Part shown: one piece after another, positions 1 to 64,000 of the stretch | Position numbering within the stretch: the stretch's first letter is position 1 | How the letters are laid out: the number at the start of each line of letters is the position of its first letter | NCBI GenBank assembly: GCA_028691535.1 | Contig: JAQUZB010000004.1 | Location: forward strand, 1 to 64,000 | Direction: 5' to 3' | DNA length: 64,000 nucleotides | Source of the DNA: Candidatus Altimarinota bacterium | GTDB lineage: Bacteria > Patescibacteriota > Gracilibacteria > BD1-5 > UBA6164 | Notes under the pieces: model-generated | Databases searched by the model: none | Seen by the model: only the letters and a program-made list of their open reading frames with translations | What the model was told of the DNA's origin: nothing | Program-made: the position numbers and the translations under genes

Positions 1-1187
1 TAATCTACAAAAAACTAAACCAAACAGAAACAAATGAAGTAGAAAAAATAACAAAGATAGTACAATTTAAATATGATAATCTAGATAGAAGAATACAAAA
101 AATATTTAATAATGAATCATATATAAATTACTACTATTCAAACAAAGATATAATCCTAGAAGAAAATTATACAAAAAATAATAAGCTAACAACAAGTAAA
201 TACTATACAAATTGAAACCAAATAGATGATGTAATCTCTATGGAAAAAATAGATTACAAAACAAGGAAAATACAAGAAGATTATACAAACAACAAAGGTA
301 AACTTAAAACAAGAACTATAAAAGAAGAATACTCTGAAACTAACACATACTATTATCATAAAAATAATCTAAACTCAATAGTTGCAATTACAGATGAATT
401 TGGTAATATACTTGAAGCATATGAGTATGATGTATTTTGAAAACCATATAGCATAGACCAAGAAACTTGAAAAATAACAAACTTAAAACAATCAAGTATT
501 TGAAATACTAGATTGTTTACAGGAAGAGAATATGAAAGATGATTAAAACTATACTACAACAGAGCAAGATATTACAATCCAGAACTAGGTAGATTTATAT
601 CTAGAGATCCGATTGATATATCTGATGATGTGAATTTGTATAGTTATGTTGGGAATAATGGAGTGAATTTTGTGGATCCATTATGAACTGATAGTAAACA
701 ATTGCAAGCAGATATTAATAACTGAAATAAATTTGTTGTTGAATTAGTTGCTAGAAAATTAGATATATGATGAGGATGAGCAGGAGTACATACATTTATA
801 TTAATTACATCTATAGATGAAAATAATAATACTTCAAAGTATAGTATATGATGACATGAAGTTGATTGAAAATTAGTTTGAAAATTTAATGAAGATAGTG
901 ATTTATTATGGGATAAAAAAACAAAATGATCTATAACTTTAAGTACAGATAATCCGGATTTTACACAAAATATATTAGATGAGTATTATAATTATAATAA
1001 AAATAATCAAAAAAAATATGCTATGTTTTCAGCAGATGATTGATATGATGATGAGGGTAATTGTAATAACTTTAGTACAACTATATTATATAGAGCTAGT
1101 AGTAAAGATGAAAATGTTTTAGACTCTATATTAGATTTTGATCCTAAGTGAGCTAATCCTGGTTTATGAGAATATTTTATTTATTAA
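1..1187 (+). CDS. RHS/YD-repeat protein, C-terminal part with variable papain-like tail (left end cut)
   Basis: The reading frame is open from the window edge (first full codon at 3) to TAA 1185-1187. YD-type repeats lead into the RHS core: TGREY, YYNRARYYNPELGRFISRD, then DPIDISDDVNLYSYVGNNG. After the core comes a tail of about 165 residues with a GVHTF motif and, near the end, GNCNNFSTTIL. A His early and an Asn-Cys late is the order seen in permuted papain-like folds (LRAT, PPPDE/DeSI, permuted NlpC/P60). RHS tails are commonly delivered toxins, so a hydrolytic toxin is inferred. Glycine is often TGA. The next gene, 12 bp downstream, is a small membrane protein and a candidate immunity gene. 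The core assignment is firm; the tail activity is not. Confidence 0.85.
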
Positions 1188-1199
1188 TTTTAAAATTTA

Positions 1200-1598
1200 A
1201 TGAATTACTTTTATAAATATTTAATTATATTTTTTGCACTTTTTTCTGTTAATATTATAAATACTATATATTTATTTTTATTTAATATAAATAGAGATTT
1301 ATCTTATATAAATTCATTTATCTTTTGAATTTTATTTTCAATATTTGAAAGCTTAATAATTCTATTACTTCATATTATTATATTTAAATTTATTTCTAAA
1401 TTAGAAGTAAAAAATAATAATTTATTTATTTTAGTATTTATTATTTCTTCAATATTTCTAGTATTTTGGGAAATTAGTTATAACACTAATTGATTTTTAG
1501 ATTTTATATTTAATTATGATATTATATTAAAAATTACATTTTATATAATATGATTTTTAGTATATTGAAAATATTTAAAAAGTACGTTAAAAAAATAA
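1200..1598 (+). CDS. Small multi-pass membrane protein, possible RHS immunity protein
   Basis: This 132-residue protein starts at ATG 1200, 12 bp after the RHS stop. It has about four hydrophobic segments separated by short polar stretches and ends in a lysine-rich GKYLKSTLKK tail. The similar-sized product of 5299-5697, which also follows an RHS cassette with the same type of tail, has the same layout and a similar basic end, so the two may be related immunity proteins. I recognise no family. Immunity function is inferred only from position. Glycine codons include TGA, as in native genes. A perfect hairpin follows the stop. Confidence 0.6.
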
Positions 1599-1603
1599 TA
1601 TAT

Positions 1604-1638
1604 AAAAATAGAAAATATCTTTAGTATTTTCTATTTTT
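1604..1638 (+). terminator. Hairpin terminator after the first RHS/membrane pair
   Basis: Two 14-base arms that match perfectly flank a 7-base loop, and the right arm ends in five T. It lies just after the stop at 1598 and closes the first RHS/membrane-protein unit. Confidence 0.7.
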
Positions 1639-1823
1639 AATTACATTCATTTTTTTATTATTTAACGTTGGAATTTGATTAGCTGTTCATTATTAATTCT
1701 GAGTATTTAATAAATTAGATATATACTATATAAATAATATCTATTTTTAACAAAATTAATCAATCGTAAACTGCTAGATTCAAACAAAAATATAATCCAA
1801 ATTTTAATAAATAATTTTATAAT

Positions 1824-2177
1824 ATGAAAATATTAAAAGTATATATAATTAATTATTTAATTATACTTATAGTTCCTGCTATTATTACATTCTTATATAT
1901 AGTATTTAATAATGAATCTTCTTATAAAAATTTTTGGGAAAATTATAATATTTTTAGTTTTATGAATATTTCTGATTTATATTTTTTTTTATTTAGAGAA
2001 TTAATAAAAACATCATTATTAATAATGTTAATAATTTATATTATAAAATTTTTGATTGTTTTTTCATATGTATCATTTTTAAATAATAAAAAATATACAT
2101 ATATTTTATCTATGGTATTTTCATTAATCATATGATTTTTATGATATTTTTTTAATTGAATATTAATGTCAATTTAA
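1824..2177 (+). CDS. Small membrane protein of unknown function
   Basis: A 117-residue protein starting MKILKVYIIN, with a hydrophobic N-terminal segment at about residues 8-27, a middle polar region with aromatic residues, and two more hydrophobic stretches in the second half. The last part reads GFLGYFFNGILMSI with three TGA glycines, which standard-code callers would miss. It lies between the first RHS unit and an orphan RHS cassette, a place often held by extra immunity genes. I see no known motif. The roughly 180 bp before it (1639-1823) hold no gene that I can support. Confidence 0.5.
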
Positions 2178-2192
2178 AAAATAATTGTAAAT

Positions 2193-2235
2193 AATAATAA
2201 GAATAGAAAATATTAATTTTTCTATTCTTATTATT
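2193..2235 (+). terminator. Perfect 18-bp-arm hairpin terminator
   Basis: The arms at 2193-2210 and 2218-2235 are perfectly complementary. The right arm abuts the first coding-like codons of the orphan RHS cassette, so the cassette was inserted or left behind directly after a transcription end. Confidence 0.65.
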
Positions 2236-2240
2236 TAAAA

Positions 2241-3428
2241 TATTTCATCTATGCAAATGGAACAATTGATTCACTTGATAGAAGGGGAGAAAAAAGCACA
2301 AAAGAAGAAGTAATAAAGTTTTATTATGCATGAAGTGATGCAATACTAGAGGAAAAATACGAAATAAAAAAAGATTGATTGCAATTAAAAGAAACAAGAG
2401 AAAATACATATTCAAATAAACTTGATGATATAATCTCAACACAAATAACAAAGATTGAAAAAGAAGACAAAGAAGAAAAAGAAAAAGGTAGAACTAAAAA
2501 TGAGAAAAAGAATGATACAAATCTATATTATTACCAAAAAAATCATCTAAATTCAATTATTGCAATTACAGATAAAAAAGGTAATATAGTAGAAGAATAC
2601 AGCTATGATGTATTTTGAAAAGCTTATATATTGGAGTGAAAAAGTGAAAATAGAAAGGATTTAAAAGAAAGTAAGATTTGAAATACTAGATTGTATACGG
2701 GTAGAGAATATGACTCTGAAATATGATTATATTACAATAGAGCAAGATATTACAATCCAGAACTAGGAAGATTTATATCAAGAGACCCAATTGATATCTA
2801 TGATGATGTGAATTTGTATGGGTATGTAAAAAATAACTCAGTAAATGCGAAGGATCCAACTGGATTAAAAAGTAAATCTTTTATTGCAGAAAATGAGTGA
2901 AATGCTTGGTTTTTTGAAAGTCAAAATTGAATTCATACTTGACATGCAGCAATGTATTTTATCAATTGATGAGTTGAATACTTAATCAATTATAATCCAA
3001 CTGGTTCAGAATGATTTAATCCTTTAGGTGATTGAGATATGTTTTTTTGAACAGTTTGATGAACAAATTAATGAATTTTATGAATAAGTGATTATAAAAG
3101 TATGATTAATAACTGAGCAATTGGGTGATATTCATTAACAGAAATTCAAAGTAAATATATAAATACTTGAAAGTTAGCAGAATGGTATAATTCTGAATAT
3201 AATGATTTACCAAAATATAATACTTTTACAAATAATTGTAGTGATGAAGTTGAGGCAGCTTTAGAATATTCATGATTTTTTAATTTCACAGAAATGAATT
3301 GAATTCCTAGTTTTTTACCTTGAGTTATTCCTTTACCTTGAACAACTCCTTGATGATTAGGTTATGATATAAATCTTGAATTGTCTTATAAAAAAATGGG
3401 AGAAAAAATTATTAATTTAGTTAAATAA
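2241..3428 (+). pseudogene. Orphan RHS C-terminal cassette 2 (no start, one in-frame TAA)
   Basis: The frame enters without a start codon right after a terminator. It encodes a lysine/glutamate-rich stretch, then the RHS core (TGREYDSEIGLYYNRARYY, ELGRFISRD, DPIDIYDDVNLYGYV). The tail differs from cassettes 1 and 3: HTGHAAMYFINGG, then NNCSDEVEAAL and a glycine/proline-rich end. The His...Asn-Cys order suggests a permuted papain-like toxin. A single TAA at 3069-3071 interrupts the tail, but the same frame continues with sensible codons to TAA 3426-3428, so it looks like one nonsense mutation. Without a start or upstream delivery domains it is probably a silent donor cassette. The next gene follows within 10 bp. 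Confidence 0.75.
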
Positions 3429-3437
3429 AATAAAATT

Positions 3438-3986
3438 ATGAAAAAAATAAATAAAATATTATTACTCTTTATTTCATTAGTAATTATTATTTTTCGACTT
3501 TGATATGGTACAAGAATTATATATGATTTAAAAGAAACTAATATAAATGAAAAAATAGTTTTAACAATCAAATGAAAAGAATGAAATTTTTTATTAAATC
3601 TAAATACTTATGAAATAAAAAGTTTTACTTGAAATTATATAGAACTGAATAATACAAAATTAGATATTTATACAAAAATATATAGTCCTAATTGAAAATT
3701 TTATTTTAAAATATTTTGAGTTTATGATTATTTAGATAATTTACTAAATGAAACTTGGTTATGTCCTATTGATAAATGCAAATTTTTTTGGACAAAAGAT
3801 AGTAAATATTTAATTAGAATGGATTGAAGAGTAGTAAGAATGTTTTGATTATTTTTTAGTACTCCAACAATTCAACAAGTTATTCATATAATTGAGCCTG
3901 AAACGAAAAAAAGTAAACAGATATTATTATATGATGAAAATTGAAAGCTAATTGAAGTAGATGAAATAAAATGATATACTGAATAA
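3438..3986 (+). CDS. Membrane-anchored protein following RHS cassette 2, possible immunity protein
   Basis: This 182-residue protein has an uncleaved-looking N-terminal hydrophobic anchor at about residues 4-22 (KILLLFISLVIIIFRLG). It is followed by a long polar, probably extracytoplasmic domain rich in Tyr, Lys and Asp, with a WLCPIDKCKFFW segment whose two cysteines could pair. It begins 10 bp after the cassette 2 tail and ends just before a strong terminator, forming a cassette/partner unit. No family is recognised. Binding of the cassette 2 toxin outside the membrane is inferred from order alone. TGA glycines mark it as native in code. Confidence 0.55.
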
Positions 3987-3991
3987 ATAAT

Positions 3992-4017
3992 AAAAAGTGA
4001 GAAAAATCTCACTTTTT
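3992..4017 (+). terminator. Strong rho-independent terminator
   Basis: Ten-base perfect arms (AAAAAGTGAG / CTCACTTTTT) enclose a six-base loop. It ends the cassette 2 unit and lies about 10 bp before the start-less cassette 3. Confidence 0.85.
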
Positions 4018-4027
4018 ATTTAAAAAC

Positions 4028-5296
4028 ATAATAAATTCATTAAGTTGAACAACACTATCTTGAAGTTTAAATTATACTTATGACAATAATTGAAACTTAA
4101 AAAATGATTGAGAAAAAACATTTAGTTATGATTACAAAAACAGACTTACAAAAGTAGAAACTTGAAGTTGAATAATAGCTCAATATAGTTATGATGTACT
4201 CAATAGAAGGTATTTGAAAGAAACAGAAAATGAAAAAGTAGAATATATTTATAGTAATGAAAATATATTACAAGAAATAACAACTGATGAAATTACAAAT
4301 ACTACAATAACTAAAAACTATATAAACTGAATTTGATTAGATGATTTAGTCGCTTATCAAGAAAACAATAATATTTACTATTATCATAAAAATCATTTAT
4401 GAAGTGTAGAGTGAATAACTGATAGTTCTTGAAATATAGTTGTAAGTTATGATTATGATAGTTTTGGTAATTTTGAAATAACTTCTTGAGCTGATAACTG
4501 AAATACTAGACTTTATACTGGTAGAGAACATGACTCTGAAATTTGATTATATTATCTAAGAGCTAGATACTACAATAGCGAACTTGGTAGATTTATATCA
4601 AGAGATCCGATTGATATATCTGATGATGTGAATTTGTATAGTTATGTTGGGAATAATGGGGTAAATTTTGTGGATAGGAGCGGGTTTGAAAGTAAACAAT
4701 TACAAGAAGATATTAATAATAAAAATACTTTTGTAATTAAGTTAGTTGCTAGATGATTAAATAATGATTATAAATGATTAGAAAATTATTTAATTCATAC
4801 TTTTATTGATATTACATCTTATGGAAAAAATTGAATAATTAATAATTATACTATTTGATGATATTGGAATACTGTAACATGAGAGCTTGATTGAGAATTT
4901 AATAAAAAAGTTGATTTATACTGGAATTGAATAATTTTAGATAGTAAAATTATACCTAATCCTAAGTGAATAGAAGGTTATGAATTTACACAAAATATTT
5001 TAAATGAATATTATGAGTATGAAAAAAAACAAAAAGATTATTGGATTTGATGAGCAATAACTAATACTAATAATTTTTGAAATTGTAATAACTATAGTAC
5101 TACAATATTAACTAATTCAGCATTGTGATCTTTAAATACATTAGATAGTATAAATTCATTTGATCCTATATGAATAAATTTATGAATTTGAACTAATTTT
5201 AAAGAAAAAATAGAAAATGAATCAATTTATAATCAATTTATAAAGTGATATTCTGAATTAGAATATTATTTAATTAATCTTAACAGAGCCTTTTAA
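4028..5296 (+). pseudogene. Orphan RHS C-terminal cassette 3 (no start codon)
   Basis: Coding sense starts abruptly after a terminator with RHS repeats (YTYDNNGNLKNDG, FSYDYKNRL) and no initiation codon. It continues through the core (TGREHDSEIGLYYLRARYY, ELGRFISRDPIDISDDVNL, YSYVGNNGVNFVD). The tail is homologous to cassette 1: both start SKQLQ-DIN, contain LVAR, HTF, an FTQNIL-EYY segment and GNCNN[FY]STTIL. The frame is intact to TAA 5294-5296. It is probably a non-expressed tail that can recombine into a full RHS gene. The neighbour 2 bp downstream is a membrane protein shaped like the one after cassette 1. Confidence 0.75.
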
Positions 5297-5298
5297 AT

Positions 5299-5697
5299 AT
5301 GAATAAATTTAAAAACTATTTTACTAAATATTTAGTAATTTATATTTCTACAATTATTGTAATGATTATATTTGATTTATTACTTGATAATTGAGGAAAA
5401 GCAGAATTATGATATCTAAATACCTTATTATTTTTAATAATAATTCTTTTATATATTAGTTTTCTAATATTTTTATGATACATAATAATATTTAATTTTA
5501 TATTGAATATTAATTTAAAAAATATTGAATTAAGTTTATTAGTTATATTTAGTTTAATTTCATATGATTTTATTCCACAAAATATAATTAATAGTTTAGA
5601 TGTGAGAATATCTATGAACTTAAATATTATTTTATCTATTATAAGTTTTATATTATATTGATTATTTGTTAAACATTATTTAAAAAGAATTAAGTAA
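5299..5697 (+). CDS. Multi-pass membrane protein after RHS cassette 3, possible immunity protein
   Basis: A 132-residue protein with four predicted membrane segments and a basic C-terminus (FVKHYLKRIK). It has the same length, topology and position relative to its RHS tail as the protein at 1200-1598. Because the two upstream tails are also homologous, a shared immunity role is the simplest reading, though sequence similarity between the two membrane proteins is weak by eye. It starts 2 bp after the cassette stop. No recognised domain. Confidence 0.6.
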
Positions 5698-5801
5698 ATG
5701 AAATAAATAATTTAAATCAAGCTACAAGTTATAAATTTAATATATTGCAAAAATATAAAAGTACAATAATGGTATACAAATAATTAAAAATTAATTATTA
5801 A

Positions 5802-6411
5802 AATAATAAAAAGAAAAAAATTATTTACACATTACTTTTATTACTAGTTATTATAGTATCAATAATTACATATAAAAAATATTTACTTAATAGTTTTTAT
5901 ATTAATGATAACTTTAACAACATAGATTCTGAATTAATATTTCAAAACGATGCAGATTTGGCTAGACTTGAACATTTAGAATATTTGACATTTTTAATAG
6001 AAGAATTTTTTGATAATAATTGAAATGACTTTTTTCAAGAATTTAATACTAGTAAATTTGTTTTAGAACTTGAAAAATGACTATCTAAAATTATAGATGA
6101 AAAATATGATATACAAAAATACCCTACTAATAGTCCTATATGGTATAATTATTTTGTTACAGAAAGATGATATCTTTTATGGGTTACTTGTATAACTTGT
6201 TGAGTTACACCAATATCAACATTACTATATGATTGAATCACACCAACAATAAACATTGCTTCAGTCTGAATGAAAAGAAGAGGTCTTTAAATCACTTACA
6301 AGAGATGAAATGCTAAATCATTCAATATATAAATTATGGAAAGAAAGAAAATATAATAAAAAATGATTTGTAAGAGAAAGAGAAAATGAAAATATTAGAA
6401 ATTCAAAATAG
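5802..6411 (+). pseudogene. Broken membrane-protein gene (no ATG, frameshift)
   Basis: A frame opening at about 5802 encodes a lysine-rich start and one hydrophobic anchor (TLLLLLVIIVSIITY), then an acidic domain of about 135 residues ending at TAA 6288. No ATG, GTG or TTG stands at a sensible place; ATT 5820 is the best candidate. Just before 6288 another frame opens at 6253 and runs to TAG 6409-6411 with a lysine/arginine/glutamate-rich helix (EGKEEVFKSLTRDEM...). A single frameshift near 6255-6285 would join them. The missing start plus the shift suggests decay. It is the last relic of the RHS region. Confidence 0.45.
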
Positions 6412-6466
6412 TAACAAAAAATAATTAACATTACGATAATTCTAATAAAAATCCTCCTCACTCAAT

Positions 6467-6505
6467 AAAAGAGTTAGACAATTTTACAAATTGTCTAACT
6501 CTTTT
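6467..6505. terminator. Bidirectional terminator between RHS region and recR-side genes
   Basis: A near-perfect stem of about 17 bp (arms around GAGTTAGACAATT) has A- and T-tracts at both ends, so it can serve the rightward decayed gene and the leftward small gene whose stop lies inside it. Confidence 0.75.
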
Positions 6506-6672
6506 TCTAATTTTTTTATTTCTAACTCCTCAAGTTTTAATTCTCAAGAATTTTCTGCTTCATCTAGTTTTTTTTGAGCTTCTTTTCTAGCTTCTTCCAT
6601 GTCTTTTATATATTTTCTAACTTGAGCTTTTGTCATTCTTGCATTTGATCAAGCTGGTGCAAATTCTGTCAT
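6484..6672 (-). CDS. Small charged helical protein, unknown
   Basis: A 62-residue protein starting MTEFAPAGSNARMTKAQ and then almost entirely charged helix (KDMEEARKEAQKKLDEAE, LKLEELEIKKLEKELDN), with a heptad-like pattern that suggests a short coiled coil. Its stop lies inside the bidirectional terminator. It is the last gene of the leftward group recR / septum gene / rsmH. No family is recognised. A role as a small cytosolic or nucleoid-associated partner would be a guess. Confidence 0.6.
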
Positions 6673-6717
6673 AAGATTTTTTATTAATAATAAATAATAA
6701 AATGTATTTAAAGAAAC

Positions 6718-7326
6718 CTAGATTTCTTTTCTTTCTTTTAATGCATTTACAAGTGTAATATTGTCTGCATACTCTATATATCAGCTAGATAATCATCTAG
6801 ATAATCTAGTTATTTTTGTTTTGTATTTTAGTTTTCTTTTTTCTATTTCTTCAAATATGTAGTTACTTGTTGCCTCTCATTCTATGTTTGGATTTGTTGC
6901 TAGTATTATTTCTACATAGTCATCACTTTCATTTATCCTTTTAAATAATTGTTCAAATTTCAAATCTCAAATGAATACTCAATTTATAGGAGAAATTGCT
7001 CAACCAAGTACATGATAAACTCACTTAAATCATCCTGTTTCTTCAATTGTAAGCATATCAAGATATTCTTCTACAATTGCTATTAGGTTTCTGTTTCTAG
7101 AGCTTGATTCGCAAATTTTGCATAGTTTTTGTCATTTATCACATAGGGAATTACAGTTTTCACAAAAACCTATTTTATCTTTTATGTTTTTTAAGTTTTC
7201 ACTTAGATTTTCTATATAATTTTTATTTGCATTTAGTAAGAAAAAAGCAAGTTTTGTAGCTCTATTTTCTCAAATTCAAGGCAAATAATTTATAGCATTT
7301 ATCAATTGTTTTAAGCTTTCAGGCAT
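6718..7326 (-). CDS. recR: Recombination mediator RecR
   Basis: A 202-residue protein, normal for RecR, which acts with RecO/RecF to load RecA on gapped DNA. It shows the N-terminal helix-hairpin-helix (LPGIGENRATKLAFFLL, about residues 15-31), the zinc motif CENC...CKIC (C55, C58, C69, C72) and the Toprim region with VYHVLGGAISP and ILATNPNIEGEATSNYI. Several of these glycines are TGA, including both in the GG of LGGAISP. It lies 45 bp from the small helical gene on the same strand. Confidence 0.95.
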
Positions 7327-7365
7327 TTTTCTATATTAATTACATTATTTGATTAATAGATTAAC

Positions 7366-7395
7366 AAAAAAAAAGTCTTTTGCAAGACTCTTTTA
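7366..7395 (-). terminator. Terminator of the septum-gene transcript
   Basis: On the minus strand a stem AGTCTT/AAGACT is followed by a run of eight to nine T. It overlaps the stop of the FtsL/DivIC-like gene. Confidence 0.7.
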
Positions 7396-7758
7396 ATAAT
7401 TATATACATATTGAACATTATCTTTTATAACTAGATAATCAGGATCCTCGATTTTTTCCATATTTTTTAAATCTGTGTCTGTCATTATGTTTGACAAACT
7501 TTCAAGTTCCGCTATTTTAACATCTAGTTTTTCTTTTTCCATCAATAGATTTTTCTTCTCTATTTCTAATTGTCTAATATTGTATCATTTTGTCGCATTT
7601 ACATTTAGTATCCAAACATAATATAAAAGTAACATAGAGATGATAGACAATAGTGCTATATAAGTAGAATTTACTCAGAAAGTAAATTTTTCTTTTTCTT
7701 TTTTTCTTTTTGAAAAATAATTTTGACTAAAGTCTTTTGTTACTACCTTTGTATTCAC
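7393..7758 (-). CDS. FtsL/DivIC-like septum protein
   Basis: A 121-residue bitopic protein with a charged cytoplasmic N-terminus (FSKRKKEKEKF), one membrane segment at about residues 27-46 (STYIALLSIISMLLLYYVW), and a coiled coil (IRQLEIEKKNLLMEKEKLDVKIAELESL) followed by a short tail. This is the FtsL/DivIC (septum formation initiator) layout. Its place directly downstream of rsmH matches the mraW-ftsL order of the division and cell wall cluster. The start is GTG at 7756-7758; no ATG is available upstream before a stop. FtsL versus DivIC cannot be decided by eye. Confidence 0.75.
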
Positions 7759-7783
7759 TATTTTATATATTATGAAATAATGC

Positions 7784-8725
7784 TTATATTATTTTTTTTG
7801 CAACTCTAGCTTTTGCACTTCTGCTTCTAGAATTCATTTTTATTTCTTCGTCTGTTGGAAGAATTGGTTTTTTACTTAATACTTTTAAACTTTTTTTGTG
7901 TCCACAACTACAAATTATGTCATCACATATACAATCTCTTGTCTCATCTCTAAATATATTTTTTGTTATTCTGTCTTCAAGTGAATGGAAACTTATAACA
8001 AATACTGTTCAATCTTTTTTAAGTAATTCAATCGAATCTTTCAATGATTTTTCAAGCATTTCCAATTCTCAGTTTACTTCTATTCTTATTGCTTGAAATA
8101 TTCTTGACTTAGCTTTTGGTCATCAAGTGATGATTTCAGATAAATCAGAAGTTGTTTCAAATCTTTTTTTTCTTCTTAATTCTACTATATTTTTTGCTAT
8201 TTTGTTACTTTGAGGTTCTTCTCAATATTTTAAGAATATGTCTCTAAGTTCTGAATCTTTGTAAGAATTTACTATATCTGCTGCAGTTCTTCATCTAGTT
8301 TTATCAAGTCTCATATCAAGTGGACCGTTTAACATAAAACTAAATCATCTATCAGCTTCGTCTAAATGTAGGCTAGACAATCATAAATCATAATAGATTC
8401 AAGTTATTTCTTTAATTCATATTTTTTCAAGCTCTTCTTTTAAGTTTCAAAAGTTAGAGTTAATTAAATACAGATTTACTTTTTTATTTTTGTTTATTTC
8501 TTCTAGTCTAATTCTAGCCAAATCTAGATTTTTTATATCAGCATCAAATCAGATAAAAGTATCTCAAGTGTTCATTTTTTCTATAATCTTGCTCGCATGT
8601 CATCACATACCTAGAGTTGCGTCTACAATTATATTTTTTTTATCATTTTTAATTTCTATAGCTTCAACTAATTCATTTAGAAGTACAGAAATATGCTTTT
8701 TTTCAATTTCTTTTATATTGTCCAT
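7784..8725 (-). CDS. rsmH: 16S rRNA m4C1402 methyltransferase RsmH (MraW)
   Basis: A 313-residue SAM-dependent enzyme that methylates N4 of C1402 in the 16S rRNA decoding centre. Seen: the start [13 protein letters not shown], the SAM-binding motif DATLGMGGH (residues 37-45, two glycines as TGA), [25 protein letters not shown], the family [18 protein letters not shown] segment and the end [10 protein letters not shown]...[12 protein letters not shown]. Length is normal. The next gene in the direction of transcription is the FtsL/DivIC-like gene. It is divergent from sufC across a 292-bp spacer. Confidence 0.96.
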
Positions 8726-8842
8726 TTACTCAAAATGTTAAAAAAATGTTAATTTTCTAAAAACCAGCTCTTATATAAGCAAAACTTACATATATTTTTA
8801 TTCTTTTTTTAACTATTGTCAAAACATCTATAAATAAACAAC

Positions 8843-8857
8843 TAGACAAATTGTCTA
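8843..8857. promoter_or_regulatory. Short palindrome in the rsmH/sufC spacer
   Basis: TAGACAAATTGTCTA has perfect 7-base arms around one base. It sits between the divergent genes rsmH and sufC and could be an operator. The same half-sites occur in the terminator stem at 6475-6497, which weakens a specific interpretation. Confidence 0.3.
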
Positions 8858-8965
8858 AAATGAGTTATTGATTACAATGCTATTAAAAGATAGTTTTTAA
8901 CATTTTATTTACATTGTCTATATTAAAACAAAGTATATATTTAGAGTATAATAAAAAAATTTGCC

Positions 8966-9006
8966 TAATTATAAAATATTACTAAAATAGTAATGTTTTA
9001 TAATTA
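8966..9006 (+). promoter_or_regulatory. Large dyad just upstream of sufC, candidate operator or leader hairpin
   Basis: Eighteen-base arms (8966-8983 and 8989-9006) match at 17 positions around a five-base centre and end 11 bp before the sufC start. No T-tract follows, so it is not a typical terminator. The operon ends with an Rrf2-family regulator, so binding of that regulator here is plausible but inferred. Confidence 0.5.
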
Positions 9007-9017
9007 AAGAATAAATA

Positions 9018-9752
9018 ATGATAAAAATAGAGAACTTAAAAGTTTGAGTTTGAGAAAAAGAAATATTGAAGTGAGTGAGTTTAAATTTTGAGTTATGAAA
9101 AAACTATTGTTTGCTTTGAAAAAATTGAAGTGGGAAATCTACTTTGTCATCATTTTTAATGTGACATCCAAATTATAAATATATTTCATGAGATGTTTCT
9201 CTTGATTGAAAAGATTTATTAAAATTAAGTGCAGAAGATAGAAGTAAGGCAGGATTATTTTTGTCATTTCAAAATGTACCTGAAATTGCATGAATCAAAT
9301 TAAGTGAATTTCTTAGAATTATATACAATATAAGTTTAAAAAATATAAATCCAGAACAAAAGGATATTTCACCATTTATATTCAAAAGACATATTACAAA
9401 ATTTTTAGAAGAATTGCATATAAGTGAAACTTTTTTAGATAGAGATTTAAATGTTTGATTTAGTTGATGAGAAAAAAGAAAAATTGAGATTCTTCAAATG
9501 AAACTTATCTGACCAAAATACATCATACTTGATGAAATAGATAGTTGACTTGATTTAGATGCTTTTAGAGCAGTTGCAAGTTTATTAAAAAATATAAGTA
9601 ATGAACATAATTCACTTATTATAATTACTCATTATTTTAAGATTTTAGAATATATAGATGTAGATAAGGTTTATGTTATGAAAAATTGATTAGTTGAAAG
9701 AAGTGGTTGATTAGAAATGATAAATGAAATAATGGAAAAAGGTTTTGAATAA
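9018..9752 (+). CDS. sufC: Fe-S assembly ATPase SufC
   Basis: A 244-residue ABC-type ATPase that powers the SufBCD scaffold for Fe-S cluster assembly. Seen: Walker A GKNGSGKST (about residues 34-42), the Q-loop segment LFLSFQNVPEI, the signature FSGGEKRK, Walker B YIILDEIDSGLD and the switch His in IIITHY. First gene of a co-directional set through 14474 with short gaps. The GG pairs use TGA. A large dyad stands immediately upstream. Confidence 0.96.
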
Positions 9753-9772
9753 AACTTAATTAAAATAAAAAA

Positions 9773-11176
9773 ATGACAAATAAAGATTTAAAAAATATGA
9801 GTATCTCTGATTCTTGGGGTTTCCAAGATGAAGTTTTATATTCAAACGAAATTTTAAAATGAATAAATGAAGAAGTTGTTAGACAGATTTCTGCTTGAAA
9901 TAATGAACCAGAATGGATGCTAGAATTTAGACTAAAGGCATTAAAGATATTTGAGTGAAAAGAGATGCCTAAATGGTGACCTGATTTATCAAAATTAGAT
10001 TTAAATGAAATCCATTATTATGCAAAACCAGAATGAGCTTGAGCTAAGAAATCTTGGGATGATGTGCCTGAAAATATCAAAAATACATTTGATAGATTAG
10101 GTATTCCAGAAGCTGAGAAAAAATCTCTTGCTTGAGTTTGAGCGCAATATGATAGTGAAGTTGTTTATCATTCTTTAAAACAAGAGCTAGTTGATGCTTG
10201 AGTTATTTTTGATGATACTTCTGTTGCTGTAAACAAATATCCTGAATTAATCAAAAAATATTTTTCTAAATGTATTCCAATAAGTGATCACAAATTTGCA
10301 GCTTTGCATTATGCTGTTTGGTCATGATGAACTTTTATGTATATTCCAACTTGAGTGAAATTAAAAGAACCACTTCAATCGTATTTTAGAATGAATAAAA
10401 AAAGTGGAGGACAATTTGAACATACTATAATTATAGTTGAAGATGAAGCTGAAGCGCATTATATAGAATGATGCAGTGCACCAAAATATGATGAAAATAG
10501 TTTACATGCTGGATGAGTTGAAATATTTGTCTGAAAAAATGCTCATATGAGATATAGTTCAGTTGAAAATTGGAGTGTTGATACTTATAATTTAAATACA
10601 AAAAGAGCTATAGTTCAGGAAAATGCATATATGGAATGGGTTTGATGAAATATGTGAAGTTGAGTAACTATGCTTTATCCTTGTAGTATTTTATTGTGAG
10701 ATAATTCAAAAACTGATATGCTTTGACTTGCTTTTGCAAACAAAAATCAAAATCAAGATGTTGGAGCAAAAGTTATTCATATTTGAAAAAATACAACTTC
10801 AAATATAGTATCAAAATCACTAAGTAAATGAGGTTGAATAAGTACTTATAGATGACTTGTAGATATAAAACCAAGTGCAACTTGATCAGTTTCAAAGATA
10901 GATTGTGAAGCTTTACTTTTAGATAATATATCTGTTTCAGACACTGTCCCAAGCATAATTGTATGAAATAGTAGTTCTACTGTTTGACACGAAGCAAGTG
11001 CATGAAAGATAAATGAAGCCGATTTATTTTACTTAAGAAGTAGATGAATTAGGGAAGATGAAGCAAAAGGTATGATAGTAAATTGATTTATTTCAGATAT
11101 AGTAAAAGAATTACCACTGGAATATGCAAGCGAAATGAATGTTTTAATTTCAATGGAATTTGAATGAGCTTTTTAA
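9773..11176 (+). CDS. sufB: Fe-S assembly scaffold SufB
   Basis: A 467-residue member of the SufB/D beta-helix family, near the usual 470-495. Seen: the YNEPEWML-like start ([18 protein letters not shown]), the AVWSGGTFMYIP block, [26 protein letters not shown] and the C-terminal [13 protein letters not shown]...[23 protein letters not shown] region. The Cys in KIDCEALL is at the place of the conserved C-terminal cluster-building cysteine. SufB is the core cluster scaffold acting with SufC and SufD, both in this operon. Confidence 0.97.
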
Positions 11177-11188
11177 TTAAAATAAAAT

Positions 11189-11575
11189 ATGAAATTAGAT
11201 AAAAATACAGTTCTTGATTTAATGAATAGAAAAGTTGAAAAAATACTTGTTTATTTTTATGATGCTTGATGTTCATGAATAAAAGTTGATATAAAAGAAG
11301 ACTTTGAAATAACTAATTTATTAGAAAAACTTGATTTAAGCAGTAGTCCTTTTTCTGTTTATATAGAGAAAAAAGACAAGGAAAAATTTAGAAATTCTGT
11401 TATTACAAAAACAATTAGTGCAGATCATACATGAAAAGAAAAAGTTCGTTATATATTTAACAATGAACAAGTAAAAGATAGATGTGGTTGTGGAAGTAGC
11501 TTTTCGTTTGAAAATAAAAAGCCAAAACTTGATTTAAGTAAACTAAAAGATTTAAAAAGTAATTTTAAAAAATAA
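11189..11575 (+). CDS. A-type Fe-S carrier (IscA/SufA/ErpA family)
   Basis: A 128-residue protein with the A-type cysteine pattern: one Cys in DAGCSGIKVDI (about residue 27) and a CGCG pair near the C-terminus (DRCGCGSSFSF). These carriers hold and hand over Fe-S clusters to target enzymes. A lysine-rich tail (PKLDLSKLKDLKSNFKK) extends beyond the CGCG motif, longer than usual. The stop overlaps the start of the next gene (TAATG), which implies translational coupling. Which A-type subfamily it belongs to cannot be told by eye. Confidence 0.85.
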
Positions 11576-12258
11576 TGATAATTGATAAAAATTGATTTTA
11601 CGACATATCTAATATTTTGGATAACGAAATTATAATTACTGAAAATTTAGTAGTTAGCATTTATGATGATTGAAAATATACTAGAAAAATATATTTGTGA
11701 TTTGATTCTATAGTAGAATATTTTTGATTTGTCCATAATCCTCAAATTAACACTATTGAATTCTATCAAAATGAAGAAAATTCAAATTTAAAAGTTAAAT
11801 ATTTACATTATTCAGTCGATAATAAAAAAATTAAATCTAGAATTTACTCAAATATAAAAAGTAATAAATCAAAAAGTGATGTAAAAATACTTTCAATTAT
11901 TGATGAAAAGTGAGATATAGATCTAGATTGAATTATTGAAATATCAAAATGATATGAAAAAATAGTAGGACATTTAGTTGAAGAAAATTTATTTTTATGA
12001 GAAAGTTGAAAAATAAAATGAGTTCCAACCTTGCTTGTGAGAAGTGATGATGTTGAAGCAAGTCATGCTTGCAAGATTGAAAAAATAAGTAATGATAAAT
12101 TATTTTATTTAAAAAGCAGATGAGTTGAAGAAAAAACTGCACTTATGCTTTTACTTGAAGCAAATATAAAATCTATTTTTTCTTGTCTTTCTATGGTTGA
12201 CAATGATTTTTATACTAATTTAATCTTGGAAATTACTGAGATTATCAATAAAAAATAA
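11575..12258 (+). CDS. sufD: SufD-like Fe-S assembly component
   Basis: A 227-residue SufB/D-family protein, much shorter than SufD of enterobacteria (about 420). The C-terminal block VPTLLVRSDDVEASHACKIEKI...LFYLKSRGVEEKTALMLLLEA is the diagnostic SufD end, including the conserved H-A-C/G region; the N-terminal half is reduced. It should pair with SufB to form the SufBCD scaffold. Its start overlaps the preceding stop. Short SufD paralogs are plausible in reduced genomes, but no comparison was possible here. Confidence 0.88.
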
Positions 12259-12332
12259 ATTTAAAATTCTTTGATTTATAAAATTTTAACTATATAATCT
12301 ATACCATAATTTATAACAGTAAAATATTGCAG

Positions 12333-12878
12333 ATGAAAAAAATTAAACACTTACTTATTATATCATTAGTTTTAGTTTCATTTATATGAAATTCTTATGC
12401 TGAAGACTCTGTTTTACTAGAATCAACTTGAGTTGTTGCAACTTGAAGTTTATCTGAAACTCTAGTTTCAACTTGAAGTATAGATAATAATTTAGAAGAA
12501 ACTTCATATATATATTATTATGGTCAATGATGTCCTCATTGTGCAAATCTTGATAAATATATAAGTTGAGTAGATTGATATGAAAAGTTAAATATTGTAA
12601 AAAAAGAAGTATATTTTGATGATAAAAATAGACAAGATATGCTAGATGACGGGAAGAGATTATGATTAGAAGAGTCAGCAATTTGATTACCATTTTTTAT
12701 TATAAATAAAGCTTGAGTTGAATCTCCAATGGTTTGAGATTGACCAATTATAGATTATCTTAAACCTATCTTATGAGAAGTTCCAGAAAATAAAAATAAG
12801 ACAATTATTCTTGCTATATTAAGTATTCTTGCAATTATTATTCCAATTTTTTTAATTAAATTATCAAACAAAAATTAA
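12333..12878 (+). CDS. Secreted, membrane-anchored thioredoxin-like protein (CPHC)
   Basis: A 181-residue protein with an N-terminal signal or anchor (HLLIISLVLVSFIGNSYA), a Ser/Thr/Gly-rich linker, a thioredoxin-like domain with the active site GCPHC (Cys 67 and 70), a cis-Pro loop candidate SAIGLPFFIINK, and a C-terminal membrane segment (ILAILSILAIIIPIFLI). The CPHC motif is typical of DsbA-like or other extracytoplasmic thiol oxidoreductases. The next gene encodes a CcdA/DsbD-type electron carrier, so reducing power is probably passed from the cytoplasm to this domain. Location inside the Fe-S operon is notable. Confidence 0.8.
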
Positions 12879-12879
12879 T

Positions 12880-13665
12880 ATGAAAAAATTATTATTAATT
12901 ATATTGTGATTTTTAATCTTATGAGGAATTACTTATGCATCTTGAGATGCTGAAAATGTAATTTGATTATCTGATAGATTAAAATTTTTTGGTATCTTGG
13001 TTCCAGCAGCTATCTGAGATAGTATAAATCCTTGTGCTTTTGCAGTTATGTTTATCTTATTATCATCTATTTTAAGAGAACAATGAAATAAAAAAACTGT
13101 ATTATTTGCTTGAGCTTTATTTACGCTTTCAGTTTTTATTAGTTATATGGCTATGTGACTTTGATTGTATAGAGCATTAGCTACAACTAGTAGTATTTTT
13201 TATCTAAAACTTGTTGTTTGAATTATTTGAATCTTAGTTTGATTGGCTAATTTAAAAGATTATTTTTGGTATTGAAAACTATTTAAGATGGAAGTTCCAG
13301 ACAGTTGGAGACCAAAAATGTGGAGTATATTAAAAAAAGTAGTTTCTCCAGGTTGAGCATTTGTAGTTTGATTTATAGTATCATTGTTTTTATTACCTTG
13401 TACATCAGGACCTTATTTGGTAGTATTATGATATTTGGCATCAGAAACACAAATAATTAATACTTGGTGATATATTTATATATTGATTTATAATCTTATT
13501 TTTATATTACCAATGATTGCAATTACATTTATTGTCTGAACTTGATATAAAAATATTGCAGATCTTAGAGAATACAAGGAAGCAAATACTGAAATATTAC
13601 ATTTAATTACAGGTATTATAATGCTTCTATTGTGAATTTATATTTTATTTGATATTTTGGTTTAA
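12880..13665 (+). CDS. CcdA/DsbD-type transmembrane thiol reductant transporter
   Basis: A 261-residue protein with a signal-like N-terminus and about six to seven membrane segments. It has the two cysteine motifs of the DsbD beta/CcdA family: NPCAFAV (Cys 52) and PCTSGPY in the middle of the protein. These cysteines carry electrons from cytoplasmic thioredoxin across the membrane. It begins 1 bp after the thioredoxin-like gene, so the two probably form one reductant relay. Its glycines include many TGA codons within membrane segments. Confidence 0.87.
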
Positions 13666-13668
13666 TTT

Positions 13669-14067
13669 ATGTATAACGAAACTATAACCTTTTATAGTAA
13701 AAATCCACCTAATAAATGAGTACTTGAAAAATATGACATTAAACATTTTGAAGATAATAGTATTTGTTGAGATGATTTGGAAGTATATTTAAAAATTGAT
13801 GATAATAAGGTTAGTGATTTTAGTTTTTCTTGAGAAACAGCAATCATTACAACTGCATGTGCTTCAATATTTTGAGAGTCAATTATTGGTATGGATATAA
13901 ATGAAATTGTTGAAAAAAAATATGATTATATAGAAGAACTAGTTTGAATGCCTATTTCTCCTAGAAGAAAACAAGCTTCAGTTTTGGGATTATTGACTAC
14001 TATTAATGCAATTTATAAATATTTATGAAGTGATAAAGCTTTAGATTTTGATGACTTAATAGACTAA
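13669..14067 (+). CDS. IscU/SufU-like scaffold lacking two of the three canonical cysteines
   Basis: A 132-residue NifU-N/IscU/SufU-type protein. Seen: the N-terminal NPPNKGVLE, SICGDDLEVYLKIDD (Cys 33 at the first ligand site) and FSGE leading into the second site. Here the usual Gly-Cys is Thr-Ala, with a Cys at residue 64 six positions later. At the third site the family's K-C-A/S is K-Q-A-S (Gln 102). Only one of three canonical cluster ligands remains, so it may be an altered scaffold or a regulatory partner of SufBCD. No cysteine desulfurase gene lies in this operon. Confidence 0.78.
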
Positions 14068-14069
14068 AA

Positions 14070-14474
14070 ATGATAAAATTATCAACAAAATGAGATTATG
14101 CAATAAAAACAATTATTTATTTATTAAAAAATAATGATAGTTTAGTGAAAATATCATCAATTTCTACAAGTCAAAAAATATCAGAATCACTCTTAAGAAG
14201 AGTAGTTGCTGATATGGAAAGAAGTTCTATTATAGAAACTATTAAATGAAGAAATTGATGAATAAAAATTTCAAAACCATTAAATAGTATTTCTGTTTAT
14301 GATGTATTGTTATCTGTGTGAGAAGAATTATGAATTTCAGATTGTACCAAGTGACTATCTTGTGATAATCATAATAATTGTCAAACAACTGATTTATACA
14401 ATTTATTACAGAAATGATTTAATTGAGTTTTAAAAGTTTATACTTTGGATAAACTACAAAAAAAAGAAAGCTAA
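14070..14474 (+). CDS. Rrf2-family Fe-S-responsive transcription regulator
   Basis: A 134-residue winged-helix protein of the Rrf2/IscR type: LSTKGDYAIKTIIYL, SQKISESLLRRVVADMERS, the wing GRNGGIKISKP, and a cysteine cluster C92-x5-C98-x5-C104 that could hold an Fe-S cluster (IscR uses three Cys and one His). It is last in the suf operon, whereas IscR is usually first. Feedback control through the dyad at 8966-9006 is inferred. Two TGA codons encode glycines of the wing. Confidence 0.9.
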
Positions 14475-14487
14475 GCTTTCTTTTTTT
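14458..14487. terminator. Bidirectional terminator between suf operon and rplA
   Basis: GAAAGC-TAA-GCTTTC with A8 on one side and T7 on the other. The Rrf2 stop forms the loop, and the convergent rplA stop lies 2 bp beyond. Confidence 0.85.
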
Positions 14488-14488
14488 A

Positions 14489-15172
14489 TTATATAGTAGT
14501 ATCAATTTTAATTGAAGGTCCCATAGCATTACATACGAAAATAGTATTTATATATTTTCATTTAGCTCAAACTGGTTTTACTTCATTGATAACTTTTAAG
14601 AAGTGATTTAAGTTTTCTTCTAATTTTGTAGCACCAAATGATAATTTACCAAAAATTGAGTGAACATTACCTTGTTTATCAGTTTTGAATTCAAATTTAC
14701 CTGCAGCAATTTCTTTAATTGTAGCTAATAAATCAGGATTAACAGTACCTGCTTTTGGATTTGGCATTAAACCTTTAGGTCCTAAAACTCTAGCGATTTT
14801 ACCTAGATTTCTCATCATTGTTGGAGTAGCAATACAAACGTCAAAATCAAGAGCAATAGATCCTTTTTCGATTTCTTCGATTAATTCTTGTCCACCAGCA
14901 ACCATAGCACCTGCTTTTTTTAATTCAGCAGCATCACCTTCAGTAAATGCACATATTTTTGATACTTTACCTGATCCGTTTGGAAGAGTAATAGTAGTTC
15001 TAATCATTTGATCAGCATATTTTGGATCTAATTCTAAATTGAAGTGAACTTCAACAGTAGGATCAAATTTAACTGTGTTAGTTTTTTCTAGTAATTCAAC
15101 AGCTTCTTTAACTGAGTAAGCAGGTGAAGTTATTAATTCAACAGCTTTATTATATTTTTTTCATCTTGCCAT
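14489..15172 (-). CDS. rplA: 50S ribosomal protein L1
   Basis: A 227-residue protein of normal length that binds 23S rRNA at the L1 stalk. Seen: the KYNKAVEL start, TVEVHFNLELDPKYADQMIR, TLPNGSGKVSKICAF, ATPTMMRNLGKIARVLGPKG and LMPNPKAGTV, with the conserved C-terminal NEVKPVGAKGKYI. The L1 gene stands alone here; L11 is not adjacent. A promoter with a GC-rich start region lies upstream on the minus strand. Confidence 0.97.
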
Positions 15173-15239
15173 TTTTCTTTTTTTAATAAATAAAGGTATA
15201 ACGAACTATTTTTCAAGTTCTTCCTTGAAAGGCCCGCAA

Positions 15240-15267
15240 ATTATATATAAAAAAACAAAAAAGTAAA
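15240..15267 (-). promoter_or_regulatory. rplA promoter with GC-rich discriminator
   Basis: On the minus strand TTTACT (15262-15267), a 16-bp spacer and TATAAT (15240-15245) are followed at once by TTTGCGGGCC. A GC-rich stretch after the -10 box is typical of stringently controlled ribosomal promoters. A short hairpin (TTCAAG/CTTGAA, 15212-15229) in the leader could be an L1 feedback site; that is only a guess. Confidence 0.6.
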
Positions 15268-15275
15268 ATTAATTT

Positions 15276-15527
15276 TTACTTTTTTTCAACTGGATCATAA
15301 CCTCATTTATTCCAAGGCATACATCTAAGAATTCTTCAAGTTCATTTTATCATTCACAAAAATGCTCACTTTTTTTCTACTGCTTCTATCATATACTGAC
15401 TACATGTTGGTATATGTTTGCAATATGGCGGATTATTTCTAGCTTTTGCTATTATACTATGGTCAGGTGATAAGTATTTCTGATATAGTTTTACAGTATC
15501 AATAATTATTTTTTGACTTATTTTCAT
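15276..15527 (-). CDS. yidD: Membrane protein insertion factor YidD
   Basis: An 83-residue protein of the YidD family, which helps YidC insert membrane proteins. Seen: the amphipathic start KISQKIIIDTVKLYQKYLSP and the diagnostic cysteine motif YCKHIPTCSQYMIEAVEKKG, followed by GMIKGTGRILRCMPW and GGYDPVEK at the end. Six glycines are TGA. It lies between rplT and rplA without rnpA, rpmH or yidC nearby, unlike the usual bacterial arrangement. Confidence 0.93.
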
Positions 15528-15540
15528 ATTTTTTGAATTA

Positions 15541-15572
15541 AAAAAAGGTTTACCATATAATAAACCTTTTTT
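15541..15572 (-). terminator. Terminator of the rpsT-infC-rpmI-rplT operon
   Basis: Perfect 12-base arms (AAAAAAGGTTTA / TAAACCTTTTTT) flank an 8-base loop directly downstream of the rplT stop. Confidence 0.85.
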
Positions 15573-15573
15573 A

Positions 15574-15918
15574 CTATTTTACAAATTCTACTACTCAAGA
15601 GAAAACTTGTGGATTAGAAATAGCTAAGTTTGATAAAACTTTTCTATCTAATTTTACATTTTTTTTGTATAGAGCATTGATGAATTTAGAATAACTTAAT
15701 CCATTTTCTCTAGAAGCGATGTTAATTCTAACATTCCATAATCTTCTAAAATCTCTTTTCTTTCTTCTTCTACCAATATAAGCATTAGTACCAGCTTTCA
15801 TCCAAGCATTTTTAGCATTAGTAAAAGATCTAGATCTTAACATTCTATATCATTTACAAGCTTTTAAGATTTTACTGTGTCTTTTTTTAGTCATAAGACC
15901 TCTTTTAACTCTAACCAT
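15574..15918 (-). CDS. rplT: 50S ribosomal protein L20
   Basis: A 114-residue protein of normal length. Seen: VKRGLMTKKRHSKILKACKGY, MLRSRSFTNAKNAWMKAGTNAY, GRRRKKRDFRRLWNVRINIA and the end with LDRKVLSNLAISNPQVF. It binds 23S rRNA early in 50S assembly and is the usual partner of L35 and IF3. TGA appears as glycine near both ends (KGYR and FSGVV). Confidence 0.97.
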
Positions 15919-15951
15919 CTTAATTTATTAATTATTAATTTAATATAATTC

Positions 15952-16146
15952 CTACATATGAGGTAATTGTTGTTTTATTTTTTTAGATTCAGTACCTGAA
16001 ACTATTAATCCATATTTATTTCTACCTTTTGATTTTTTAGATTTATCAGAAAGTAAATGCTTTTTCCAAGCTTTTCCAAGTTTAAATTTACCTTTTCAAG
16101 TAACTTTAACTCTCTTTTTTACTCAACTTCTAGTTTTTAGAGTCAT
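15952..16146 (-). CDS. rpmI: 50S ribosomal protein L35
   Basis: A 64-residue basic protein: MTLKTRSGVKKRVKVTGKGK, then KHLLSDKSKKSKGR, matching L35, which normally starts K-K-T--A--KR-K-TG-GK. It stands between infC and rplT in the conserved infC-rpmI-rplT order. The TGK glycine and the SGV glycine are TGA. The stop is TAG. Confidence 0.94.
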
Positions 16147-16171
16147 ATTTCTTTAATTATAATTGTAAAAA

Positions 16172-16693
16172 TTATTTAATTGTTTTTAACATTGCAATAA
16201 ATGTATTTCAATTCTTTTTAACAGGGGAATCTAGTTTATAAAATTCACTTAAGCTATTTACAAAGAAGTTCATTTTATCGCTAGCAATATTTTCATATTG
16301 ATTTTCTCTTCATTTTAACATTAAGCTAACTTTCAGAGGATGTCATCATTTAGCAAAAGCTTCAGCTTGATTTCTTCTTACTTCTAAATCGTGATCTCAA
16401 ATTTTGAATGTAATTCTTAAACTTTTTAAATCAGGCGCTTTTCATTTTTGCTTACTTTTTTGTTCTTGTTTTTTTTGTCTATATAGAAATTTACCATAAT
16501 CAAGTATTTTGATTATACTTAAATCTCATTTAGCTCACATTTCCATTAAGTCAAGTTCCATTGATTTAGCCTTTTCTCTAGCTTCATCCATAGTCATTTC
16601 TCATAGATTTTCTCATTCATCATTTATAAGCTGAATTTTAGTTGCCCTTATTTCATCATTTAAAAGTCTTCTTTTCTCTTTCAAGATTCGTAT
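16172..16693 (-). CDS. infC: Translation initiation factor IF-3
   Basis: About 170 residues, near the family norm of 170-180. Seen: KEKRRLLNDEIRATKIQLI (the N-terminal R-N--I---V-LI pattern), ARE-KA, GDLSIIKILDYGKFLYRQKK at the linker helix, and the C-domain KSLRITFKIGDHDLEVR, GHPLKVSLMLKGRE. No ATG precedes the conserved start: the codons after the upstream rpsT stop read TTC CTA AAA ATA CGA ATC TTG AAA. Start is therefore ATA (16693), ATC (16687) or TTG (16684). infC is known for a rare AUU start that allows self-regulation by IF3. Fourteen or more glycines are TGA. Confidence 0.93.
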
Positions 16694-16702
16694 TTTTAGG
16701 AA

Positions 16703-17002
16703 TTAAGATATAGCTTTTAACATTTTAACAAATTTTGCTTTTTTTCTAGCACCATTGTTAGCATGAATTATATTCTTTTTTACTAATTTATCAATTATTG
16801 ATTGTAAACCTGATTTTGTATTTTTACCATCTTTGTCTTTTAGATTTGTAAAAATAGATTTAGCAGCTTCAACATCTTTAATTTTAATAGCTTTTTCAAA
16901 AGCTACTCTTGCTTCTCTATAAAGTGATCTAAAATGATCATTTCTAGATTTTCTTTTTTGATTTTGTCTCAATTGTTTTTTTGCAGACTCTATTATTGGC
17001 AT
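16703..17002 (-). CDS. rpsT: 30S ribosomal protein S20
   Basis: A 99-residue basic helical protein starting MPIIESAKKQLRQNQKRKSRN, the typical S20 beginning, and ending NNGARKKAKFVKMLKAIS with the family A-RKK--L---- pattern. It has no TGA and few glycines. It is placed upstream of infC-rpmI-rplT and its TAA lies 9 bp before the likely infC initiation codon, so the four are probably co-transcribed from the promoter at 17105-17132. Confidence 0.95.
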   Translation of the reverse strand: MPIIESAKKQLRQNQKRKSRNDHFRSLYREARVAFEKAIKIKDVEAAKSIFTNLKDKDGKNTKSGLQSIIDKLVKKNIIHANNGARKKAKFVKMLKAIS

Positions 17003-17104
17003 AAAAAAAAATTTATATAAATATAAAACTAAATATTTGTTTGTTGTGATTAAATAACCAAAATTTGAGGATTGGGCTATAAAATCGGTCTCTTTTGTGC
17101 GGCA

Positions 17105-17132
17105 ATTATATAAGAAACTAGATAAAAGTCAA
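17105..17132 (-). promoter_or_regulatory. rpsT operon promoter with GC-rich discriminator
   Basis: On the minus strand TTGACT (17127-17132), a 16-bp spacer and TATAAT (17105-17110) are followed by TGCCGCAC, then a leader of about 95 bases that is more GC-rich than its surroundings. It mirrors the rplA promoter. Confidence 0.7.
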
Positions 17133-17144
17133 AAGATTTTTAAA

Positions 17145-17175
17145 CAAAAAACTAGATTTTATAATCTAGTTTTTT
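17145..17175 (-). terminator. pheT terminator
   Basis: Stem ACTAGATT/AATCTAGT with flanking A- and T-tracts. It overlaps the last codon of pheT on the minus strand. Confidence 0.8.
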
Positions 17176-19543
17176 ACCTTAATTCTCATCAAATTTTGGC
17201 AACATTTTTAATTATTTCATTTATTAATTCTGCCTTATCTTTGTCATCAAGAGTTTTATGAATTGATTGGATAAAAATCTTGTATGTGAAGCTTCTTTTT
17301 CCAGGTAATTTATCTTCATTTTCGTATATATCTACAAGCTCAACCTTGTTTATAATTTCCTTGTTTGTTTTTTCTATAGCTATCTTGATCTTATTACCAG
17401 AAATTGATTTATCAATTACAAAATTTAAATCAAAATTGTTTTCTTGAAAACTTGAAATATCTTTTGCTTTAATTGTTTGGTAAAGTGCTGGTTCTAATTT
17501 TTCAATATTTATTTCAAAAAATCAAACTCTAGAATTTATATCAAAATTCTTAGTTACTTTTGGATGTATTTCTCAAATATATCAAACACTTGCTCATCTA
17601 ACCATTATAACTCAAGTTCTTCATTTATGAGAAAAATTTGGTGAAATATCTGAATTTTCAAATGAAAAATTAAATACTCAAATACTTTTTAAAAAATTTG
17701 AAACTGTATTTTGAATATCATAATATGCAATTTCTTTATTTGAGATTTCTACTCAAGCTAGATTATAATTTTCAATTATATTTCAATTATTTAAATTAAA
17801 AACTTTTTCAATTTCAAATAATTTCATTGAATCGTATTCGTTTATATTTTTTTCAAGAGATAACATCAAATTTGGAATCAAACTTCATCTTAGGTGAGTT
17901 AACTCTTCACTTAATGCATTTTTCATTGGAATTAAATTTGCAGTATTACTTAAACATTTTTCCATTAATTGTTCATTTACAAATGAGTAAGTAAACATAT
18001 CATAATATCAAATACTTGAAAAATAATTTTTTACGTCATTTTTAACCTTGTATATATTGTTTTGAATAACTGCTCACATATATATTTCAGGAATAGTTGA
18101 AGTTATGTTGTCATATCATGAAATTCTAGCTAATTCTTCAGCAATATCTGCCTTGAAGTTTAAATCTTTTCTCCAAAATGGAACTAATAATTTATTGTCT
18201 ACTTTTTTAATTCATAAATTATCTAGTATTTTTATTGCACTTTCTTCGCTGTATGAAGTTCCAAGTATTTTGTTATAGAATTTTAAGTCAAAATCAATTC
18301 TTACTTCTTTTTGTTTATTTGGATAAATATCTGAAAAAGAAATAATTTTTATTCATTTTAAATTTTTTTCAAGTTCAGAAACTATAAGTGATAATCAAGC
18401 TTCTTGCATACCATTTACTATATCTTTTTCAAAAACATTTAGTGCATCTGTTCTAACTCATAATCTTTTTCAAGTTTTTCTAATTGTTGCTTGGTCAAAA
18501 TTTGCAGATTCTATAACTATATTTTTTGTAGCATCAGAAACAGCAGAGCTTTTTCATCAAATAACTCAACCAAGAGCAAGTACTTTTTCATCATCAGCTA
18601 TAACTATATCATCACTACTTAATTCATATTCACTATCATTTAGTGCAATAAATTTTTCACCTTTTTTTGCATATCTTATAGTTATATTTCAGATAACTTT
18701 ATCTGCATCAAAACAATGTGTTGGTTGTCAGTAAAAATATAGTGAATAGTTTGATAAATCAATTAATAATCATTTTGAAGCAATATCACTACTTGCCAAA
18801 ACTTGTTTTATATAATCTGGACTTTCTATGTTTGCAACATTTTCAACTTTTAATCACATATATCTTGAAACTACATTTGTAATGGAGTTTTTTATTCACA
18901 AATCTTTAGCTCATGAAAAATCTTTAATTTCATAATTAAAATCAAATTTTTCTCAATTAATAGCATATATTTCTCTAATTATTCAAATATGAGAAAATAA
19001 ATCAGGTCTATGATTTATAGCTTTATTATCTATTTCTAATACTGCATCATCTTTTCAAACAACTTCATCAAGAGGAGTTCAATTTTTTGCATTTGTAAAT
19101 GATAGATCAAGAATTTCTTTTTCACTTCAAGCAGGGAATTCCTTTTTTAACCCGATTTCTTCAGAAGCACAAATCATACCGCTAGATTCTACTCATCTTA
19201 TAGCTGTTTTTTTCATTATAACTGGTTCTCATTGACCATGCCATAAAACACTTGCTCATATTTTAGCAACTGCAACTGCTTGTCAAACTTCTAGATTTGA
19301 TCCTCAACAAACAATTTGAATATCTTCATTTTCTCAAGCATCAACGTTGCAAATTTTTAAACTATCTGCATCAGGATGTTTTTCTATTTTTTTAATTCTA
19401 CCTAAAACTATATTTTTATATGCATTTTTTTCAGAATGAATATCTTCTACTTCAGCAGTATGCATAACTAAATCTTTTGCAACGTCTTCTGCTGATTTAA
19501 TATTTTTTATATATTTTTGTAAAACTTTATAAGAAATTTTCAT
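17174..19543 (-). CDS. pheT: Phenylalanyl-tRNA synthetase beta subunit
   Basis: A 789-residue protein of normal length that with PheS charges tRNA-Phe. Domains in order: N-terminal MKISYKVLQKYI, an EMAP/OB-like tRNA-binding domain (GRIKKIEKHPDADSLKIC at about 47-64), the B3/B4 editing region, the B5 region (GKRLGVRTDALNVFEKD...), the core GLVPFGRKDLNFKADIAEEL, and the C-terminal FDX-ACB domain (PGKRSFTYKIFIQSIHKTL, about 745-789). pheS is not next to it in this window. Dozens of glycines are TGA. Confidence 0.95.
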
Positions 19544-19610
19544 TTTTTATTTAATAACAATCTAAATTTATATTATTTGAAATATATGTAAAAAATAGAA
19601 AAAGGCAAGG

Positions 19611-19635
19611 AAAAAAGAGCCTACGGCTCTTTTTT
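19611..19635 (-). terminator. recA terminator
   Basis: AAAAAAGAGCC-TAC-GGCTCTTTTT, a compact GC-containing stem at the recA stop on the minus strand. Confidence 0.88.
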
Positions 19636-20620
19636 ATAAACTATTTTTTATTACTTGTTCTATTTCAACTGCAAGAGCTGGATTTTCTCTTAAGAAATTT
19701 TTAGAATTTTCTCTACCTTGTCCTAATTTAGTTTCTCAATAAGAATAAAATGCACCGGATTTCTTTATAACTCAACTTTCAGAACCAATATCAAGAATTT
19801 CTCAAACCTTAGATATTCATTCATTGAACATTACATCAAAACTTGCTTCTTTAAAAGGAGGAGCAATTTTGTTTTTTATTACTTTCACAACTGTTTCACT
19901 ACCCATAACTTCTTTATCCATTCAAGCTCAAGTTTCTATCTTTGCTTTTCTTCTTATATCCAGTCTTTGAGATGCATAAAATTTTAGGGCATTACCTCAA
20001 GTAGTAGTTTCAGGACTACCAAACATAATTCAAATCTTCATTCTTATTTGATTGATAAAAATAACTGTACAATTAGTTCTATTGATTGCTCAAGTTATTT
20101 TTCTAAGTGCTTGACTCATAAGTCTAGCTTGTAATCACATATGAGAATCTCACATCTCTCATTCTATTTCTGCTTTTGGTGTTAAAGCTGCAACAGAGTC
20201 AATAATTATAAGATCAACAGCTCATGAATTAACTAATTTTTCAGTTATTTCTAATGCTTGTTCACCATAATCAGGTTGAGAAATAATTAAATTATCAGTA
20301 TCTACTCAAATCTTTCTAGCATATTCAGGGTCTAGAGCATGTTCTGCATCTATAAATGCTGCTACTCATCAAGCTTTTTGTATTTCGGCAATTGCATGAA
20401 GTGTAAGAGTAGTTTTACCTGATGATTCAGGTCCATAAATTTCAACAATTCTTCATTTTGCATATCAACCTCATAATGCTATATCAAGTGTAAGTGATCA
20501 TGAAGAAAATGTTTCAACTTTTTGTTTCATCCCTTCATCTCATAATCTCATAATAGATCATTTCCCAAATTGTTTTTCTATCATTGCTAATGCATTGTTT
20601 AAAGCTTCTTGTTTGTCCAT
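19634..20620 (-). CDS. recA: Recombinase RecA
   Basis: A 328-residue RecA. Seen: GKGSIMRLGDEG, the Walker A region [34 protein letters not shown], Walker [13 protein letters not shown], loop 1 [20 protein letters not shown], loop 2 [20 protein letters not shown] (within the usual motif) and the end [11 protein letters not shown]. It carries out strand exchange and SOS co-protease functions. No lexA or recX is adjacent. Many Gly are TGA, including both of the first GKG. Confidence 0.98.
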
Positions 20621-20664
20621 AATAATAGAGTTAAATATAATGTATACCTAAATAGTATATAATT

Positions 20665-20692
20665 AGTATATAAAAGTATATAAATTTGTCAA
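20665..20692 (-). promoter_or_regulatory. recA promoter
   Basis: On the minus strand TTGACA (20687-20692), a 16-bp spacer and TATACT (20665-20670) lie 45 bp upstream of the recA start. The sequence AGTATATA recurs three times between 20654 and 20683, overlapping the core promoter, so a repressor site is possible. No recognised SOS box is visible. Confidence 0.65.
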
Positions 20693-20701
20693 AACTTTTT
20701 T

Positions 20702-20932
20702 TTAATTTTCTTTTATTTTGTAATTTGTTTTTAGTCATTCATGCGTTCAAATAACTATATTTGTTCAACTACAAATATTGCATGTAAATTTATATCAATT
20801 TGGATCAATTCTGTTTGTTTCAACTATTTTTCTACAATCTTTGCAAAAAAAAGCAACTTCTCATCTATCTTGTTTGAAGTTATCTCTTTTATCAAACTCT
20901 TCTATATTTACTAAATCTGAAAAACTAGACAT
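20702..20932 (-). CDS. Small zinc-ribbon protein
   Basis: A 76-residue protein with two cysteine pairs, FFCKDCRKIV (about residues 31-34) and FTCNICSGT (about 51-54), spaced as a zinc ribbon, followed by NIVIGTHEGLKTNY. CPR genomes often carry such small CxxC proteins of unknown role. It stands upstream of recA on the same strand and downstream of the exonuclease gene, with short spacing. Binding of nucleic acid or a protein partner is plausible; nothing shows which. Confidence 0.65.
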
Positions 20933-20956
20933 ATTTTTTTATTTAATTAATAATAT

Positions 20957-21565
20957 TTAAAAAAGACTCATTACTTCATCTTTATTTACTTCAATTTTTA
21001 CAACCTTTTGGTTTACAAGTTCTACAAAACATCTTAGCGTTGCTTCAACATCAACCATTGCATCATGTGCTCAAATAAAATATTCTCAAAATAATATTTT
21101 ATGCAATTCTCATAATTTAGGGTATTTAAACCTATTTCAATTTCATTCTATTTTACAGAAATCTACAGTTGATTTCATAGTACATACTTTTTGTTTTGGT
21201 TTGTATTTGTATTCAACATTTAATCTTTTTAGTTCCAATTTTACCATATCTTCATCATATTCTATATTGTGTCATATGATTATATCAGGTCAATTTATAT
21301 TTCAAATTATATCTTCAATTACATCTTCAATAAATGGAGCATTTTTTACATCTATATCATAAATATGGTGAACTTGACTAGATGCATAGGGAATTGGCAT
21401 CTTAGGATTTATTAGAATATTTATTCTTTTTTCTTCTATAAATTTATTACCAATAATTTCTCAAATTATTCATGCAAATTGAATAATCTTAGGTTGTTTT
21501 TCAAGGTCAAGTTCTTTTTTATTTATGAATCAGGTTGTTTCAGTATCAAACACAAATATTTTCAT
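20957..21565 (-). CDS. DnaQ-like 3'-5' exonuclease
   Basis: A 202-residue DEDD-family exonuclease: Exo I FVFDTETTGF (D7, E9), Exo II IIIGHNIEYDEDMV (D in the NIEYD segment), and Exo III GAHDAMVDVEATLRCF (H and D). This corresponds to the proofreading subunit of DNA polymerase III or a stand-alone RNase T/PolC-like exonuclease. The usual fusion partners (PolC, BRCT, UvrC domains) are absent. It sits in a leftward group with the zinc-ribbon gene and recA. Confidence 0.88.
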
Positions 21566-21632
21566 TACATTTTTATTAGGATTTATTATAATATATATTA
21601 TAAAATAGATAATTTTTGTAAAGTTATAAAAT

Positions 21633-21664
21633 AAAAAAAGTCCCTTTTTTGGAGAGACTTTTTA
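21633..21664 (-). terminator. Terminator of the sigma-4/HARE-like gene
   Basis: Stem AAAAAGTC/GACTTTTT enclosing a loop with a T-run. It is positioned at the stop of the leftward gene 21662-22711. Confidence 0.65.
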
Positions 21665-22711
21665 TTTTTTTAATTGATAATAATTTCTACCTACTCTTTC
21701 TATTGCTTTTTTATTTTGTAAGTTCATATAGATAGTAGTTTGTTTTACATTTCTTATTTTTAATACTTCTTTTGTAATTTCTTCTGTACTCATTGGTTCT
21801 CAATTTTTTTCTAAAATTGAAGATATAACATCTAATACTGTACCAGGATTAAATCACCATTCTTTCAAAGCATAAATTCATCTTCAAATAAGTACAAATT
21901 CATTATTTCTAATTAATTCATTATGAATAGTGTTTACTTTTACTTTTTCTTCTAGCATTTGAGTAATTTTGTTTGAAATTTCAACAAAATGCATAGGAGT
22001 TTTTTCCTTCTTCATTACATAGATTGCTTTATCCTTTAATGTTTTAGGATTAAGTATTTTCCATTTTGTAAGTCATACTAAGTTTTCTTCTCAATATACT
22101 ATGTCATCAAATAATTCTATACTAGAATCTATAAATGTAATTGGAACATCTTTATTTATATTTGATAAGATATTTTCAAAAAGAGTACTTTTTGTTATTA
22201 CATCTTTTTTCTTTTTTAGTATTTTTAAGGCTTCTTTATATATATTTTCAATATCGTTTTTTTGAATACTTGGTAGATAAAAATATATTTGACAACCAAG
22301 TTTTTGTTTAGATTTTTTAATCTCAAAATCACTTTGTATAATCATTTCAATTATAGAATGATTTACATCTCATTCTATTTTTAATTCTTTAATTACATTG
22401 TTTATAAGTCTATTTTTTGATACAACTCAACCATGTAACTTAATAAAATCAATAGAAAAATTTTGGATTTCAGTCAATAGAGTAGCTTTTATAATTCTAC
22501 CTATTTTTTTTATCCCTGAGTCTTCAATTTGTCTAACTCTTTCTCTAGTAATTGCTGGTGAAAAAGAATTACCTATGTTTTGTAAGGTTTCTTTATCTGA
22601 GTTTATTCAAACTCTTCTTTCAATTACATTTCTTTCCTTTTCAGAAAGCGACTTAAGTATATCTTCGAAAGATTTTACTATAGTTTTATTGTTTAAAGTT
22701 ACATTATTCAT
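21662..22711 (-). CDS. Sigma-70 region 4-like plus C-terminal winged-helix protein
   Basis: A 349-residue protein. The N-terminal 75 residues read like sigma region 4: LSEKERNVIERRVGI, ETLQNIGNSF, ITRERVRQIEDSGIKKIGRI (a helix-turn-helix recognising -35 DNA). The middle is lysine-rich with no obvious motif. The C-terminal part (PMHFVEISNKITQML, then WEPMSTEEITKEVLKIRNVKQTTIYMNLQ-like segments with Gly for TGA) fits a HARE-HTH/RpoE-delta type winged helix repeat. Such sigma4-HARE proteins are known in CPR and firmicute-like lineages as transcription factors without sigma region 2. A target is unknown. Confidence 0.7.
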
Positions 22712-22782
22712 CTAAATTATTTAAATGTTAATTTTATATAATATATAATTGCTTTTATTAAAAAGTCAAACTTTTTTAATAT

Positions 22783-23355
22783 TTAAAATGGTAATTCCAT
22801 ATTATTTTTTTCTTTTATTTTTTCTCTATTTTGATTTAATTGCTCTAGTATTATTTCTGATGATGTTTTTTTGTAATCTTTCCTAACTAAAAAACCAGAT
22901 ATAAGAACTAAAATTCAAGCTGTCATAGATAAAATAGGTCAATTTCAATAAACTATATTTTGTCAAAGTGTCGATAGTCAAATAGCAAAACTTAGAGAAA
23001 TTATACTTATACTTATACTTATTAATCAAGAATTTATTATTATATAGTGATTTTTAAAATTTATATCAGTATATAATTTTATTTTTTCTCTATATGAACT
23101 AGATACTATTAATAACAATGGAACTATGAAAATTATTATTAATATATATCATATATTTCATGTTAATGTATTAAATGCATTCCATTTTATATTATTGTCA
23201 ATGTCAATAATCCAAGGAATAAATAAGCTTATTATTCATAATAAACTTGAAAAAATAACTAGTTGATTTTTTATTGGAAGATTTATATACTTGAATTTTA
23301 AATTTTTTATAGCACTAATAATTGTATTTTTTATATTTTTAATTTTTCTATTCAT
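22783..23355 (-). CDS. Multi-pass membrane protein, unknown
   Basis: A 190-residue protein starting at ATG 23353-23355 (MNRKIKNIKNTIISAIKN). It has a basic N-terminus, about four membrane segments (QLVIFSSLLGIISLFIPW, IGYILIIIFIVPLLLIV, SGLISISISIISLSFAIG, SMTAGILVLISGFLV) and a charged C-terminal tail ending NNMELPF. A start further upstream at TTG is possible and would add a leading hydrophobic stretch. No family is recognised. It is divergent from the pilin-like group. Confidence 0.6.
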
Positions 23356-23456
23356 ATTTCATATTATCAAAAATAATGTAAAAACTTTAATAATATTTGA
23401 TATTTTTGCAAATGCTTTATAATAATTCTAATTAATTATTTATTTACACTTGATTA

Positions 23457-23702
23457 ATGAATAAAAAAATAGAAATTAAAAATTCATTTTTGGAGATTTT
23501 ATTTTTTATTATTAGTTTTATTTTTTCTTTTTTTTCATCAATTATAAATTTTTTGAAATTGAAAAAATCTAATAAAAATATATTTTTTACTTTTTTAAAT
23601 TTTATTTTAAAGAGCTGGCCAAAATATTTTTGGAAAAATCCTAGTTTATATAAACTATTTAGTTTTCCTTGAAATTTAATTAATTATTTATTTAAAAAAT
23701 AA
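23457..23702 (+). CDS. Small membrane protein preceding pilin-like genes
   Basis: An 81-residue protein with a hydrophobic phenylalanine-rich segment at about residues 10-32 (FLEILFFIISFIFSFFSSII) and a basic, aromatic second half (KSWPKYFWKNPSLYKLF). It ends 1 bp before the prepilin-like gene, so it is probably translated with it. Function unknown. One TGA is read as Gly near the end, which would otherwise truncate it by ten codons. Confidence 0.55.
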
Positions 23703-23703
23703 T

Positions 23704-24876
23704 ATGAATTTAAAAAATAAAGCATTTACATTAATAGAAATAATGGTTTGAATATTAATTATTGCTATTGTTATTGTTTCATGATTTGAAGCTTATATAA
23801 AAATTTGAATTTGAAAAATAAGTTTGATGGAAAAAACAAATATTCAAAAGGATAGTTTTTACTTTAGTGAGAAACTATTTCAAATTATTAAAGAATGATG
23901 AACTTTGGATTATGAGGAATATTTTAACAGAAAAGTAATTTGAACAAATTTTTGAAGCTGACATTATTTAACACCAAGTTGATTTTGAAATTTTTGAATG
24001 TGATGAACAGTTTTTCCAATTCTTAATTATTGAAATTGATTTTATTATTGTATAAGTAAAAATATTTCAAAATTACCTTTTAATTGATGTTATACAGATT
24101 TTAATACAGATACTAATCTCTTAGCATGAGCTACTAGAAATATTGATTATACTTGAAATCAACAAAGATATTGACAATATAGTTATCAATTTATAGATTA
24201 TAATAGTAATTTTGATTCAGATTTTTGAGATGAAAATTGAGATTTAAAAATAGTTTGAGATGATGATGATGAGTTTTTATGAGATTGACCAATGGCATTT
24301 ACTTGATGAGTAGATGTTAAAGAATTATATTTAATTAGTTGAGATAAGAAGACAAGAACCTTTATTAGATGGAATGTTAATGTGGATAATGATAAACCTG
24401 CATCGGCCACTTGTTCTATTAGTTCATCAAATATAATTACATGAAGTTGATGTATATGAACTGTAGAGTTTTTAAAACTCGAATGAGTTGATTGGTGAAT
24501 GGATCATGATAGTGCAGTATTAGATTCTACTCAAAATGATTGATTAATTGATACATGGTTAATTGATAAACAATTTACTTGAAAAACAAATGCTAATACT
24601 CTTAATTCAGTAATTGCATGATCAAATTTAACAAGTTATTGGAGACCATTGTTTCCAACATGAATTAATGTTACAGAATTTAAGATTTATCCATATCCAA
24701 GTGTAGAATCTAAATATTTTTGGAAAAGTTCATTGGCTTCTAAAAATATTTCTCCATATGTAATATTGAATTTAAAAATTAAGCCATCTTGGGAAACAAG
24801 AAAAAAACTTAAAAATGATTGAAAAGAAATAAATTTTAATACCACAATAAATTTAACAGATATATATAGTAAATAA
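23704..24876 (+). CDS. Type IV pilin-like protein (large)
   Basis: A 390-residue protein beginning with a class III (prepilin) signal: short basic leader, then KAFTLIEIMVGILIIAIVIV. PilD would cleave after the residue before F, leaving the conserved E5 of the mature protein. The long C-terminal domain is rich in Gly/Asn/Ser with two pairs of cysteines (YYCISK...GCYTD and ATCSI...GCIGT) that may form disulfides. Its size suggests an adhesive or minor pilin. Assembly ATPase and PilC are not in this window. Confidence 0.8.
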
Positions 24877-24881
24877 TTTTT

Positions 24882-25760
24882 ATGAAAAATAATAAAAAAG
24901 CTTTTGGTTTGATAATTGCAATGTGACTTGTATTAATTTCAAGTTTACTTGCTTTTACTATTCTTGAGTTTATTGTACCATTTTCAAAAAATATAAAATG
25001 AATTGAGAACTCAACAAAATCATATTATATGGCAAATAGTTGAATTGAATCTTGATTATTCTTCTTTTCTAATAGAACATGAACATTACTTAGAAGTGAA
25101 TCTTCAAGAGTGTATACATGAAATTATGATTATGCTTATACTACATCATCTTCATGAACTACAATTCCATTAACTTGAAAATGAAATAGTGATTTTGATA
25201 AAGATTGGAATACCATAGGTGTATCTGATCCGATACAATTATCTATTTGATATTGATTTGCAAATATAAATACTCTTAGAATAGATTTTAGAGTACCAAA
25301 TCTTGATTGAGTTAATGCTACAACGGAGTCTTTATCATGATCAACAATACCAATGGTCAATTGGCAACTAACTTCTCCAAATGATACACTTAATTCTCTT
25401 TCTTGAACAGTCTTAAATGCTTCTCAAGTTAATTGAGCAGATATTCCATTATTATGATTATCATGAAAAAAAGTAAGTGATAGTTCAACATCATCATTAT
25501 TAGCATTTTTTACATCAAATAATTGTGATACTACAGAAAAATGTATATTAAAATTTTCTATAGTTAATGATTTAAAGACTACTTGAGGTATTAGTTTTCC
25601 ATATTTAGAATGGAAATTAACATCATGAATAAATAAATTACCACTTCGTTATTCTACAATAGAATCAGAGTGAAAATCAACTTGATTTGTAAAAAAAATA
25701 CAAGTTAGAGTACCACAAGAAACTGTATCTGAAGCCTTTGACTTTACTGTATTTCAATAA
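24882..25760 (+). CDS. PilX/PulK-like minor pilin or pilus-associated protein
   Basis: A 292-residue protein with a basic start and one N-terminal membrane helix (KKAFGLIIAMGLVLISSLLAFTILEFIVPF). This resembles PilX-type N-termini (G-----L--LL) and lacks the E5 of true pilins. The exported domain is Ser/Thr/Asn-rich with a Cys pair (NNCDTTEKCIL). It starts 5 bp after the large pilin-like gene, so joint production and assembly are likely. Glycine is mostly TGA, giving many false stops under the standard code. Confidence 0.65.
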
Positions 25761-25769
25761 AAAACTAAA

Positions 25770-26783
25770 ATGAAAATATTTACTATAGAAGAAAATGATG
25801 CTAACTCTAGACTTGATAAATTTTTGAAAAAATTATTTCCAAATGCAAGTATTAGCTTGATTTATAAATTAAATAGGAAAGATAAAATAAAAGTGAAATT
25901 TGAATGAAGCGAGGGTAAATTCAAGAGAAGAGATAATGAATATAAAACTCAAATTTGAGATGAAATTAAGATATTTTTAAGTGATGAAGAATTTGATACT
26001 TTGAGTAAAAATATTAAAGAAGAAAATAAGTCTTCTATGGTAGCTTGAGAAAAACTTAGTTCAAAAGACATAGTTTTTGAGGATGCAGATTTATTAGTTA
26101 TAAATAAAAATTCTTGAATAAATGTACATCCTTGAGATCATAAAACAACTGAAACAAATATAATATATCAAGTTCAAGATTATTTATGAGATAAATTAAA
26201 TAGTCTTACTTTTAAGCCAAGTTTGGCTCATAGAATTGATAGAGACACAAGTGGTATTTTGATGATTGCAAAGAAAAAAGAAATGCTTGTTAGATTAGTT
26301 GCTGATTTTAAAGATCATAAAAAAATCAAAAAAACTTATTTTGCTGTTGTTGTTTGAAAATTATGAAGAAAGAAATGAACTATTAAAGCAAATCTACTTA
26401 GGATTGAAAATGCAAAAGATGAAAATAAGGTTCAAGTTAATGAAAATTGATTATCAGCAGTTACTCATTATAAACTATTAAAAGAACATATAATGCAAAC
26501 TAAAGAATGAGTTTTGATACTTTCTGAAATTGAAGTACAAATCGAAACTGGTAGAATGCATCAAATAAGAGTTCATATGACAAGTATTTGAAATCCAATT
26601 GTTTGAGATAAAGCTTATTGAGATAAAAAAGTAAATAGTTTTTTAAGAAATAATTACTGATTAACTAGACAAGCACTTCATGCTTGGAAGATAGAATTTT
26701 TTCATTATGGAAGAGATAAAGTTATGGAATTGGAAGCAAGACTTAAAGATGATTTAATAGAATTTCTTGAAAAATTAAAATAG
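25770..26783 (+). CDS. RluA/RluD-family pseudouridine synthase
   Basis: A 337-residue enzyme with an S4-like N-terminal domain (NSRLDKFLKKLFPNASISLIY) and a catalytic domain: ILVINKNSGINVHPG-type motif II (LLVINKNSGINVHPG), the catalytic motif HRIDRDTSGILMIAK (Asp in RID-D), KTYFAVVVGK, and the end motif IETGRMHQIRVHM followed by GNPIVGDKAYG. It isomerises uridines in 23S rRNA or tRNA; RluC versus RluD specificity cannot be seen. It follows the pilin-like genes by 9 bp and has its own terminator. Confidence 0.92.
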
Positions 26784-26804
26784 ACTTTTGTAGTCTATTT
26801 TTTT
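26777..26804 (+). terminator. Terminator after the pseudouridine synthase gene
   Basis: Arms AAAATAGACT/AGTCTATTTT with a short loop and a T7 run. The stop codon TAG lies within the left arm. Confidence 0.8.
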
Positions 26805-26859
26805 GTTGATTTAAATTAAAATTATTGTATTATTGAGTAAATATTTTTTAAATATATTT

Positions 26860-28005
26860 ATGATTGGATTTATTTTAAAACTGATGCTCACTAGATGAGT
26901 AACTATGAAAAGATGGAATAATTTTCCTAGAATCGAAGATGTAAGTCATATGGATAACGTTGGTTATGTAATTCATATTGCATTATTCTTAGCATATTTG
27001 GAAGAAAAAAATGGTAAAAAAGTAGATAGAGAATTTATCATAAAAAGGATTATTTTTAACTCTTTTTCTTATCTTTTAATTTCAGATATTAATTCAGGAA
27101 CTAGAGAATATATAAAACAAATTGATGAGGGTATTTTTTCTCAAATAGAAAAATTGGGTTATGAATTTATATTGTCTATGGATGCGCCAGAAAGTATAAA
27201 AAATGACATAAGAGAAACTATTTACAATGATAGTGATAAAACTCTAGAATTACTTATAATAAGCGTTTCAAAGAAATATGCTTGATTAAATGAATGTCTT
27301 GTAAATCACAAAATTTACTCTGATATTTATGAAGTTCCACTTGATCAAATAAATAGTTTTTTATATACAAAAAGAAGTGAATTAAAAAGTTTGGATTTAC
27401 TTTTATCAAACGATAATTACAAAAAATATTTATCTCATATAAGAAGATTAAATCACTCTATGAGATGGAGTGGGCAAACAAGGATTTTTCCAATTTCTGT
27501 TATGTCTCATTTAGTAATTATTACTTTTATTTCTTATATTTTTTGAAAAATAGAAAATGATAATTGATCTACTTTGGATTTAGAAGAACTTATGTTGAAA
27601 TCTATTTATCACGATATTCCTGAAGCTATAACTGGAGATATAATAACTCCAACTAAAAAATCAGTTGTTTGATTTGAAGAAGTTTTAGAACAAGTAGAAA
27701 TAAAAATGATGGATGATTATATTTTTTCTTATGTAGACAATGATTACAAAGTAAAAGTTTCACCATATATGCTTAAGCCTTTTGAGTGAGAATTATGAAA
27801 AATAGCTAAATATGCTGATACTTTTTCAGCTTTACTTGAAGCAAAAGTAGAGAGAAATTATGGTTGAAAAAATTATGGCGAAATATATACAAACATCAAA
27901 AAAAGAGTAAATAAAATAGAATTAAAAAGTATGGATTATATGCTTAAAAATGTAATTGATAGTTTCGATGAAAAAATAGATGATGTACATTTAAAAACTA
28001 AATAA
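26860..28005 (+). CDS. HD-domain hydrolase (YfbR-like)
   Basis: A 381-residue protein with two HD-like halves. The second half has the clear metal site: RLNHSMRWSGQTRIFPISVMSHL (distal His), SIYHDIPEAITGDIITPTK (the HD pair and downstream E-TGD), and KIAKYADTFSALLEAKVE (distal Asp). The first half (VSHMDNVGYVIHIALFLAYLEE) looks like a degenerate repeat. This fits the YfbR/HDDC2 group of nucleotidases acting on dNMPs or related phosphates. It may start at ATG 26860 or the in-frame ATG 26905, where strong similarity begins. Substrate unknown. Confidence 0.78.
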
Positions 28006-28068
28006 CCTCACCCTAACCCAAGCTTTTAAATACAAACCTCACCCTAACCCTCTCCTTAAAGGAGAGGG
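28006..28068. repeat. GC-rich palindromic intergenic repeat (CCTCACCCTAACCC type)
   Basis: CCTCACCCTAACCC occurs at 28006-28019 and again at 28037-28050. The second copy runs into a palindrome CCCTCTCC-TTAAA-GGAGAGGG (28048-28068). It contrasts sharply with the AT-rich surroundings. This resembles a dispersed repeat of the CCCTAACCCTCTCC type known from many bacterial genomes. Confidence 0.8.
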
Positions 28069-28106
28069 AATAGAATGAAAAATTATATAATTATTAATTT
28101 TAAATT

Positions 28107-28853
28107 ATGAAAACTTATGATAAATTTCTTGATTATTATGAAGAAGTAGTTAGATGAATAAATAGTCCGTTAGAAGATGAAGTTTTTTTCTTAAAAGAAG
28201 ATTGTATAGTAGAATATAATCCTGATGCAAAAAATATTTTGGAGCTAGCTTGTGGTACTTGAGCAGTTGCAAAAGAGTTTATAAAAGCAGGTTATGAAGT
28301 AACAGGTTTGGATATAAATGAAAATATGTTAGCAAAAGCTACAAAAAACATATGAAAAGAAAATATTGTTTTGTGAGATATGACAAATTTTGACCTATGA
28401 AAAAAGTTTGATGTAGTTTTATGCAATTATAATTCTATTTGTCACTTACTTACTTGGGTAGAATGGCAAAGTTTTTTTGAAATGGCATATAAACATTTAG
28501 AAGTTGGATGAATTTTAGTTTTTGATATAAATACACTTTTTGAATTTGAAAGTATAACTCGTGATTTTGCACAATTTTATACTTTTTGAGATGATGTAGT
28601 TTGTCTTGAAATGTTTAAAAAACCATCTCATTTTGAATGGCTTATAAAAATATTTAGTCACAAAAAAGATTCTGAATTTGAATTAATTACAGAAGTAGTA
28701 AAAGAAAATTCTTTTCCTATTTCAAAAATAGAAAAAGAATTAAAAGCAAAATGATTTAAATTACTTGAAAAAGTAGATTATCATTATGGACAAGTTAGTG
28801 CAGAGAGTGAAAGAGTGTATTTTATATGACAAAAAATCTTAGGAATTTCCTAA
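28107..28853 (+). CDS. SAM-dependent methyltransferase (class I)
   Basis: A 248-residue protein with the Rossmann-type SAM motif ILELACGTGAVAKEFIKAG (about residues 51-69), motif II acidic residue in VTGLDINENML, GDMTNFDLGKKFDVVLCNYNS (motif III/IV), and a later HLEVGGILVFDINT strand. It matches small-molecule methyltransferases of the Methyltransf_25/11 type. Substrate unknown. Its 3' end overlaps by 4 bp the convergent SixA-like gene, and both stops lie in one shared bidirectional terminator. Confidence 0.85.
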
Positions 28854-28861
28854 GATTTTTT
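28831..28861. terminator. Shared bidirectional terminator of convergent genes
   Basis: AAAAAATCTTAGGAA pairs with TTTCCTAAGATTTTTT. Both convergent stop codons (TAA 28851-28853 and the minus-strand TAG 28850-28852) are inside the stem. Confidence 0.85.
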
Positions 28862-29368
28862 GTTTACTAATTTATTTGGATTTATAAAAAATTTTAATTC
28901 TCATCTCATAGCTTCTATATCAGCCCAAGATTTTGTTTCAAAATCAATAATTGCAACTCCTAGTGTATCCATACCTAGATTTTCATTTTTTGTAAAATAT
29001 CTAAGTAATCTAGTGATGAAAGGGTTGTGTCATACTATAATAGCAACATCTTTTTTATTATCTATTTTTGTAAATAGATTTAAATAGTAATCTAATTTTT
29101 CATCCATATGAAAATCATAAATTCACTTGTCGTAAACTATTTTTTCATTTTCTGCATCTAGTTGTTCCCAAAGACATTCTAAAGTTTCTCTTGTTCTCTT
29201 TGCGTCACTACAAAAAATAATATCTGATCTTATATCTAGTTTTTTAAGTAGTTTTTGCATAAAAATAATTTCATTATTTCACTCTTCACTAAGAGGTCTA
29301 TCAAAATCTATAATATCAGTATTTTTGTATCATGATTTTGCGTGACGAACTAAGATTATAGTTTTCAT
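28850..29368 (-). CDS. SixA-type histidine phosphatase (phosphoglycerate mutase superfamily)
   Basis: A 172-residue protein with the catalytic LVRHAKSG motif (R8, H9), the second conserved block IIFCSDAKRTRETL, and IIVGHNPFITRLLRYF containing the second catalytic His. The HAKS variant and small size match SixA-like phosphohistidine phosphatases. Targets such as a His-kinase phosphotransfer domain are not visible here. The tail overlaps the convergent methyltransferase gene. Confidence 0.85.
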
Positions 29369-29474
29369 AGTTTTTATATTATTTATAAATATTTTTAAAT
29401 ATAATTATTTATTATTATATTGCAATTTGCAGCAAAAAATTATAATTAAATAGAGTATTTTTAATTTAAAAAAT

Positions 29475-29987
29475 ATGCTATACGAAAACATAAAAAAAAT
29501 ATTGAAAGAAAAGGATATTTCTTTTGATGAAATAGAACATGGTGAGTCTCAGAGTTGTGAAGATTCAAAGAGATTTAGAAGTGAAGCTTGTCTTGATTGA
29601 ATTGGTAGTAAAAACATAGTTTTTCATGCAAAGTGAGAATATTATCTTGTTACTACGATTTGAGACAAAGAAATAAAAGCTAGAAGATTTAAAAAAGAGT
29701 TTGGTACAAAAGACATTAGATTTGCTTATCAGGATGAGATTACAAATTTACTTTGAGCAACTATTTGAAGTATTCCACCATTTGGTTTTCAAAATAAAAC
29801 TATAAAAATATTTGTAGACAAAGTGATATTTGATAGCGAATATTTTATGTTTAATCCTGGAATTTCTACAAAAACTATTAGAGTGAAAACTTCGGATTTA
29901 TTAGAAATATATAAATCACTTAAAAATGAAATAAAAATCTTTGATTTTTCTCTGGAAGAGGCAAGTTTTGAAGAATTAATTAAATAA
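29475..29987 (+). CDS. YbaK/ProX-like aminoacyl-tRNA deacylase
   Basis: A 170-residue protein: DEIEHGESQSCEDSKRFRSE near the start, CLDGIGSKNIVFHAKGEYYLVTT, the ARRFKKEFGTKDIRFAY helix and a GSIPPFGF segment near residue 98. This matches the YbaK/EbsC editing-domain family, which hydrolyses mischarged aminoacyl-tRNAs in trans. The GxxPPFG motif is the usual family signature. It is divergent from the SixA-like gene; an AT-rich promoter region of about 105 bp separates them. Specific substrate unknown. Confidence 0.82.
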
Positions 29988-30009
29988 CTTATTTTTTAAA
30001 TATATAAAA

Positions 30010-31368
30010 ATGAATGTAGATATTATTTTACAATTATTGCTTGCAATGTGACTTTGAGCACTTGTGTGAATGGAAAGATGAATAAATGAAAAAACTAAAT
30101 TACTTAGTAAATCATCTATTTCTTTTTGAGATATAAGAACTTTTTCTTTGATTGCACTTATGTGAGCTATCAGTACATATTTAACTATGGATTCTGGTAA
30201 TATGTTTTTTATAGCCTGAGCTTTAGTTATAGTATGACTTTTTATATTGGTTTATTATACTTATAGTATTTTTAAAGAAAAACAATTTTGATTAACTACA
30301 GAATTAGCATCAATTATAACATTTTTTCTTTGAGTTTTTGTTATGGTTTGATATTCACAAATTGCAATAATCATGTCTATTGTTTTGACATTTTTATTAT
30401 CATCTAAATGACTTTTGACTACTGTACTTGACAAAGTTAGTAGAGAAGAATTGAATAACACTATAAAATTTGCTGTTATTTCAATTGTAGTTTTACCACT
30501 TTTACCAAATGAAAAATTTTCTATTTCAGAATTATTGAGTTATATTTGATATACAAATCCAATAAATAACAATATATTAAATCTAGAATTTTTAAATTTT
30601 TATTGAATTTGGTTTTTCGTGGTTTTAATGTCAGCAATTTCATATGCATGATATGTAATGAGTAAAGTTATTTGAGAAAAGGGTAGTATTTTGGCTAGTT
30701 GAGCAATTGGTTGACTTGTATCAAGTACTGCAGTTGCAGCTTCTATGTCAGAATCAAGTAAAAATGATTTAAAAAATACTTCTATGTATGTAGTTTCTAC
30801 ACTTTTAGCTTCAACAATAATGTTTGTTAGAGTTATAATTATTGTATTATTTTTTAATATAAATATGATATCTTCAATACTTCTGCCAAGTTTATTAATG
30901 CTTTGTTGAATTATTTTATATATGGTATATTTTTATTATAGTTCTATAAATAAGGAATTACATGTTGAAACATTAAATTTTGAAAAAAAGAAATATAGTA
31001 GTCCTTTTAGTGTTGCTCCAGCATTAAAATTTGCATTATTTGTATTATTTATCAAATTTGTTGCTTGAGTTTGATCTTTGTATCAAGATGTTTGGTGAGA
31101 TTATTTTTTCTATGCATTATGAGTTATATCATGATTAGCTGATGTTGATGCTATAAGTCAAACAATGTCAGTTGATGCAATTGACTGAAAAGTATGAGCT
31201 GAACTTGCTGCAATGACTATAATTATAGCAGTTATTTCAAACAATTTAGTTAAATGATCTATTGCTATGAAATTTTGAGAAAAGAAATTTTGAATTTCAG
31301 TTATGATGTGATTTGTAGTTTCTATGATTATGTGAATAGTTGGGATGGTGTTTTTAAAAATAGTATAA
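30010..31368 (+). CDS. MgtC/DUF4010-type membrane protein
   Basis: A 452-residue protein with about 12 membrane segments. The start (LQLLLAMGLGALVGMERGINEK) is the MgtC/SapB N-terminal pattern, with GDIRTFSLIALMGAISTYL following. The C-terminal half has the DUF4010 signature regions (GAIGGLVSSTAVAASMSE, and GLADVDAISQTMS near the end). Function of this family is unknown; transport or magnesium/pH homeostasis has been proposed for MgtC. It is 22 bp downstream of the YbaK-like gene and is closed by a strong terminator. Confidence 0.85.
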
Positions 31369-31397
31369 AAAAAGTTCTAGAAAATCTAGAACTTTTT
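31367..31397 (+). terminator. Terminator of the DUF4010 gene
   Basis: Long A-tract, AGTTCTAGA-AAA-TCTAGAACT, then T5. The stem starts right at the stop codon. Confidence 0.85.
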
Positions 31398-31429
31398 GTT
31401 TATATTTTTTGAAAAAAAGAGAATAATTT

Positions 31430-31835
31430 GTCCTTTTGTCACCAAAAGTACCAAAAGTGCTTAAGAGTTCGAACTTTCGCAGAGAATTGATTTAAGTTTT
31501 ATCTCTCGTATCACGGCGAAATCTCACCCTTAAGAATCCCATTGATACATATCGAAAAAGTATTTTTTTATTTTATATAATTATATTGCAATTTTTTTAT
31601 TAGAATTAAAAAATAAAAAACTCTTAGAAACATCCAGGGTTCTTAGGGGTTGAGATAGTGATTACAAGCAGTAAGAAATAAAATTTAGCAAGCTAGTTCG
31701 AAAACCCCTAAAACTTTTTAGAGAAATCATAAAAATTGCAAATTTTTATAGATTTGTCTTATACTTTAGTGTGCTACCTTTTGGTTACAAAAGTAGGAAG
31801 TGCTTTCTTTTTGTTACAAAAGTACATATTGTTTT
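31430..31835. repeat. Non-coding repeat element, possible MITE or mobile remnant
   Basis: About 400 bp without a supportable gene and more GC-rich than its flanks. It begins with TTTTGTCACCAAAAGTA (31434-31450) and ends with two copies of the same motif in the opposite orientation (31779-31795, 31808-31824). Inside are a 27-base segment (31535-31561) repeated exactly at 34539-34565, and an AGGGGTT/AACCCCT pair (about 31650-31715) that could form a structured core. Terminal inverted motifs plus a dispersed copy suggest a small transposable or extragenic element. The remaining 31836-31893 is plain AT-rich upstream region. Confidence 0.55.
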
Positions 31836-31893
31836 CTTTTGCCTTTAATAATATTTAAACTATAATTAACTTATTATTAATAATTTAAAATAA

Positions 31894-33000
31894 ATGAAAT
31901 TTGTATTATCAACAATCGCTTGAGTAGAAAGCATGGCAAAAAAAGAAATAGAAAAACAAGGAGGAGTTATAGAAGAAACTATAGATAGATTAGTGACTTT
32001 TTCAGGATGAATTGAACTTATTCCTAGAATAAATCTATGGTCTAGAGTATGAAATAAGATGTATATCTTGCTAGCTGAAAAGGAAAATGTAGTTACGTTT
32101 GATGAGCTTTTTGATTTAGTTTCAACTATTTCTTGGAAAAATTATTTTAAGAAAGAGTTCCCAATTGTAGTAAAATCAAATTCTACTAGAAGTGAGCTTT
32201 TTGCTGAGAGAACTCTGCAAAGTCTTACAAAAAAGGCAATAGTAAAATCACTAGTTTGAGATAATAATATAGTAAATGAAGATTCAAGTTTAGAAAAAAT
32301 GGAAATCTTAGTTTTACTTATTGATAACAAAGCTAGAATCTTATTAAATACTTCTTGAAATGCTTTGCATATGAGAGGTTATAGAGAAAAGGCTTGAGAA
32401 GCTCCAATAAAAGAATCACTTGCTGCGGCTTTAGTTTTTTTATCAGGTTGGAAATTTAGAGAACCATTTTATGATGTATTTTGTGGTTCATGAACTATTG
32501 CAATCGAAGCACTTATGATAGCAAAAAATATAGCTCCTTGAATAAAGAGAAAATTCGCATTTGAAAAACTATGATTAGTTAGTAATGAAATAACTGAAAA
32601 TGAAAGAGTGCAAGCAAAGAAAAAAGAATTTGCAGGAGAATATACAATTAGAGCAAGTGATATAGATCCTGAAATGATAGAATTAGCAAAAGAAAATGCT
32701 AGAATTGCATGACTTGGTTGAGAAATAAATTTTGAAGTAAGAGATTTCAGAGAATACATGGATAAACCAATTTCATGAACGCTTGTTTCAAATCCACCTT
32801 ATGGAGAAAGATTAAAAGATGAAAATCTAAAATCTATGTACAATTCTATTGATAAGATTTTTAGGTTAAATCCAGATTTAAATGGTTGAATTATTTCTAG
32901 TTTTATGGAATTTGATAATTTGATTAAAAAAGATACTTACAAAAAAAGAAAACTTTATAATGGTGGGGAAATGTGTTATTTTTGGAAGAAAAATATATAA
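31894..33000 (+). CDS. RlmL/YcbY-like rRNA m2G methyltransferase with THUMP domain
   Basis: A 368-residue protein. The N-terminal 150 residues form a ferredoxin-like/THUMP domain ([21 protein letters not shown], the usual start). Next come [31 protein letters not shown] (family linker), the SAM site [17 protein letters not shown] (about residues 192-208), [14 protein letters not shown], and the catalytic NPPYGERL. It should methylate a guanine N2 in 23S rRNA; the exact position (G2445 for RlmL) is not shown. Start chosen at ATG 31894 after an AT-rich leader. Confidence 0.9.
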
Positions 33001-33015
33001 TCTATACTTTAAAAT

Positions 33016-33348
33016 ATGGCTGAAATTTGAAGACTTTTTCCTAAGGATTTTGACACTAAATTAAAATCATGAGAATATATTTTGATAGATTTTAGAACAA
33101 TTGAAGAAAAAGAATATTATTGATATATTGAATGAACACATTTTTTATATGATGTTTATAAAAGTGAAATTGTTTCGCAAATAAATTCTTTGGATAAATC
33201 TAAAAAATATCTAATTTATTGTTTTCATGGTAATAGAACTCAAAGTGTTTTGGCTTTTATGAGAGATAATAATTTTGAACATGTTTATGATTTAATTTGA
33301 TGAATTGAGTATTGGGAAAATTATGGGTATAAATTAAAAAAAGACTAG
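33016..33348 (+). CDS. Single-domain rhodanese-like protein
   Basis: A 110-residue protein with the rhodanese fold pattern: YILIDFRTIEEKEYYGYIEGTHF at the start, then the active-site loop IYCFHGNRTQSVLAFM (catalytic Cys) and NNFEHVYDLIGGIEYWENYGYKL at the end. It moves sulfane sulfur between donors and acceptors. In a reduced genome it could serve tRNA thiolation or Fe-S assembly, but the neighbours give no hint. It lies 15 bp after the rRNA methyltransferase gene. Glycine in the EYYGYIEGTHF and DLIGG segments is TGA. Confidence 0.88.
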
Positions 33349-33366
33349 AATTTCTAGTCTTTTTTT
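33336..33366 (+). terminator. Terminator after the rhodanese gene
   Basis: AAAAAAAGACTAGAA pairs with TTCTAGTCTTTTTTT. It begins inside the last codons of the gene. Confidence 0.85.
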
Positions 33367-33456
33367 AATTTAGAAAATATGTTTTCCATAAACATTTTTG
33401 ACAAATATAAAAATAGTTTTATAGTTTATAAAAATAATCTATAATTTATTGTTGTT

Positions 33457-33930
33457 ATGGAAAAAATGTTATGAAAATTAGAGGAAAATAGAGTTTTTGA
33501 ATTTTTATGAACTATTATAAATGATATATTTGTAATTTCTAGATGATTTAATAATTATTTAATTTCATGAAAGATTCAGAAAGAAACAGAAAAAATTTCT
33601 TGATTAAATTATGGATTAGTTGGAATTTATTTTTCACTTAAAGAATTAAATACAGTTCCATTAAATTATGTATTAGAAATGGAAAAATTGTTACTTTTAA
33701 TTAGATGATTAAATAGGGATTTATCTAATATAGATGATTTTAAAAGAGAAGAAATACTTAATTTCATTAATTTTGAGATTTGAATATTAGAAAGCAAGTA
33801 TGAATATAAATTTTTACTTAGATTTAAAGATATTATTCTTCATGAATTTAAACTTGATCATATAGATGTAACTTGAGATGCTGTTGAAGAAACATCTATG
33901 TTATTAAATCTTATTATGATGAAAAAATAG
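33457..33930 (+). CDS. Unknown helical protein, tandem paralog 1
   Basis: A 157-residue acidic helical protein, no family recognised. It starts MEKMLGKLEENRVFEFLGTIINDIFVISRGF and ends ETSMLLNLIMMKK. The next gene has a very similar start (FLIFAINDILVLSKEM), a similar mid-region (VPVNYL against VPLNYVLEMEKLL) and the same LxxLxMMKK end, so the two arose by tandem duplication. No cysteine clusters, signal peptide or catalytic motifs are visible. Own promoter region upstream after the rhodanese terminator. Confidence 0.6.
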
Positions 33931-33951
33931 TTATTTAATCAAATATAAATT

Positions 33952-34446
33952 ATGGAAAAATTAAGAGAATATTGAGAACAAGAAATAAAAGAATTCTTAA
34001 TATTTGCTATAAATGATATTTTAGTTTTATCAAAAGAAATGGAGAGGTCTTTAACTTGATTAGAAGACTCAAAAGGACCATTATCTATAAAAATAAGTGT
34101 AAATCAAAAACCTTTTATTTTTTGTGAATTATCAAATTATTTTAAAGAACAAGATTTTATAAATGTTCCAGTAAATTATTTAAATGCATTGTATAGATTA
34201 GTTTTAGAGCTTAAAGTAATATGAAAAAAAATAGAGTCTTTTAGTGAACAAGAAAAAATTTCTATTCTTGATTTTGTTAATAAATTGTTATTATTTCGTG
34301 AAAAACAAGAAAGATGAGGATATAGTTTTGATCAAAGATATATAGATATAATTTTTATGGAATTATGATTAGATGTTGTAGATAAAATAGGTGATGCAAG
34401 AAATGAAACATTAGCATTATTGGAAATATTAATGATGAAAAAATAA
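33952..34446 (+). CDS. Unknown helical protein, tandem paralog 2
   Basis: A 164-residue paralog of the preceding gene (shared IND-L--S, VP-NY--, FVNKLLLF/FINFEIGIL spacing and the MMKK C-terminus). It differs by a stretch with one Cys in ISVNQKPFIFCELSNYF. Both share one terminator with perfect arms, so they form a two-gene operon. A dimeric partner function is possible, as pairs of similar small proteins often form heterodimers; this is inference. Nothing links it to a known pathway. Confidence 0.6.
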
Positions 34447-34477
34447 AACCATATAACAATTATTGTTATATGGTTTT
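34445..34477 (+). terminator. Perfect 16-bp-arm terminator
   Basis: AAAACCATATAACAAT pairs exactly with ATTGTTATATGGTTTT around one base, followed by a T-run. Confidence 0.85.
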
Positions 34478-34496
34478 ATTTTTTTAATCTATTCTT

Positions 34497-34565
34497 TGTA
34501 CTTTTGTGACCAAAAGTACCATACTAAAGTATAAGATAAATCCCATTGATACATATCGAAAAAGT
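34497..34565. repeat. Second, shortened copy of the intergenic repeat element
   Basis: It contains TTTTGTGACCAAAAGTA (34502-34518), a segment that is the reverse complement of 31746-31795 with few changes, and 27 bases (34539-34565) identical to 31535-31561. It looks like an internally deleted copy of the element at 31430-31835. Confidence 0.65.
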
Positions 34566-34586
34566 TAGTTTAAAATTATTATTTTT

Positions 34587-35228
34587 TTAACTTTTAATTT
34601 CAATAAATATTATTTTATCTCTTTTATTTTCTATTGTATTTTCTAATATTTCTTTTTTCTTTTCATAATAAATATCCATATTTTTTTCTTTATCATAATC
34701 TATAATATTTATATTGAATAAAACTATAAATAAAAAATCCCGTTTAGGCAAATAACTATTTATTTTATCAGGAATAGTTTTTAATGCTTGCATATTCGTT
34801 GGTCATTTTATTTCAATTGCAATATTATCAATTATTATATCTGGTCTTGAATAATCAATAGATTTTTCTATATCTAGATTTGGATAATTATTTTTTAAAT
34901 ATCAAGCTAATTCAATTTGATATGTTTCTTCATAATTATAACTTCTTAATGGTTTAAATCCTCTAATTTTTTCTTCTATTTCTAATATTAATTGAGGAAA
35001 TTTTTCTTTTTTTCTTTTTTCATTATTTATTAATTTTATATTTTTATATATTATTTTTATTAAAATATATATTAATAGAATTATTACTGGAATAAAGGGT
35101 AGTAATTTTAAATTTAATTCACTTAATAATCAAATATTTTTTATTGTAAAATTCCAAGTAATTATTAATATTCATATAAATATTATATTTTCTATTTTAT
35201 TAGATTTATTATATTTTTTATAAGCCAT
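34587..35228 (-). CDS. Membrane-anchored PD-(D/E)XK-type nuclease-like protein
   Basis: A 213-residue protein with two N-terminal membrane segments (IIFIGILIITWNFTIKNIG, LLPFIPVIILLIYILIKIIY), a lysine-rich linker, and a soluble domain with SYNYEETYQIELAGYLKNNYP (active-site helix with E) and SIDYSRPDIIIDNIAIEIKGP, the P-D...E-x-K motif of PD-(D/E)XK nucleases. The last part is strongly charged. Membrane-tethered nucleases of this fold could act in DNA uptake, defence or repair. Nothing nearby settles the role. It stands alone between the repeat element and dnaK. Confidence 0.6.
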
Positions 35229-35230
35229 AA

Positions 35231-35270
35231 AAAAATGTTATTATTAAATTTAATTAATAATAACATTTTT
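35231..35270 (-). terminator. dnaK terminator
   Basis: Perfect 17-base arms (35231-35247 and 35254-35270) with A5/T5 flanks, downstream of the dnaK stop on the minus strand. Confidence 0.85.
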
Positions 35271-35287
35271 ATTTATTTTTTGCAAAA

Positions 35288-37171
<1,884 letters not shown>

Positions 37172-37263
37172 ATTATAAAAATTAAGTTTTAAAAGTTTTT
37201 TAATTGTCATTTTTCCATGACTTGCATATATATTATCAAATTATTTTTTAATGTCAAAACTTT

Positions 37264-37290
37264 TTAGCACTTTTTTATATTAGGTGCTAG
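37264..37290 (-). promoter_or_regulatory. CIRCE-like HrcA operator upstream of dnaK
   Basis: TTAGCACTT-N9-AGGTGCTAG matches the CIRCE consensus TTAGCACTC-N9-GAGTGCTAA at 16 of 18 arm positions, with exactly nine bases between. The changes keep most of the dyad. It lies between dnaK (minus) and the small plus-strand gene at 37360. HrcA repression of dnaK is inferred. Confidence 0.85.
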
Positions 37291-37359
37291 ATTAATATTT
37301 TTTGTGTTTTAAAATATAGTATGATATACTTATTTTAACTTAATATTTTATTTAGAAAT

Positions 37360-37488
37360 ATGGATGAAATAAATAAAAAGGAGGAGGAATGAACTTCACT
37401 CCAAGATATGGATTTTTCAAATGAATTTGATAAATATATTCGTGATTTGGAAGATAGAAGAAAAAGAGTTGATGATTTGATAAATTAA
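37360..37488 (+). CDS. 42-residue acidic small protein
   Basis: ATG 37360 to TAA 37486-37488 gives MDEINKKEEEGTSLQDMDFS and then a charged helix NEFDKYIRDLEDRRKRVDDLIN. It uses TGA for its single Gly and has a strong terminator immediately after the stop, both signs of a real native gene. The upstream stretch holds an AT-rich promoter region. No family is recognised. Its short length and charged helix suggest a protein-interaction role, unproven. Confidence 0.5.
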
Positions 37489-37514
37489 AAAGCGTACTTT
37501 ACAGTACGCTTTTT
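37487..37514. terminator. GC-containing bidirectional terminator
   Basis: AAAAAGCGTACT-TTAC-AGTACGCTTTTT has 12-base perfect arms between the 42-residue gene and the convergent immigrant gene. Confidence 0.88.
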
Positions 37515-37533
37515 GTTTTTGGAAGAAACAGAC

Positions 37534-37839
37534 TCAGGCGGGGAAAAGGCTTAATTGTATACCAGCCAGCTCCGCGTCAGCTATTTCTTCTTGTTTCCTT
37601 TTTTCTTCTTCTTTTTTTGTTTTCATTATTGCAATTTTTTCTTGCAAAATTGCAATAATTTGCTTTTTCCTTTCTTGTTGTTCAATCGTCAAATTTGGCA
37701 ATTTACAAAGTTCAGTGAATTCTGTGTATTGACAAGAGGCTTCGCTATCTTCTTTACACAGAGAATCAATATCTCCACCTGGTAATGGAAATGAAAATCC
37801 CCAACCAAATAAAGCTGCTCGTTTTAATCGTCCTGACAT
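37534..37839 (-). CDS. Standard-code immigrant gene, unknown 101-residue protein ending in TGA
   Basis: The frame starts at ATG 37839 behind GGAGG (4-base spacing) and ends at TGA 37534-37536. Its six glycines are all GGA/GGT (none TGA), arginines include CGA, and base composition is richer in GC than the neighbours. This is the opposite of every other gene here. The product has a glycine/proline-rich start (ALFGWGFSFPLPGGDID), three cysteines, and a long charged coil (QEKIAIMKTKKEEEKRKQEE) ending LSLFPA. Under code 25 the TGA would be read through for over 180 bases, across the terminator and antisense to the 42-residue gene. Likely acquired from a bacterium with the standard code; function unknown. 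Whether it is expressed correctly is doubtful. Confidence 0.65.
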   Translation of the reverse strand: MSGRLKRAALFGWGFSFPLPGGDIDSLCKEDSEASCQYTEFTELCKLPNLTIEQQERKKQIIAILQEKIAIMKTKKEEEKRKQEEIADAELAGIQLSLFPA

Positions 37840-37843
37840 ATAG

Positions 37844-37848
37844 CCTCC
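37844..37848 (-). promoter_or_regulatory. Strong Shine-Dalgarno (GGAGG) before the immigrant gene
   Basis: GGAGG stands four bases before ATG 37839. Native genes in the window show only A/T-rich leaders, so this site both fixes the start and marks the gene as foreign. Confidence 0.7.
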
Positions 37849-37991
37849 AAAAGTAAAAAAAGTAATTATTTTATATATTAAAAAAATAAAAAGTCAATTA
37901 TAGATTATATTTTTATTATAACTATTTTTAAAATTGACTTATTTATTATAAATTGTAGAATAAAAAAAATTTAAAATTAGATTTACATATA

Positions 37992-38903
37992 ATGGAAGAA
38001 GATATCATAGAATTTGAACCAACAGAACCGATTATTTTATCTGATGAGGAAAAATATGCTTTAGAATTACTAAATTTACATTTAAGAAGTATAAAAGATA
38101 GAATTACTAGCATACTAGAATTAGAAAGGGAAATGAAAGATATGCTTTCTACGATTGATTGAATTAAATGAAATCCAGAATGTCCAGTTTGTAAAGATAT
38201 AGAATGATTTAGAGAAAAATATAAGTTATTTGTAGATGTGCTTATGAAACAAATTTCTGCTAGGCAAGCAAAAATAGACTTGTTAAAGCAAAAAAATTTT
38301 ACATTAACAAGTGAACAATTAGAGTTAAAAAGAAAAGCCTATAGAGATAAATTAACTGGACTTTATAATAGAGTGGTTATGGATAATGTTATAATTCATA
38401 ATATGAATGAAGCAATTAATCATAATTATAATTTTACTTTATCTATTTTAGATATTGATAATTTTAAGCATGTAAATGATTCATTTGGTCATAAATTTTG
38501 AGATGAAATATTAATAAAATTCGCAAAATTTTTAGAAGATTCAGTTGAAAATTTAAATAAATCAAGATTTGTTAGTGCTAATTATAAAAGATTAAATAAA
38601 GCTACTTTGGCTTTTAGATATTGATGAGAAGAATTTATTATATTATCTATATTATCTTGAACAGAATTAAAAAAATTTTTAGATTGATGTTTATATAGAT
38701 TTTCAAAAATTACACATACTTTTTGAGATGAAAAATTTAATATTACATTTTCTTGAGGAGTAACAGAATTTATATGATGATGACTTGATTCTAGAAATGA
38801 ACATGATTTAGTACATTCAGCAGATTTATTATTATATAAAGCAAAAAAAGCATGAAGGGCTAGAATATTAATGCATGAAAAAAAAGAGTTAGTAAAAGCT
38901 TAA
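37992..38903 (+). CDS. GGDEF-domain diguanylate cyclase-like protein
   Basis: A 303-residue cytosolic protein. The N-terminal 110 residues are helical with a CPVC pair (NPECPVCKDIEG) that might bind metal. Then comes the GGDEF domain: RDKLTGLYNRVVMDNVI, TLSILDIDNFKHVNDSFGHKFGDEIL, and the active loop RYGGEEF, in which both glycines are TGA. GG(D/E)EF with the LDIDNFKxxND metal site predicts cyclic di-GMP synthesis. No I-site RxxD is visible before the loop, so product inhibition may be absent. No PDE or effector lies nearby. Confidence 0.85.
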
Positions 38904-38922
38904 TTATATAATATAGTTTATT

Positions 38923-39375
38923 ATGATTAAAATAACTTCATTCGTTGATAGTTTTAAACATTATGAAGAGCCAATTAAAGAGTTTCAAAAAAGACTGGGT
39001 GGTGTTGTAGATTTTGTTAAATTAAAGCCTAGTAAGAGAAATGAAATAAATGAAATTATAAATGAGGAAACTTTAGAGTTAAAAAAATATTTAGAAAAAA
39101 ATAAATGATATAAAGTTTTACTTTATATTGATTGTAAAACAATGGATACTATTGAGTTTTCTAAATTTGTAGAAGAAAAACAGATGAAGTTTTGAGATTT
39201 AGTTTTTGTTATATGATGAGCTTATTGAGTGGATTATGATATGATAAAAGACTCCATAGATTTTAAAATATCACTTTCTCCAATGACCTTTCCACATGCT
39301 CAAGCTATAATGATGTTATTTGAGCAAATATATAGAGTAAATTGTATAAAAAAAGGTATAAGATATCATCATTAA
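38923..39375 (+). CDS. rlmH: 23S rRNA pseudouridine-1915 N3-methyltransferase RlmH
   Basis: A 150-residue SPOUT-family enzyme. Seen: LLYIDCKTMDTIEFSKFVEEK, the knot motif LVFVIGGAYGVDYDMI, and the diagnostic C-terminus FEQIYRVNCIKKGIRYHH (family consensus ends I--G-PYHH). It methylates pseudouridine 1915 in helix 69 of the 50S subunit. It follows the GGDEF gene by 19 bp and may share its promoter. TGA encodes Gly in GYKV and in the GGAYG motif. Confidence 0.93.
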
Positions 39376-39429
39376 TTTTGTTGATTAAATTAAAAAAAAT
39401 AATACTATATACATCAGTATTATTTTTTT

Positions 39430-39454
39430 GTCACTTTTTTAATTTATATCGTTA
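39430..39454 (+). promoter_or_regulatory. Candidate ECF promoter in front of the sigma gene
   Basis: GTCAC (39430-39434), 14 bases, TCGTTA (39449-39454); start codon nine bases later, so the transcript would be almost leaderless. The identical arrangement recurs at 40918-40942, suggesting an autoregulated sigma factor. Confidence 0.65.
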
Positions 39455-39462
39455 TATCGAGT

Positions 39463-40014
39463 ATGGATGATATTAAACTAATAGAAAAATGTTTAGATTG
39501 AAACCTAAATTATTTCTGAGAAATTTATGACAAATATGTAGATAAAATATATAATTTTGTATATTTTAAGACTACAAATAAGGAGGTTGCCGAAGATATA
39601 GTAAGCGATGTTTTTATTAGTGCATTAAATAATATCAATTCATTTAGAATACAAGAAGGCTCATCTGTTAAATCTTGGCTATATAAGATAGCATATAATA
39701 AAATAATTGATTTTTATAGAACAAATAAAGAGTTTGAAGAGATTTGAGATTATTTAGATATGTCAATAAATTCAGATTTTGCTCAAGATTTAGACAATAA
39801 AGATAAATTAAAAGAAGTTTTTTGATATTTAAAAAATATAAAAAAGGAACATAGAGATATAGTTGTTTATAGGATTTGGGATGATTTATCATATAAAGAA
39901 ATTTCCGAAATTACTTGAATGAGTGTTGATAATTGTAAAAAAATTGTTAGTAGAACACTTAAAACAATTAGTGCAAATTTTGTTATTTTAATTTTGATCT
40001 TATTAATTTTATAA
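39463..40014 (+). CDS. ECF-type sigma-70 factor with hydrophobic C-terminal tail
   Basis: A 183-residue protein. Region 2: YFGEIYDKYVDKIYNFVYFKT, EVAEDIVSDVFISALNNI (core binding), SSVKSWLYKIAYNKIIDFYR (-10 recognition). Region 4: LKNIKKEHRDIVVYRIWDDLSYKEISEITGM, DNCKKIVSRTLKTI. The last 13 residues (ANFVILILILLIL) are wholly hydrophobic, unusual for a sigma factor and possibly a membrane tether or the contact with its membrane anti-sigma factor encoded 3 bp downstream. The promoter at 39430-39454 suggests autoregulation. Confidence 0.88.
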
Positions 40015-40017
40015 AAA

Positions 40018-40878
40018 ATGAAAAAATTTTTGGATGAACTATATGAAAATTATCCTGAACTTGAAAATTCAAAAGATAGTATAGATAAAGCAGTTTATTA
40101 TTTAAAAGATAATAAACCAGTTTTTAGTGCTTCAGGTGAATTTAAAAATCATTTAAAATCTAGGATTGATTGACTTATTTGATTAAAAATAAATAAGAAA
40201 AATAACTTTTTACTCTTTGCTATTCCATTATTTAGTTTTGTATTTATAGTTGCTTGATTTTTATATTATTTTAAAGATATTACATTTTTAAATTGACCAA
40301 ATAATGTAAGAAATTTTGAAATATCAAATCTAAAAATTGATAATAATTTAAGTAATAATAATAAACAACAATGAGAAGAAAAATCAGAAAATAATATTAA
40401 TGATGAAAATACTAATAATATAAATAAAACTGAAGTTGTTGAAAATATAAATAATAAAAATATTCCAAGTAAAAAACTTGATAAAGTGAATAGTAATAAT
40501 CAAGAAATATCAACTTTTAGTGTTATAGAAGACCAACAAAATACTGAAATAACTTCTGCTGAAAATTATGAAATAAGTACTGTTTTAGATGCAGTAGGAG
40601 AGACTTATGATTTTAAGATAAGTGATAGTGTTAATGGTGATTATTATTTTGATTCAAACATGGATTCTGTTTGAGCCTCTATATCTCCAATGAGTGATAT
40701 GTCATTAAGTAGATCATTTAAAGTACAAGAAAATTATGATACTTTCACTGATTTTTGTAGTAATACTTGATGAACTATTTATGAAGCTTGAAATGATCAA
40801 ATTTGTAGAGTAAATAAAAAAGAGTGTTTATCAAGTAATTATATAAATTGAACTTGTGAATTTATAGAAATAAAATAA
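40018..40878 (+). CDS. Membrane-spanning anti-sigma factor candidate
   Basis: A 286-residue protein beginning 3 bp after the ECF gene. The N-terminal cytoplasmic part (about 60 residues) ends in a basic stretch, followed by one membrane helix at about 63-84 (LLFAIPLFSFVFIVAGFLYYF). A long Asn-rich outer linker leads to a small domain with four cysteines (FTDFCSN, DQICRVNKKECLSSN, TCEF) that probably form two disulfides. The order sigma then single-pass anti-sigma matches classic ECF pairs. The zinc-type HxxxCxxC motif is absent. The sensed signal is unknown. Confidence 0.75.
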
Positions 40879-40917
40879 AATTAAAGATATAAAATTTAAC
40901 AATTTTATGTCTTTTTT

Positions 40918-40942
40918 GTCACTTTTTATTTTTATGTCGTTA
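40918..40942 (+). promoter_or_regulatory. Candidate ECF-dependent promoter of the beta-propeller gene
   Basis: GTCAC (40918-40922), 14 bases, TCGTTA (40937-40942), the same boxes and spacing as in front of the sigma gene. The gene starts 40 bases downstream. Confidence 0.65.
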
Positions 40943-40981
40943 TTATTGTTGAAGCCTTTTTTATTTTTTAATATATTTGTT

Positions 40982-43282
40982 ATGAAAAAATATTTATTAT
41001 TTATGCTTTTGGTGTGATTTACTTTTTCTACAGTAAATGCAGCAGTTGAAGATAATTCAATAATTGATGAATTACAATGAACTGATGTAAAAACACTAAA
41101 TTCTGACTTTAAATTAAAGTCTTTTAATAGTTGTGATAATATGGAAACCGTAATGGGTGATTACATAAAAACATATTGGAAAAATAATAAAACTCGTTTT
41201 TATAATTATTGACCAATTTATAGTTTTTGATGAATTGCAGATGATATGGTTATGGAAACTACAAGTGATGCAGTTGCTCCAAGTGTAACTGATAAATCAA
41301 ATACTGTATGAGCTTGATTATCAAGTGATGATTATGGTAAAACTAACACTCAAGTAGATTGAGTTGATGAATCAGATATTATTAAGACTGATTGAAAAAA
41401 TATATACTATTACAATGATAGTGATCATTTTGTTTATATAGTTTCAGTTGATGATAAAGCAATTATCAAAAAAATAAAGATTCCAGAATCTTTTTATAGT
41501 CCTGTTTTATATTTATGAAATAATACTTTAACTATTATTTCAAGTTGATATTCAAATTATGATTATTCAGCAAAATGATATTATATAAATAGAAATAATA
41601 AAACATATGTTATAGTGTTTAATATAGCTAATGTTTCGTCACCAAAATTGGAAAAATTATATATAACTGATGGTGATTATTCTCAATCAAGAAAAATAGG
41701 AGATTATATATATGTTATTTCTAATAATAGTTTTAATATACCATATTATAATTTTAAAACAGTAGATGATATTGATTTTAGTATTTCTAAAGTTATGCCA
41801 CAAAAAATTGATATTTCTAAAACAAGTGTAAAAGCTAACCAAAATTTAAAAGTTAAATGAACAACTCTTCCATACAATGTTACAGCAGGAAATGTTGCAG
41901 ATTGTTCTGATATAAGTTATGTTTTACCTGATGAAGAGACAATTAAACAATATGATTTTAATCCAAGTTATAATGTTATTTCTGTAATTGATACAAAAAA
42001 TACAAATAAAAAAGTAGAAACAACAGTTATTGCAGGAAGTAATAATGAAGTATATATGAGTTTAGATAATCTATATTTAACTTCTCAAATGTATGAAAGT
42101 TATGATTTTACTTGTCCAATGAATGCTAGATGTTTTGCTCCTTGGTATTCAAGATGAGCTAATACTCTTTTACATAAATTAAATGTTTCAGGTTTAAATT
42201 TAAATTACCAAGATTCTACAATCATTCCTTGAACTCCATTGACTCAATATAGTATGGATGAATATAAAACAGATTTTAGAATACTTACTCAAACAAATAA
42301 CTGGAATAGTAATACAAATGAAAGTCATACTGATCTATATATTTTAGATAAGGATTTAGCATTAAAATCTTCATTAAAAAATCTTTGAAATTGAGAACAA
42401 TTTAAATCAAGTAGATATATATGAGATAAATTATTCTTGGTTACATTTAAACAAGTAGACCCACTTTACGCTATTGATGTATCTGATTCTACTGCACCAA
42501 AAATCCTATGAGAATTAAAGATTCCAGGATATAGTACATATTTACATCCATATGATGAAAATCATTTAATTGGTTTATGATATGATACAAAAGAAAATGA
42601 GTGGTGAGGAACTGTAAACTCATGAATTAAAGTTGATTTATATGAAATTAATTATGATAAAAAATGTTCTGATTCTAATCTAACTACAGATGAAAAAACA
42701 AAATGTGATTCTTGAGAATACAAATGAATAATTGTTAAACAAAAATATTCAAAAACATTTTGAGGAAATTGAAGTAGTAGTGAAGCTTTAAGTAATCCAA
42801 GAATGTTTATGTGGAAAGCTAGTGATAAAAAATTATTTTTACCAGTTTCATTGTATCAAAATGATGCAACTGATATTTATAGATATACTGATTTCTTTAA
42901 TTGATTATTAGTATTAAGTATAGATAAATCTTCTTGAATAAAAGAAAATTATAGAATTACTCATATTGATACTTCTTGACTTGAACAAGAAAGAATAAAC
43001 GAATGTAGTAAATATACTTCTAATAATACAAGTAATACTTGTACAAAGCTTATAAATTGAGAAGAATATTGTGAAAGTAAAGTTTATAGCTATGTACCAA
43101 AATATTGTTATGCAGACTCAACTATTTGAGAATATATAGCATCTAGAAGTTGGAATTATTATCAAGATTTTATAAAAAGATGATTATGGATAGGAGATAA
43201 CTCTTATGCAGTTTCAAATTCTTATGTATCTGCTAATAATATTTCAACTTGAAAAGAAGTTTTTAAATTAAGATTAAAATAA
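40982..43282 (+). CDS. Secreted C-terminal-type beta-propeller protein
   Basis: A 766-residue exported protein with a signal peptide (KKYLLFMLLVGFTFSTVNAA). After a short linker it has the diagnostic block TQVDGVDESDIIKTDGKNIYYY, the start of the beta-propeller domain found in secreted proteins of Bacteria and Archaea (Pfam Beta_propel). Repeated blades follow with aspartate/tyrosine-rich strands, and several cysteines occur late (ECSKYTSNNTSNTCTKL, EYCESKVYSYVPKYCYAD). A cell-surface binding role is inferred. The ECF-like promoter upstream makes it the likely output of the adjacent sigma/anti-sigma pair. Many TGA glycines. Confidence 0.82.
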
Positions 43283-43288
43283 TAGAAC

Positions 43289-43331
43289 AAAAAATCCTTA
43301 TAAAAAGTTTCACTTTTTATAAGGATTTTTT
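43289..43331 (+). terminator. Terminator of the beta-propeller gene
   Basis: Perfect 20-base arms (43289-43308 and 43312-43331) around a 3-base loop, with A/T flanks. Confidence 0.9.
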
Positions 43332-43442
43332 TTATTTTTGTGGACAAATAATAGACAAAAAAAAAGCTATAAAAAATAATTTGATTTTTTTAAAAATAAA
43401 ATTATTATACTAAACAAAAACTTAAAATCACTTTATGAAAAA

Positions 43443-43498
43443 CCCTTTAAATAAGGGAAAAACAAATGAAAAAAAATAAAATTTCATTTGCTTTTTTT
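43443..43498 (+). promoter_or_regulatory. Two hairpins in the atp operon leader, possible attenuator
   Basis: CCCTTTAAATAAGGG (43443-43457) is followed by CAAATGAAA...TTTCATTTG (43463-43490) and a CT7 run, about 60 bp before atpB. The second hairpin looks like an intrinsic terminator upstream of the first gene. Otherwise the stretch 43332-43560 holds only AT-rich promoter-like DNA. Confidence 0.45.
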
Positions 43499-43560
43499 GT
43501 TGTCATAAATATACTCTTCACGTTTAAATTTATTTTGTATAACTTTTTAATACAATTATT

Positions 43561-44451
43561 ATGGACATAAGTATAAATAATTTTTTATGATCATATTATA
43601 TAGTGTGAGAGAACTGACACTGAATATTGAATCCTTTTTTTGTGTGAATTATGTTAGAGTTTATATTGTTATTAGTAGTATACTTTTTTGTTACTAAAAA
43701 ACCTAACTCTAGTTTTTCTGTGTTTTTTGATATGGTTTTTGAATGAGTATATTGATTCTTTGAAGATATATTGTGAATTGATGAGAAAAAATGGACTAAA
43801 TTATATATAACTTCTATGTTTTTTGTTATATTATTTTCAAATTTATCTTGAGCTGTATTAGAAGTAATTTGAGTTTGAATTTGAGTTATTGAAAAATGAA
43901 GTAATTTAGCATTATTAGCTCCTGATAAAGTATGAGATTGAATTTTATCTTATTATATTGAAATTCCAACTTCAGATATAAATTTCAATGTAGCTATGGC
44001 AGTTATCTGAGTTATAATTGTTATATATGAACAATTTAAGTTTTTGTGAATTTGAAAGGCTTTATATGAATATTTTCCAGTATTAGGTAAAAACTATATT
44101 CCTTATGAAAGAGGAAATAAAAGTAAATTTATAGATATACCATTATTCTTACTTGTTAAGTTTTTTGATATAGTTATTTCTTTATTTTTAGGAATATTAG
44201 ATATTGTATGACATCTAGCTAAAGTTATATCACTTTCATTCCGTCTTTTTGGTAATATTACATCAGGTGGTATGTTACTTTGAATGCTACTATTGTGACT
44301 TTGAGCAGGAACTAAATTTCTAGTTTGATTTGAATTTCCAGTCGTAGTACCTGTTATACTTCATCTACAATGAATATTAGTTTCACTTATACAAGCACTT
44401 GTATTTCCACTTTTAATAGCAATCTTCATAAAAGTTGCTAAAGTGCATTAA
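43561..44451 (+). CDS. atpB: ATP synthase F0 subunit a
   Basis: A 296-residue membrane protein that forms the half-channels beside the c-ring. Seen: the FVTKKPNSSF loop, LFSNLSGAVL, LFLGILDIVGHLAKVISLSFRLFGNITSGG with the essential Arg (about residue 228), then IPVVVPVILHLQGILVSLIQALVFPLLIAIFI at the end. It opens the atp operon. TGA glycines are frequent in its helices. Length and the SFRLFGN motif are typical for F-type subunit a. Confidence 0.95.
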
Positions 44452-44485
44452 AAATTTTATTATTATATTTTAGAAATATTACAAT

Positions 44486-47191
44486 ATGGAAAATTTAGTA
44501 AATTTTATTTGAGCATGATTAGCTATTTGAGTTTCTTGAATCTGAGTAGCAATCGGTCAATGAATTTTGTGAAAAAAATCTGCTGAAGTAATGTGAAAAA
44601 ATAAAGAATTATCTTCTTTCTTTCTTACTATTACAATATTAGGTATAGCCTTAGTAGAATCAGCAGCAATTTACGGTCTAATAGTTGCATTCAAAATATT
44701 GTGAACTACTTGAATTTCTATGTGAGCAAGTATTTGAGCATGATTAGCAATTTGATTAGCTTGATTTTGAGCATGAGTATGAGAATGAAAATTAATTGCT
44801 TGAGCAATTTGAGCAATTGATAGAAGTCCACACTTAAAGTCAAAAATAATGACATATATGGTATTATTTGTAGCGTTAGTAGAGTCTGCTGCCATCTATG
44901 GTTTAGTAATATCATTTAAGATATTATGAGATGTTGATTTTACAAGTCAAGCATTTATAGGTATGTGATTGGCTGTATGATTAGCTTGATTATGAGTAAG
45001 TATCTGAGAATGAATATTGGCAGAAAAATCAATGGAAATGATGTCAACACATGAAAAGATGAGTTGATACTTCTTAACTGTAACTATATTAGGTATAGCA
45101 TTGGTAGAATCTGCAGCAATCTATTGATTGATAGTAGCATTCAAAATGTTTTGAACAGAGTGAATAACAATGTGAGCATCAATAGGTGCATGATTAGCAA
45201 TATGATTAGCTTGATTATGAGCATGAGTATGAGAATGAATATTGGTATCAGGAGCAATCTGAGCAATGTGAACAAGTCCACATATGAAATCAAAACTAAT
45301 GACATTTATGGTATTATTCATAGCATTAGTAGAATCAGCAGCGATATATTGATTAGTAATATCATTTAAAATATTATGAGATATAGACTTCACAAGCCAA
45401 GCATTTATAGGTATGTGATTAGCGGTATGATTAGCATGATTATGAGTAAGTATTTGAGAATGAATGCTGGCAGAGAAATCAATGGAAATGATGTCAAGGC
45501 ATGAAAAGATGAGTTGATACTTCTTGACTGTAACAATATTAGGTATAGCGTTAGTAGAATCAGCAGCAATCTATGGATTGATAGTAGCATTTAAAATGTT
45601 TTGAACCATAGACTTAAGTATTTGAGCAAGTATTTGAGCGTGATTAGCGATATGATTAGCTTGATTATGAGCATGAGTATGAGAGTGAAAACTTGTAGCA
45701 TGAGCAATAACTGCTATGTGAAATAATCCACACTTAAAGTCAAAATTAATGACATTTATGGTATTATTCATAGCGTTAGTAGAATCAGCAGCGATATATT
45801 GATTAGTAATATCATTTAAAATATTATGAGATATAGACTTCACAAGCCAAGCATTTATAGGTATGTGATTAGCGGTATGATTAGCATGATTATGAGTAAG
45901 TATTTGAGAATGAATGCTGGCAGAGAAATCAATGGAAATGATGTCAAGGCATGAAAAGATGAGTTGATACTTCTTGACTGTAACAATATTAGGTATAGCG
46001 TTAGTAGAATCAGCAGCAATCTATGGATTGATAGTAGCATTTAAAATGTTTTGAACCATAGACTTAAGTATTTGAGCAAGTATTTGAGCGTGATTAGCGA
46101 TATGATTAGCTTGATTATGAGCATGAGTATGAGAGTGAAAACTTGTAGCATGAGCAATAACTGCTATGTGAAATAATCCACACTTAAAGTCAAAATTAAT
46201 GACATTTATGGTATTATTCATAGCGTTAGTAGAATCAGCAGCGATATATTGATTAGTAATATCATTTAAAATATTATGAGATATAGACTTCACAAGCCAA
46301 GCATTTATAGGTATGTGATTAGCGGTATGATTAGCATGATTATGAGTAAGTATTTGAGAATGAATGCTGGCAGAAAAATCAATGGAAATGATGTCAAGGC
46401 ATAAAAAGATGAGTTGATACTTCTTAACTGTAACTATATTAGGTATAGCGTTAGTAGAATCAGCGGCAATCTATGGTTTAATAGTAGCATTTAAAATGTT
46501 TGGTACAGAATGAATATCAATGTGAGCTTCAATCTGAGCATGATTAGCAATATGATTAGCATGATTCTGAGCTTGATTGGGAGAATGAATATTGGTTAGA
46601 TGATCTTTATGGTCTATGTCTAGAAATCCAAAAAATAAGTCAAAAATTATGACATTTATGGTATTATTCATAGCATTAGTAGAATCAGCGGCAATATATT
46701 GATTAATAGTAGCATTTAAAATAATTTCATGACTTGATTCTAGTATTGATCAAATGATATATATTGGTTCAGGTTTGGCAATATGATTAGCATGATTATG
46801 AGTAAGTATTTGAAATTGAGTTTTAGCTGAGGAATCAATTATAACTATGTGAAGAAATCCTGTAATGACTGGTTTTATGTTAACTGTAACTATATTAGGT
46901 ATAGCCTTAGTAGAATCAGCAGCAATCTATTGACTAGTAATTGCATTTAAGATTTTAACAACTACTACTACAATTGCTTGATTTGCTTCAATCTGAGCAT
47001 GATTAGCAATATGATTAGCATGATTATGAGCTTGATTGTGAGAAGGTATGATAATTAAGGGTTCAATAAATTGAATGAATATTAATCCTGAAGAAAAAGC
47101 TAAAGTATTAGCTTTCATGGTATTATTCGTTGCATTGGTAGAAGTTGTTGCTATATATGGATTATTAATTGCTTTCAAAGTAATAGGATAA
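44486..47191 (+). CDS. atpE: ATP synthase subunit c concatemer: twelve fused c-subunit hairpins
   Basis: One uninterrupted code-25 frame of 901 residues made of twelve tandem c-type hairpins of about 75 residues. Each has a glycine-rich first helix (GAGLAIGLAGLGAGVGEG or GMGLAVGLAGLGVSIGEG) and a second helix with the proton/sodium carboxylate in LVESAAIYGL; the twelfth has LVEVVAIYGL. Two hairpin types alternate, giving a 150-residue period. At the place of the sodium-binding Gln of Na+ ATPases the first hairpin has Gln (GQG), ten have Glu (GEG) and the eleventh Asn (GNG). E-S...Y in helix 2 fits the Na+ ligand set. One chain could form a complete c12 ring. Normal atpE has about 80 residues. 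A 450-bp unit is duplicated almost exactly in the middle. Confidence 0.92.
45326..46371 (+). repeat. 450-bp tandem duplication inside atpE (two hairpins per unit)
   Basis: The 596 bases at 45326-45921 are identical to 45776-46371 at an offset of 450 bp, i.e. two c hairpins. Older hairpin pairs on either side are diverged. The identity indicates recent unequal crossover or gene conversion; assembly error in copy number cannot be excluded. Confidence 0.9.
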
Positions 47192-47220
47192 TTATTTAAA
47201 TTATTATTTTAATTTATATT

Positions 47221-47694
47221 ATGGAAAATTTAAAATTAGAATTGATTCTTGCTGCTATGATCAATTTTTGAATATTGTTTTTTTTCTTTAAACATTTTCT
47301 TTGAGAAAAATTATCAAAAGCTATTGATGAAAGAAGAAAATTTTTAAAAGCATCAGAAGAAGCTGATGATTTAACAAAGAAAAAATTAGAAGAAGCAGAA
47401 ATAAAAGTTGAAAATATATTAAATGATGCTAGATCTAAAGCTTCAGAAATTGAAAAATCAGCTGATGAATTATCTAAACAAAATACTGCTAAACTTCTTG
47501 AAAAAGCAGAAAAAGAAGCTAAATATGTTTTAGAAAGTGCTAAAACTGAGATTGAAAAAGATAGATTAGATATGAATAATTCTATGAAATCAAAGATTTT
47601 AGATTTATCTTTAAAACTAAATTCTAAAGTATTTTGAAAACAAGAATCAAATAAAGAATTCTTTGAAAAAGAATTTGAGGTATTAGCTAAATAA
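47221..47694 (+). CDS. atpF: ATP synthase F0 subunit b
   Basis: A 157-residue protein with one N-terminal membrane helix (LILAAMINFGILFFFFKHFLG) and a long charged helix (EADDLTKKKLEEAEIKVENIL, EKSADELSKQNTAKLLEKAE) that forms the peripheral stalk coiled coil, ending EFEVLAK. Position between atpE and atpH is standard. Normal length. It links subunit a to F1. Confidence 0.92.
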
Positions 47695-47704
47695 TTTTTG
47701 TATT

Positions 47705-48064
47705 ATGAGTAATATACATGTCAATATTGATAATCTAGGCTTAAGTGAATTGAAAAATTTACTTGTAGATATTAGGTTATATAGAGACTTAAAAAAACAA
47801 TTGGGAACTAGATGAGAAATTTTATACAAAAAATTAGAAAACTGAACTAATACTTTGGTTGTTGAGTATTTTCCTGCTATATCTGAAGATTTGGCTTGGG
47901 AAGAATCAAAGAAGATTTTTGATAAAGTTTTTGGGTTAAATGTTAATAGAGAAGAAGTTGTTTTCTCTAAGAAAGAAAATTTAAAATGAGGAATTAAGGT
48001 TTATGTAAATGATAAAATGATAGACCTAAGTTACGATAGAGTTGAAAAAATGGTTAGAAAATAA
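47705..48064 (+). CDS. atpH: ATP synthase subunit delta (short)
   Basis: A 119-residue protein at the usual atpH place. The C-terminus NLKGGIKVYVNDKMIDLSYDRVEKMVRK matches the GG-----GD-VIDGS---RL--L end of delta subunits. The family is about 175-180 residues, so most of the N-terminal six-helix domain that binds alpha is missing or reduced. It starts 10 bp after atpF. Assignment rests on the C-terminal motif and position. Confidence 0.78.
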
Positions 48065-48108
48065 AAAAAATTATTAATTTTTTAGTTTTAATATTAAATA
48101 TAATTTAT

Positions 48109-49614
48109 ATGTCAAAAGATTTATTAAATAGCATTATAAATGAAATAGAAAATAAGATTGATTCAGTTGAATTAAATCCAACTGTTTGAAATGTAGGTGA
48201 AGTTTTCTATTTATGAGACGGTGTTGCTAAAGTTTCTGGTTTAGGAGAAGTTTCATACAATGAAGTTGTAGATTTTGAATCTGGAGCTAGAGGTATTGCA
48301 TTAAACTTAGAAGAACATTTTGTTTGAATAGTTGTTTTATCATGATTTAACACTATTAAAGAAGGTGAAAAAGTATTTTCAACTGGTAAAATATTAGAAG
48401 TACCTGTTTGAAGAGGATTAATTGGTAGAGTTGTAGATGCTCTATGAAATCCAATGGATGGTTTAGGTGAAATTAAATCAACTGAATTTTATCCAATTGA
48501 AAGAGTTGCTACAGGTGTTATGGCTAGAAAATCAGTTCATGAACCAATGACAACTGGTATTAAAGCTATTGATGCTCTTGTACCAATTGGTAGAGGTCAA
48601 AGAGAATTAATTATTGGTGATAGACAAACTGGTAAAACTCAAATTGCTATCGATGCAATTTTAAATCAAAAAGGTCAATGAGTAACTTGTGTTTATGTTG
48701 CTATTGGTCAAAAAGAATGAAAAATCGCTAGAATTGTTGAAGAACTTAAAAAGAGATGAGCAATGGATTATACTATTGTTGTAGCTGCTTGAGCTTCTGC
48801 TCCTGCTTCTATGCAATATTTATCTCCATATGCAGGTTGTGCTATGGCTGAATATTTTATGTTCAACAAAGAACACTCATTAATTATATATGATGATTTA
48901 TCTAAACAAGCAAATGCTTATAGAGAAATGTCATTACTTTTAAGAAGACCACCAGGTAGAGAAGCTTATCCTTGAGATGTATTTTATACTCACTCAAGAT
49001 TACTTGAAAGATCATCAAAATTAAATGATGAATTAGGTGCTGGTTCTATGACTGCTCTTCCAATTATTGAAACTCAAGCTTGAGATGTTTCTGCTTATAT
49101 TCCTACAAACGTAATTTCTATTACTGATGGACAAATATTCTTAGAATCAAACTTATTTAATGCAGGTCAAAAACCAGCAATCAATGTATGATTATCAGTT
49201 TCAAGAGTTTGAGGTTCTGCTCAAATTAAAGGTATGAAAAAAGTTTCTGGTACTTTAAAATTAGACTTAGCTCAATATAGAGAATTAGCTGCATTTTCAC
49301 AATTTGCTTCAGATTTAGATTCTGAAACAAAAGCTCAATTAGATAGAGGTGCTAGAATGATGGAATTATTAAAACAATGAGTTTACTCTCCAGTTACTGT
49401 TGAAAAACAAATTTGTTCTATATATGCAGGTTGAAAAGGTTACTTAGACTCAATTGATGTTTCTAAAGTTGCTAAATTTGAACAAGATTTATACACAACT
49501 CTAGATCAAGAAAAAACTATTTTAGAATCAATTTCTAAAGAAAAACAAATGAGCGAAGATATAGAAAAAAAATTAGTTGAAGTTATTAAAAAAGTTGTTG
49601 AATTAAATAAATAA
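48109..49614 (+). CDS. atpA: ATP synthase F1 subunit alpha
   Basis: A 501-residue protein of normal size. Seen: [20 protein letters not shown] at the start, GRVVDALGNPMDG, P-loop GDRQTGKT (about residues 170-177), [21 protein letters not shown], the signature [29 protein letters not shown], and [20 protein letters not shown]. Non-catalytic nucleotide-binding subunit. It encodes a mix of GGT and TGA glycines, with the P-loop GDR in GGT. Confidence 0.97.
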
Positions 49615-49638
49615 TTTATCTATAAATAAAAAAGTTTT

Positions 49639-50553
49639 ATGGCAAATGCTAAAGAGATAAAGAGAAAAATAGGTTCCATAAAAAATACTGCAAAAATAAC
49701 TAAAGCAATGGAGTTAATTTCAACTGTAAAGATGAAAAAAGCTCAAGACTTAGCAATTGAAAAAAGAGAGTTTGTCTTAGAAATGTTAAAAATATTTTTA
49801 AGAGTAGAAGACTACTTATCAGACTTTCCACTTTTCTCAGTTAAAAATTCTTGAAAAAAGACTCTTTGAGTAGTTATTACTTCAAATAAATGATTATGTT
49901 GAGGTTATAACGTAAATGTAATGAAAAAAGTTAATTCATATGTTAATGAAACTAATGAAGATTTAGATTTTATTGCTGTATGAAAGAAAGCTTCAAATTT
50001 TATTGTTAGAACTTGAAATAACTTAATTGCAGATTTTAGTGATGACTTTTCAGATAATTTAGAACCTGTTTTTACAAAAGAAATATCTGAGTTTATGAGA
50101 GATCATTTTCTTTCATGAAAATATAATAAGGTAGTTGTTTTTTACAATTTTTATGTAAATACAATTAGACAAATTCCAGTTGCAAAGGTAAGTTTACCTA
50201 TAGATTCAGTTGATATTAAAAACTATTTATTTTCAATCCTAGATTGACATGTTGATTTAGAAAAGGAAATAGAAGAAATGAAAAATGGATACATCTATGA
50301 TGTAGAACCAACAATTGAAACTTATCTTTCTGAAGTACTTCCAATGATATTGGATATGATGTTCTACGATGTTTTACTAAATGCTAAAGCAAGTGAACAT
50401 AGTTCTAGAATGATTGCAATGAAAAATGCAAAAGATAGTGCGAATAAAATAGCTAAAGCTTTAACACTTAAATATAATAAAGCAAGACAAGCTGGTATTA
50501 CTAGTGAAGTTTCTGAAATTACAGCAGGTGTTGAATCTATGAAAGATATATAA
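49639..50553 (+). CDS. atpG: ATP synthase F1 subunit gamma
   Basis: A 304-residue central-stalk protein. Seen: the N-terminal helix [34 protein letters not shown], the domain start VVITSNKGLCGGYNVNV, and the C-terminal helix [27 protein letters not shown]...[20 protein letters not shown]. The two terminal helices form the coiled coil that turns inside alpha3beta3. Normal length and place. Confidence 0.96.
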
Positions 50554-50615
50554 AATTTCTTTACATGTACTTTAAAAGTACTATAATAAATTTATTAAAT
50601 TTTAAATATTTTCTT

Positions 50616-50948
50616 ATGAATAAATTATTTATTGCTTTAAAAATCTTGATTAACATTGTATTGTTTGGTTTTTATTCTTTGGTTTTTGTTATTGCTTGAA
50701 ATTTTGCTTTTGGTTTAATATTATCTATTTTAAATAGAAATGTACCTTGAAGCGAAGATCCAATACATGCAAAAATGGCTGTATTAGTTATATTTTTAAC
50801 ATTATTAATAACATTATTATTTAGAAAAGTATTTTATTTATCTATTTTTCCAAAAATCAATTTTATTGATATAAAAAAAATAAAAAATATTAAATCAGAA
50901 CCAAAAGATGAAGAGTTAGAGATTTATATAAATAAAGAAATAAAATAA
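50616..50948 (+). CDS. Small membrane protein inserted between atpG and atpD
   Basis: A 110-residue protein with two membrane helices (IALKILINIVLFGFYSLVFVI and MAVLVIFLTLLITLLFRKVFY) and an acidic/basic tail (KKIKNIKSEPKDEELEIYINK). It stands within the operon between gamma and beta, where no known atp gene belongs. An accessory role such as AtpI-like ring assembly, possibly for the fused c chain, is a guess based on position and topology; no sequence match is evident. Intergenic gaps of 62 and 81 bp are larger than others in the operon. Confidence 0.6.
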
Positions 50949-51029
50949 TAGTATTTATAGAATGTTTGATCTTATATTATCGTGCTAGATTTTAATTAAA
51001 AAAATTTACAATTAATATTTTATATAAAA

Positions 51030-52430
<1,401 letters not shown>

Positions 52431-52452
52431 TTAATCTATTAATTTTAAAAAT

Positions 52453-52884
52453 ATGAAATTAAAAATGTTATCATTTTCATGAAAAAGTTTTGTTTCAGAT
52501 AATGTTATTTCTGTAACTTTGATGACAGCTATTTGAGAAATTACTGTTTTAGATAATCATTCACCTTTGATAACTAGTTTAAAACCATCAACTTTATATT
52601 TTTTATATATTGATGTAAATTGAGTTGAAAAAAGAGATGATTATGCTATTTGAAAATGATTTGTTGAAATAAGTGATAATGCCGTTAAAATTATGGCTGA
52701 TATGCTTGTTGATATAGAAGATTTAGATGTATGAGTTGCTGAAAGAGCTAGAAATAAAGCTATCGAATTAATGGAAAAATATAGAGATAGTACTGATAAA
52801 ATGGATATGGAAAAATATATAGAAGCAGAAGATATGCTTCTAAAATCTATAGCTCAATTAAAACTAAGTGATACACTTAAATAA
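52453..52884 (+). CDS. atpC: ATP synthase F1 subunit epsilon
   Basis: A 143-residue protein with the beta-sandwich start (LSFSGKSFVSDNVISVTLMTAIGEITVLDNHSPLIT, family GE--IL--H-P), GFVEISDNAVKIMADML in strands 8-9, and a charged C-terminal helical pair (ERARNKAIELMEKYRD, KYIEAEDMLLKSIAQLKL). It is last in the operon and followed by a terminator. Regulates rotation in F1. Confidence 0.93.
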
Positions 52885-52886
52885 AT

Positions 52887-52927
52887 AAAATAATAAGACT
52901 AAAAAAGATTTGGTCTTATTATTTTTT
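52887..52927 (+). terminator. atp operon terminator
   Basis: AATAATAAGACTAAA pairs with TTTGGTCTTATTATT with one mismatch, then a T-run. It separates the atp operon from the Hxs locus. Confidence 0.8.
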
Positions 52928-52971
52928 TTAATATAATAATAATAAATATTTTTATTTAATAATATTAGTTT

Positions 52972-53535
52972 ATGGAAAAATTTTTGTCTCAAATAGTTGA
53001 ATGAAATAAATTTGAATTAATTATCGATAAAAATTTATTTAATAAAGATATAGTATTAAAAGCTGCATATAATTTTTTAGATAGAGGATATTTCTTTTTT
53101 AAATTAGACAAGAGTGAAAACATAACTTTAGTTTTTACAAAAAGAGAAGAAAATTCTGAGAAAGTTGAGAATATAATTTCTGATTTTAGTGATGAATTAT
53201 TATCAGTATATTTAAGAGATAAACTTGAAAGAGAAAATAAAACTATAAGAGAAACTATAGTTTCTCTTGCTATATCAAATAGTATTGATTCAAATAATTT
53301 TGTTGAAATGAATACTAATCTTCAAAATAATCAATGACAAAATCAAATTGATTTTGATAAGGATATTGATGATATTTTAAGAGAAATCGAAAATGACCCT
53401 GAATTAAAAATTGATGAAGATGAAATTGAAAGGATCCTTAAAGAAATAGAGGATGAATCAATTTTAGAAACTAAATCAGAAGTAAAACTAAATATTGATG
53501 GCTTGAAAAAGGCTAAAGAACAATTTAATAAATAG
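52972..53535 (+). CDS. hxsD: His-Xaa-Ser system protein HxsD
   Basis: A 187-residue protein. Residues about 20-100 match the HxsD pattern: KDIVLKAAYNFLDRGYFFFKL, then LLS-YLRDKLERENKTIRETIVSLAIS (HxsD proteins have ...A-Y-F-DR---... and E---IRELIV--A). The C-terminal 85 residues, rich in Glu/Asp/Ile (DIDDILREIENDPELKIDE), are an extension not needed for the family. HxsD occurs only with the radical SAM enzymes HxsB/HxsC and the HxS-repeat peptide HxsA; the latter is 1.7 kb downstream. Its biochemical role is unknown; a peptide-carrier role is often assumed. Confidence 0.78.
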
Positions 53536-53572
53536 TTTCTTTAATATTTTGATAAAATTTAAACTTAAAAAT

Positions 53573-53767
53573 ATGAACAAAAGTTTTGAAGTAGATAAAT
53601 ATTTCTATCCTGTTGATTTAATTTCTATTTGAATAGATGATTTTTCTGAAATTTCAACTATTAGTTTTAGTAATAATCTATTAACTATAGAATGAAATAA
53701 TGAAGATGAAATAAATAACATATTTAATGAATTTATAAATTATATTACTTGATTAATTAATGAATAG
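53573..53767 (+). CDS. Small protein in the Hxs locus, unknown
   Basis: A 64-residue acidic protein: NKSFEVDKYFYPVDLISIGIDD, then a helix EDEINNIFNEFINYITGLI. It lies between hxsD and hxsB, 2 bp before the hxsB start, so it is translated with it. The size and the beta-rich start followed by a helix recall small peptide-recognition (PqqD/RRE-like) proteins, but no signature confirms this. It could also be a split part of an HxsD-like module. Confidence 0.55.
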
Positions 53768-53769
53768 AA

Positions 53770-55251
53770 ATGTTAAACATTGATAATTTAAAAAAAATAG
53801 ATACAAATACTTGATTTTTCAGATTTAAGAAATTTTGAGATGATTATCTAATAACAAATGATATAGCAAGATATTCATTTTTAACTAAAAATGAATTTTC
53901 TGATTTTATCTCAGGTAATATAAAAGAGTGAAAAAAATATACTGAATTATTAGAAAAAAAATTTATAAAGTGAGTGAATTACATAAATGACATGTCTTCT
54001 GCTTTTGCTTTAAAAAATAATTTTTTAGTATATTGACCATCACTTCATATAATAGTTACAACTCTTAGATGTAATCATAAATGCCAATATTGTCATGCGG
54101 CTGTTGCTCCAATGACTGCAAAAAATATGGATATGACAGAAGCTACAGCAAAAAAAGTTGTTGATACTATTTTCTTTACAAGTAATCCAAGTTTAACTAT
54201 TGAATTTCAATGATGAGAATCTCTTGTTAATTGGGATATTGTAAAGTATATAGTTGAATATGCTGAAAGTAGAGCATTACATTTAAAGAAAAATTTAACA
54301 TTTGCACTTGTTTCAAATCTTTCACTTATGGATGATGAAAAATTAGAGTATTTAATTTCTCATAATGTTCAAATATCTACAAGTTTAGATTGAGATGAAG
54401 ATACTCATAATTTTAATAGAACATTTAAAGAATGAAATAGTTTTGAAAAAGTATCATATTGGATTAAAAAAATTAATAAAGAATATGAAAATAAATGAAT
54501 AAAAACTAAAGTTGGAGCACTATTAACAGTTACTAAAAAAACTCTAGATAGATATAAAGAGGTAATTGATACATATGTTTCATTATGATTAGATTGAATA
54601 TTTTTAAGACCATTAAATCCATATTGATTTGCTGCTGCAGATTTAGAAAAATTAGGATATGAACCAAATGAATTTATTGATTTTTATAAAAAATCATTAG
54701 AATATATAATAGAACTGAATAAAAATTGAACAATATTTAAAGAAGCATTATCATCAATATATCTTTCAAAAATGCTTACTGAAAAAGATCCGAATTTCTT
54801 AGATGAAAGAAGTCCGTGTTGAGCGTGTATTTGACAAGTTGCATATAATTATGATTGAAAGATTTACTCTTGTGATGAGTGAAGAATGCTTTGAAGAATG
54901 TGAGATGATAATTTTCTAATGACAGAAGTTACAGAATCAGGTGCAGAGACTTATAAAAATATGATAGAAAGTGAAACTACAAAGATTATGGTTCAAGCAT
55001 CAACTCTAGACTGATTACCATGATATAATGATAGTGTCTATAAACCATATATTTGAGTATGTCCAATTCATAGTTATAAATTGAGTTGAAATATAATTCC
55101 AACTTATGCAAAAGATCATAAGAGAATACTTGATTATGCAGTACTTGATTACTTATTTAATAAGATAAGAGTTGAAGAAGATAGAAAAGTATTTGAAAGA
55201 TGGTTATGAATGGAAAACAATTTAGTTACTAGTCAGTGTGAATCTATTTAA
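53770..55251 (+). CDS. hxsB: Radical SAM/SPASM maturase HxsB
   Basis: A 493-residue enzyme. Radical SAM cluster motif TLRCNHKCQYCHAAV (Cys 101, 105, 108), with the SAM-binding FQGGESLVNWDIV and STSLDGDEDTHN typical of SPASM peptide maturases. Auxiliary-cluster cysteines occur at DERSPCGACIGQ, IYSCDEGRMLG and IGVCPIHSYK. Length and the Y--F---N--LISSG-type N-terminus (residues 1-90) match HxsB. It probably modifies the HxS repeats of the peptide encoded 30 bp downstream. In GGESL both Gly are TGA. Confidence 0.88.
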
Positions 55252-55281
55252 TATATAAAATATATTTATAATAATAAAATT

Positions 55282-55707
55282 ATGAATCAAAACAATAAAA
55301 AGCTTTTTCCAAAATTTAAAAAGAAATTGAAGTGATTTATCACTGATGAAAGTGGTAAAATTAGTAAGAAAGATGCTTTGTGATTAGCTGTTTGAGCTAT
55401 GATTTTAAGTTGAGTTGATGAAGTCTGAGCGGCTATATCAAATTCTTCTAGTCCTGCTGTTTTACCTTATCCAGCTATCTCAGATTATGCTTGAGCTAAT
55501 TATACTAATACAAATAATTTTACTATTATTAACTCAGCAACATGTAATCATTTTAGTTGAATAGTAAATTGACATTATAGCTGAACTTCATCAGTTAATT
55601 TATCTCAATCTCAAATACAATTAAATAGTCATGCAAGTCATGGTAGTCATGGTAGCCATGGTAGCCATGGTAGTCATGGTAGTCATGGTTCAGGTGGGTG
55701 GTGTTAA
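55282..55707 (+). CDS. hxsA: HxsA-type precursor with seven His-Gly/Ala-Ser repeats
   Basis: A 141-residue protein. The N-terminal 110 residues contain a basic start, a hydrophobic stretch at about 31-45 (DALGLAVGAMILSGV), a Ser/Asn-rich region with one Cys, then NLSQSQIQLNS. From residue 117 come HAS and six HGS units, then GGWC at the very end. This is the repeat signature that named the His-Xaa-Ser system; the repeats are the presumed target of HxsB and its partners. Glycines before the core are nearly all TGA, in the core only GGT/GGG. The terminal Cys may be processed or cross-linked. Confidence 0.92.
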
Positions 55708-55737
55708 AAAATTATCTTATATTTTAATATATTTAGT

Positions 55738-56472
55738 ATGAAACAAAAAGTAATTATATTTATTATATATTGATTAGTTTTTTTTGTTATATGAATTATA
55801 TCATCATATTTATTTTTAAGTAAAAGTTTGGTTAATAATACAAATGTAACTACAACTATAACTGGTAGTGAATTAACTGATTGAGAAGAAGATACTGAAA
55901 TAGTAGATGAAAATACATTCTGAACTTGAATTTCATTAAAAAAAGCACTTTTAAAAAATTGAAATTTTTCTGAAAATATAAATTTAATTGCTGAAAAATT
56001 TAACTTTGCTGAATTATTAGTAAATGAATTTTCTAAAGTAAAAAGTGAAAAATCTTTTGATTTATATTTAGATAAATTTTGAGCACAAGATATAGTTTCT
56101 GTTTTTTGAAAATTAAAAAATAAAGAAGGTTTATATAAATACTATAATTTACTTTTTGATAAATATAATGTACCTAATGAAGATAAAGAATATTATTTTT
56201 GAATTATAGATACATTTATATTAAATTGAACTTATAGTTGAACATATTTATATAATTGAACACCAGATTCTTCAGTTATACCTTTATTAAATTTATCATT
56301 AGATGAAAAATTAAAAATATGTAAAGATAGTTTCTCTACTGTTGAAGCTGATTTAGTAAGTTGTAATAAATATTCTATAATATTATCTTCTGATAAAGAA
56401 AATAATTATTGTGAAAAATTAGAAAATAATGATAAAAGATTATGTGAGGATATTTTATCGTTAATAAAATAA
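55738..56472 (+). CDS. Membrane-anchored protein of the Hxs locus, unknown
   Basis: A 244-residue protein with one N-terminal anchor (VIIFIIYGLVFFVIGIISSYLFLS) and an outer domain rich in Asn, Thr, Lys and Glu. Cysteines near the end (KICKDSFS, VSCNKYS, NYCEKL, RLCEDI) could form two disulfides. No enzyme motif. Its place directly after the precursor gene and before a radical SAM gene suggests a surface partner of the modified peptide, an inference from position. Confidence 0.55.
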
Positions 56473-56493
56473 ATATATTTTAATTATCTTTTA

Positions 56494-57630
56494 ATGATAT
56501 TAAATGATTTTCAGAGTACTATATTAAAGAATTTCGATAAACAAATATATTTTTCAAAAGTTCTAATTTGAGAAGAATGTCCTTTACGTTGTAAATATTG
56601 TTTTGTTGATAAAGAGAGTGAAAATATTATATCTTTAGAAACTCTATATAGATATATAGATTTGTTATTGTTTTCTCCTTGAAATGTAAAGTTATTACAT
56701 TTATTATGATGAGAACCATTGTTGCACAAAAATATATTAAAAAGTTGAGTTTTATATGCCCGTAAAGTACAAAAATTTTTATGAAAAGATTTAACTATAT
56801 CTTTTTGTACAAGTTGATTATTATTTGATGAAGATATATTAAAATTTGTTTTAGAAAATGATATAAAATTAGCATGGAGTATTGATTGACCTCAACATAT
56901 ACATGATGATATGAGAATTTCTAAAACATGAGCATGAACTTATAAAAATGCAATAAAACATAAACATAAAGTTTTTTGATTAGTTCCAGATAGAAATTTA
57001 TGATTAGCAATAGTTGTAAGTAATAAATTTGAAATTGCTAATAATTTATTTGAAAGTTTTAAATATTTAGTTGAGGAAGAGTGATTTACTTCTATGCAAA
57101 TTTCATCTGCTGATGGTGAACCATGGAGTAAAGCTTCTTTCAGAGTGTTCATAAAAAACTACATAAAAATTCATGAATATATATTAGAAAATATTGAAAA
57201 ATGAAAGAAATTTATATATTTAAATACAATGAATAAAGAATTTCGTTATTGATTATTATCTACTCTTCGTCATGAGGAATGAAGATGTATCTGGTTTTAT
57301 ACAGATTGTTGGGTAAATTGAGATATAGTTTTTGATCCTTTTGTTCATAAAGATGATATGCATTCTAGAAATCATGTTGCTTGAAATGTTAATTCAGATA
57401 CATTTATAAATGATGTTAATGAATATATTTGATGTACTTATAAGCAAAATTCTATGAATTGTATTAATTGTCATAAAAAATATTTCTCAAAAATTTCTAT
57501 TAATAATCATGTTTTAAAATATAGAGATGAAGTTACTTTATTTTTTGCTAATAAGATTAAAAAATTAGCTGAAACTAATAAAATTTATAGAGATTATATT
57601 GATGAAGCAAAAGAACAAATGTATGTTTAA
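56494..57630 (+). CDS. Radical SAM enzyme of the Hxs locus (HxsC candidate)
   Basis: A 378-residue protein with the motif EECPLRCKYCFVDK (Cys 29, 33, 36), HLLGGEPLLHKNI (SAM-binding GGEP, Gly as TGA), and AWSIDGPQHIHDD as in SPASM-family peptide maturases. C-terminal cysteines (IWFYTDCWVNGD, YIGCTYKQNSMNCINC) suggest at least one auxiliary Fe-S cluster. In Hxs loci a second radical SAM protein, HxsC, is expected; this gene or the next could fill that role. A hairpin terminator follows. Confidence 0.82.
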
Positions 57631-57658
57631 AATATAAGTATCAATTTCATATTTTTTT

Positions 57659-57688
57659 ACTCCTAGATATTTATATCAGGAGTTTTTA
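57659..57688 (+). terminator. Hairpin after the first set of Hxs genes
   Basis: ACTCC...GGAGT stem with a 15-base AT loop, followed by T5ATT. Transcription of the following radical SAM genes may need a second promoter. Confidence 0.55.
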
Positions 57689-57704
57689 TTTTAAAATAAA
57701 TAAT

Positions 57705-58808
57705 ATGACACAAATTAAATGAGCTTTCGCTATAAAATTACATGAATTATGTAATGAAAAATGTAGTTTTTGTTTTCAAGATAATGAAACAAGACATAAA
57801 AAATTTTGATTTGAAGATGAAAAAATTTTTCAAATTATTAATTATGCATTTAAACAATGATATAAAATTATATATTTTACTTGATGAGAGCCATTAATTC
57901 ATAAAAGTATTATTAAATTCATTAAATTTTCAAAAAAAATTTGATTTGAATATATATACATACAGACTAATTGAGTTTTATTGTCAGATTATGATTTTGC
58001 AAAAAAATGTTATGATAGTTGAGCTACTATGTTTCATATTTCTTTACATCATAGTGATTCAAAAATCCATGATGAACTTGTTAATCTGCCTTGAGCATAT
58101 GATAAAGTTTTAAAATGAATTCTTAATTTGCAAAAACTTTGAGCTTATCTTTGAATTCATATTGTTCTAAATAAGAAAAATTATAAAGATATATCAGATA
58201 TAGTTAAATTTATTTTTTGAAAAGGGATTATAAATATTACTATTTTATTTCCAATAATACAATGAAGTATTATAAAAAATTATAATGAAGTATGAATAAC
58301 ATATAATGAAGTCATCCCTTATATTAAAGACACTTTTAGTCTTTATTGAAATTTAACTTGAAAATATTTATATGTTATAAATATTCCACCATGTTTAATT
58401 AAATGATATGAAAAATATATAATAACTTGAATAAATAGTGTTTTGTTAGAGTTGAATTGAAAAAAAATAATTTATTTTGATGAAAAATCTACTTCTAATT
58501 ACTATATTAATCATTGTTCTAGCTGTGATTATAGAAAAAAATGTCCTTGAGTAGATAAAGCATATTTAGATATTAATTGAGATGAAAAATTTTTAGACTT
58601 AGTTTTGAGTTTAGAAAATAAAAATACGAATAATGTACAGGATAATAATTTTGTATCATTTATCCCTAGAAGTAATTTTTATAATAATTATTTATCAAAT
58701 TTAATATTATCTAATCAATTTAGTATATCTCAAAATATGCCTATAACCTGATTTGATGAATTAAACTTATTTAATAAACAAAATGTTTATAAAGAAATTT
58801 TTTTATAA
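57705..58808 (+). CDS. Radical SAM enzyme, second in the Hxs locus
   Basis: A 367-residue protein with HELCNEKCSFCFQDNETRHKK (Cys 16, 20, 23), YFTGGEPLIHKSI, IYIQTNGVLL and HISLHHSDSKIHDEL. The CSFCFQ/TGGEP/QTNG combination is common in small radical SAM peptide enzymes and in HxsC-like maturases. Two C-terminal cysteine pairs (NHCSSCDYRKKCPG) suggest a reduced SPASM/twitch site. The end is Asn-rich. Substrate unknown; the HxS peptide is the obvious candidate. Confidence 0.82.
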
Positions 58809-58822
58809 GTTAAATATTAATT

Positions 58823-59512
58823 ATGAAAGAACTTTTTCTCAAGTTTGATAATTTTGATTCACTGGAATTCACATTATGAAATAATGATTTATCTGTAAAT
58901 AAAATTTTATTTCAATATTTTAATTTAGAAAATAATCAAATTAATATTTTAAATAATTTCAGAAATTTAATATCTTGAAAAAATCTTGTTTTTCTTGATT
59001 TTTTAGTAAATGAATTTTTAGACTCAAATATAAATTTTCATTTTTGAATAGATAAATCAAATAGTAGATATAAAATATTTATACCTTTATATAATATGGA
59101 TTTTAAATATTGTTTAAAAAAGATTGTAAATATTAAAAATAAATTATGAATTAAAAAATCATATAACTTAGAAAAAAATTTTTTAAAATTTGATTGTATA
59201 TGATTTGATTTTAGAGATTGAGAAGTTGATTTTAAAGTTTATGAATTAATAGAGGATAATAATTTTGATTTATTACCAGTAAATATATCAAACAATAATA
59301 TTAAAGAACAATGATATTTAAAAACTTTTTGATGAAGAAGAAAAAAATTTTTTAGGTTTAATAATTATATAGATATTGATTCTTTTTCTATTTCTTTTAA
59401 TACTGAAGTAATAAAAGAAATAGAAAAAGAAATAAATAATTATTATATATTAAAAAATAAAGTAAAATATTATTGCATTGAGGGATGAAATGAAGAAATT
59501 TATTTTTTTTAA
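58823..59512 (+). CDS. Unknown 229-residue protein of the Hxs locus
   Basis: No family recognised. The protein begins KELFLKFDNFDSLEFTLGN, is rich in Asn, Phe and Ile, has two cysteines in the middle, a basic GGRRKKFFRF stretch at about residues 175-185, and ends in EEIYFF. It has no signal or membrane segment. It starts 14 bp after a radical SAM gene and continues the same operon. A scaffold or substrate-binding partner of the maturases is possible but not shown. Confidence 0.55.
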
Positions 59513-59524
59513 TAAAAATTTATA

Positions 59525-60160
59525 ATGTTAAGTAAACAATATTTAAATTTTTTAAATATATTTTGAAATACTTCTAATTGAGTATCTTGATTCTCTGATA
59601 ATATAAATAGCTTTGAATTAGTTCTAAATATATTTAATCATATTGAAAATATAAGTGATTTTGAAAATTTTCGTAGAAATTTTCCGCCAGAATGGATTTA
59701 TATACCAGCAGTAAGACTAGGAGATATAAAATTATGGGAATTATTTTTTAATTATACATATGAATATCATATAAAAAATGATCAATCATTTGTAATAAGG
59801 ATGAATGATATAAATATAAAAAATAAAATAGATTTTATTGATTATATGTTAGATATATATAATAAAATATTAAGTTGATGATTAGAATATGATCCCTGGT
59901 CTGATATGTCAACTACATTTTGTAAAGAAAACATAACTAAAATTATAAAAGAATATTGTTCTGAAAAAGTTATTAATGAATTTAATAACGATATGGAAAT
60001 TCATCCAATTGAAAGAAGATGAGCAATAAATAAAGTATTATTCTATCATGCAACTTTACAAAATAAATATGTAGATAAAATATTTGATGATTATAATGAA
60101 TGAAAAAATACGAAAAGATTAGCAAAAGATTTTCTTAATTATTTAGATAAATTAAAATAA
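59525..60160 (+). CDS. Unknown 211-residue protein of the Hxs locus
   Basis: A mainly helical cytosolic protein: LSKQYLNFLNIFGNTSNGVSG, FRRNFPPEWIYIPAVRLGDIKLWELFF, DPWSDMSTTFCKENI, HPIERRGAINKVLFYHATLQ. Conserved-looking aromatic and charged positions suggest an enzyme or binding protein, but no motif is known to me. It lies 12 bp after the previous unknown and 7 bp before the oxygenase gene, so it is probably co-translated with the latter. Confidence 0.55.
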
Positions 60161-60167
60161 TTTTATT

Positions 60168-60941
60168 ATGAAAAATTTTATAAATAAAAAATATTTAAAT
60201 AAAGTAGTTATAGATAAAATTTCTAAAGAATTTAATTCTAGAAATCCAATATCATACTATGTTTTTGATGATTTTATAAAACCAGAAGTTTATAATTTAG
60301 TAGAGTCTGAATTATCATTAATAAAAGATTTTAATGTAATTGATAAAAGAATAAATCATTTTATAAACAATAAAACTATACTTTTAAATTCTATAAATTT
60401 TTCTAAGTTATATAATTTTTTCATATCTGAAGATTTTGAAAATTTCCTCCAAATTATTTATAAAAAAGAGTTGAAAAAATATAGAAAAATTACTTCAGAG
60501 TTTCTTGAAGAAAAAATATGAATAAAAAAATCAGGAGTAGTTCAAATATATGAAAAATGAGATTTTATGTGATGGCATACTGATATAGCTAAAGATATGG
60601 AGAGAGAAAAATTATATAATAAATGATGATTTATTGAATGGGATAAATGTATAGTAACTAAATTTGATGAAGTGGGGGCATTTATTTATTATATATATAA
60701 TTCAGATAATAATTGGGATTCTTCAAAATGATGAGTTTTAGAAATGTGAAAAATTGAATGAAATGATATAGTTCCATATAAAGAAGTTTTTCCATTAAGG
60801 AATAGATTAGTCATTATTAAGTCATCAAATAAATCGTATCATAGAGTTACTGAGGTTTTAGGTGATTTAGATTTTAGAGTTACAATTCAAGATTTGTTAT
60901 TTAATAAATATGCTGAGATATGAGAAGAAATAATGTATTAG
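60168..60941 (+). CDS. 2-oxoglutarate/Fe(II)-dependent oxygenase (prolyl-hydroxylase-like)
   Basis: A 257-residue protein. The metal site is HTD at residues 137-139 (VQIYEKGDFMGWHTDIAKD) plus the distal His in KSYHRVTEV (about 225), with an Arg about ten residues later (LDFRVTIQD) to hold 2-oxoglutarate; GGVLEMGKIEGN lies between. This H-x-D...H...R order is that of the prolyl 4-hydroxylase/AlkB superfamily. In this cluster it likely hydroxylates the peptide (His or a side chain next to it) or a maturation partner. It overlaps the next radical SAM gene by 22 bp. Confidence 0.82.
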
Positions 60942-62659
60942 ATATTTATATAACAGAAGTTTGTAATCTTAACTGTGAATATTGTTATGTTGATATTAAA
61001 AAAGTAGAATCTGATTGAGTTAATTCAAATGAATTTATTGAAAAAGTTTCATTACTTGATTATGATAATATAAGATTTTTATGATGAGAACCATTAATAA
61101 AATTTAATGAAATAAAAGATATAATTAATAGTGTTAAATCTAAAAATAATAAAATTCAATTTAGTATTATAACAAATTGAATTTTATTAAATGAAGAAAA
61201 ATTAAATTATTTTAAATTAAATTCTGTTAGTATTGCAGTTTCATTACATGATGAAGTTTTAAAAAAGTTTAGAGATGAAAATTTTTTAAAAATTTTATTA
61301 AAATATAAAGATAATATTGGTTTTATATTATTGATTAAATATACTAAGGAAAAGTTAACAACTAAGATTTTTATTTTACTTTCAAATATGTGATTTAAAA
61401 ATTTTTCAATTTCACCTATTACTTCAGATGAATGGAATAATTTAGAAAATTTAGAAAATGAGATTAAAATTATTATAAATCATATTTTTAATAATTCACA
61501 TATAAATATCTCAGAAGCAAGTTGGACATATTTAAAAAATTTAAATATTGATAAATTTTGTACAAGGGAACAAGTTGATAAAAAATGAGATAATAAACTT
61601 TGTAATAGATTTAGTAGTGAAGATTTTTTATCTAAAGGTACAAATATATCAAAAATAAGAAAATTATTTAATGAAGTGAATAATTGTTCAAATTGTGAGG
61701 ATAGATGGTTTTGTGTTTGTCCTTTTTGATGGTATATAGATAATTTTTGAAATAAGATTGAGAATAATGAAATCAAAATAAAAAATTTCCATAAACTTAA
61801 CAAAGCATTTATTAAGTTTTATAAAGAAATTTCTAATATCAGATGAAATAAAAATTTTCTTACAAAAAATATTGATGAAATTAGATTTAATTTAACAAAT
61901 CAATGTAATTTAAGATGTGATTATTGTTATCTTAAATTTGATAATGAAAAATTAGATTTAAGTGTTTGAAAAAATATAATTGATTATTATTTAGAACAAG
62001 AGTGAAATAATAAAATAATTTCTTTTTTTTGATGAGAACCTTTATTAGAATTTAAACTTTTAGAAGAGCTTGTAGAATATGCTAATATAAAATCTAAATT
62101 TTTAAATAAAAATATTTCATTTAAGATTGCAACTAATTTAATATTATTAAATGATAAGATAATTGATTTTTTATTAATTAATAATTTTGATCTACATATT
62201 TCTTTTAATTGAAAATGAAATATAAATGATATTACAAGAGATAATAGTACAAAAATATTATTATCTAAGATAGATTTGTTGAAATCAAAAAATTTTAATT
62301 TTGAAAAAATTGTTATTTTAAATGTAATATTTCCACATACAATTTCATATATATGAGAAAATTTAACTTATTTTGAATTATTGTGATTTAAAAACATAAA
62401 TTTTGAAATATATTTATGAAATAAATATATTTGGACTAGAACAGATATAAATTCATTATATGATGAATTTAAAAAACAAAAAAATCTTTGAATATTGGAT
62501 AAGCTAAATATAATTAATTATATTTCAAGTTTGAATAAATATACTTTTTTAGATATTTCAACTTCTTGAAAAATAAGTGAAAATTCATTAATTTTTTTTA
62601 ATGATAATATTGATTTTTCACCTAAGTTAGAATTAAATAATATTTTTAAAAATTTATAA
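60920..62659 (+). CDS. Tandem double radical SAM protein
   Basis: A 579-residue protein with two complete radical SAM halves in one frame. First: TEVCNLNCEYCYVD (Cys 15, 19, 22), FLGGEPLIKF, IITNGILL, then a SPASM-like cysteine group (DKFCTRE, KLCNRFS, NNCSNCEDRWFCVCPFG). Second: TNQCNLRCDYCYLK (Cys 329, 333, 336), FFGGEPLLEF, IATNLILL, without a following cysteine group. No TAA or TAG separates them. Either two chemistries act in turn on one peptide or one half is a regulatory partner. It starts inside the oxygenase gene. Confidence 0.88.
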
Positions 62660-62661
62660 TT

Positions 62662-63912
62662 ATGTGAACTGTATTTTATTATAAAGACATAATTAAAATT
62701 GATGATAGTCTATTATGATTTGATGAAATTTTAAAAAATTCATGTTATAAAAAATATAACATATTTTTTGAATTCAAAAATATTGAGAAATCTTTTAGCT
62801 TAGTTAAAAAAATTATTCTTGATAATTATAAAAATATAAATTTTCAAAATTTGTATTTTTATAATGCTAATGATTTTATAAATTTTATTATAAAAAAACC
62901 AATATATTTGCCAAATAATATAAATTTATTTATTAATGAATGATGTTTTATAGGTTGTGTATATTGTGATAATGTAAATGATTCATTTAATATGTTATCT
63001 CTAGAATCAATAAAATTTTTTTTATCAAAATATAATCTTTGAGACAACATAAATTATAATATTATATGACAATGAGACCCCTTATTTCATCCAGAGTTAT
63101 TTAAAATATTAGATTATATTAAATCTATATGATGACATATTACTTTTTTTTCATGATGAAAATCACTTTTGTATTGTTCAGACATCAATAGATTAAATAT
63201 ATTGGTAGATGAATTTAAAATTAATATATCTGCTTCTAATCATGAAGTTTATAATTTAACTCATAGTAATAAAATTAATAAGGATGATTTTGATATATTA
63301 ATTTCAAAATTTAAAATAATCTCAAAAAAAACCACATTTATAACGGTTATAAATAAATTTAATATTAATGATTTATATAATTTATATAATTTAATAATTT
63401 CTATTTGAGCATTTTGATTTGAGATTAAGAAAAATGTTTTCTATAGAAATAATGATATATTAAATAACAAAGAAATATATAATAATATAATAAAGTTAAT
63501 AGTATATTTTTCTAGAAATAAAAATATAAATATTGTTACTAATATAATATCATGATTTATAAAATATAATATTTTTCCTGAATTTTTAAATAGACAAAAA
63601 AACTTGTTAGATTTCTATATAGATGATCTAATTACAAAAAAAACAATCGAAGAAATAAATAATATAAATGTTTGTCATCAATTTTGAAATTCTATTGATA
63701 TAATAGAAAAATGAATTGTATCACTTTGTTGTAAATATGATATTTGAAATGTTTCATTAGTTGATTGAGATTGATTTTATTATGATAATGATTTATTCAT
63801 TAGTAAATACAGTGAATATTCAATTAAAACACCTGATTGATGTAAAAAATGTCCAATGCCTATTGATAGGTATAAAAACTATTTAAAATATAATTTTATA
63901 AATGATTTATAA
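62662..63912 (+). CDS. Radical SAM enzyme, fifth of the Hxs locus
   Basis: A 416-residue protein with an N-terminal domain of about 90 residues, then FINEGCFIGCVYCDN (Cys 95, 99, 102), IIGQGDPLFHPEL in place of GGEP, and INISASNHEVYN. Near the end VSLCCKYDIGNV and DGCKKCPMPIDR could bind a second cluster. The QGDP replacement and the long N-domain set it apart from the others. The N-domain resembles the layout of HxsC-like proteins, which have cysteines near residue 90-100. The stop overlaps the next start (TAATG). Confidence 0.75.
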
Positions 63913-64000
63913 TGGATAAAAACTTTTTTAAAGTATTAAATTATTATATATATAATGATTATTTAGATTTTAAATGAAATCTTTCTTGAGATAAAGAAAG
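63912..64000 (+). CDS. Start of a further Hxs-locus gene (cut by window end)
   Basis: The ATG overlaps the preceding stop. The visible part, MDKNFFKVLNYYIYNDYLDF followed by KGNLSGDKE, is too short to classify. The overlap and strand show the cluster continues past the window. Confidence 0.5.

What the first reader, a model, noticed from the sequence alone, without database searches (positions are those of the whole stretch)
37534..37839. A standard-code gene inside a UGA=Gly genome
101 codons, no internal TGA, all glycines GGA/GGT, CGA arginine, higher GC, GGAGG Shine-Dalgarno, and TGA as the terminal codon. All other genes end in TAA/TAG and use TGA for Gly. Read with code 25 the protein runs on through a terminator and antisense to the neighbour. 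It looks like a recent import, perhaps from the host or prey bacterium of this organism.
Basis: partly seen in the sequence, partly recalled or inferred. Interest (0 to 1): 0.85.

Follow-up and report, generated by a model that had tools for sequence, protein, structure and literature searches.

The report
Standard-code genes in a recoded bacterium
A bacterium that reads UGA as glycine keeps a small set of genes, this one included, written in the ordinary genetic code with ordinary start signals, as if they were meant to be read by another bacterium, probably its host.

Summary
In detail: window 37534-37839(-) is a real 101-codon gene with no TGA glycine, two CGA arginines, 36% GC (genome 23%), a GGAGG ribosome-binding site and TGA as last codon. 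"Recent import" does not hold. Orthologs lie at the same dnaK/GGDEF locus in four other species of the genus (65-76% identical). None has a TGA glycine; their stops are TGA, TAG, TAA and TAA. The gene belongs to a class scattered over the genome (NhaD antiporter, acyl carrier protein, PgsA-like enzyme, small unknown proteins). Native genes use TGA for 76% of glycines, read CGG as Trp, and lack Shine-Dalgarno sites (0 of 701). Class genes have no TGA among 163 glycines in 15 genus sequences, and nearly all carry Shine-Dalgarno sites. NhaD shows native-level synonymous divergence yet no switch to TGA, so selection keeps it standard-coded. Another genus carries purL, purM, purB and purC-purE this way. 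RF2 is absent, and in TGA-ending class genes the next TAA/TAG lies past the terminator, so native ribosomes should run off the mRNA. Best reading: these genes are written for a standard-code host, like T-DNA or phage metabolic genes. Host expression and delivery are inferred, not shown.

The parts
37534..37839 (-). Standard-code gene, 101 codons, ATG to TGA; orphan, predicted helical protein
   Evidence: orthologs L033-L036 with in-frame indels and third-position changes
37844..37848 (-). GGAGG Shine-Dalgarno site
   Evidence: purine-rich SD-like site kept in all five orthologs; absent from native genes
37870..37875 (-). TATAAA, -10-like hexamer
   Evidence: TATAAA kept in all five species; consensus match only
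37892..37897 (-). TTGACT, -35-like hexamer, 16 nt before the -10
   Evidence: kept in all five species; consensus match only
37486..37509 (-). Intrinsic-terminator-like hairpin plus T run, 24 nt after the TGA; serves both convergent genes
   Evidence: dG about -9.5 kcal/mol; next in-frame TAA/TAG is 183 nt after the TGA
37360..37488 (+). Native small convergent gene MDEINKKEEEGTSLQDMDF..., UGA=Gly, no SD, ends TAA
   Evidence: read; conserved antisense block in orthologs
35288..37210 (-). Native neighbour dnaK, 24 of 55 Gly are TGA, no SD
   Evidence: true start probably at MGKIIG, near 37171
37992..38903 (+). Native neighbour, GGDEF-type protein, 14 TGA codons, no SD
   Evidence: GGDEF named from its GGEEF motif, not from a family search

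Best explanation
The 101-aa gene is one of a conserved class of chromosomal cassettes (promoter, Shine-Dalgarno, CDS, terminator) written in the standard genetic code inside a genome whose native code reads UGA as Gly and CGG as Trp and whose native genes do not use Shine-Dalgarno sites. Selection keeps the class in standard code (supported by the tests here). The most likely reason, which is inferred, is that the products are made by standard-code ribosomes of the host or prey bacterium. The symbiont would carry genes addressed to its host, as Agrobacterium T-DNA carries plant-type signals and phages carry metabolic genes; candidate payloads are membrane lipid (ACP, PgsA-like), ion (NhaD) and, in another genus, purine synthesis proteins. 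Delivery is unknown; a patescibacterial VirB4-type secretion system is a candidate. What this one protein does in the host is unknown; it is predicted to be mostly helical.
For: Five orthologs at one locus, none with TGA-Gly. 163 Gly codons in 15 class sequences of the genus, 0 TGA, against 75.7% natively. NhaD: fourfold divergence 42/109 as in native genes, 0 of 27 conserved Gly switched to TGA where native orthologs switch 20-46%. NhaD copies in the family have 0 or 19-28 TGA; one genome has both. SD: 7 of 10 class genes found without using SD, 0 of 701 native. CGA is 7 of 55 Arg in the class, about 13 of 9,260 natively, and no tRNA-UCG was found. CGG is Trp natively but class purL and purB of G443 have CGG at conserved Arg. 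RF2 over cut-off in 0 of 9 genomes. TGA-ending class genes have no in-frame TAA/TAG before the terminator in 6 of 6. VirB4-like ATPase present.
Against: No transcript or protein data. No host known. No VirD4 coupling protein found, so nucleic-acid export is unsupported. The native ribosome can still pair with AAGGAG (anti-SD UCUCC). Highly expressed native genes are also TGA-poor. Several class genes end in TAA or TAG and could be translated natively. Promoter and terminator features separate the class only weakly from native genes. For G443 recent transfer is not excluded.
Confidence: 0.55

Rival explanations
1. The genes are translated by the symbiont itself. They descend from old acquisitions, or were built for very strong or stage-specific expression; selection removes UGA-Gly because UGA is decoded poorly, and the SD boosts initiation. 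Terminal TGA codons are tolerated stop losses.
For: TGA is depleted in highly expressed native genes (S-layer-like 1/79, uL1 3/19). The anti-SD can still pair with AAGGAG. NhaD and two species of the 101-aa gene end in TAA, others in TAG.
Against: Highly expressed native genes have GC3 of 0.06-0.14 and no SD, class genes 0.23-0.53 and SD. The class uses CGA, for which no tRNA was found. TGA-ending class genes would give non-stop mRNAs, and MKNLF, ACP and the 66-aa gene keep TGA in every species read.
Confidence: 0.25
2. Ordinary recent gene transfer from standard-code bacteria: the genes still carry the donor's codons, SD and promoter and have not yet worn down.
For: All the features are what a donor gene would bring. 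In G443 the class is large and has the same GC3 as native genes, and no orthologs in its own genus could be tested.
Against: For the genus of the window: same locus in five species at 65-76% identity, NhaD with native-level synonymous divergence and no TGA switch, only about 33% identity to known plasmid-borne NhaD.
Confidence: 0.12
3. Cargo of mobile elements or phages that shuttle between code-25 and standard-code hosts, so that their genes must be readable in both.
For: Code-11-compatible phages of Gracilibacteria are described (PMC10746230).
Against: Class genes stand singly at conserved loci among native genes. No phage or viral-contig relative of the 101-aa protein. Those phages avoid TGA as a stop, whereas several class genes end in TGA. 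Gracilibacteria prophages are described as code 25.
Confidence: 0.06
4. Assembly chimerism or contamination at 37.5-37.85 kb.
For: None found.
Against: Five separately assembled genomes share the junctions; in G443, a single-contig 1.34-Mb genome, class genes are interleaved with native ones.
Confidence: 0.01

Closest known systems
Agrobacterium T-DNA genes (from own knowledge)
   Same: Genes in a bacterium written with another cell's expression signals and used only after transfer.
   Different: T-DNA is one bordered segment moved by a known VirB/D4 system into plants. Here single scattered cassettes differ in the genetic code itself, the recipient would be a bacterium, and no transfer is shown.
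Phage auxiliary metabolic genes (from own knowledge)
   Same: A parasite carrying host-type metabolic genes, purine genes among them.
   Different: The carrier here is a cell with its own, different code; the genes are chromosomal and not in a phage.
Code-11-compatible phages of Gracilibacteria and Absconditabacteria (PMC10746230)
   Same: Genes without in-frame TGA that can be read by both kinds of cell.
   Different: Those are whole phage genomes that avoid TGA also as a stop; here chromosomal genes end in TGA and sit beside TGA-rich native genes.
Horizontally acquired genes in Patescibacteria (PMC12455944)
   Same: Foreign-looking single genes in reduced genomes.
   Different: Acquired genes are expected to drift to native codon usage; the genus-wide members of this class have not.

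Membership tests
Standard-code gene in a UGA=Gly genome | No TGA at glycine positions in the gene and its orthologs | tested here: met
   0 of 28 Gly codons in five orthologs; class 0 of 163
Standard-code gene in a UGA=Gly genome | TGA acts as stop | tested here: inconclusive
   TGA, TGA, TAG, TAA, TAA at the same position and no TAA/TAG before the terminator; termination itself not observed
Standard-code gene in a UGA=Gly genome | CGA and CGG read as Arg | tested here: inconclusive
   CGA at R7 aligns with CGA and AGA in orthologs; the 101-aa gene has no CGG; CGG in NhaD not decidable; CGG at conserved Arg in purL and purB of G443
Standard-code gene in a UGA=Gly genome | Shine-Dalgarno site in a genome without them | tested here: met
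   GGAGG; native 0 of 701
Recent horizontal import | Absent or at another place in sister species, low divergence | tested here: not met
   same locus in five species, 65-76% identity
Highly expressed native gene | Low TGA with native GC3 and no SD, like uL1 or the S-layer-like gene | tested here: not met
   GC3 0.23-0.29 against 0.06-0.14, SD present
Host-addressed gene (works like T-DNA) | Product made in the host cell | not testable with these tools
   needs proteomics or RNA localisation
Host-addressed gene (works like T-DNA) | Machinery for moving nucleic acid into another cell | tested here: inconclusive
   VirB4-like ATPase found in four genomes; no VirD4-type match in G000
Phage or prophage gene | Relatives in phages, or phage genes around it | tested here: not met
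   no match in phages or viral contigs; neighbours are dnaK and a GGDEF-type gene

The most novel reading that the evidence does not exclude
Gracilibacteria keep a chromosomal set of genes written in their hosts' genetic code and translation signals and deliver them as DNA or RNA into host bacteria, whose ribosomes make the proteins (lipid, ion and purine metabolism, surface lipoproteins) to the symbiont's benefit: a counterpart of T-DNA between two bacteria with different codes.
Probability: 0.45. Interest if true: 0.97.

Novelty: categorically new. Interest (0 to 1): 0.9.

Why it matters
If right, one chromosome holds two gene sets in two genetic codes, and the code itself marks which proteins are meant for the other cell. 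That would give a sequence-only way to list what these uncultured symbionts give their hosts, hints at host identity from codon usage and promoters, and a direct test of how they manipulate hosts. Even if the genes are translated at home, a class of genes kept free of a codon that native genes use for three quarters of their glycines, and given ribosome-binding sites that native genes lack, needs explaining; and annotation with code 25 mis-ends or misses such genes.

Tried and rejected
Pfam, NCBIfam, PHROGs, PDB by sequence and Foldseek for the 101-aa protein: nothing significant. Tistrella hit to residues 1-23 judged a chance match to a search pattern. Rfam on the region: only sub-threshold noise. 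RNA element instead of a gene: rejected, since indels are in frame and changes sit at third positions. Recent import, chimerism, phage origin: rejected as argued. High expression alone: rejected on GC3, SD and CGA. CGG as Arg in NhaD: undecidable, the position is not conserved. The window genome's own 16S is not assembled; the anti-SD was read from family members including genus-mate G432. The SD-like hit C17:174089-174280 ('MWNY...', also in G431) may be a structured RNA and was left out of the class. Promoter hexamers and terminators separate class from native only weakly.

Full report
Observation. The ORF at 37534-37839(-) is as described: 101 codons, no internal TGA, glycines GGA/GGT only, two CGA arginines, 36% GC (genome 23%), GGAGG before the ATG and a terminal TGA. 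Under code 25 the frame goes 62 codons further, through a hairpin and antisense to a small convergent gene.

It is a real, vertically inherited gene. Full-length orthologs lie at the same locus (dnaK, small convergent gene, shared terminator, ORF) in four other species of the genus, 65-76% identical. Indels are in frame, and many codons of conserved residues differ only at the third position. The stop position carries TGA, TGA, TAG, TAA, TAA. TTGACT, a TATAAA hexamer and a purine-rich ribosome-binding site are conserved. No further relative was found in 77 genomes of the order, in 380 of the phylum, in viral contigs or in phages. A recent import or an assembly error is therefore unlikely.

The native code and signals. 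In 1.26 Mb of this genome TGA is 75.7% of Gly codons. RF2 exceeds its cut-off in none of nine genomes searched; the hit in this genome carries the RF1-type PET motif, read from its sequence, in line with the published absence of prfB (PMC6851277). A tRNA with anticodon UCA is present (ARAGORN labels it SeC). CGG aligns with TGG in orthologs of a sister species (19 times, never with an Arg codon among the ten commonest partners), so natively it is Trp; this was predicted for some Gracilibacteria (PMC8629427). CGA is almost unused (about 13 of 9,260 Arg codons) and no tRNA-UCG was found in this 94%-complete genome. Native genes have no Shine-Dalgarno site: 0 of 701 before the first ATG, 5 of 720 before any early start codon. 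The 16S 3' end in the family is GGACTATCTCCTTA instead of the canonical GGATCACCTCCTTA (canonical form from own knowledge); Absconditabacteria are already listed as SD-scarce with an altered core (PMC10783764).

A class, not a single gene. Searching for TGA-free ORFs with high GC3 outside native genes gave about ten: the 101-aa gene, an NhaD antiporter, a 236-aa 'MKNLF' protein, a PgsA-like CDP-alcohol phosphatidyltransferase, an acyl carrier protein and 120-, 94-, 66-, 54- and 51-aa proteins. Seven of these ten have a 5-mer SD and nine at least a 4-mer, a feature not used to find them. Scanning the genome for SD plus start plus ORF returned largely the same genes and two more. NhaD and the 66-aa gene recur in G431, MKNLF in G430, G431 and G433, and ACP in G431.

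Selection keeps them in standard code. Across 15 class sequences of the genus there are 163 Gly codons and no TGA. Between G000 and G431, NhaD differs at 42 of 109 fourfold codons, like native genes (mean 0.39), and 15 of 27 conserved glycines changed codon, none to TGA. In native orthologs a GGN glycine in one species is TGA in the other 20-23% of the time above 90% protein identity and 37-46% at 80-90%; NhaD is at 90%, giving p of 1e-3 to 4e-7. In the family, near-full-length NhaD copies have either 0 or 19-28 TGA, and one genome holds both kinds. For the 101-aa gene alone the sites are few, so this argument rests mainly on NhaD and on the pooled class.

Another genus. In 800 kb of the single-contig genome G443, 42 genes with at least five glycines lack TGA, although TGA is about half of all Gly codons in its first 400 kb. 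Of these, 29 have an SD by a lenient rule, against 49 of 531 TGA-using genes. They include purL (0 of 112 Gly), purM, purB, purC-purE, an acyltransferase and lipoprotein-like genes; those without SD include highly expressed native genes such as uL1. Two CGG codons, purL 1216 and purB 356, sit where solved homologs have Arg, though native CGG looks like Trp there too, on fewer sites. In G443 recent transfer cannot be excluded; purM is also TGA-free in G449 at 53% identity.

Mechanism. Supported here: standard-code content, SD sites, conservation, absence of RF2. Inferred: that host ribosomes read these genes. In the six TGA-ending class genes of G000 the next in-frame TAA/TAG lies past the terminator (for the 94-aa gene the hairpin was read by eye), so native translation should run off the mRNA. 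Transfer is not shown. A VirB4-like ATPase of the kind described for Patescibacteria (PMC12102498) is present, above the family cut-off only in G443, and no VirD4 was found in G000. The 101-aa protein is predicted to be helical (mean pLDDT 74, first 21 residues poorly modelled) without a fold match.

Rivals. The strongest is home translation with selection for efficiency; it explains TGA-poverty but not GC3, CGA, SD and TGA stops together. Recent transfer fails for the genus-wide members. Literature searches found no description of such a class; preprints and most subscription papers are not in that library, so novelty is judged on what could be searched and on own knowledge.

Noticed in passing
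Native genes genome-wide (G000 vs G431 orthologs): CGG is read as Trp: aligned with TGG 19 times and CGG 12 times, no Arg codon among the commonest partners; tRNA-CCG has A1:U72 and G73 like the tRNA-Trp. So table 25 is not quite the native code.
   Followed up: partly
L125-L136 (16S loci of the family): 16S 3' end reads GGACTATCTCCTTA in all twelve loci read, altered from the canonical GGATCACCTCCTTA.
   Followed up: partly
G000:C16:39897-43187(-): S-layer-like 1096-aa secreted protein uses TGA for only 1 of 79 glycines, with native GC3 and presumably very high expression: strong translational selection against UGA-Gly.
   Followed up: no
G443:C1:307107-313219: A native-coded gene (16 TGA, looks PurN-like) lies between standard-code purL and purM.
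   Followed up: no
L038 9290-9463 (G000:C14:93290-93463): An AT-rich, glycine-free membrane-helix segment in frame before MKNLF is conserved in three species; it may be a native leader or an N-terminal part of the gene.
   Followed up: no
G000:C17:174089-174280(+): SD-bearing short ORF 'MWNY...' also present in G431; may be a structured RNA and not a gene.
   Followed up: no
window 37360-37488(+): Conserved small native gene (42 aa, UGA=Gly) convergent with the 101-aa gene and sharing its terminator; function unknown.
   Followed up: no
G440 (C35:6309-7529 and C28:13325-14608): One genome holds two NhaD genes, one with 19 TGA and one with none: a natural side-by-side test of the two codes.
   Followed up: no

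What the first reader, a model, noticed from the sequence alone, without database searches (positions are those of the whole stretch)
44486..47191. Twelve c-subunit hairpins fused in one polypeptide of an F-type ATP synthase
Seen: one frame of 901 codons, no TAA/TAG, with twelve glycine-rich helix 1 / LVE..AIYGL helix 2 hairpins, inside a normal-order atp operon with no separate atpE. Known: c subunits are normally about 80 residues (one hairpin); duplicated or multi-hairpin forms are known in V/A-type ATPases and a few others, with a very long one in Methanopyrus. Inferred: one chain could make a whole c12 ring, or rings could be built from part of the chain after processing. Standard-code callers would miss it because of very many TGA codons.
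Basis: partly seen in the sequence, partly recalled or inferred. Interest (0 to 1): 0.95.

Follow-up and report, generated by a model that had tools for sequence, protein, structure and literature searches.

The report
Single-chain twelve-hairpin ATP synthase rotor
A tiny uncultured bacterium appears to make the whole spinning ring of its ATP synthase, normally assembled from about a dozen separate copies of a small protein, as one long protein with twelve linked hairpins, and its relatives use chains of 2, 4, 6 or 12 hairpins.

Summary
Confirmed. Window 44486-47191 (+) is one open frame under table 25 (121 TGA read as Gly): 901 aa with 12 ATP-synt_C hairpins, between atpB and atpF of an F-type operon. 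It is the only PF00137 gene found in its 94%-complete genome. The phenomenon is no assembly oddity: four relatives (Candidatus Gracilibacteria) carry 12-hairpin chains with longest exact repeats of 20-65 bp, a fifth with 192 bp. In the family, 35 of 36 complete chains have 2, 4, 6 or 12 hairpins, all divisors of 12; the exception has 10. Chains change by two-hairpin (450 nt) units, and 12 appears to have arisen more than once. The hairpins carry the Na+-type ligand set (Q/E32, E65, S66, Y70). AlphaFold2 gives the c12 chain pLDDT 89 and pTM 0.91, against 73 and 0.75 for the 10-hairpin chain. Best reading: one polypeptide closes a c12 Na+ rotor ring, a natural F-type counterpart of Methanopyrus subunit K and of engineered single-chain c10. 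Ring closure, lack of processing and ion specificity are inferred, not shown. In passing: twelve relatives encode two Fo types (Na-type c2, H-type c1) but a single F1.

The parts
43561..44451 (+). atpB, subunit a (Na-type Fo module of this family)
   Evidence: PF00119 1.8e-27; 33 of 48 family genomes match this a at E<=1e-8
44486..47191 (+). atpE, 901-aa c subunit with 12 fused hairpins (24 TM helices)
   Evidence: translation table 25; 12 PF00137 stretches, 528 bits; AlphaFold2 pLDDT 89.4, pTM 0.91
44501..44704 (+). hairpin 1: Q32 E65 S66 Y70
44726..44929 (+). hairpin 2: E32 E65 S66 Y70
44951..45154 (+). hairpin 3: E32 E65 S66 Y70
45176..45379 (+). hairpin 4: E32 E65 S66 Y70
45401..45604 (+). 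hairpin 5: E32 E65 S66 Y70
45626..45829 (+). hairpin 6: E32 E65 S66 Y70
45851..46054 (+). hairpin 7: E32 E65 S66 Y70
46076..46279 (+). hairpin 8: E32 E65 S66 Y70
46301..46504 (+). hairpin 9: E32 E65 S66 Y70
46526..46729 (+). hairpin 10: E32 E65 S66 Y70
46760..46960 (+). hairpin 11: N32 E65 S66 Y70
46985..47188 (+). hairpin 12: E32 E65 V66 Y70
45326..45924 (+). 599-bp exact direct repeat, copy 1 (copy 2 at 45776-46374, offset 450 bp): recent duplication or homogenisation of the two-hairpin unit
47221..47694 (+). atpF, subunit b
   Evidence: PF00430 1.8e-14
47705..48064 (+). 119-aa ORF in the position of delta; no Pfam or NCBIfam match
   Evidence: similar ORFs in the same place in relatives
48109..49614 (+). 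atpA, alpha
   Evidence: PF00006 8.5e-83
49639..50553 (+). atpG, gamma
   Evidence: PF00231 5.6e-74
51030..52430 (+). atpD, beta
   Evidence: PF00006 3e-73
52453..52884 (+). atpC, epsilon
   Evidence: PF02823 5.9e-14

Best explanation
The gene encodes the complete rotor ring of a sodium-type F1Fo ATP synthase as one polypeptide. Twelve helical hairpins, joined by short linkers (on the outer face of the membrane, if the usual topology of c, recalled, holds), fold in chain order and close on themselves, hairpin 12 next to hairpin 1, into a c12 ring with up to 12 ions per turn, or 4 per ATP. The chain probably grew from a two-hairpin ancestor by tandem duplication of a two-hairpin (450 nt) unit, through lengths that divide 12, and was later partly homogenised. 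Shown: the intact frame, its operon setting, the hairpin series in relatives and the ligand residues. Inferred: ring closure by one chain, absence of processing, Na+ as the ion, the direction of evolution, and which way the enzyme runs.
For: (1) Only PF00137 gene found in the genome, in an F-type operon. (2) Complete Na-type chains in the family: 17 with 2, 4 with 4, 8 with 6, 1 with 10 and 6 with 12 hairpins; 35 of 36 divide 12. (3) 12 versus not-12 needs at least 4 changes, gains or losses, on the subunit-a tree; 12 occurs in genera g1, g3, g4, g11 and g15. (4) Four of the five relatives' c12 arrays have longest exact repeats of 20-65 bp, the fifth 192 bp. (5) Purifying selection: dN/dS about 0.22 for c12 G033 vs G068 and 0.13 for G000 vs G005. 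(6) Neighbour rule in chains of 4 or more hairpins: V or A at 66 of hairpin k is followed by E32 at k+1 in 0 of 15 junctions, S/T66 in 111 of 119. (7) AlphaFold2: c12 pLDDT 89.4, pTM 0.91 with mostly confident ends; the c10 chain of G005 73.0 and 0.75 with poor ends. (8) Residues 750-901 (hairpins 11-12) superpose on two-hairpin Acetobacterium woodii c1, Z 16.2, rmsd 2.2 over 150 residues. (9) An engineered Bacillus PS3 single-chain c10 is active (PMC8809890, passages).
Against: No protein-level or structural data. The c12 prediction used only 6 sequences, and its five models ranged from 64.5 to 89.4 in mean pLDDT. G005 has 10 hairpins (longest exact repeat 102 bp), which either breaks the rule or is an assembly collapse. 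The count in this window rests on an assembly with a 599-bp exact repeat. The neighbour rule and the divisors are not independent across related genomes: collapsed by my own grouping to 11 lineages, 10 of 11 divide 12, p 0.006 to 0.03 depending on the null. The chain ends say little: a last V66 meets a first Q32 in 22 of 22 chains, but a last S/T66 also meets Q32 in 11 of 15, since Q32 is simply usual in the first hairpin. V66 also goes with E32 inside its own hairpin in 31 of 31, so part of the rule may be inheritance of hairpin types. G004 lacks the two-type alternation. G019 and G022 hold 12+2 and 4+4 hairpins, so more than one kind of ring may exist.
Confidence: 0.71

Rival explanations
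1. The polyprotein is cut between hairpins by a membrane or periplasmic protease, and the ring is assembled from freed one- or two-hairpin pieces as in ordinary ATP synthases.
For: Linkers would lie on the outer face where signal peptidase acts (recalled topology); some contain small residues (for example SQAF, MGAS).
Against: In the three chains whose linkers I printed (window, G007, G019) the linkers vary and show no shared motif by eye; pitch is 75 residues in 91 of 122 junctions of chains with 6 or more hairpins. Hairpin types alternate in all six 12-hairpin chains and 66/32 neighbour pairs are kept along the chain, which has no use if free pieces mix. None of the 37 multi-hairpin chains has an odd number of hairpins.
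Confidence: 0.1
2. The chain is not a closed ring by itself: a c12 chain is only part of a larger ring, or spare hairpins stay outside the ring.
For: Chain length varies within the genus (10, 12, 6+6); G019 has both a 12- and a 2-hairpin gene.
Against: Lengths cluster on divisors of 12; F-type rings of 24 are not known (recalled); AlphaFold2 folds 12 with mostly confident ends.
Confidence: 0.13
3. Assembly artefact: a shorter array, for example 8 or 10 hairpins, was expanded in this genome by misassembly of a 599-bp exact repeat.
For: 599-bp exact repeat at 45326/45776; G005 of the same genus has 10.
Against: G007, G015, G033 and G019 have 12 with longest exact repeats of 54, 53, 65 and 20 bp, and G068 with 192 bp. 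It would change the number here by a unit, not the phenomenon.
Confidence: 0.1

Closest known systems
[quoted passage not shown] Lolkema and Boekema 2003, not read, cited in PMC2359735)
   Same: One polypeptide deduced to form a whole rotor; every hairpin keeps the Na+ ligands (PMC2359735, passages).
   Different: Archaeal A/V-type enzyme with 13 hairpins; here a bacterial F-type operon with 12 hairpins, in a family where chain length varies 2-4-6-12.
Engineered single-chain c10 of Bacillus PS3 F1Fo (Mitome et al. 2004, not read; described in PMC8809890)
   Same: Fused F-type c hairpins in one chain form an active ring (PMC8809890, passages).
   Different: Man-made with Gly-Ser-Ala-Gly linkers from copies of one c subunit; here natural, with alternating hairpin types and 12 of them.
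Acetobacterium woodii / Clostridium aceticum F-type c1 (two hairpins; 4bem_J)
   Same: Natural F-type multi-hairpin c, Na+ type; best PDB fold match.
   Different: Two hairpins, the second lacking the carboxylate, alongside single-hairpin c2 (PMC7911925, passages); here all 12 hairpins keep E65 and no other c gene was found.
Fusobacterium nucleatum c11 ring (two-carboxylate Na+ site, PMC3692424)
   Same: E32 plus E65, S66, Y70 ligand set (passages; our).
   Different: A ring of 11 separate c subunits; position 67 is Thr there and mostly Ala here.

Membership tests
F-type ATP synthase subunit c (PF00137) | Two-helix hairpin with the conserved helix-2 carboxylate | tested here: met
   12 PF00137 stretches; E65 in 12 of 12 hairpins
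F-type ATP synthase subunit c (PF00137) | Encoded in an F-type operon (a, c, b, alpha, gamma, beta, epsilon) | tested here: met
   the ORF in the delta position had no family match
F-type ATP synthase subunit c (PF00137) | Single hairpin of about 80 residues | tested here: not met
   901 residues, 12 hairpins
Na+-coupled c rings (Ilyobacter / Fusobacterium type) | Q/E32, E65, S/T66, Y70 ligands | tested here: met
   Q/E32 in 11 of 12, S66 in 11 of 12, E65 and Y70 in 12 of 12
Na+-coupled c rings (Ilyobacter / Fusobacterium type) | Na+-dependent activity or DCCD protection | not testable with these tools
   no protein data
Monomeric rotor (Methanopyrus subunit K kind) | One chain with enough hairpins for a full ring | tested here: met
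   12 hairpins; AlphaFold2 pTM 0.91
Monomeric rotor (Methanopyrus subunit K kind) | A/V-type enzyme | tested here: not met
   F-type alpha, beta, gamma, epsilon in the operon
Monomeric rotor (Methanopyrus subunit K kind) | Ring closed by a single chain | tested here: inconclusive
   AlphaFold2 confidence only; coordinates not available

The most novel reading that the evidence does not exclude
Gracilibacteria run a modular rotary motor whose gearing is written in gene length. Single-chain rotors are locked at 12 positions, built as 1x12, 2x6, 3x4 or 6x2. Paired c genes in some genomes encode a 'full' ring (E32/S66 sites) and a 'reduced' ring, in which V66 sites are matched by Q32, or by an Arg32 that may replace the ion permanently. 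Some relatives carry two whole Fo modules, Na-type and H-type, that compete for one F1. The cell could thus change ions per ATP, or the ion itself, by choosing rotor genes.
Probability: 0.25. Interest if true: 0.93.

Novelty: new variant of a known kind. Interest (0 to 1): 0.82.

Why it matters
c-ring size sets the ions-per-ATP ratio and normally has to be measured structurally, because copies assemble from one small gene. Here the gene itself appears to write the ring size, and the natural 2-4-6-12 series shows how evolution approaches it. A single-chain natural ring lets each site be mutated alone. It also bears on how host-dependent Gracilibacteria, reported to lack a proton-pumping electron transport chain (PMC6851277, passages), use an ATP synthase: the sites point to sodium rather than protons. 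And it is a gene that annotation under the standard code breaks at 121 TGA codons.

Tried and rejected
Artefact or wrong code: rejected by the tRNA(UCA), the single RF-1-family match, operon synteny in relatives and purifying selection. A separate atpE elsewhere: not found. Wider search: in the class (353 genomes, 313 with a match) no genome outside family f1 shows more than 4 PF00137 matches; in an even sample of the phylum 1 of 379 genomes, the window's own, matches the whole chain at E<=1e-30 (358 matchless genomes are not listed, so it is not known how many f1 genomes were in the sample). tblastn in plasmids gave nothing; phage records were not searched. The ALVESAAIY DNA pattern gave 23 stretches in genome contigs (13 titled Gracilibacteria, 4 Absconditabacterales or SR1, 2 'Patescibacteria group bacterium', 4 just 'bacterium') and 0 in viral contigs. 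Multi-hairpin F-type c in other phyla was not searched by family.

First hairpin counts by a regular expression gave 13 for G015, 5 for one G022 gene and 11 for G019; these held false or missed motifs, and the profile counts (12, 4, 12) replaced them. G004 (8 hairpins, cut by a contig end) was left out of the divisor count but is in the neighbour-rule and pitch counts. G010 has a further partial hairpin upstream of a, at its contig end, left out. G066 matches the Na-type a, but no c was found in it. Within-array dN/dS was out of codon register for G007 and G015; none of the within-array values is used. Foldseek gave no PDB match at E<=0.001 for the whole chain. A viral fold search was not made.

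Papers on a fused c in Gracilibacteria or CPR: searches listed none that by title or opening of the abstract treats it. Of the listed papers I opened passages of a few only (the last found no match for its terms). Only open-licence PMC papers are held, so this is no proof of absence.

Full report
What is there. Window 44486-47191 (+) is a single open frame of 901 residues when TGA is read as glycine (table 25); 121 of its 148 glycine codons are TGA. Pfam finds ATP-synt_C twelve times in it (528 bits). It stands between atpB and atpF in an F-type operon. The ORF in the delta position and the 127-aa ORF between gamma and beta have no family match. The genome (G000, 1.26 Mb in 20 contigs, 94% complete) shows no other PF00137 gene. 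The code is backed by a UCA-anticodon tRNA on the same contig, which ARAGORN calls selenocysteine, and by a single RF-1-family match.

Relatives. From 60 relatives and the 48 held genomes of the same family I located operons, fetched 49 stretches, and counted hairpins per frame with a profile made from the window's hairpins. Twelve hairpins in one frame: G000, G007, G015, G033, G068, G019. Six plus six in two frames: G001, G002, G003 (in G003 on two contigs whose ends look adjacent). Six: G069, and G010 with a further partial hairpin at its contig end. Ten: G005. At least eight, cut by a contig end: G004. Four plus four: G022, whose contig length equals that of CP042461.1, titled Candidatus Gracilibacteria bacterium 28_42_T64, complete genome. 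Four: G021, G023. Two: sixteen genomes, plus a second gene in G019. Of 36 complete chains, 35 have 2, 4, 6 or 12 hairpins. If even lengths 4-12 or 4-14 were equally likely, 18 of 19 chains (4 or more hairpins) on divisors of 12 has p 8e-4 or 4e-5. Collapsed to 11 lineages by my own grouping, 10 of 11 has p 0.03 or 0.006.

Reliability of twelve. The longest exact repeat inside the window's array is 599 bp, so short reads alone could miscount it. In G007, G015, G033 and G019 it is 54, 53, 65 and 20 bp, and in G068 192 bp, so twelve is well founded in several genomes. The arrays are under purifying selection (dN 0.141 / dS 0.641 for G033-G068; 0.099 / 0.739 for G000-G005). The unit of change is two hairpins: in the window, internal hairpins of the same parity are 84% alike and those of opposite parity 53%. 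The other five 12-hairpin chains show the same to varying degree (66-88% against 49-55%), but the cut chain of G004 does not (62% and 62%). In the window hairpins 3-9 are closest to another hairpin of the same array, while 1, 2 and 10-12 are closest to hairpins of G004 or G005. On a tree of subunit a, 12 versus not-12 needs at least four changes, which may be gains or losses; a tree of F1 subunits also scatters the 12-hairpin genomes (quick search, many weak forks).

Ion sites. Numbered as in Ilyobacter/Fusobacterium, the window's hairpins have Q/E32 in 11 of 12, E65 in 12, S66 in 11 and Y70 in 12. This is the two-carboxylate Na+ set seen in Fusobacterium nucleatum (PMC3692424, passages), except that Thr67 there is Ala here (Val in hairpin 12). 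Hairpin 11 has N32 and hairpin 12 has V66. In chains of 4 or more hairpins, residue 66 of hairpin k and residue 32 of hairpin k+1 go together: V/A66 is followed by E32 in 0 of 15 junctions, S/T66 in 111 of 119. The other direction is looser (8 of 31 against 84 of 103). Inside one hairpin V/A66 goes with E32 in 31 of 31, against 80 of 123 for S/T66. Across chain ends a last V66 meets a first Q32 in 22 of 22 chains, but a last S/T66 meets Q32 in 11 of 15 too, so the ends are weak evidence for closure. In the published structure the ligands of one site come from two neighbouring subunits, so the forward rule reads as neighbours touching in chain order. The junctions share descent, so the number of independent events is far smaller than the counts.

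Fold. AlphaFold2 on six aligned chains (alignment A1) gives the window protein mean pLDDT 89.4 and pTM 0.91, with both ends mostly confident. The ten-hairpin chain of G005, with the same six sequences, gives 73.0 and 0.75, with falling confidence toward both ends. This fits a ring that closes at twelve and not at ten, but it is one control, the alignments are shallow, the other four c12 models are lower (64.5-84.8), and I could not open the coordinates. Residues 750-901 superpose on the two-hairpin F-type c1 of Acetobacterium woodii (4bem_J, Z 16.2, rmsd 2.2 over 150 residues). V-ATPase c chains score nearly as high (16.0 and below).

Mechanism. The simplest account is a natural single-chain rotor: twelve hairpins close a c12 ring in chain order, driven by or pumping Na+. 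Engineered PS3 c10 shows that a fused F-type ring can work (PMC8809890, passages), and M. kandleri K is the archaeal precedent (PMC2359735, passages). Twelve ions per turn and three ATP would give 4 ions per ATP; this is inference. Proteolytic processing is less likely, since the linkers are short and of nearly constant pitch (75 residues in 91 of 122 junctions of chains with 6 or more hairpins) and neighbour order is conserved. F-type subunits of other Gracilibacteria are reported in a metaproteome, with a proton-based reading (PMC11452946, one passage). Vampirococcus c was judged unlike Na+ types (PMC8080830, passages). Neither set of passages mentions chain length.

Wider picture. Class-wide (353 genomes), more than four PF00137 matches occur only in this family. 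Two-hairpin c genes beside a and b also occur in the four contigs titled Absconditabacterales or SR1, so two hairpins may be ancestral. Twelve genomes of the family carry both a Na-type a-c2 module and an H-type c1; in seven of them a-c2-b (Na) and a-c1-b (H) stand in tandem in front of one set of F1 genes, with beta or epsilon cut off by the stretch in two of the seven. The 15 genomes tested (these twelve, G000, G019 and G022) each hold exactly one gamma match at E<=1e-5. In G001-G003, G019 and G022 a second c gene lies upstream of a. The upstream gene has E32/S66 throughout except at its ends, and the downstream one has V66 and, in G022, R32 sites. In G001 and G002 a strong hairpin followed by U separates the two. 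These suggest alternative rotors, which is not shown.

Verdict.

Noticed in passing
L057, L059, L062, L063, L079, L081, L082 (tandem); G009, G017, G034, G061, G065 (apart or on another contig): Two Fo types with one F1: Na-type a-c2-b followed by H-type a-c1-b (c with AFAEA[VI]AIYA), then one set of F1 genes; exactly one gamma match in each of the 12 genomes. Two motors of different ion type may share one F1.
   Followed up: partly
L039:6045-7397, L040:5782-7134, L042:38-1456, L049:6928-9636, L050:10873-11766: A second multi-hairpin c gene upstream of atpB with E/S sites except at its ends, while the one between a and b has V66 or R32 sites; in L039 and L040 a terminator-like hairpin (z about -5) separates the two.
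   Followed up: partly
L045, L046, L048, L050, L055, L056, L086 c chains: Arg at position 32 in some hairpins, each time after a hairpin with V66 (8 of 8): possibly a tethered cation that silences that site.
   Followed up: partly
window 50565-50948: 127-aa ORF between gamma and beta, similar ORFs in the same place in many relatives, no Pfam or NCBIfam match.
   Followed up: no
window 53495-55707: His-Xaa-Ser (Hxs) peptide-modification locus: radical SAM HxsB (TIGR03978, 497 bits, over cut-off), with an HxsD-like ORF and a His-Gly-Ser-repeat peptide whose HxsA-like matches are under cut-off.
   Followed up: partly
G000:C14:117764-117839 (L140): tRNA with anticodon UCA, called SeC by ARAGORN, probably the glycine tRNA for UGA in this code.
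   Followed up: no
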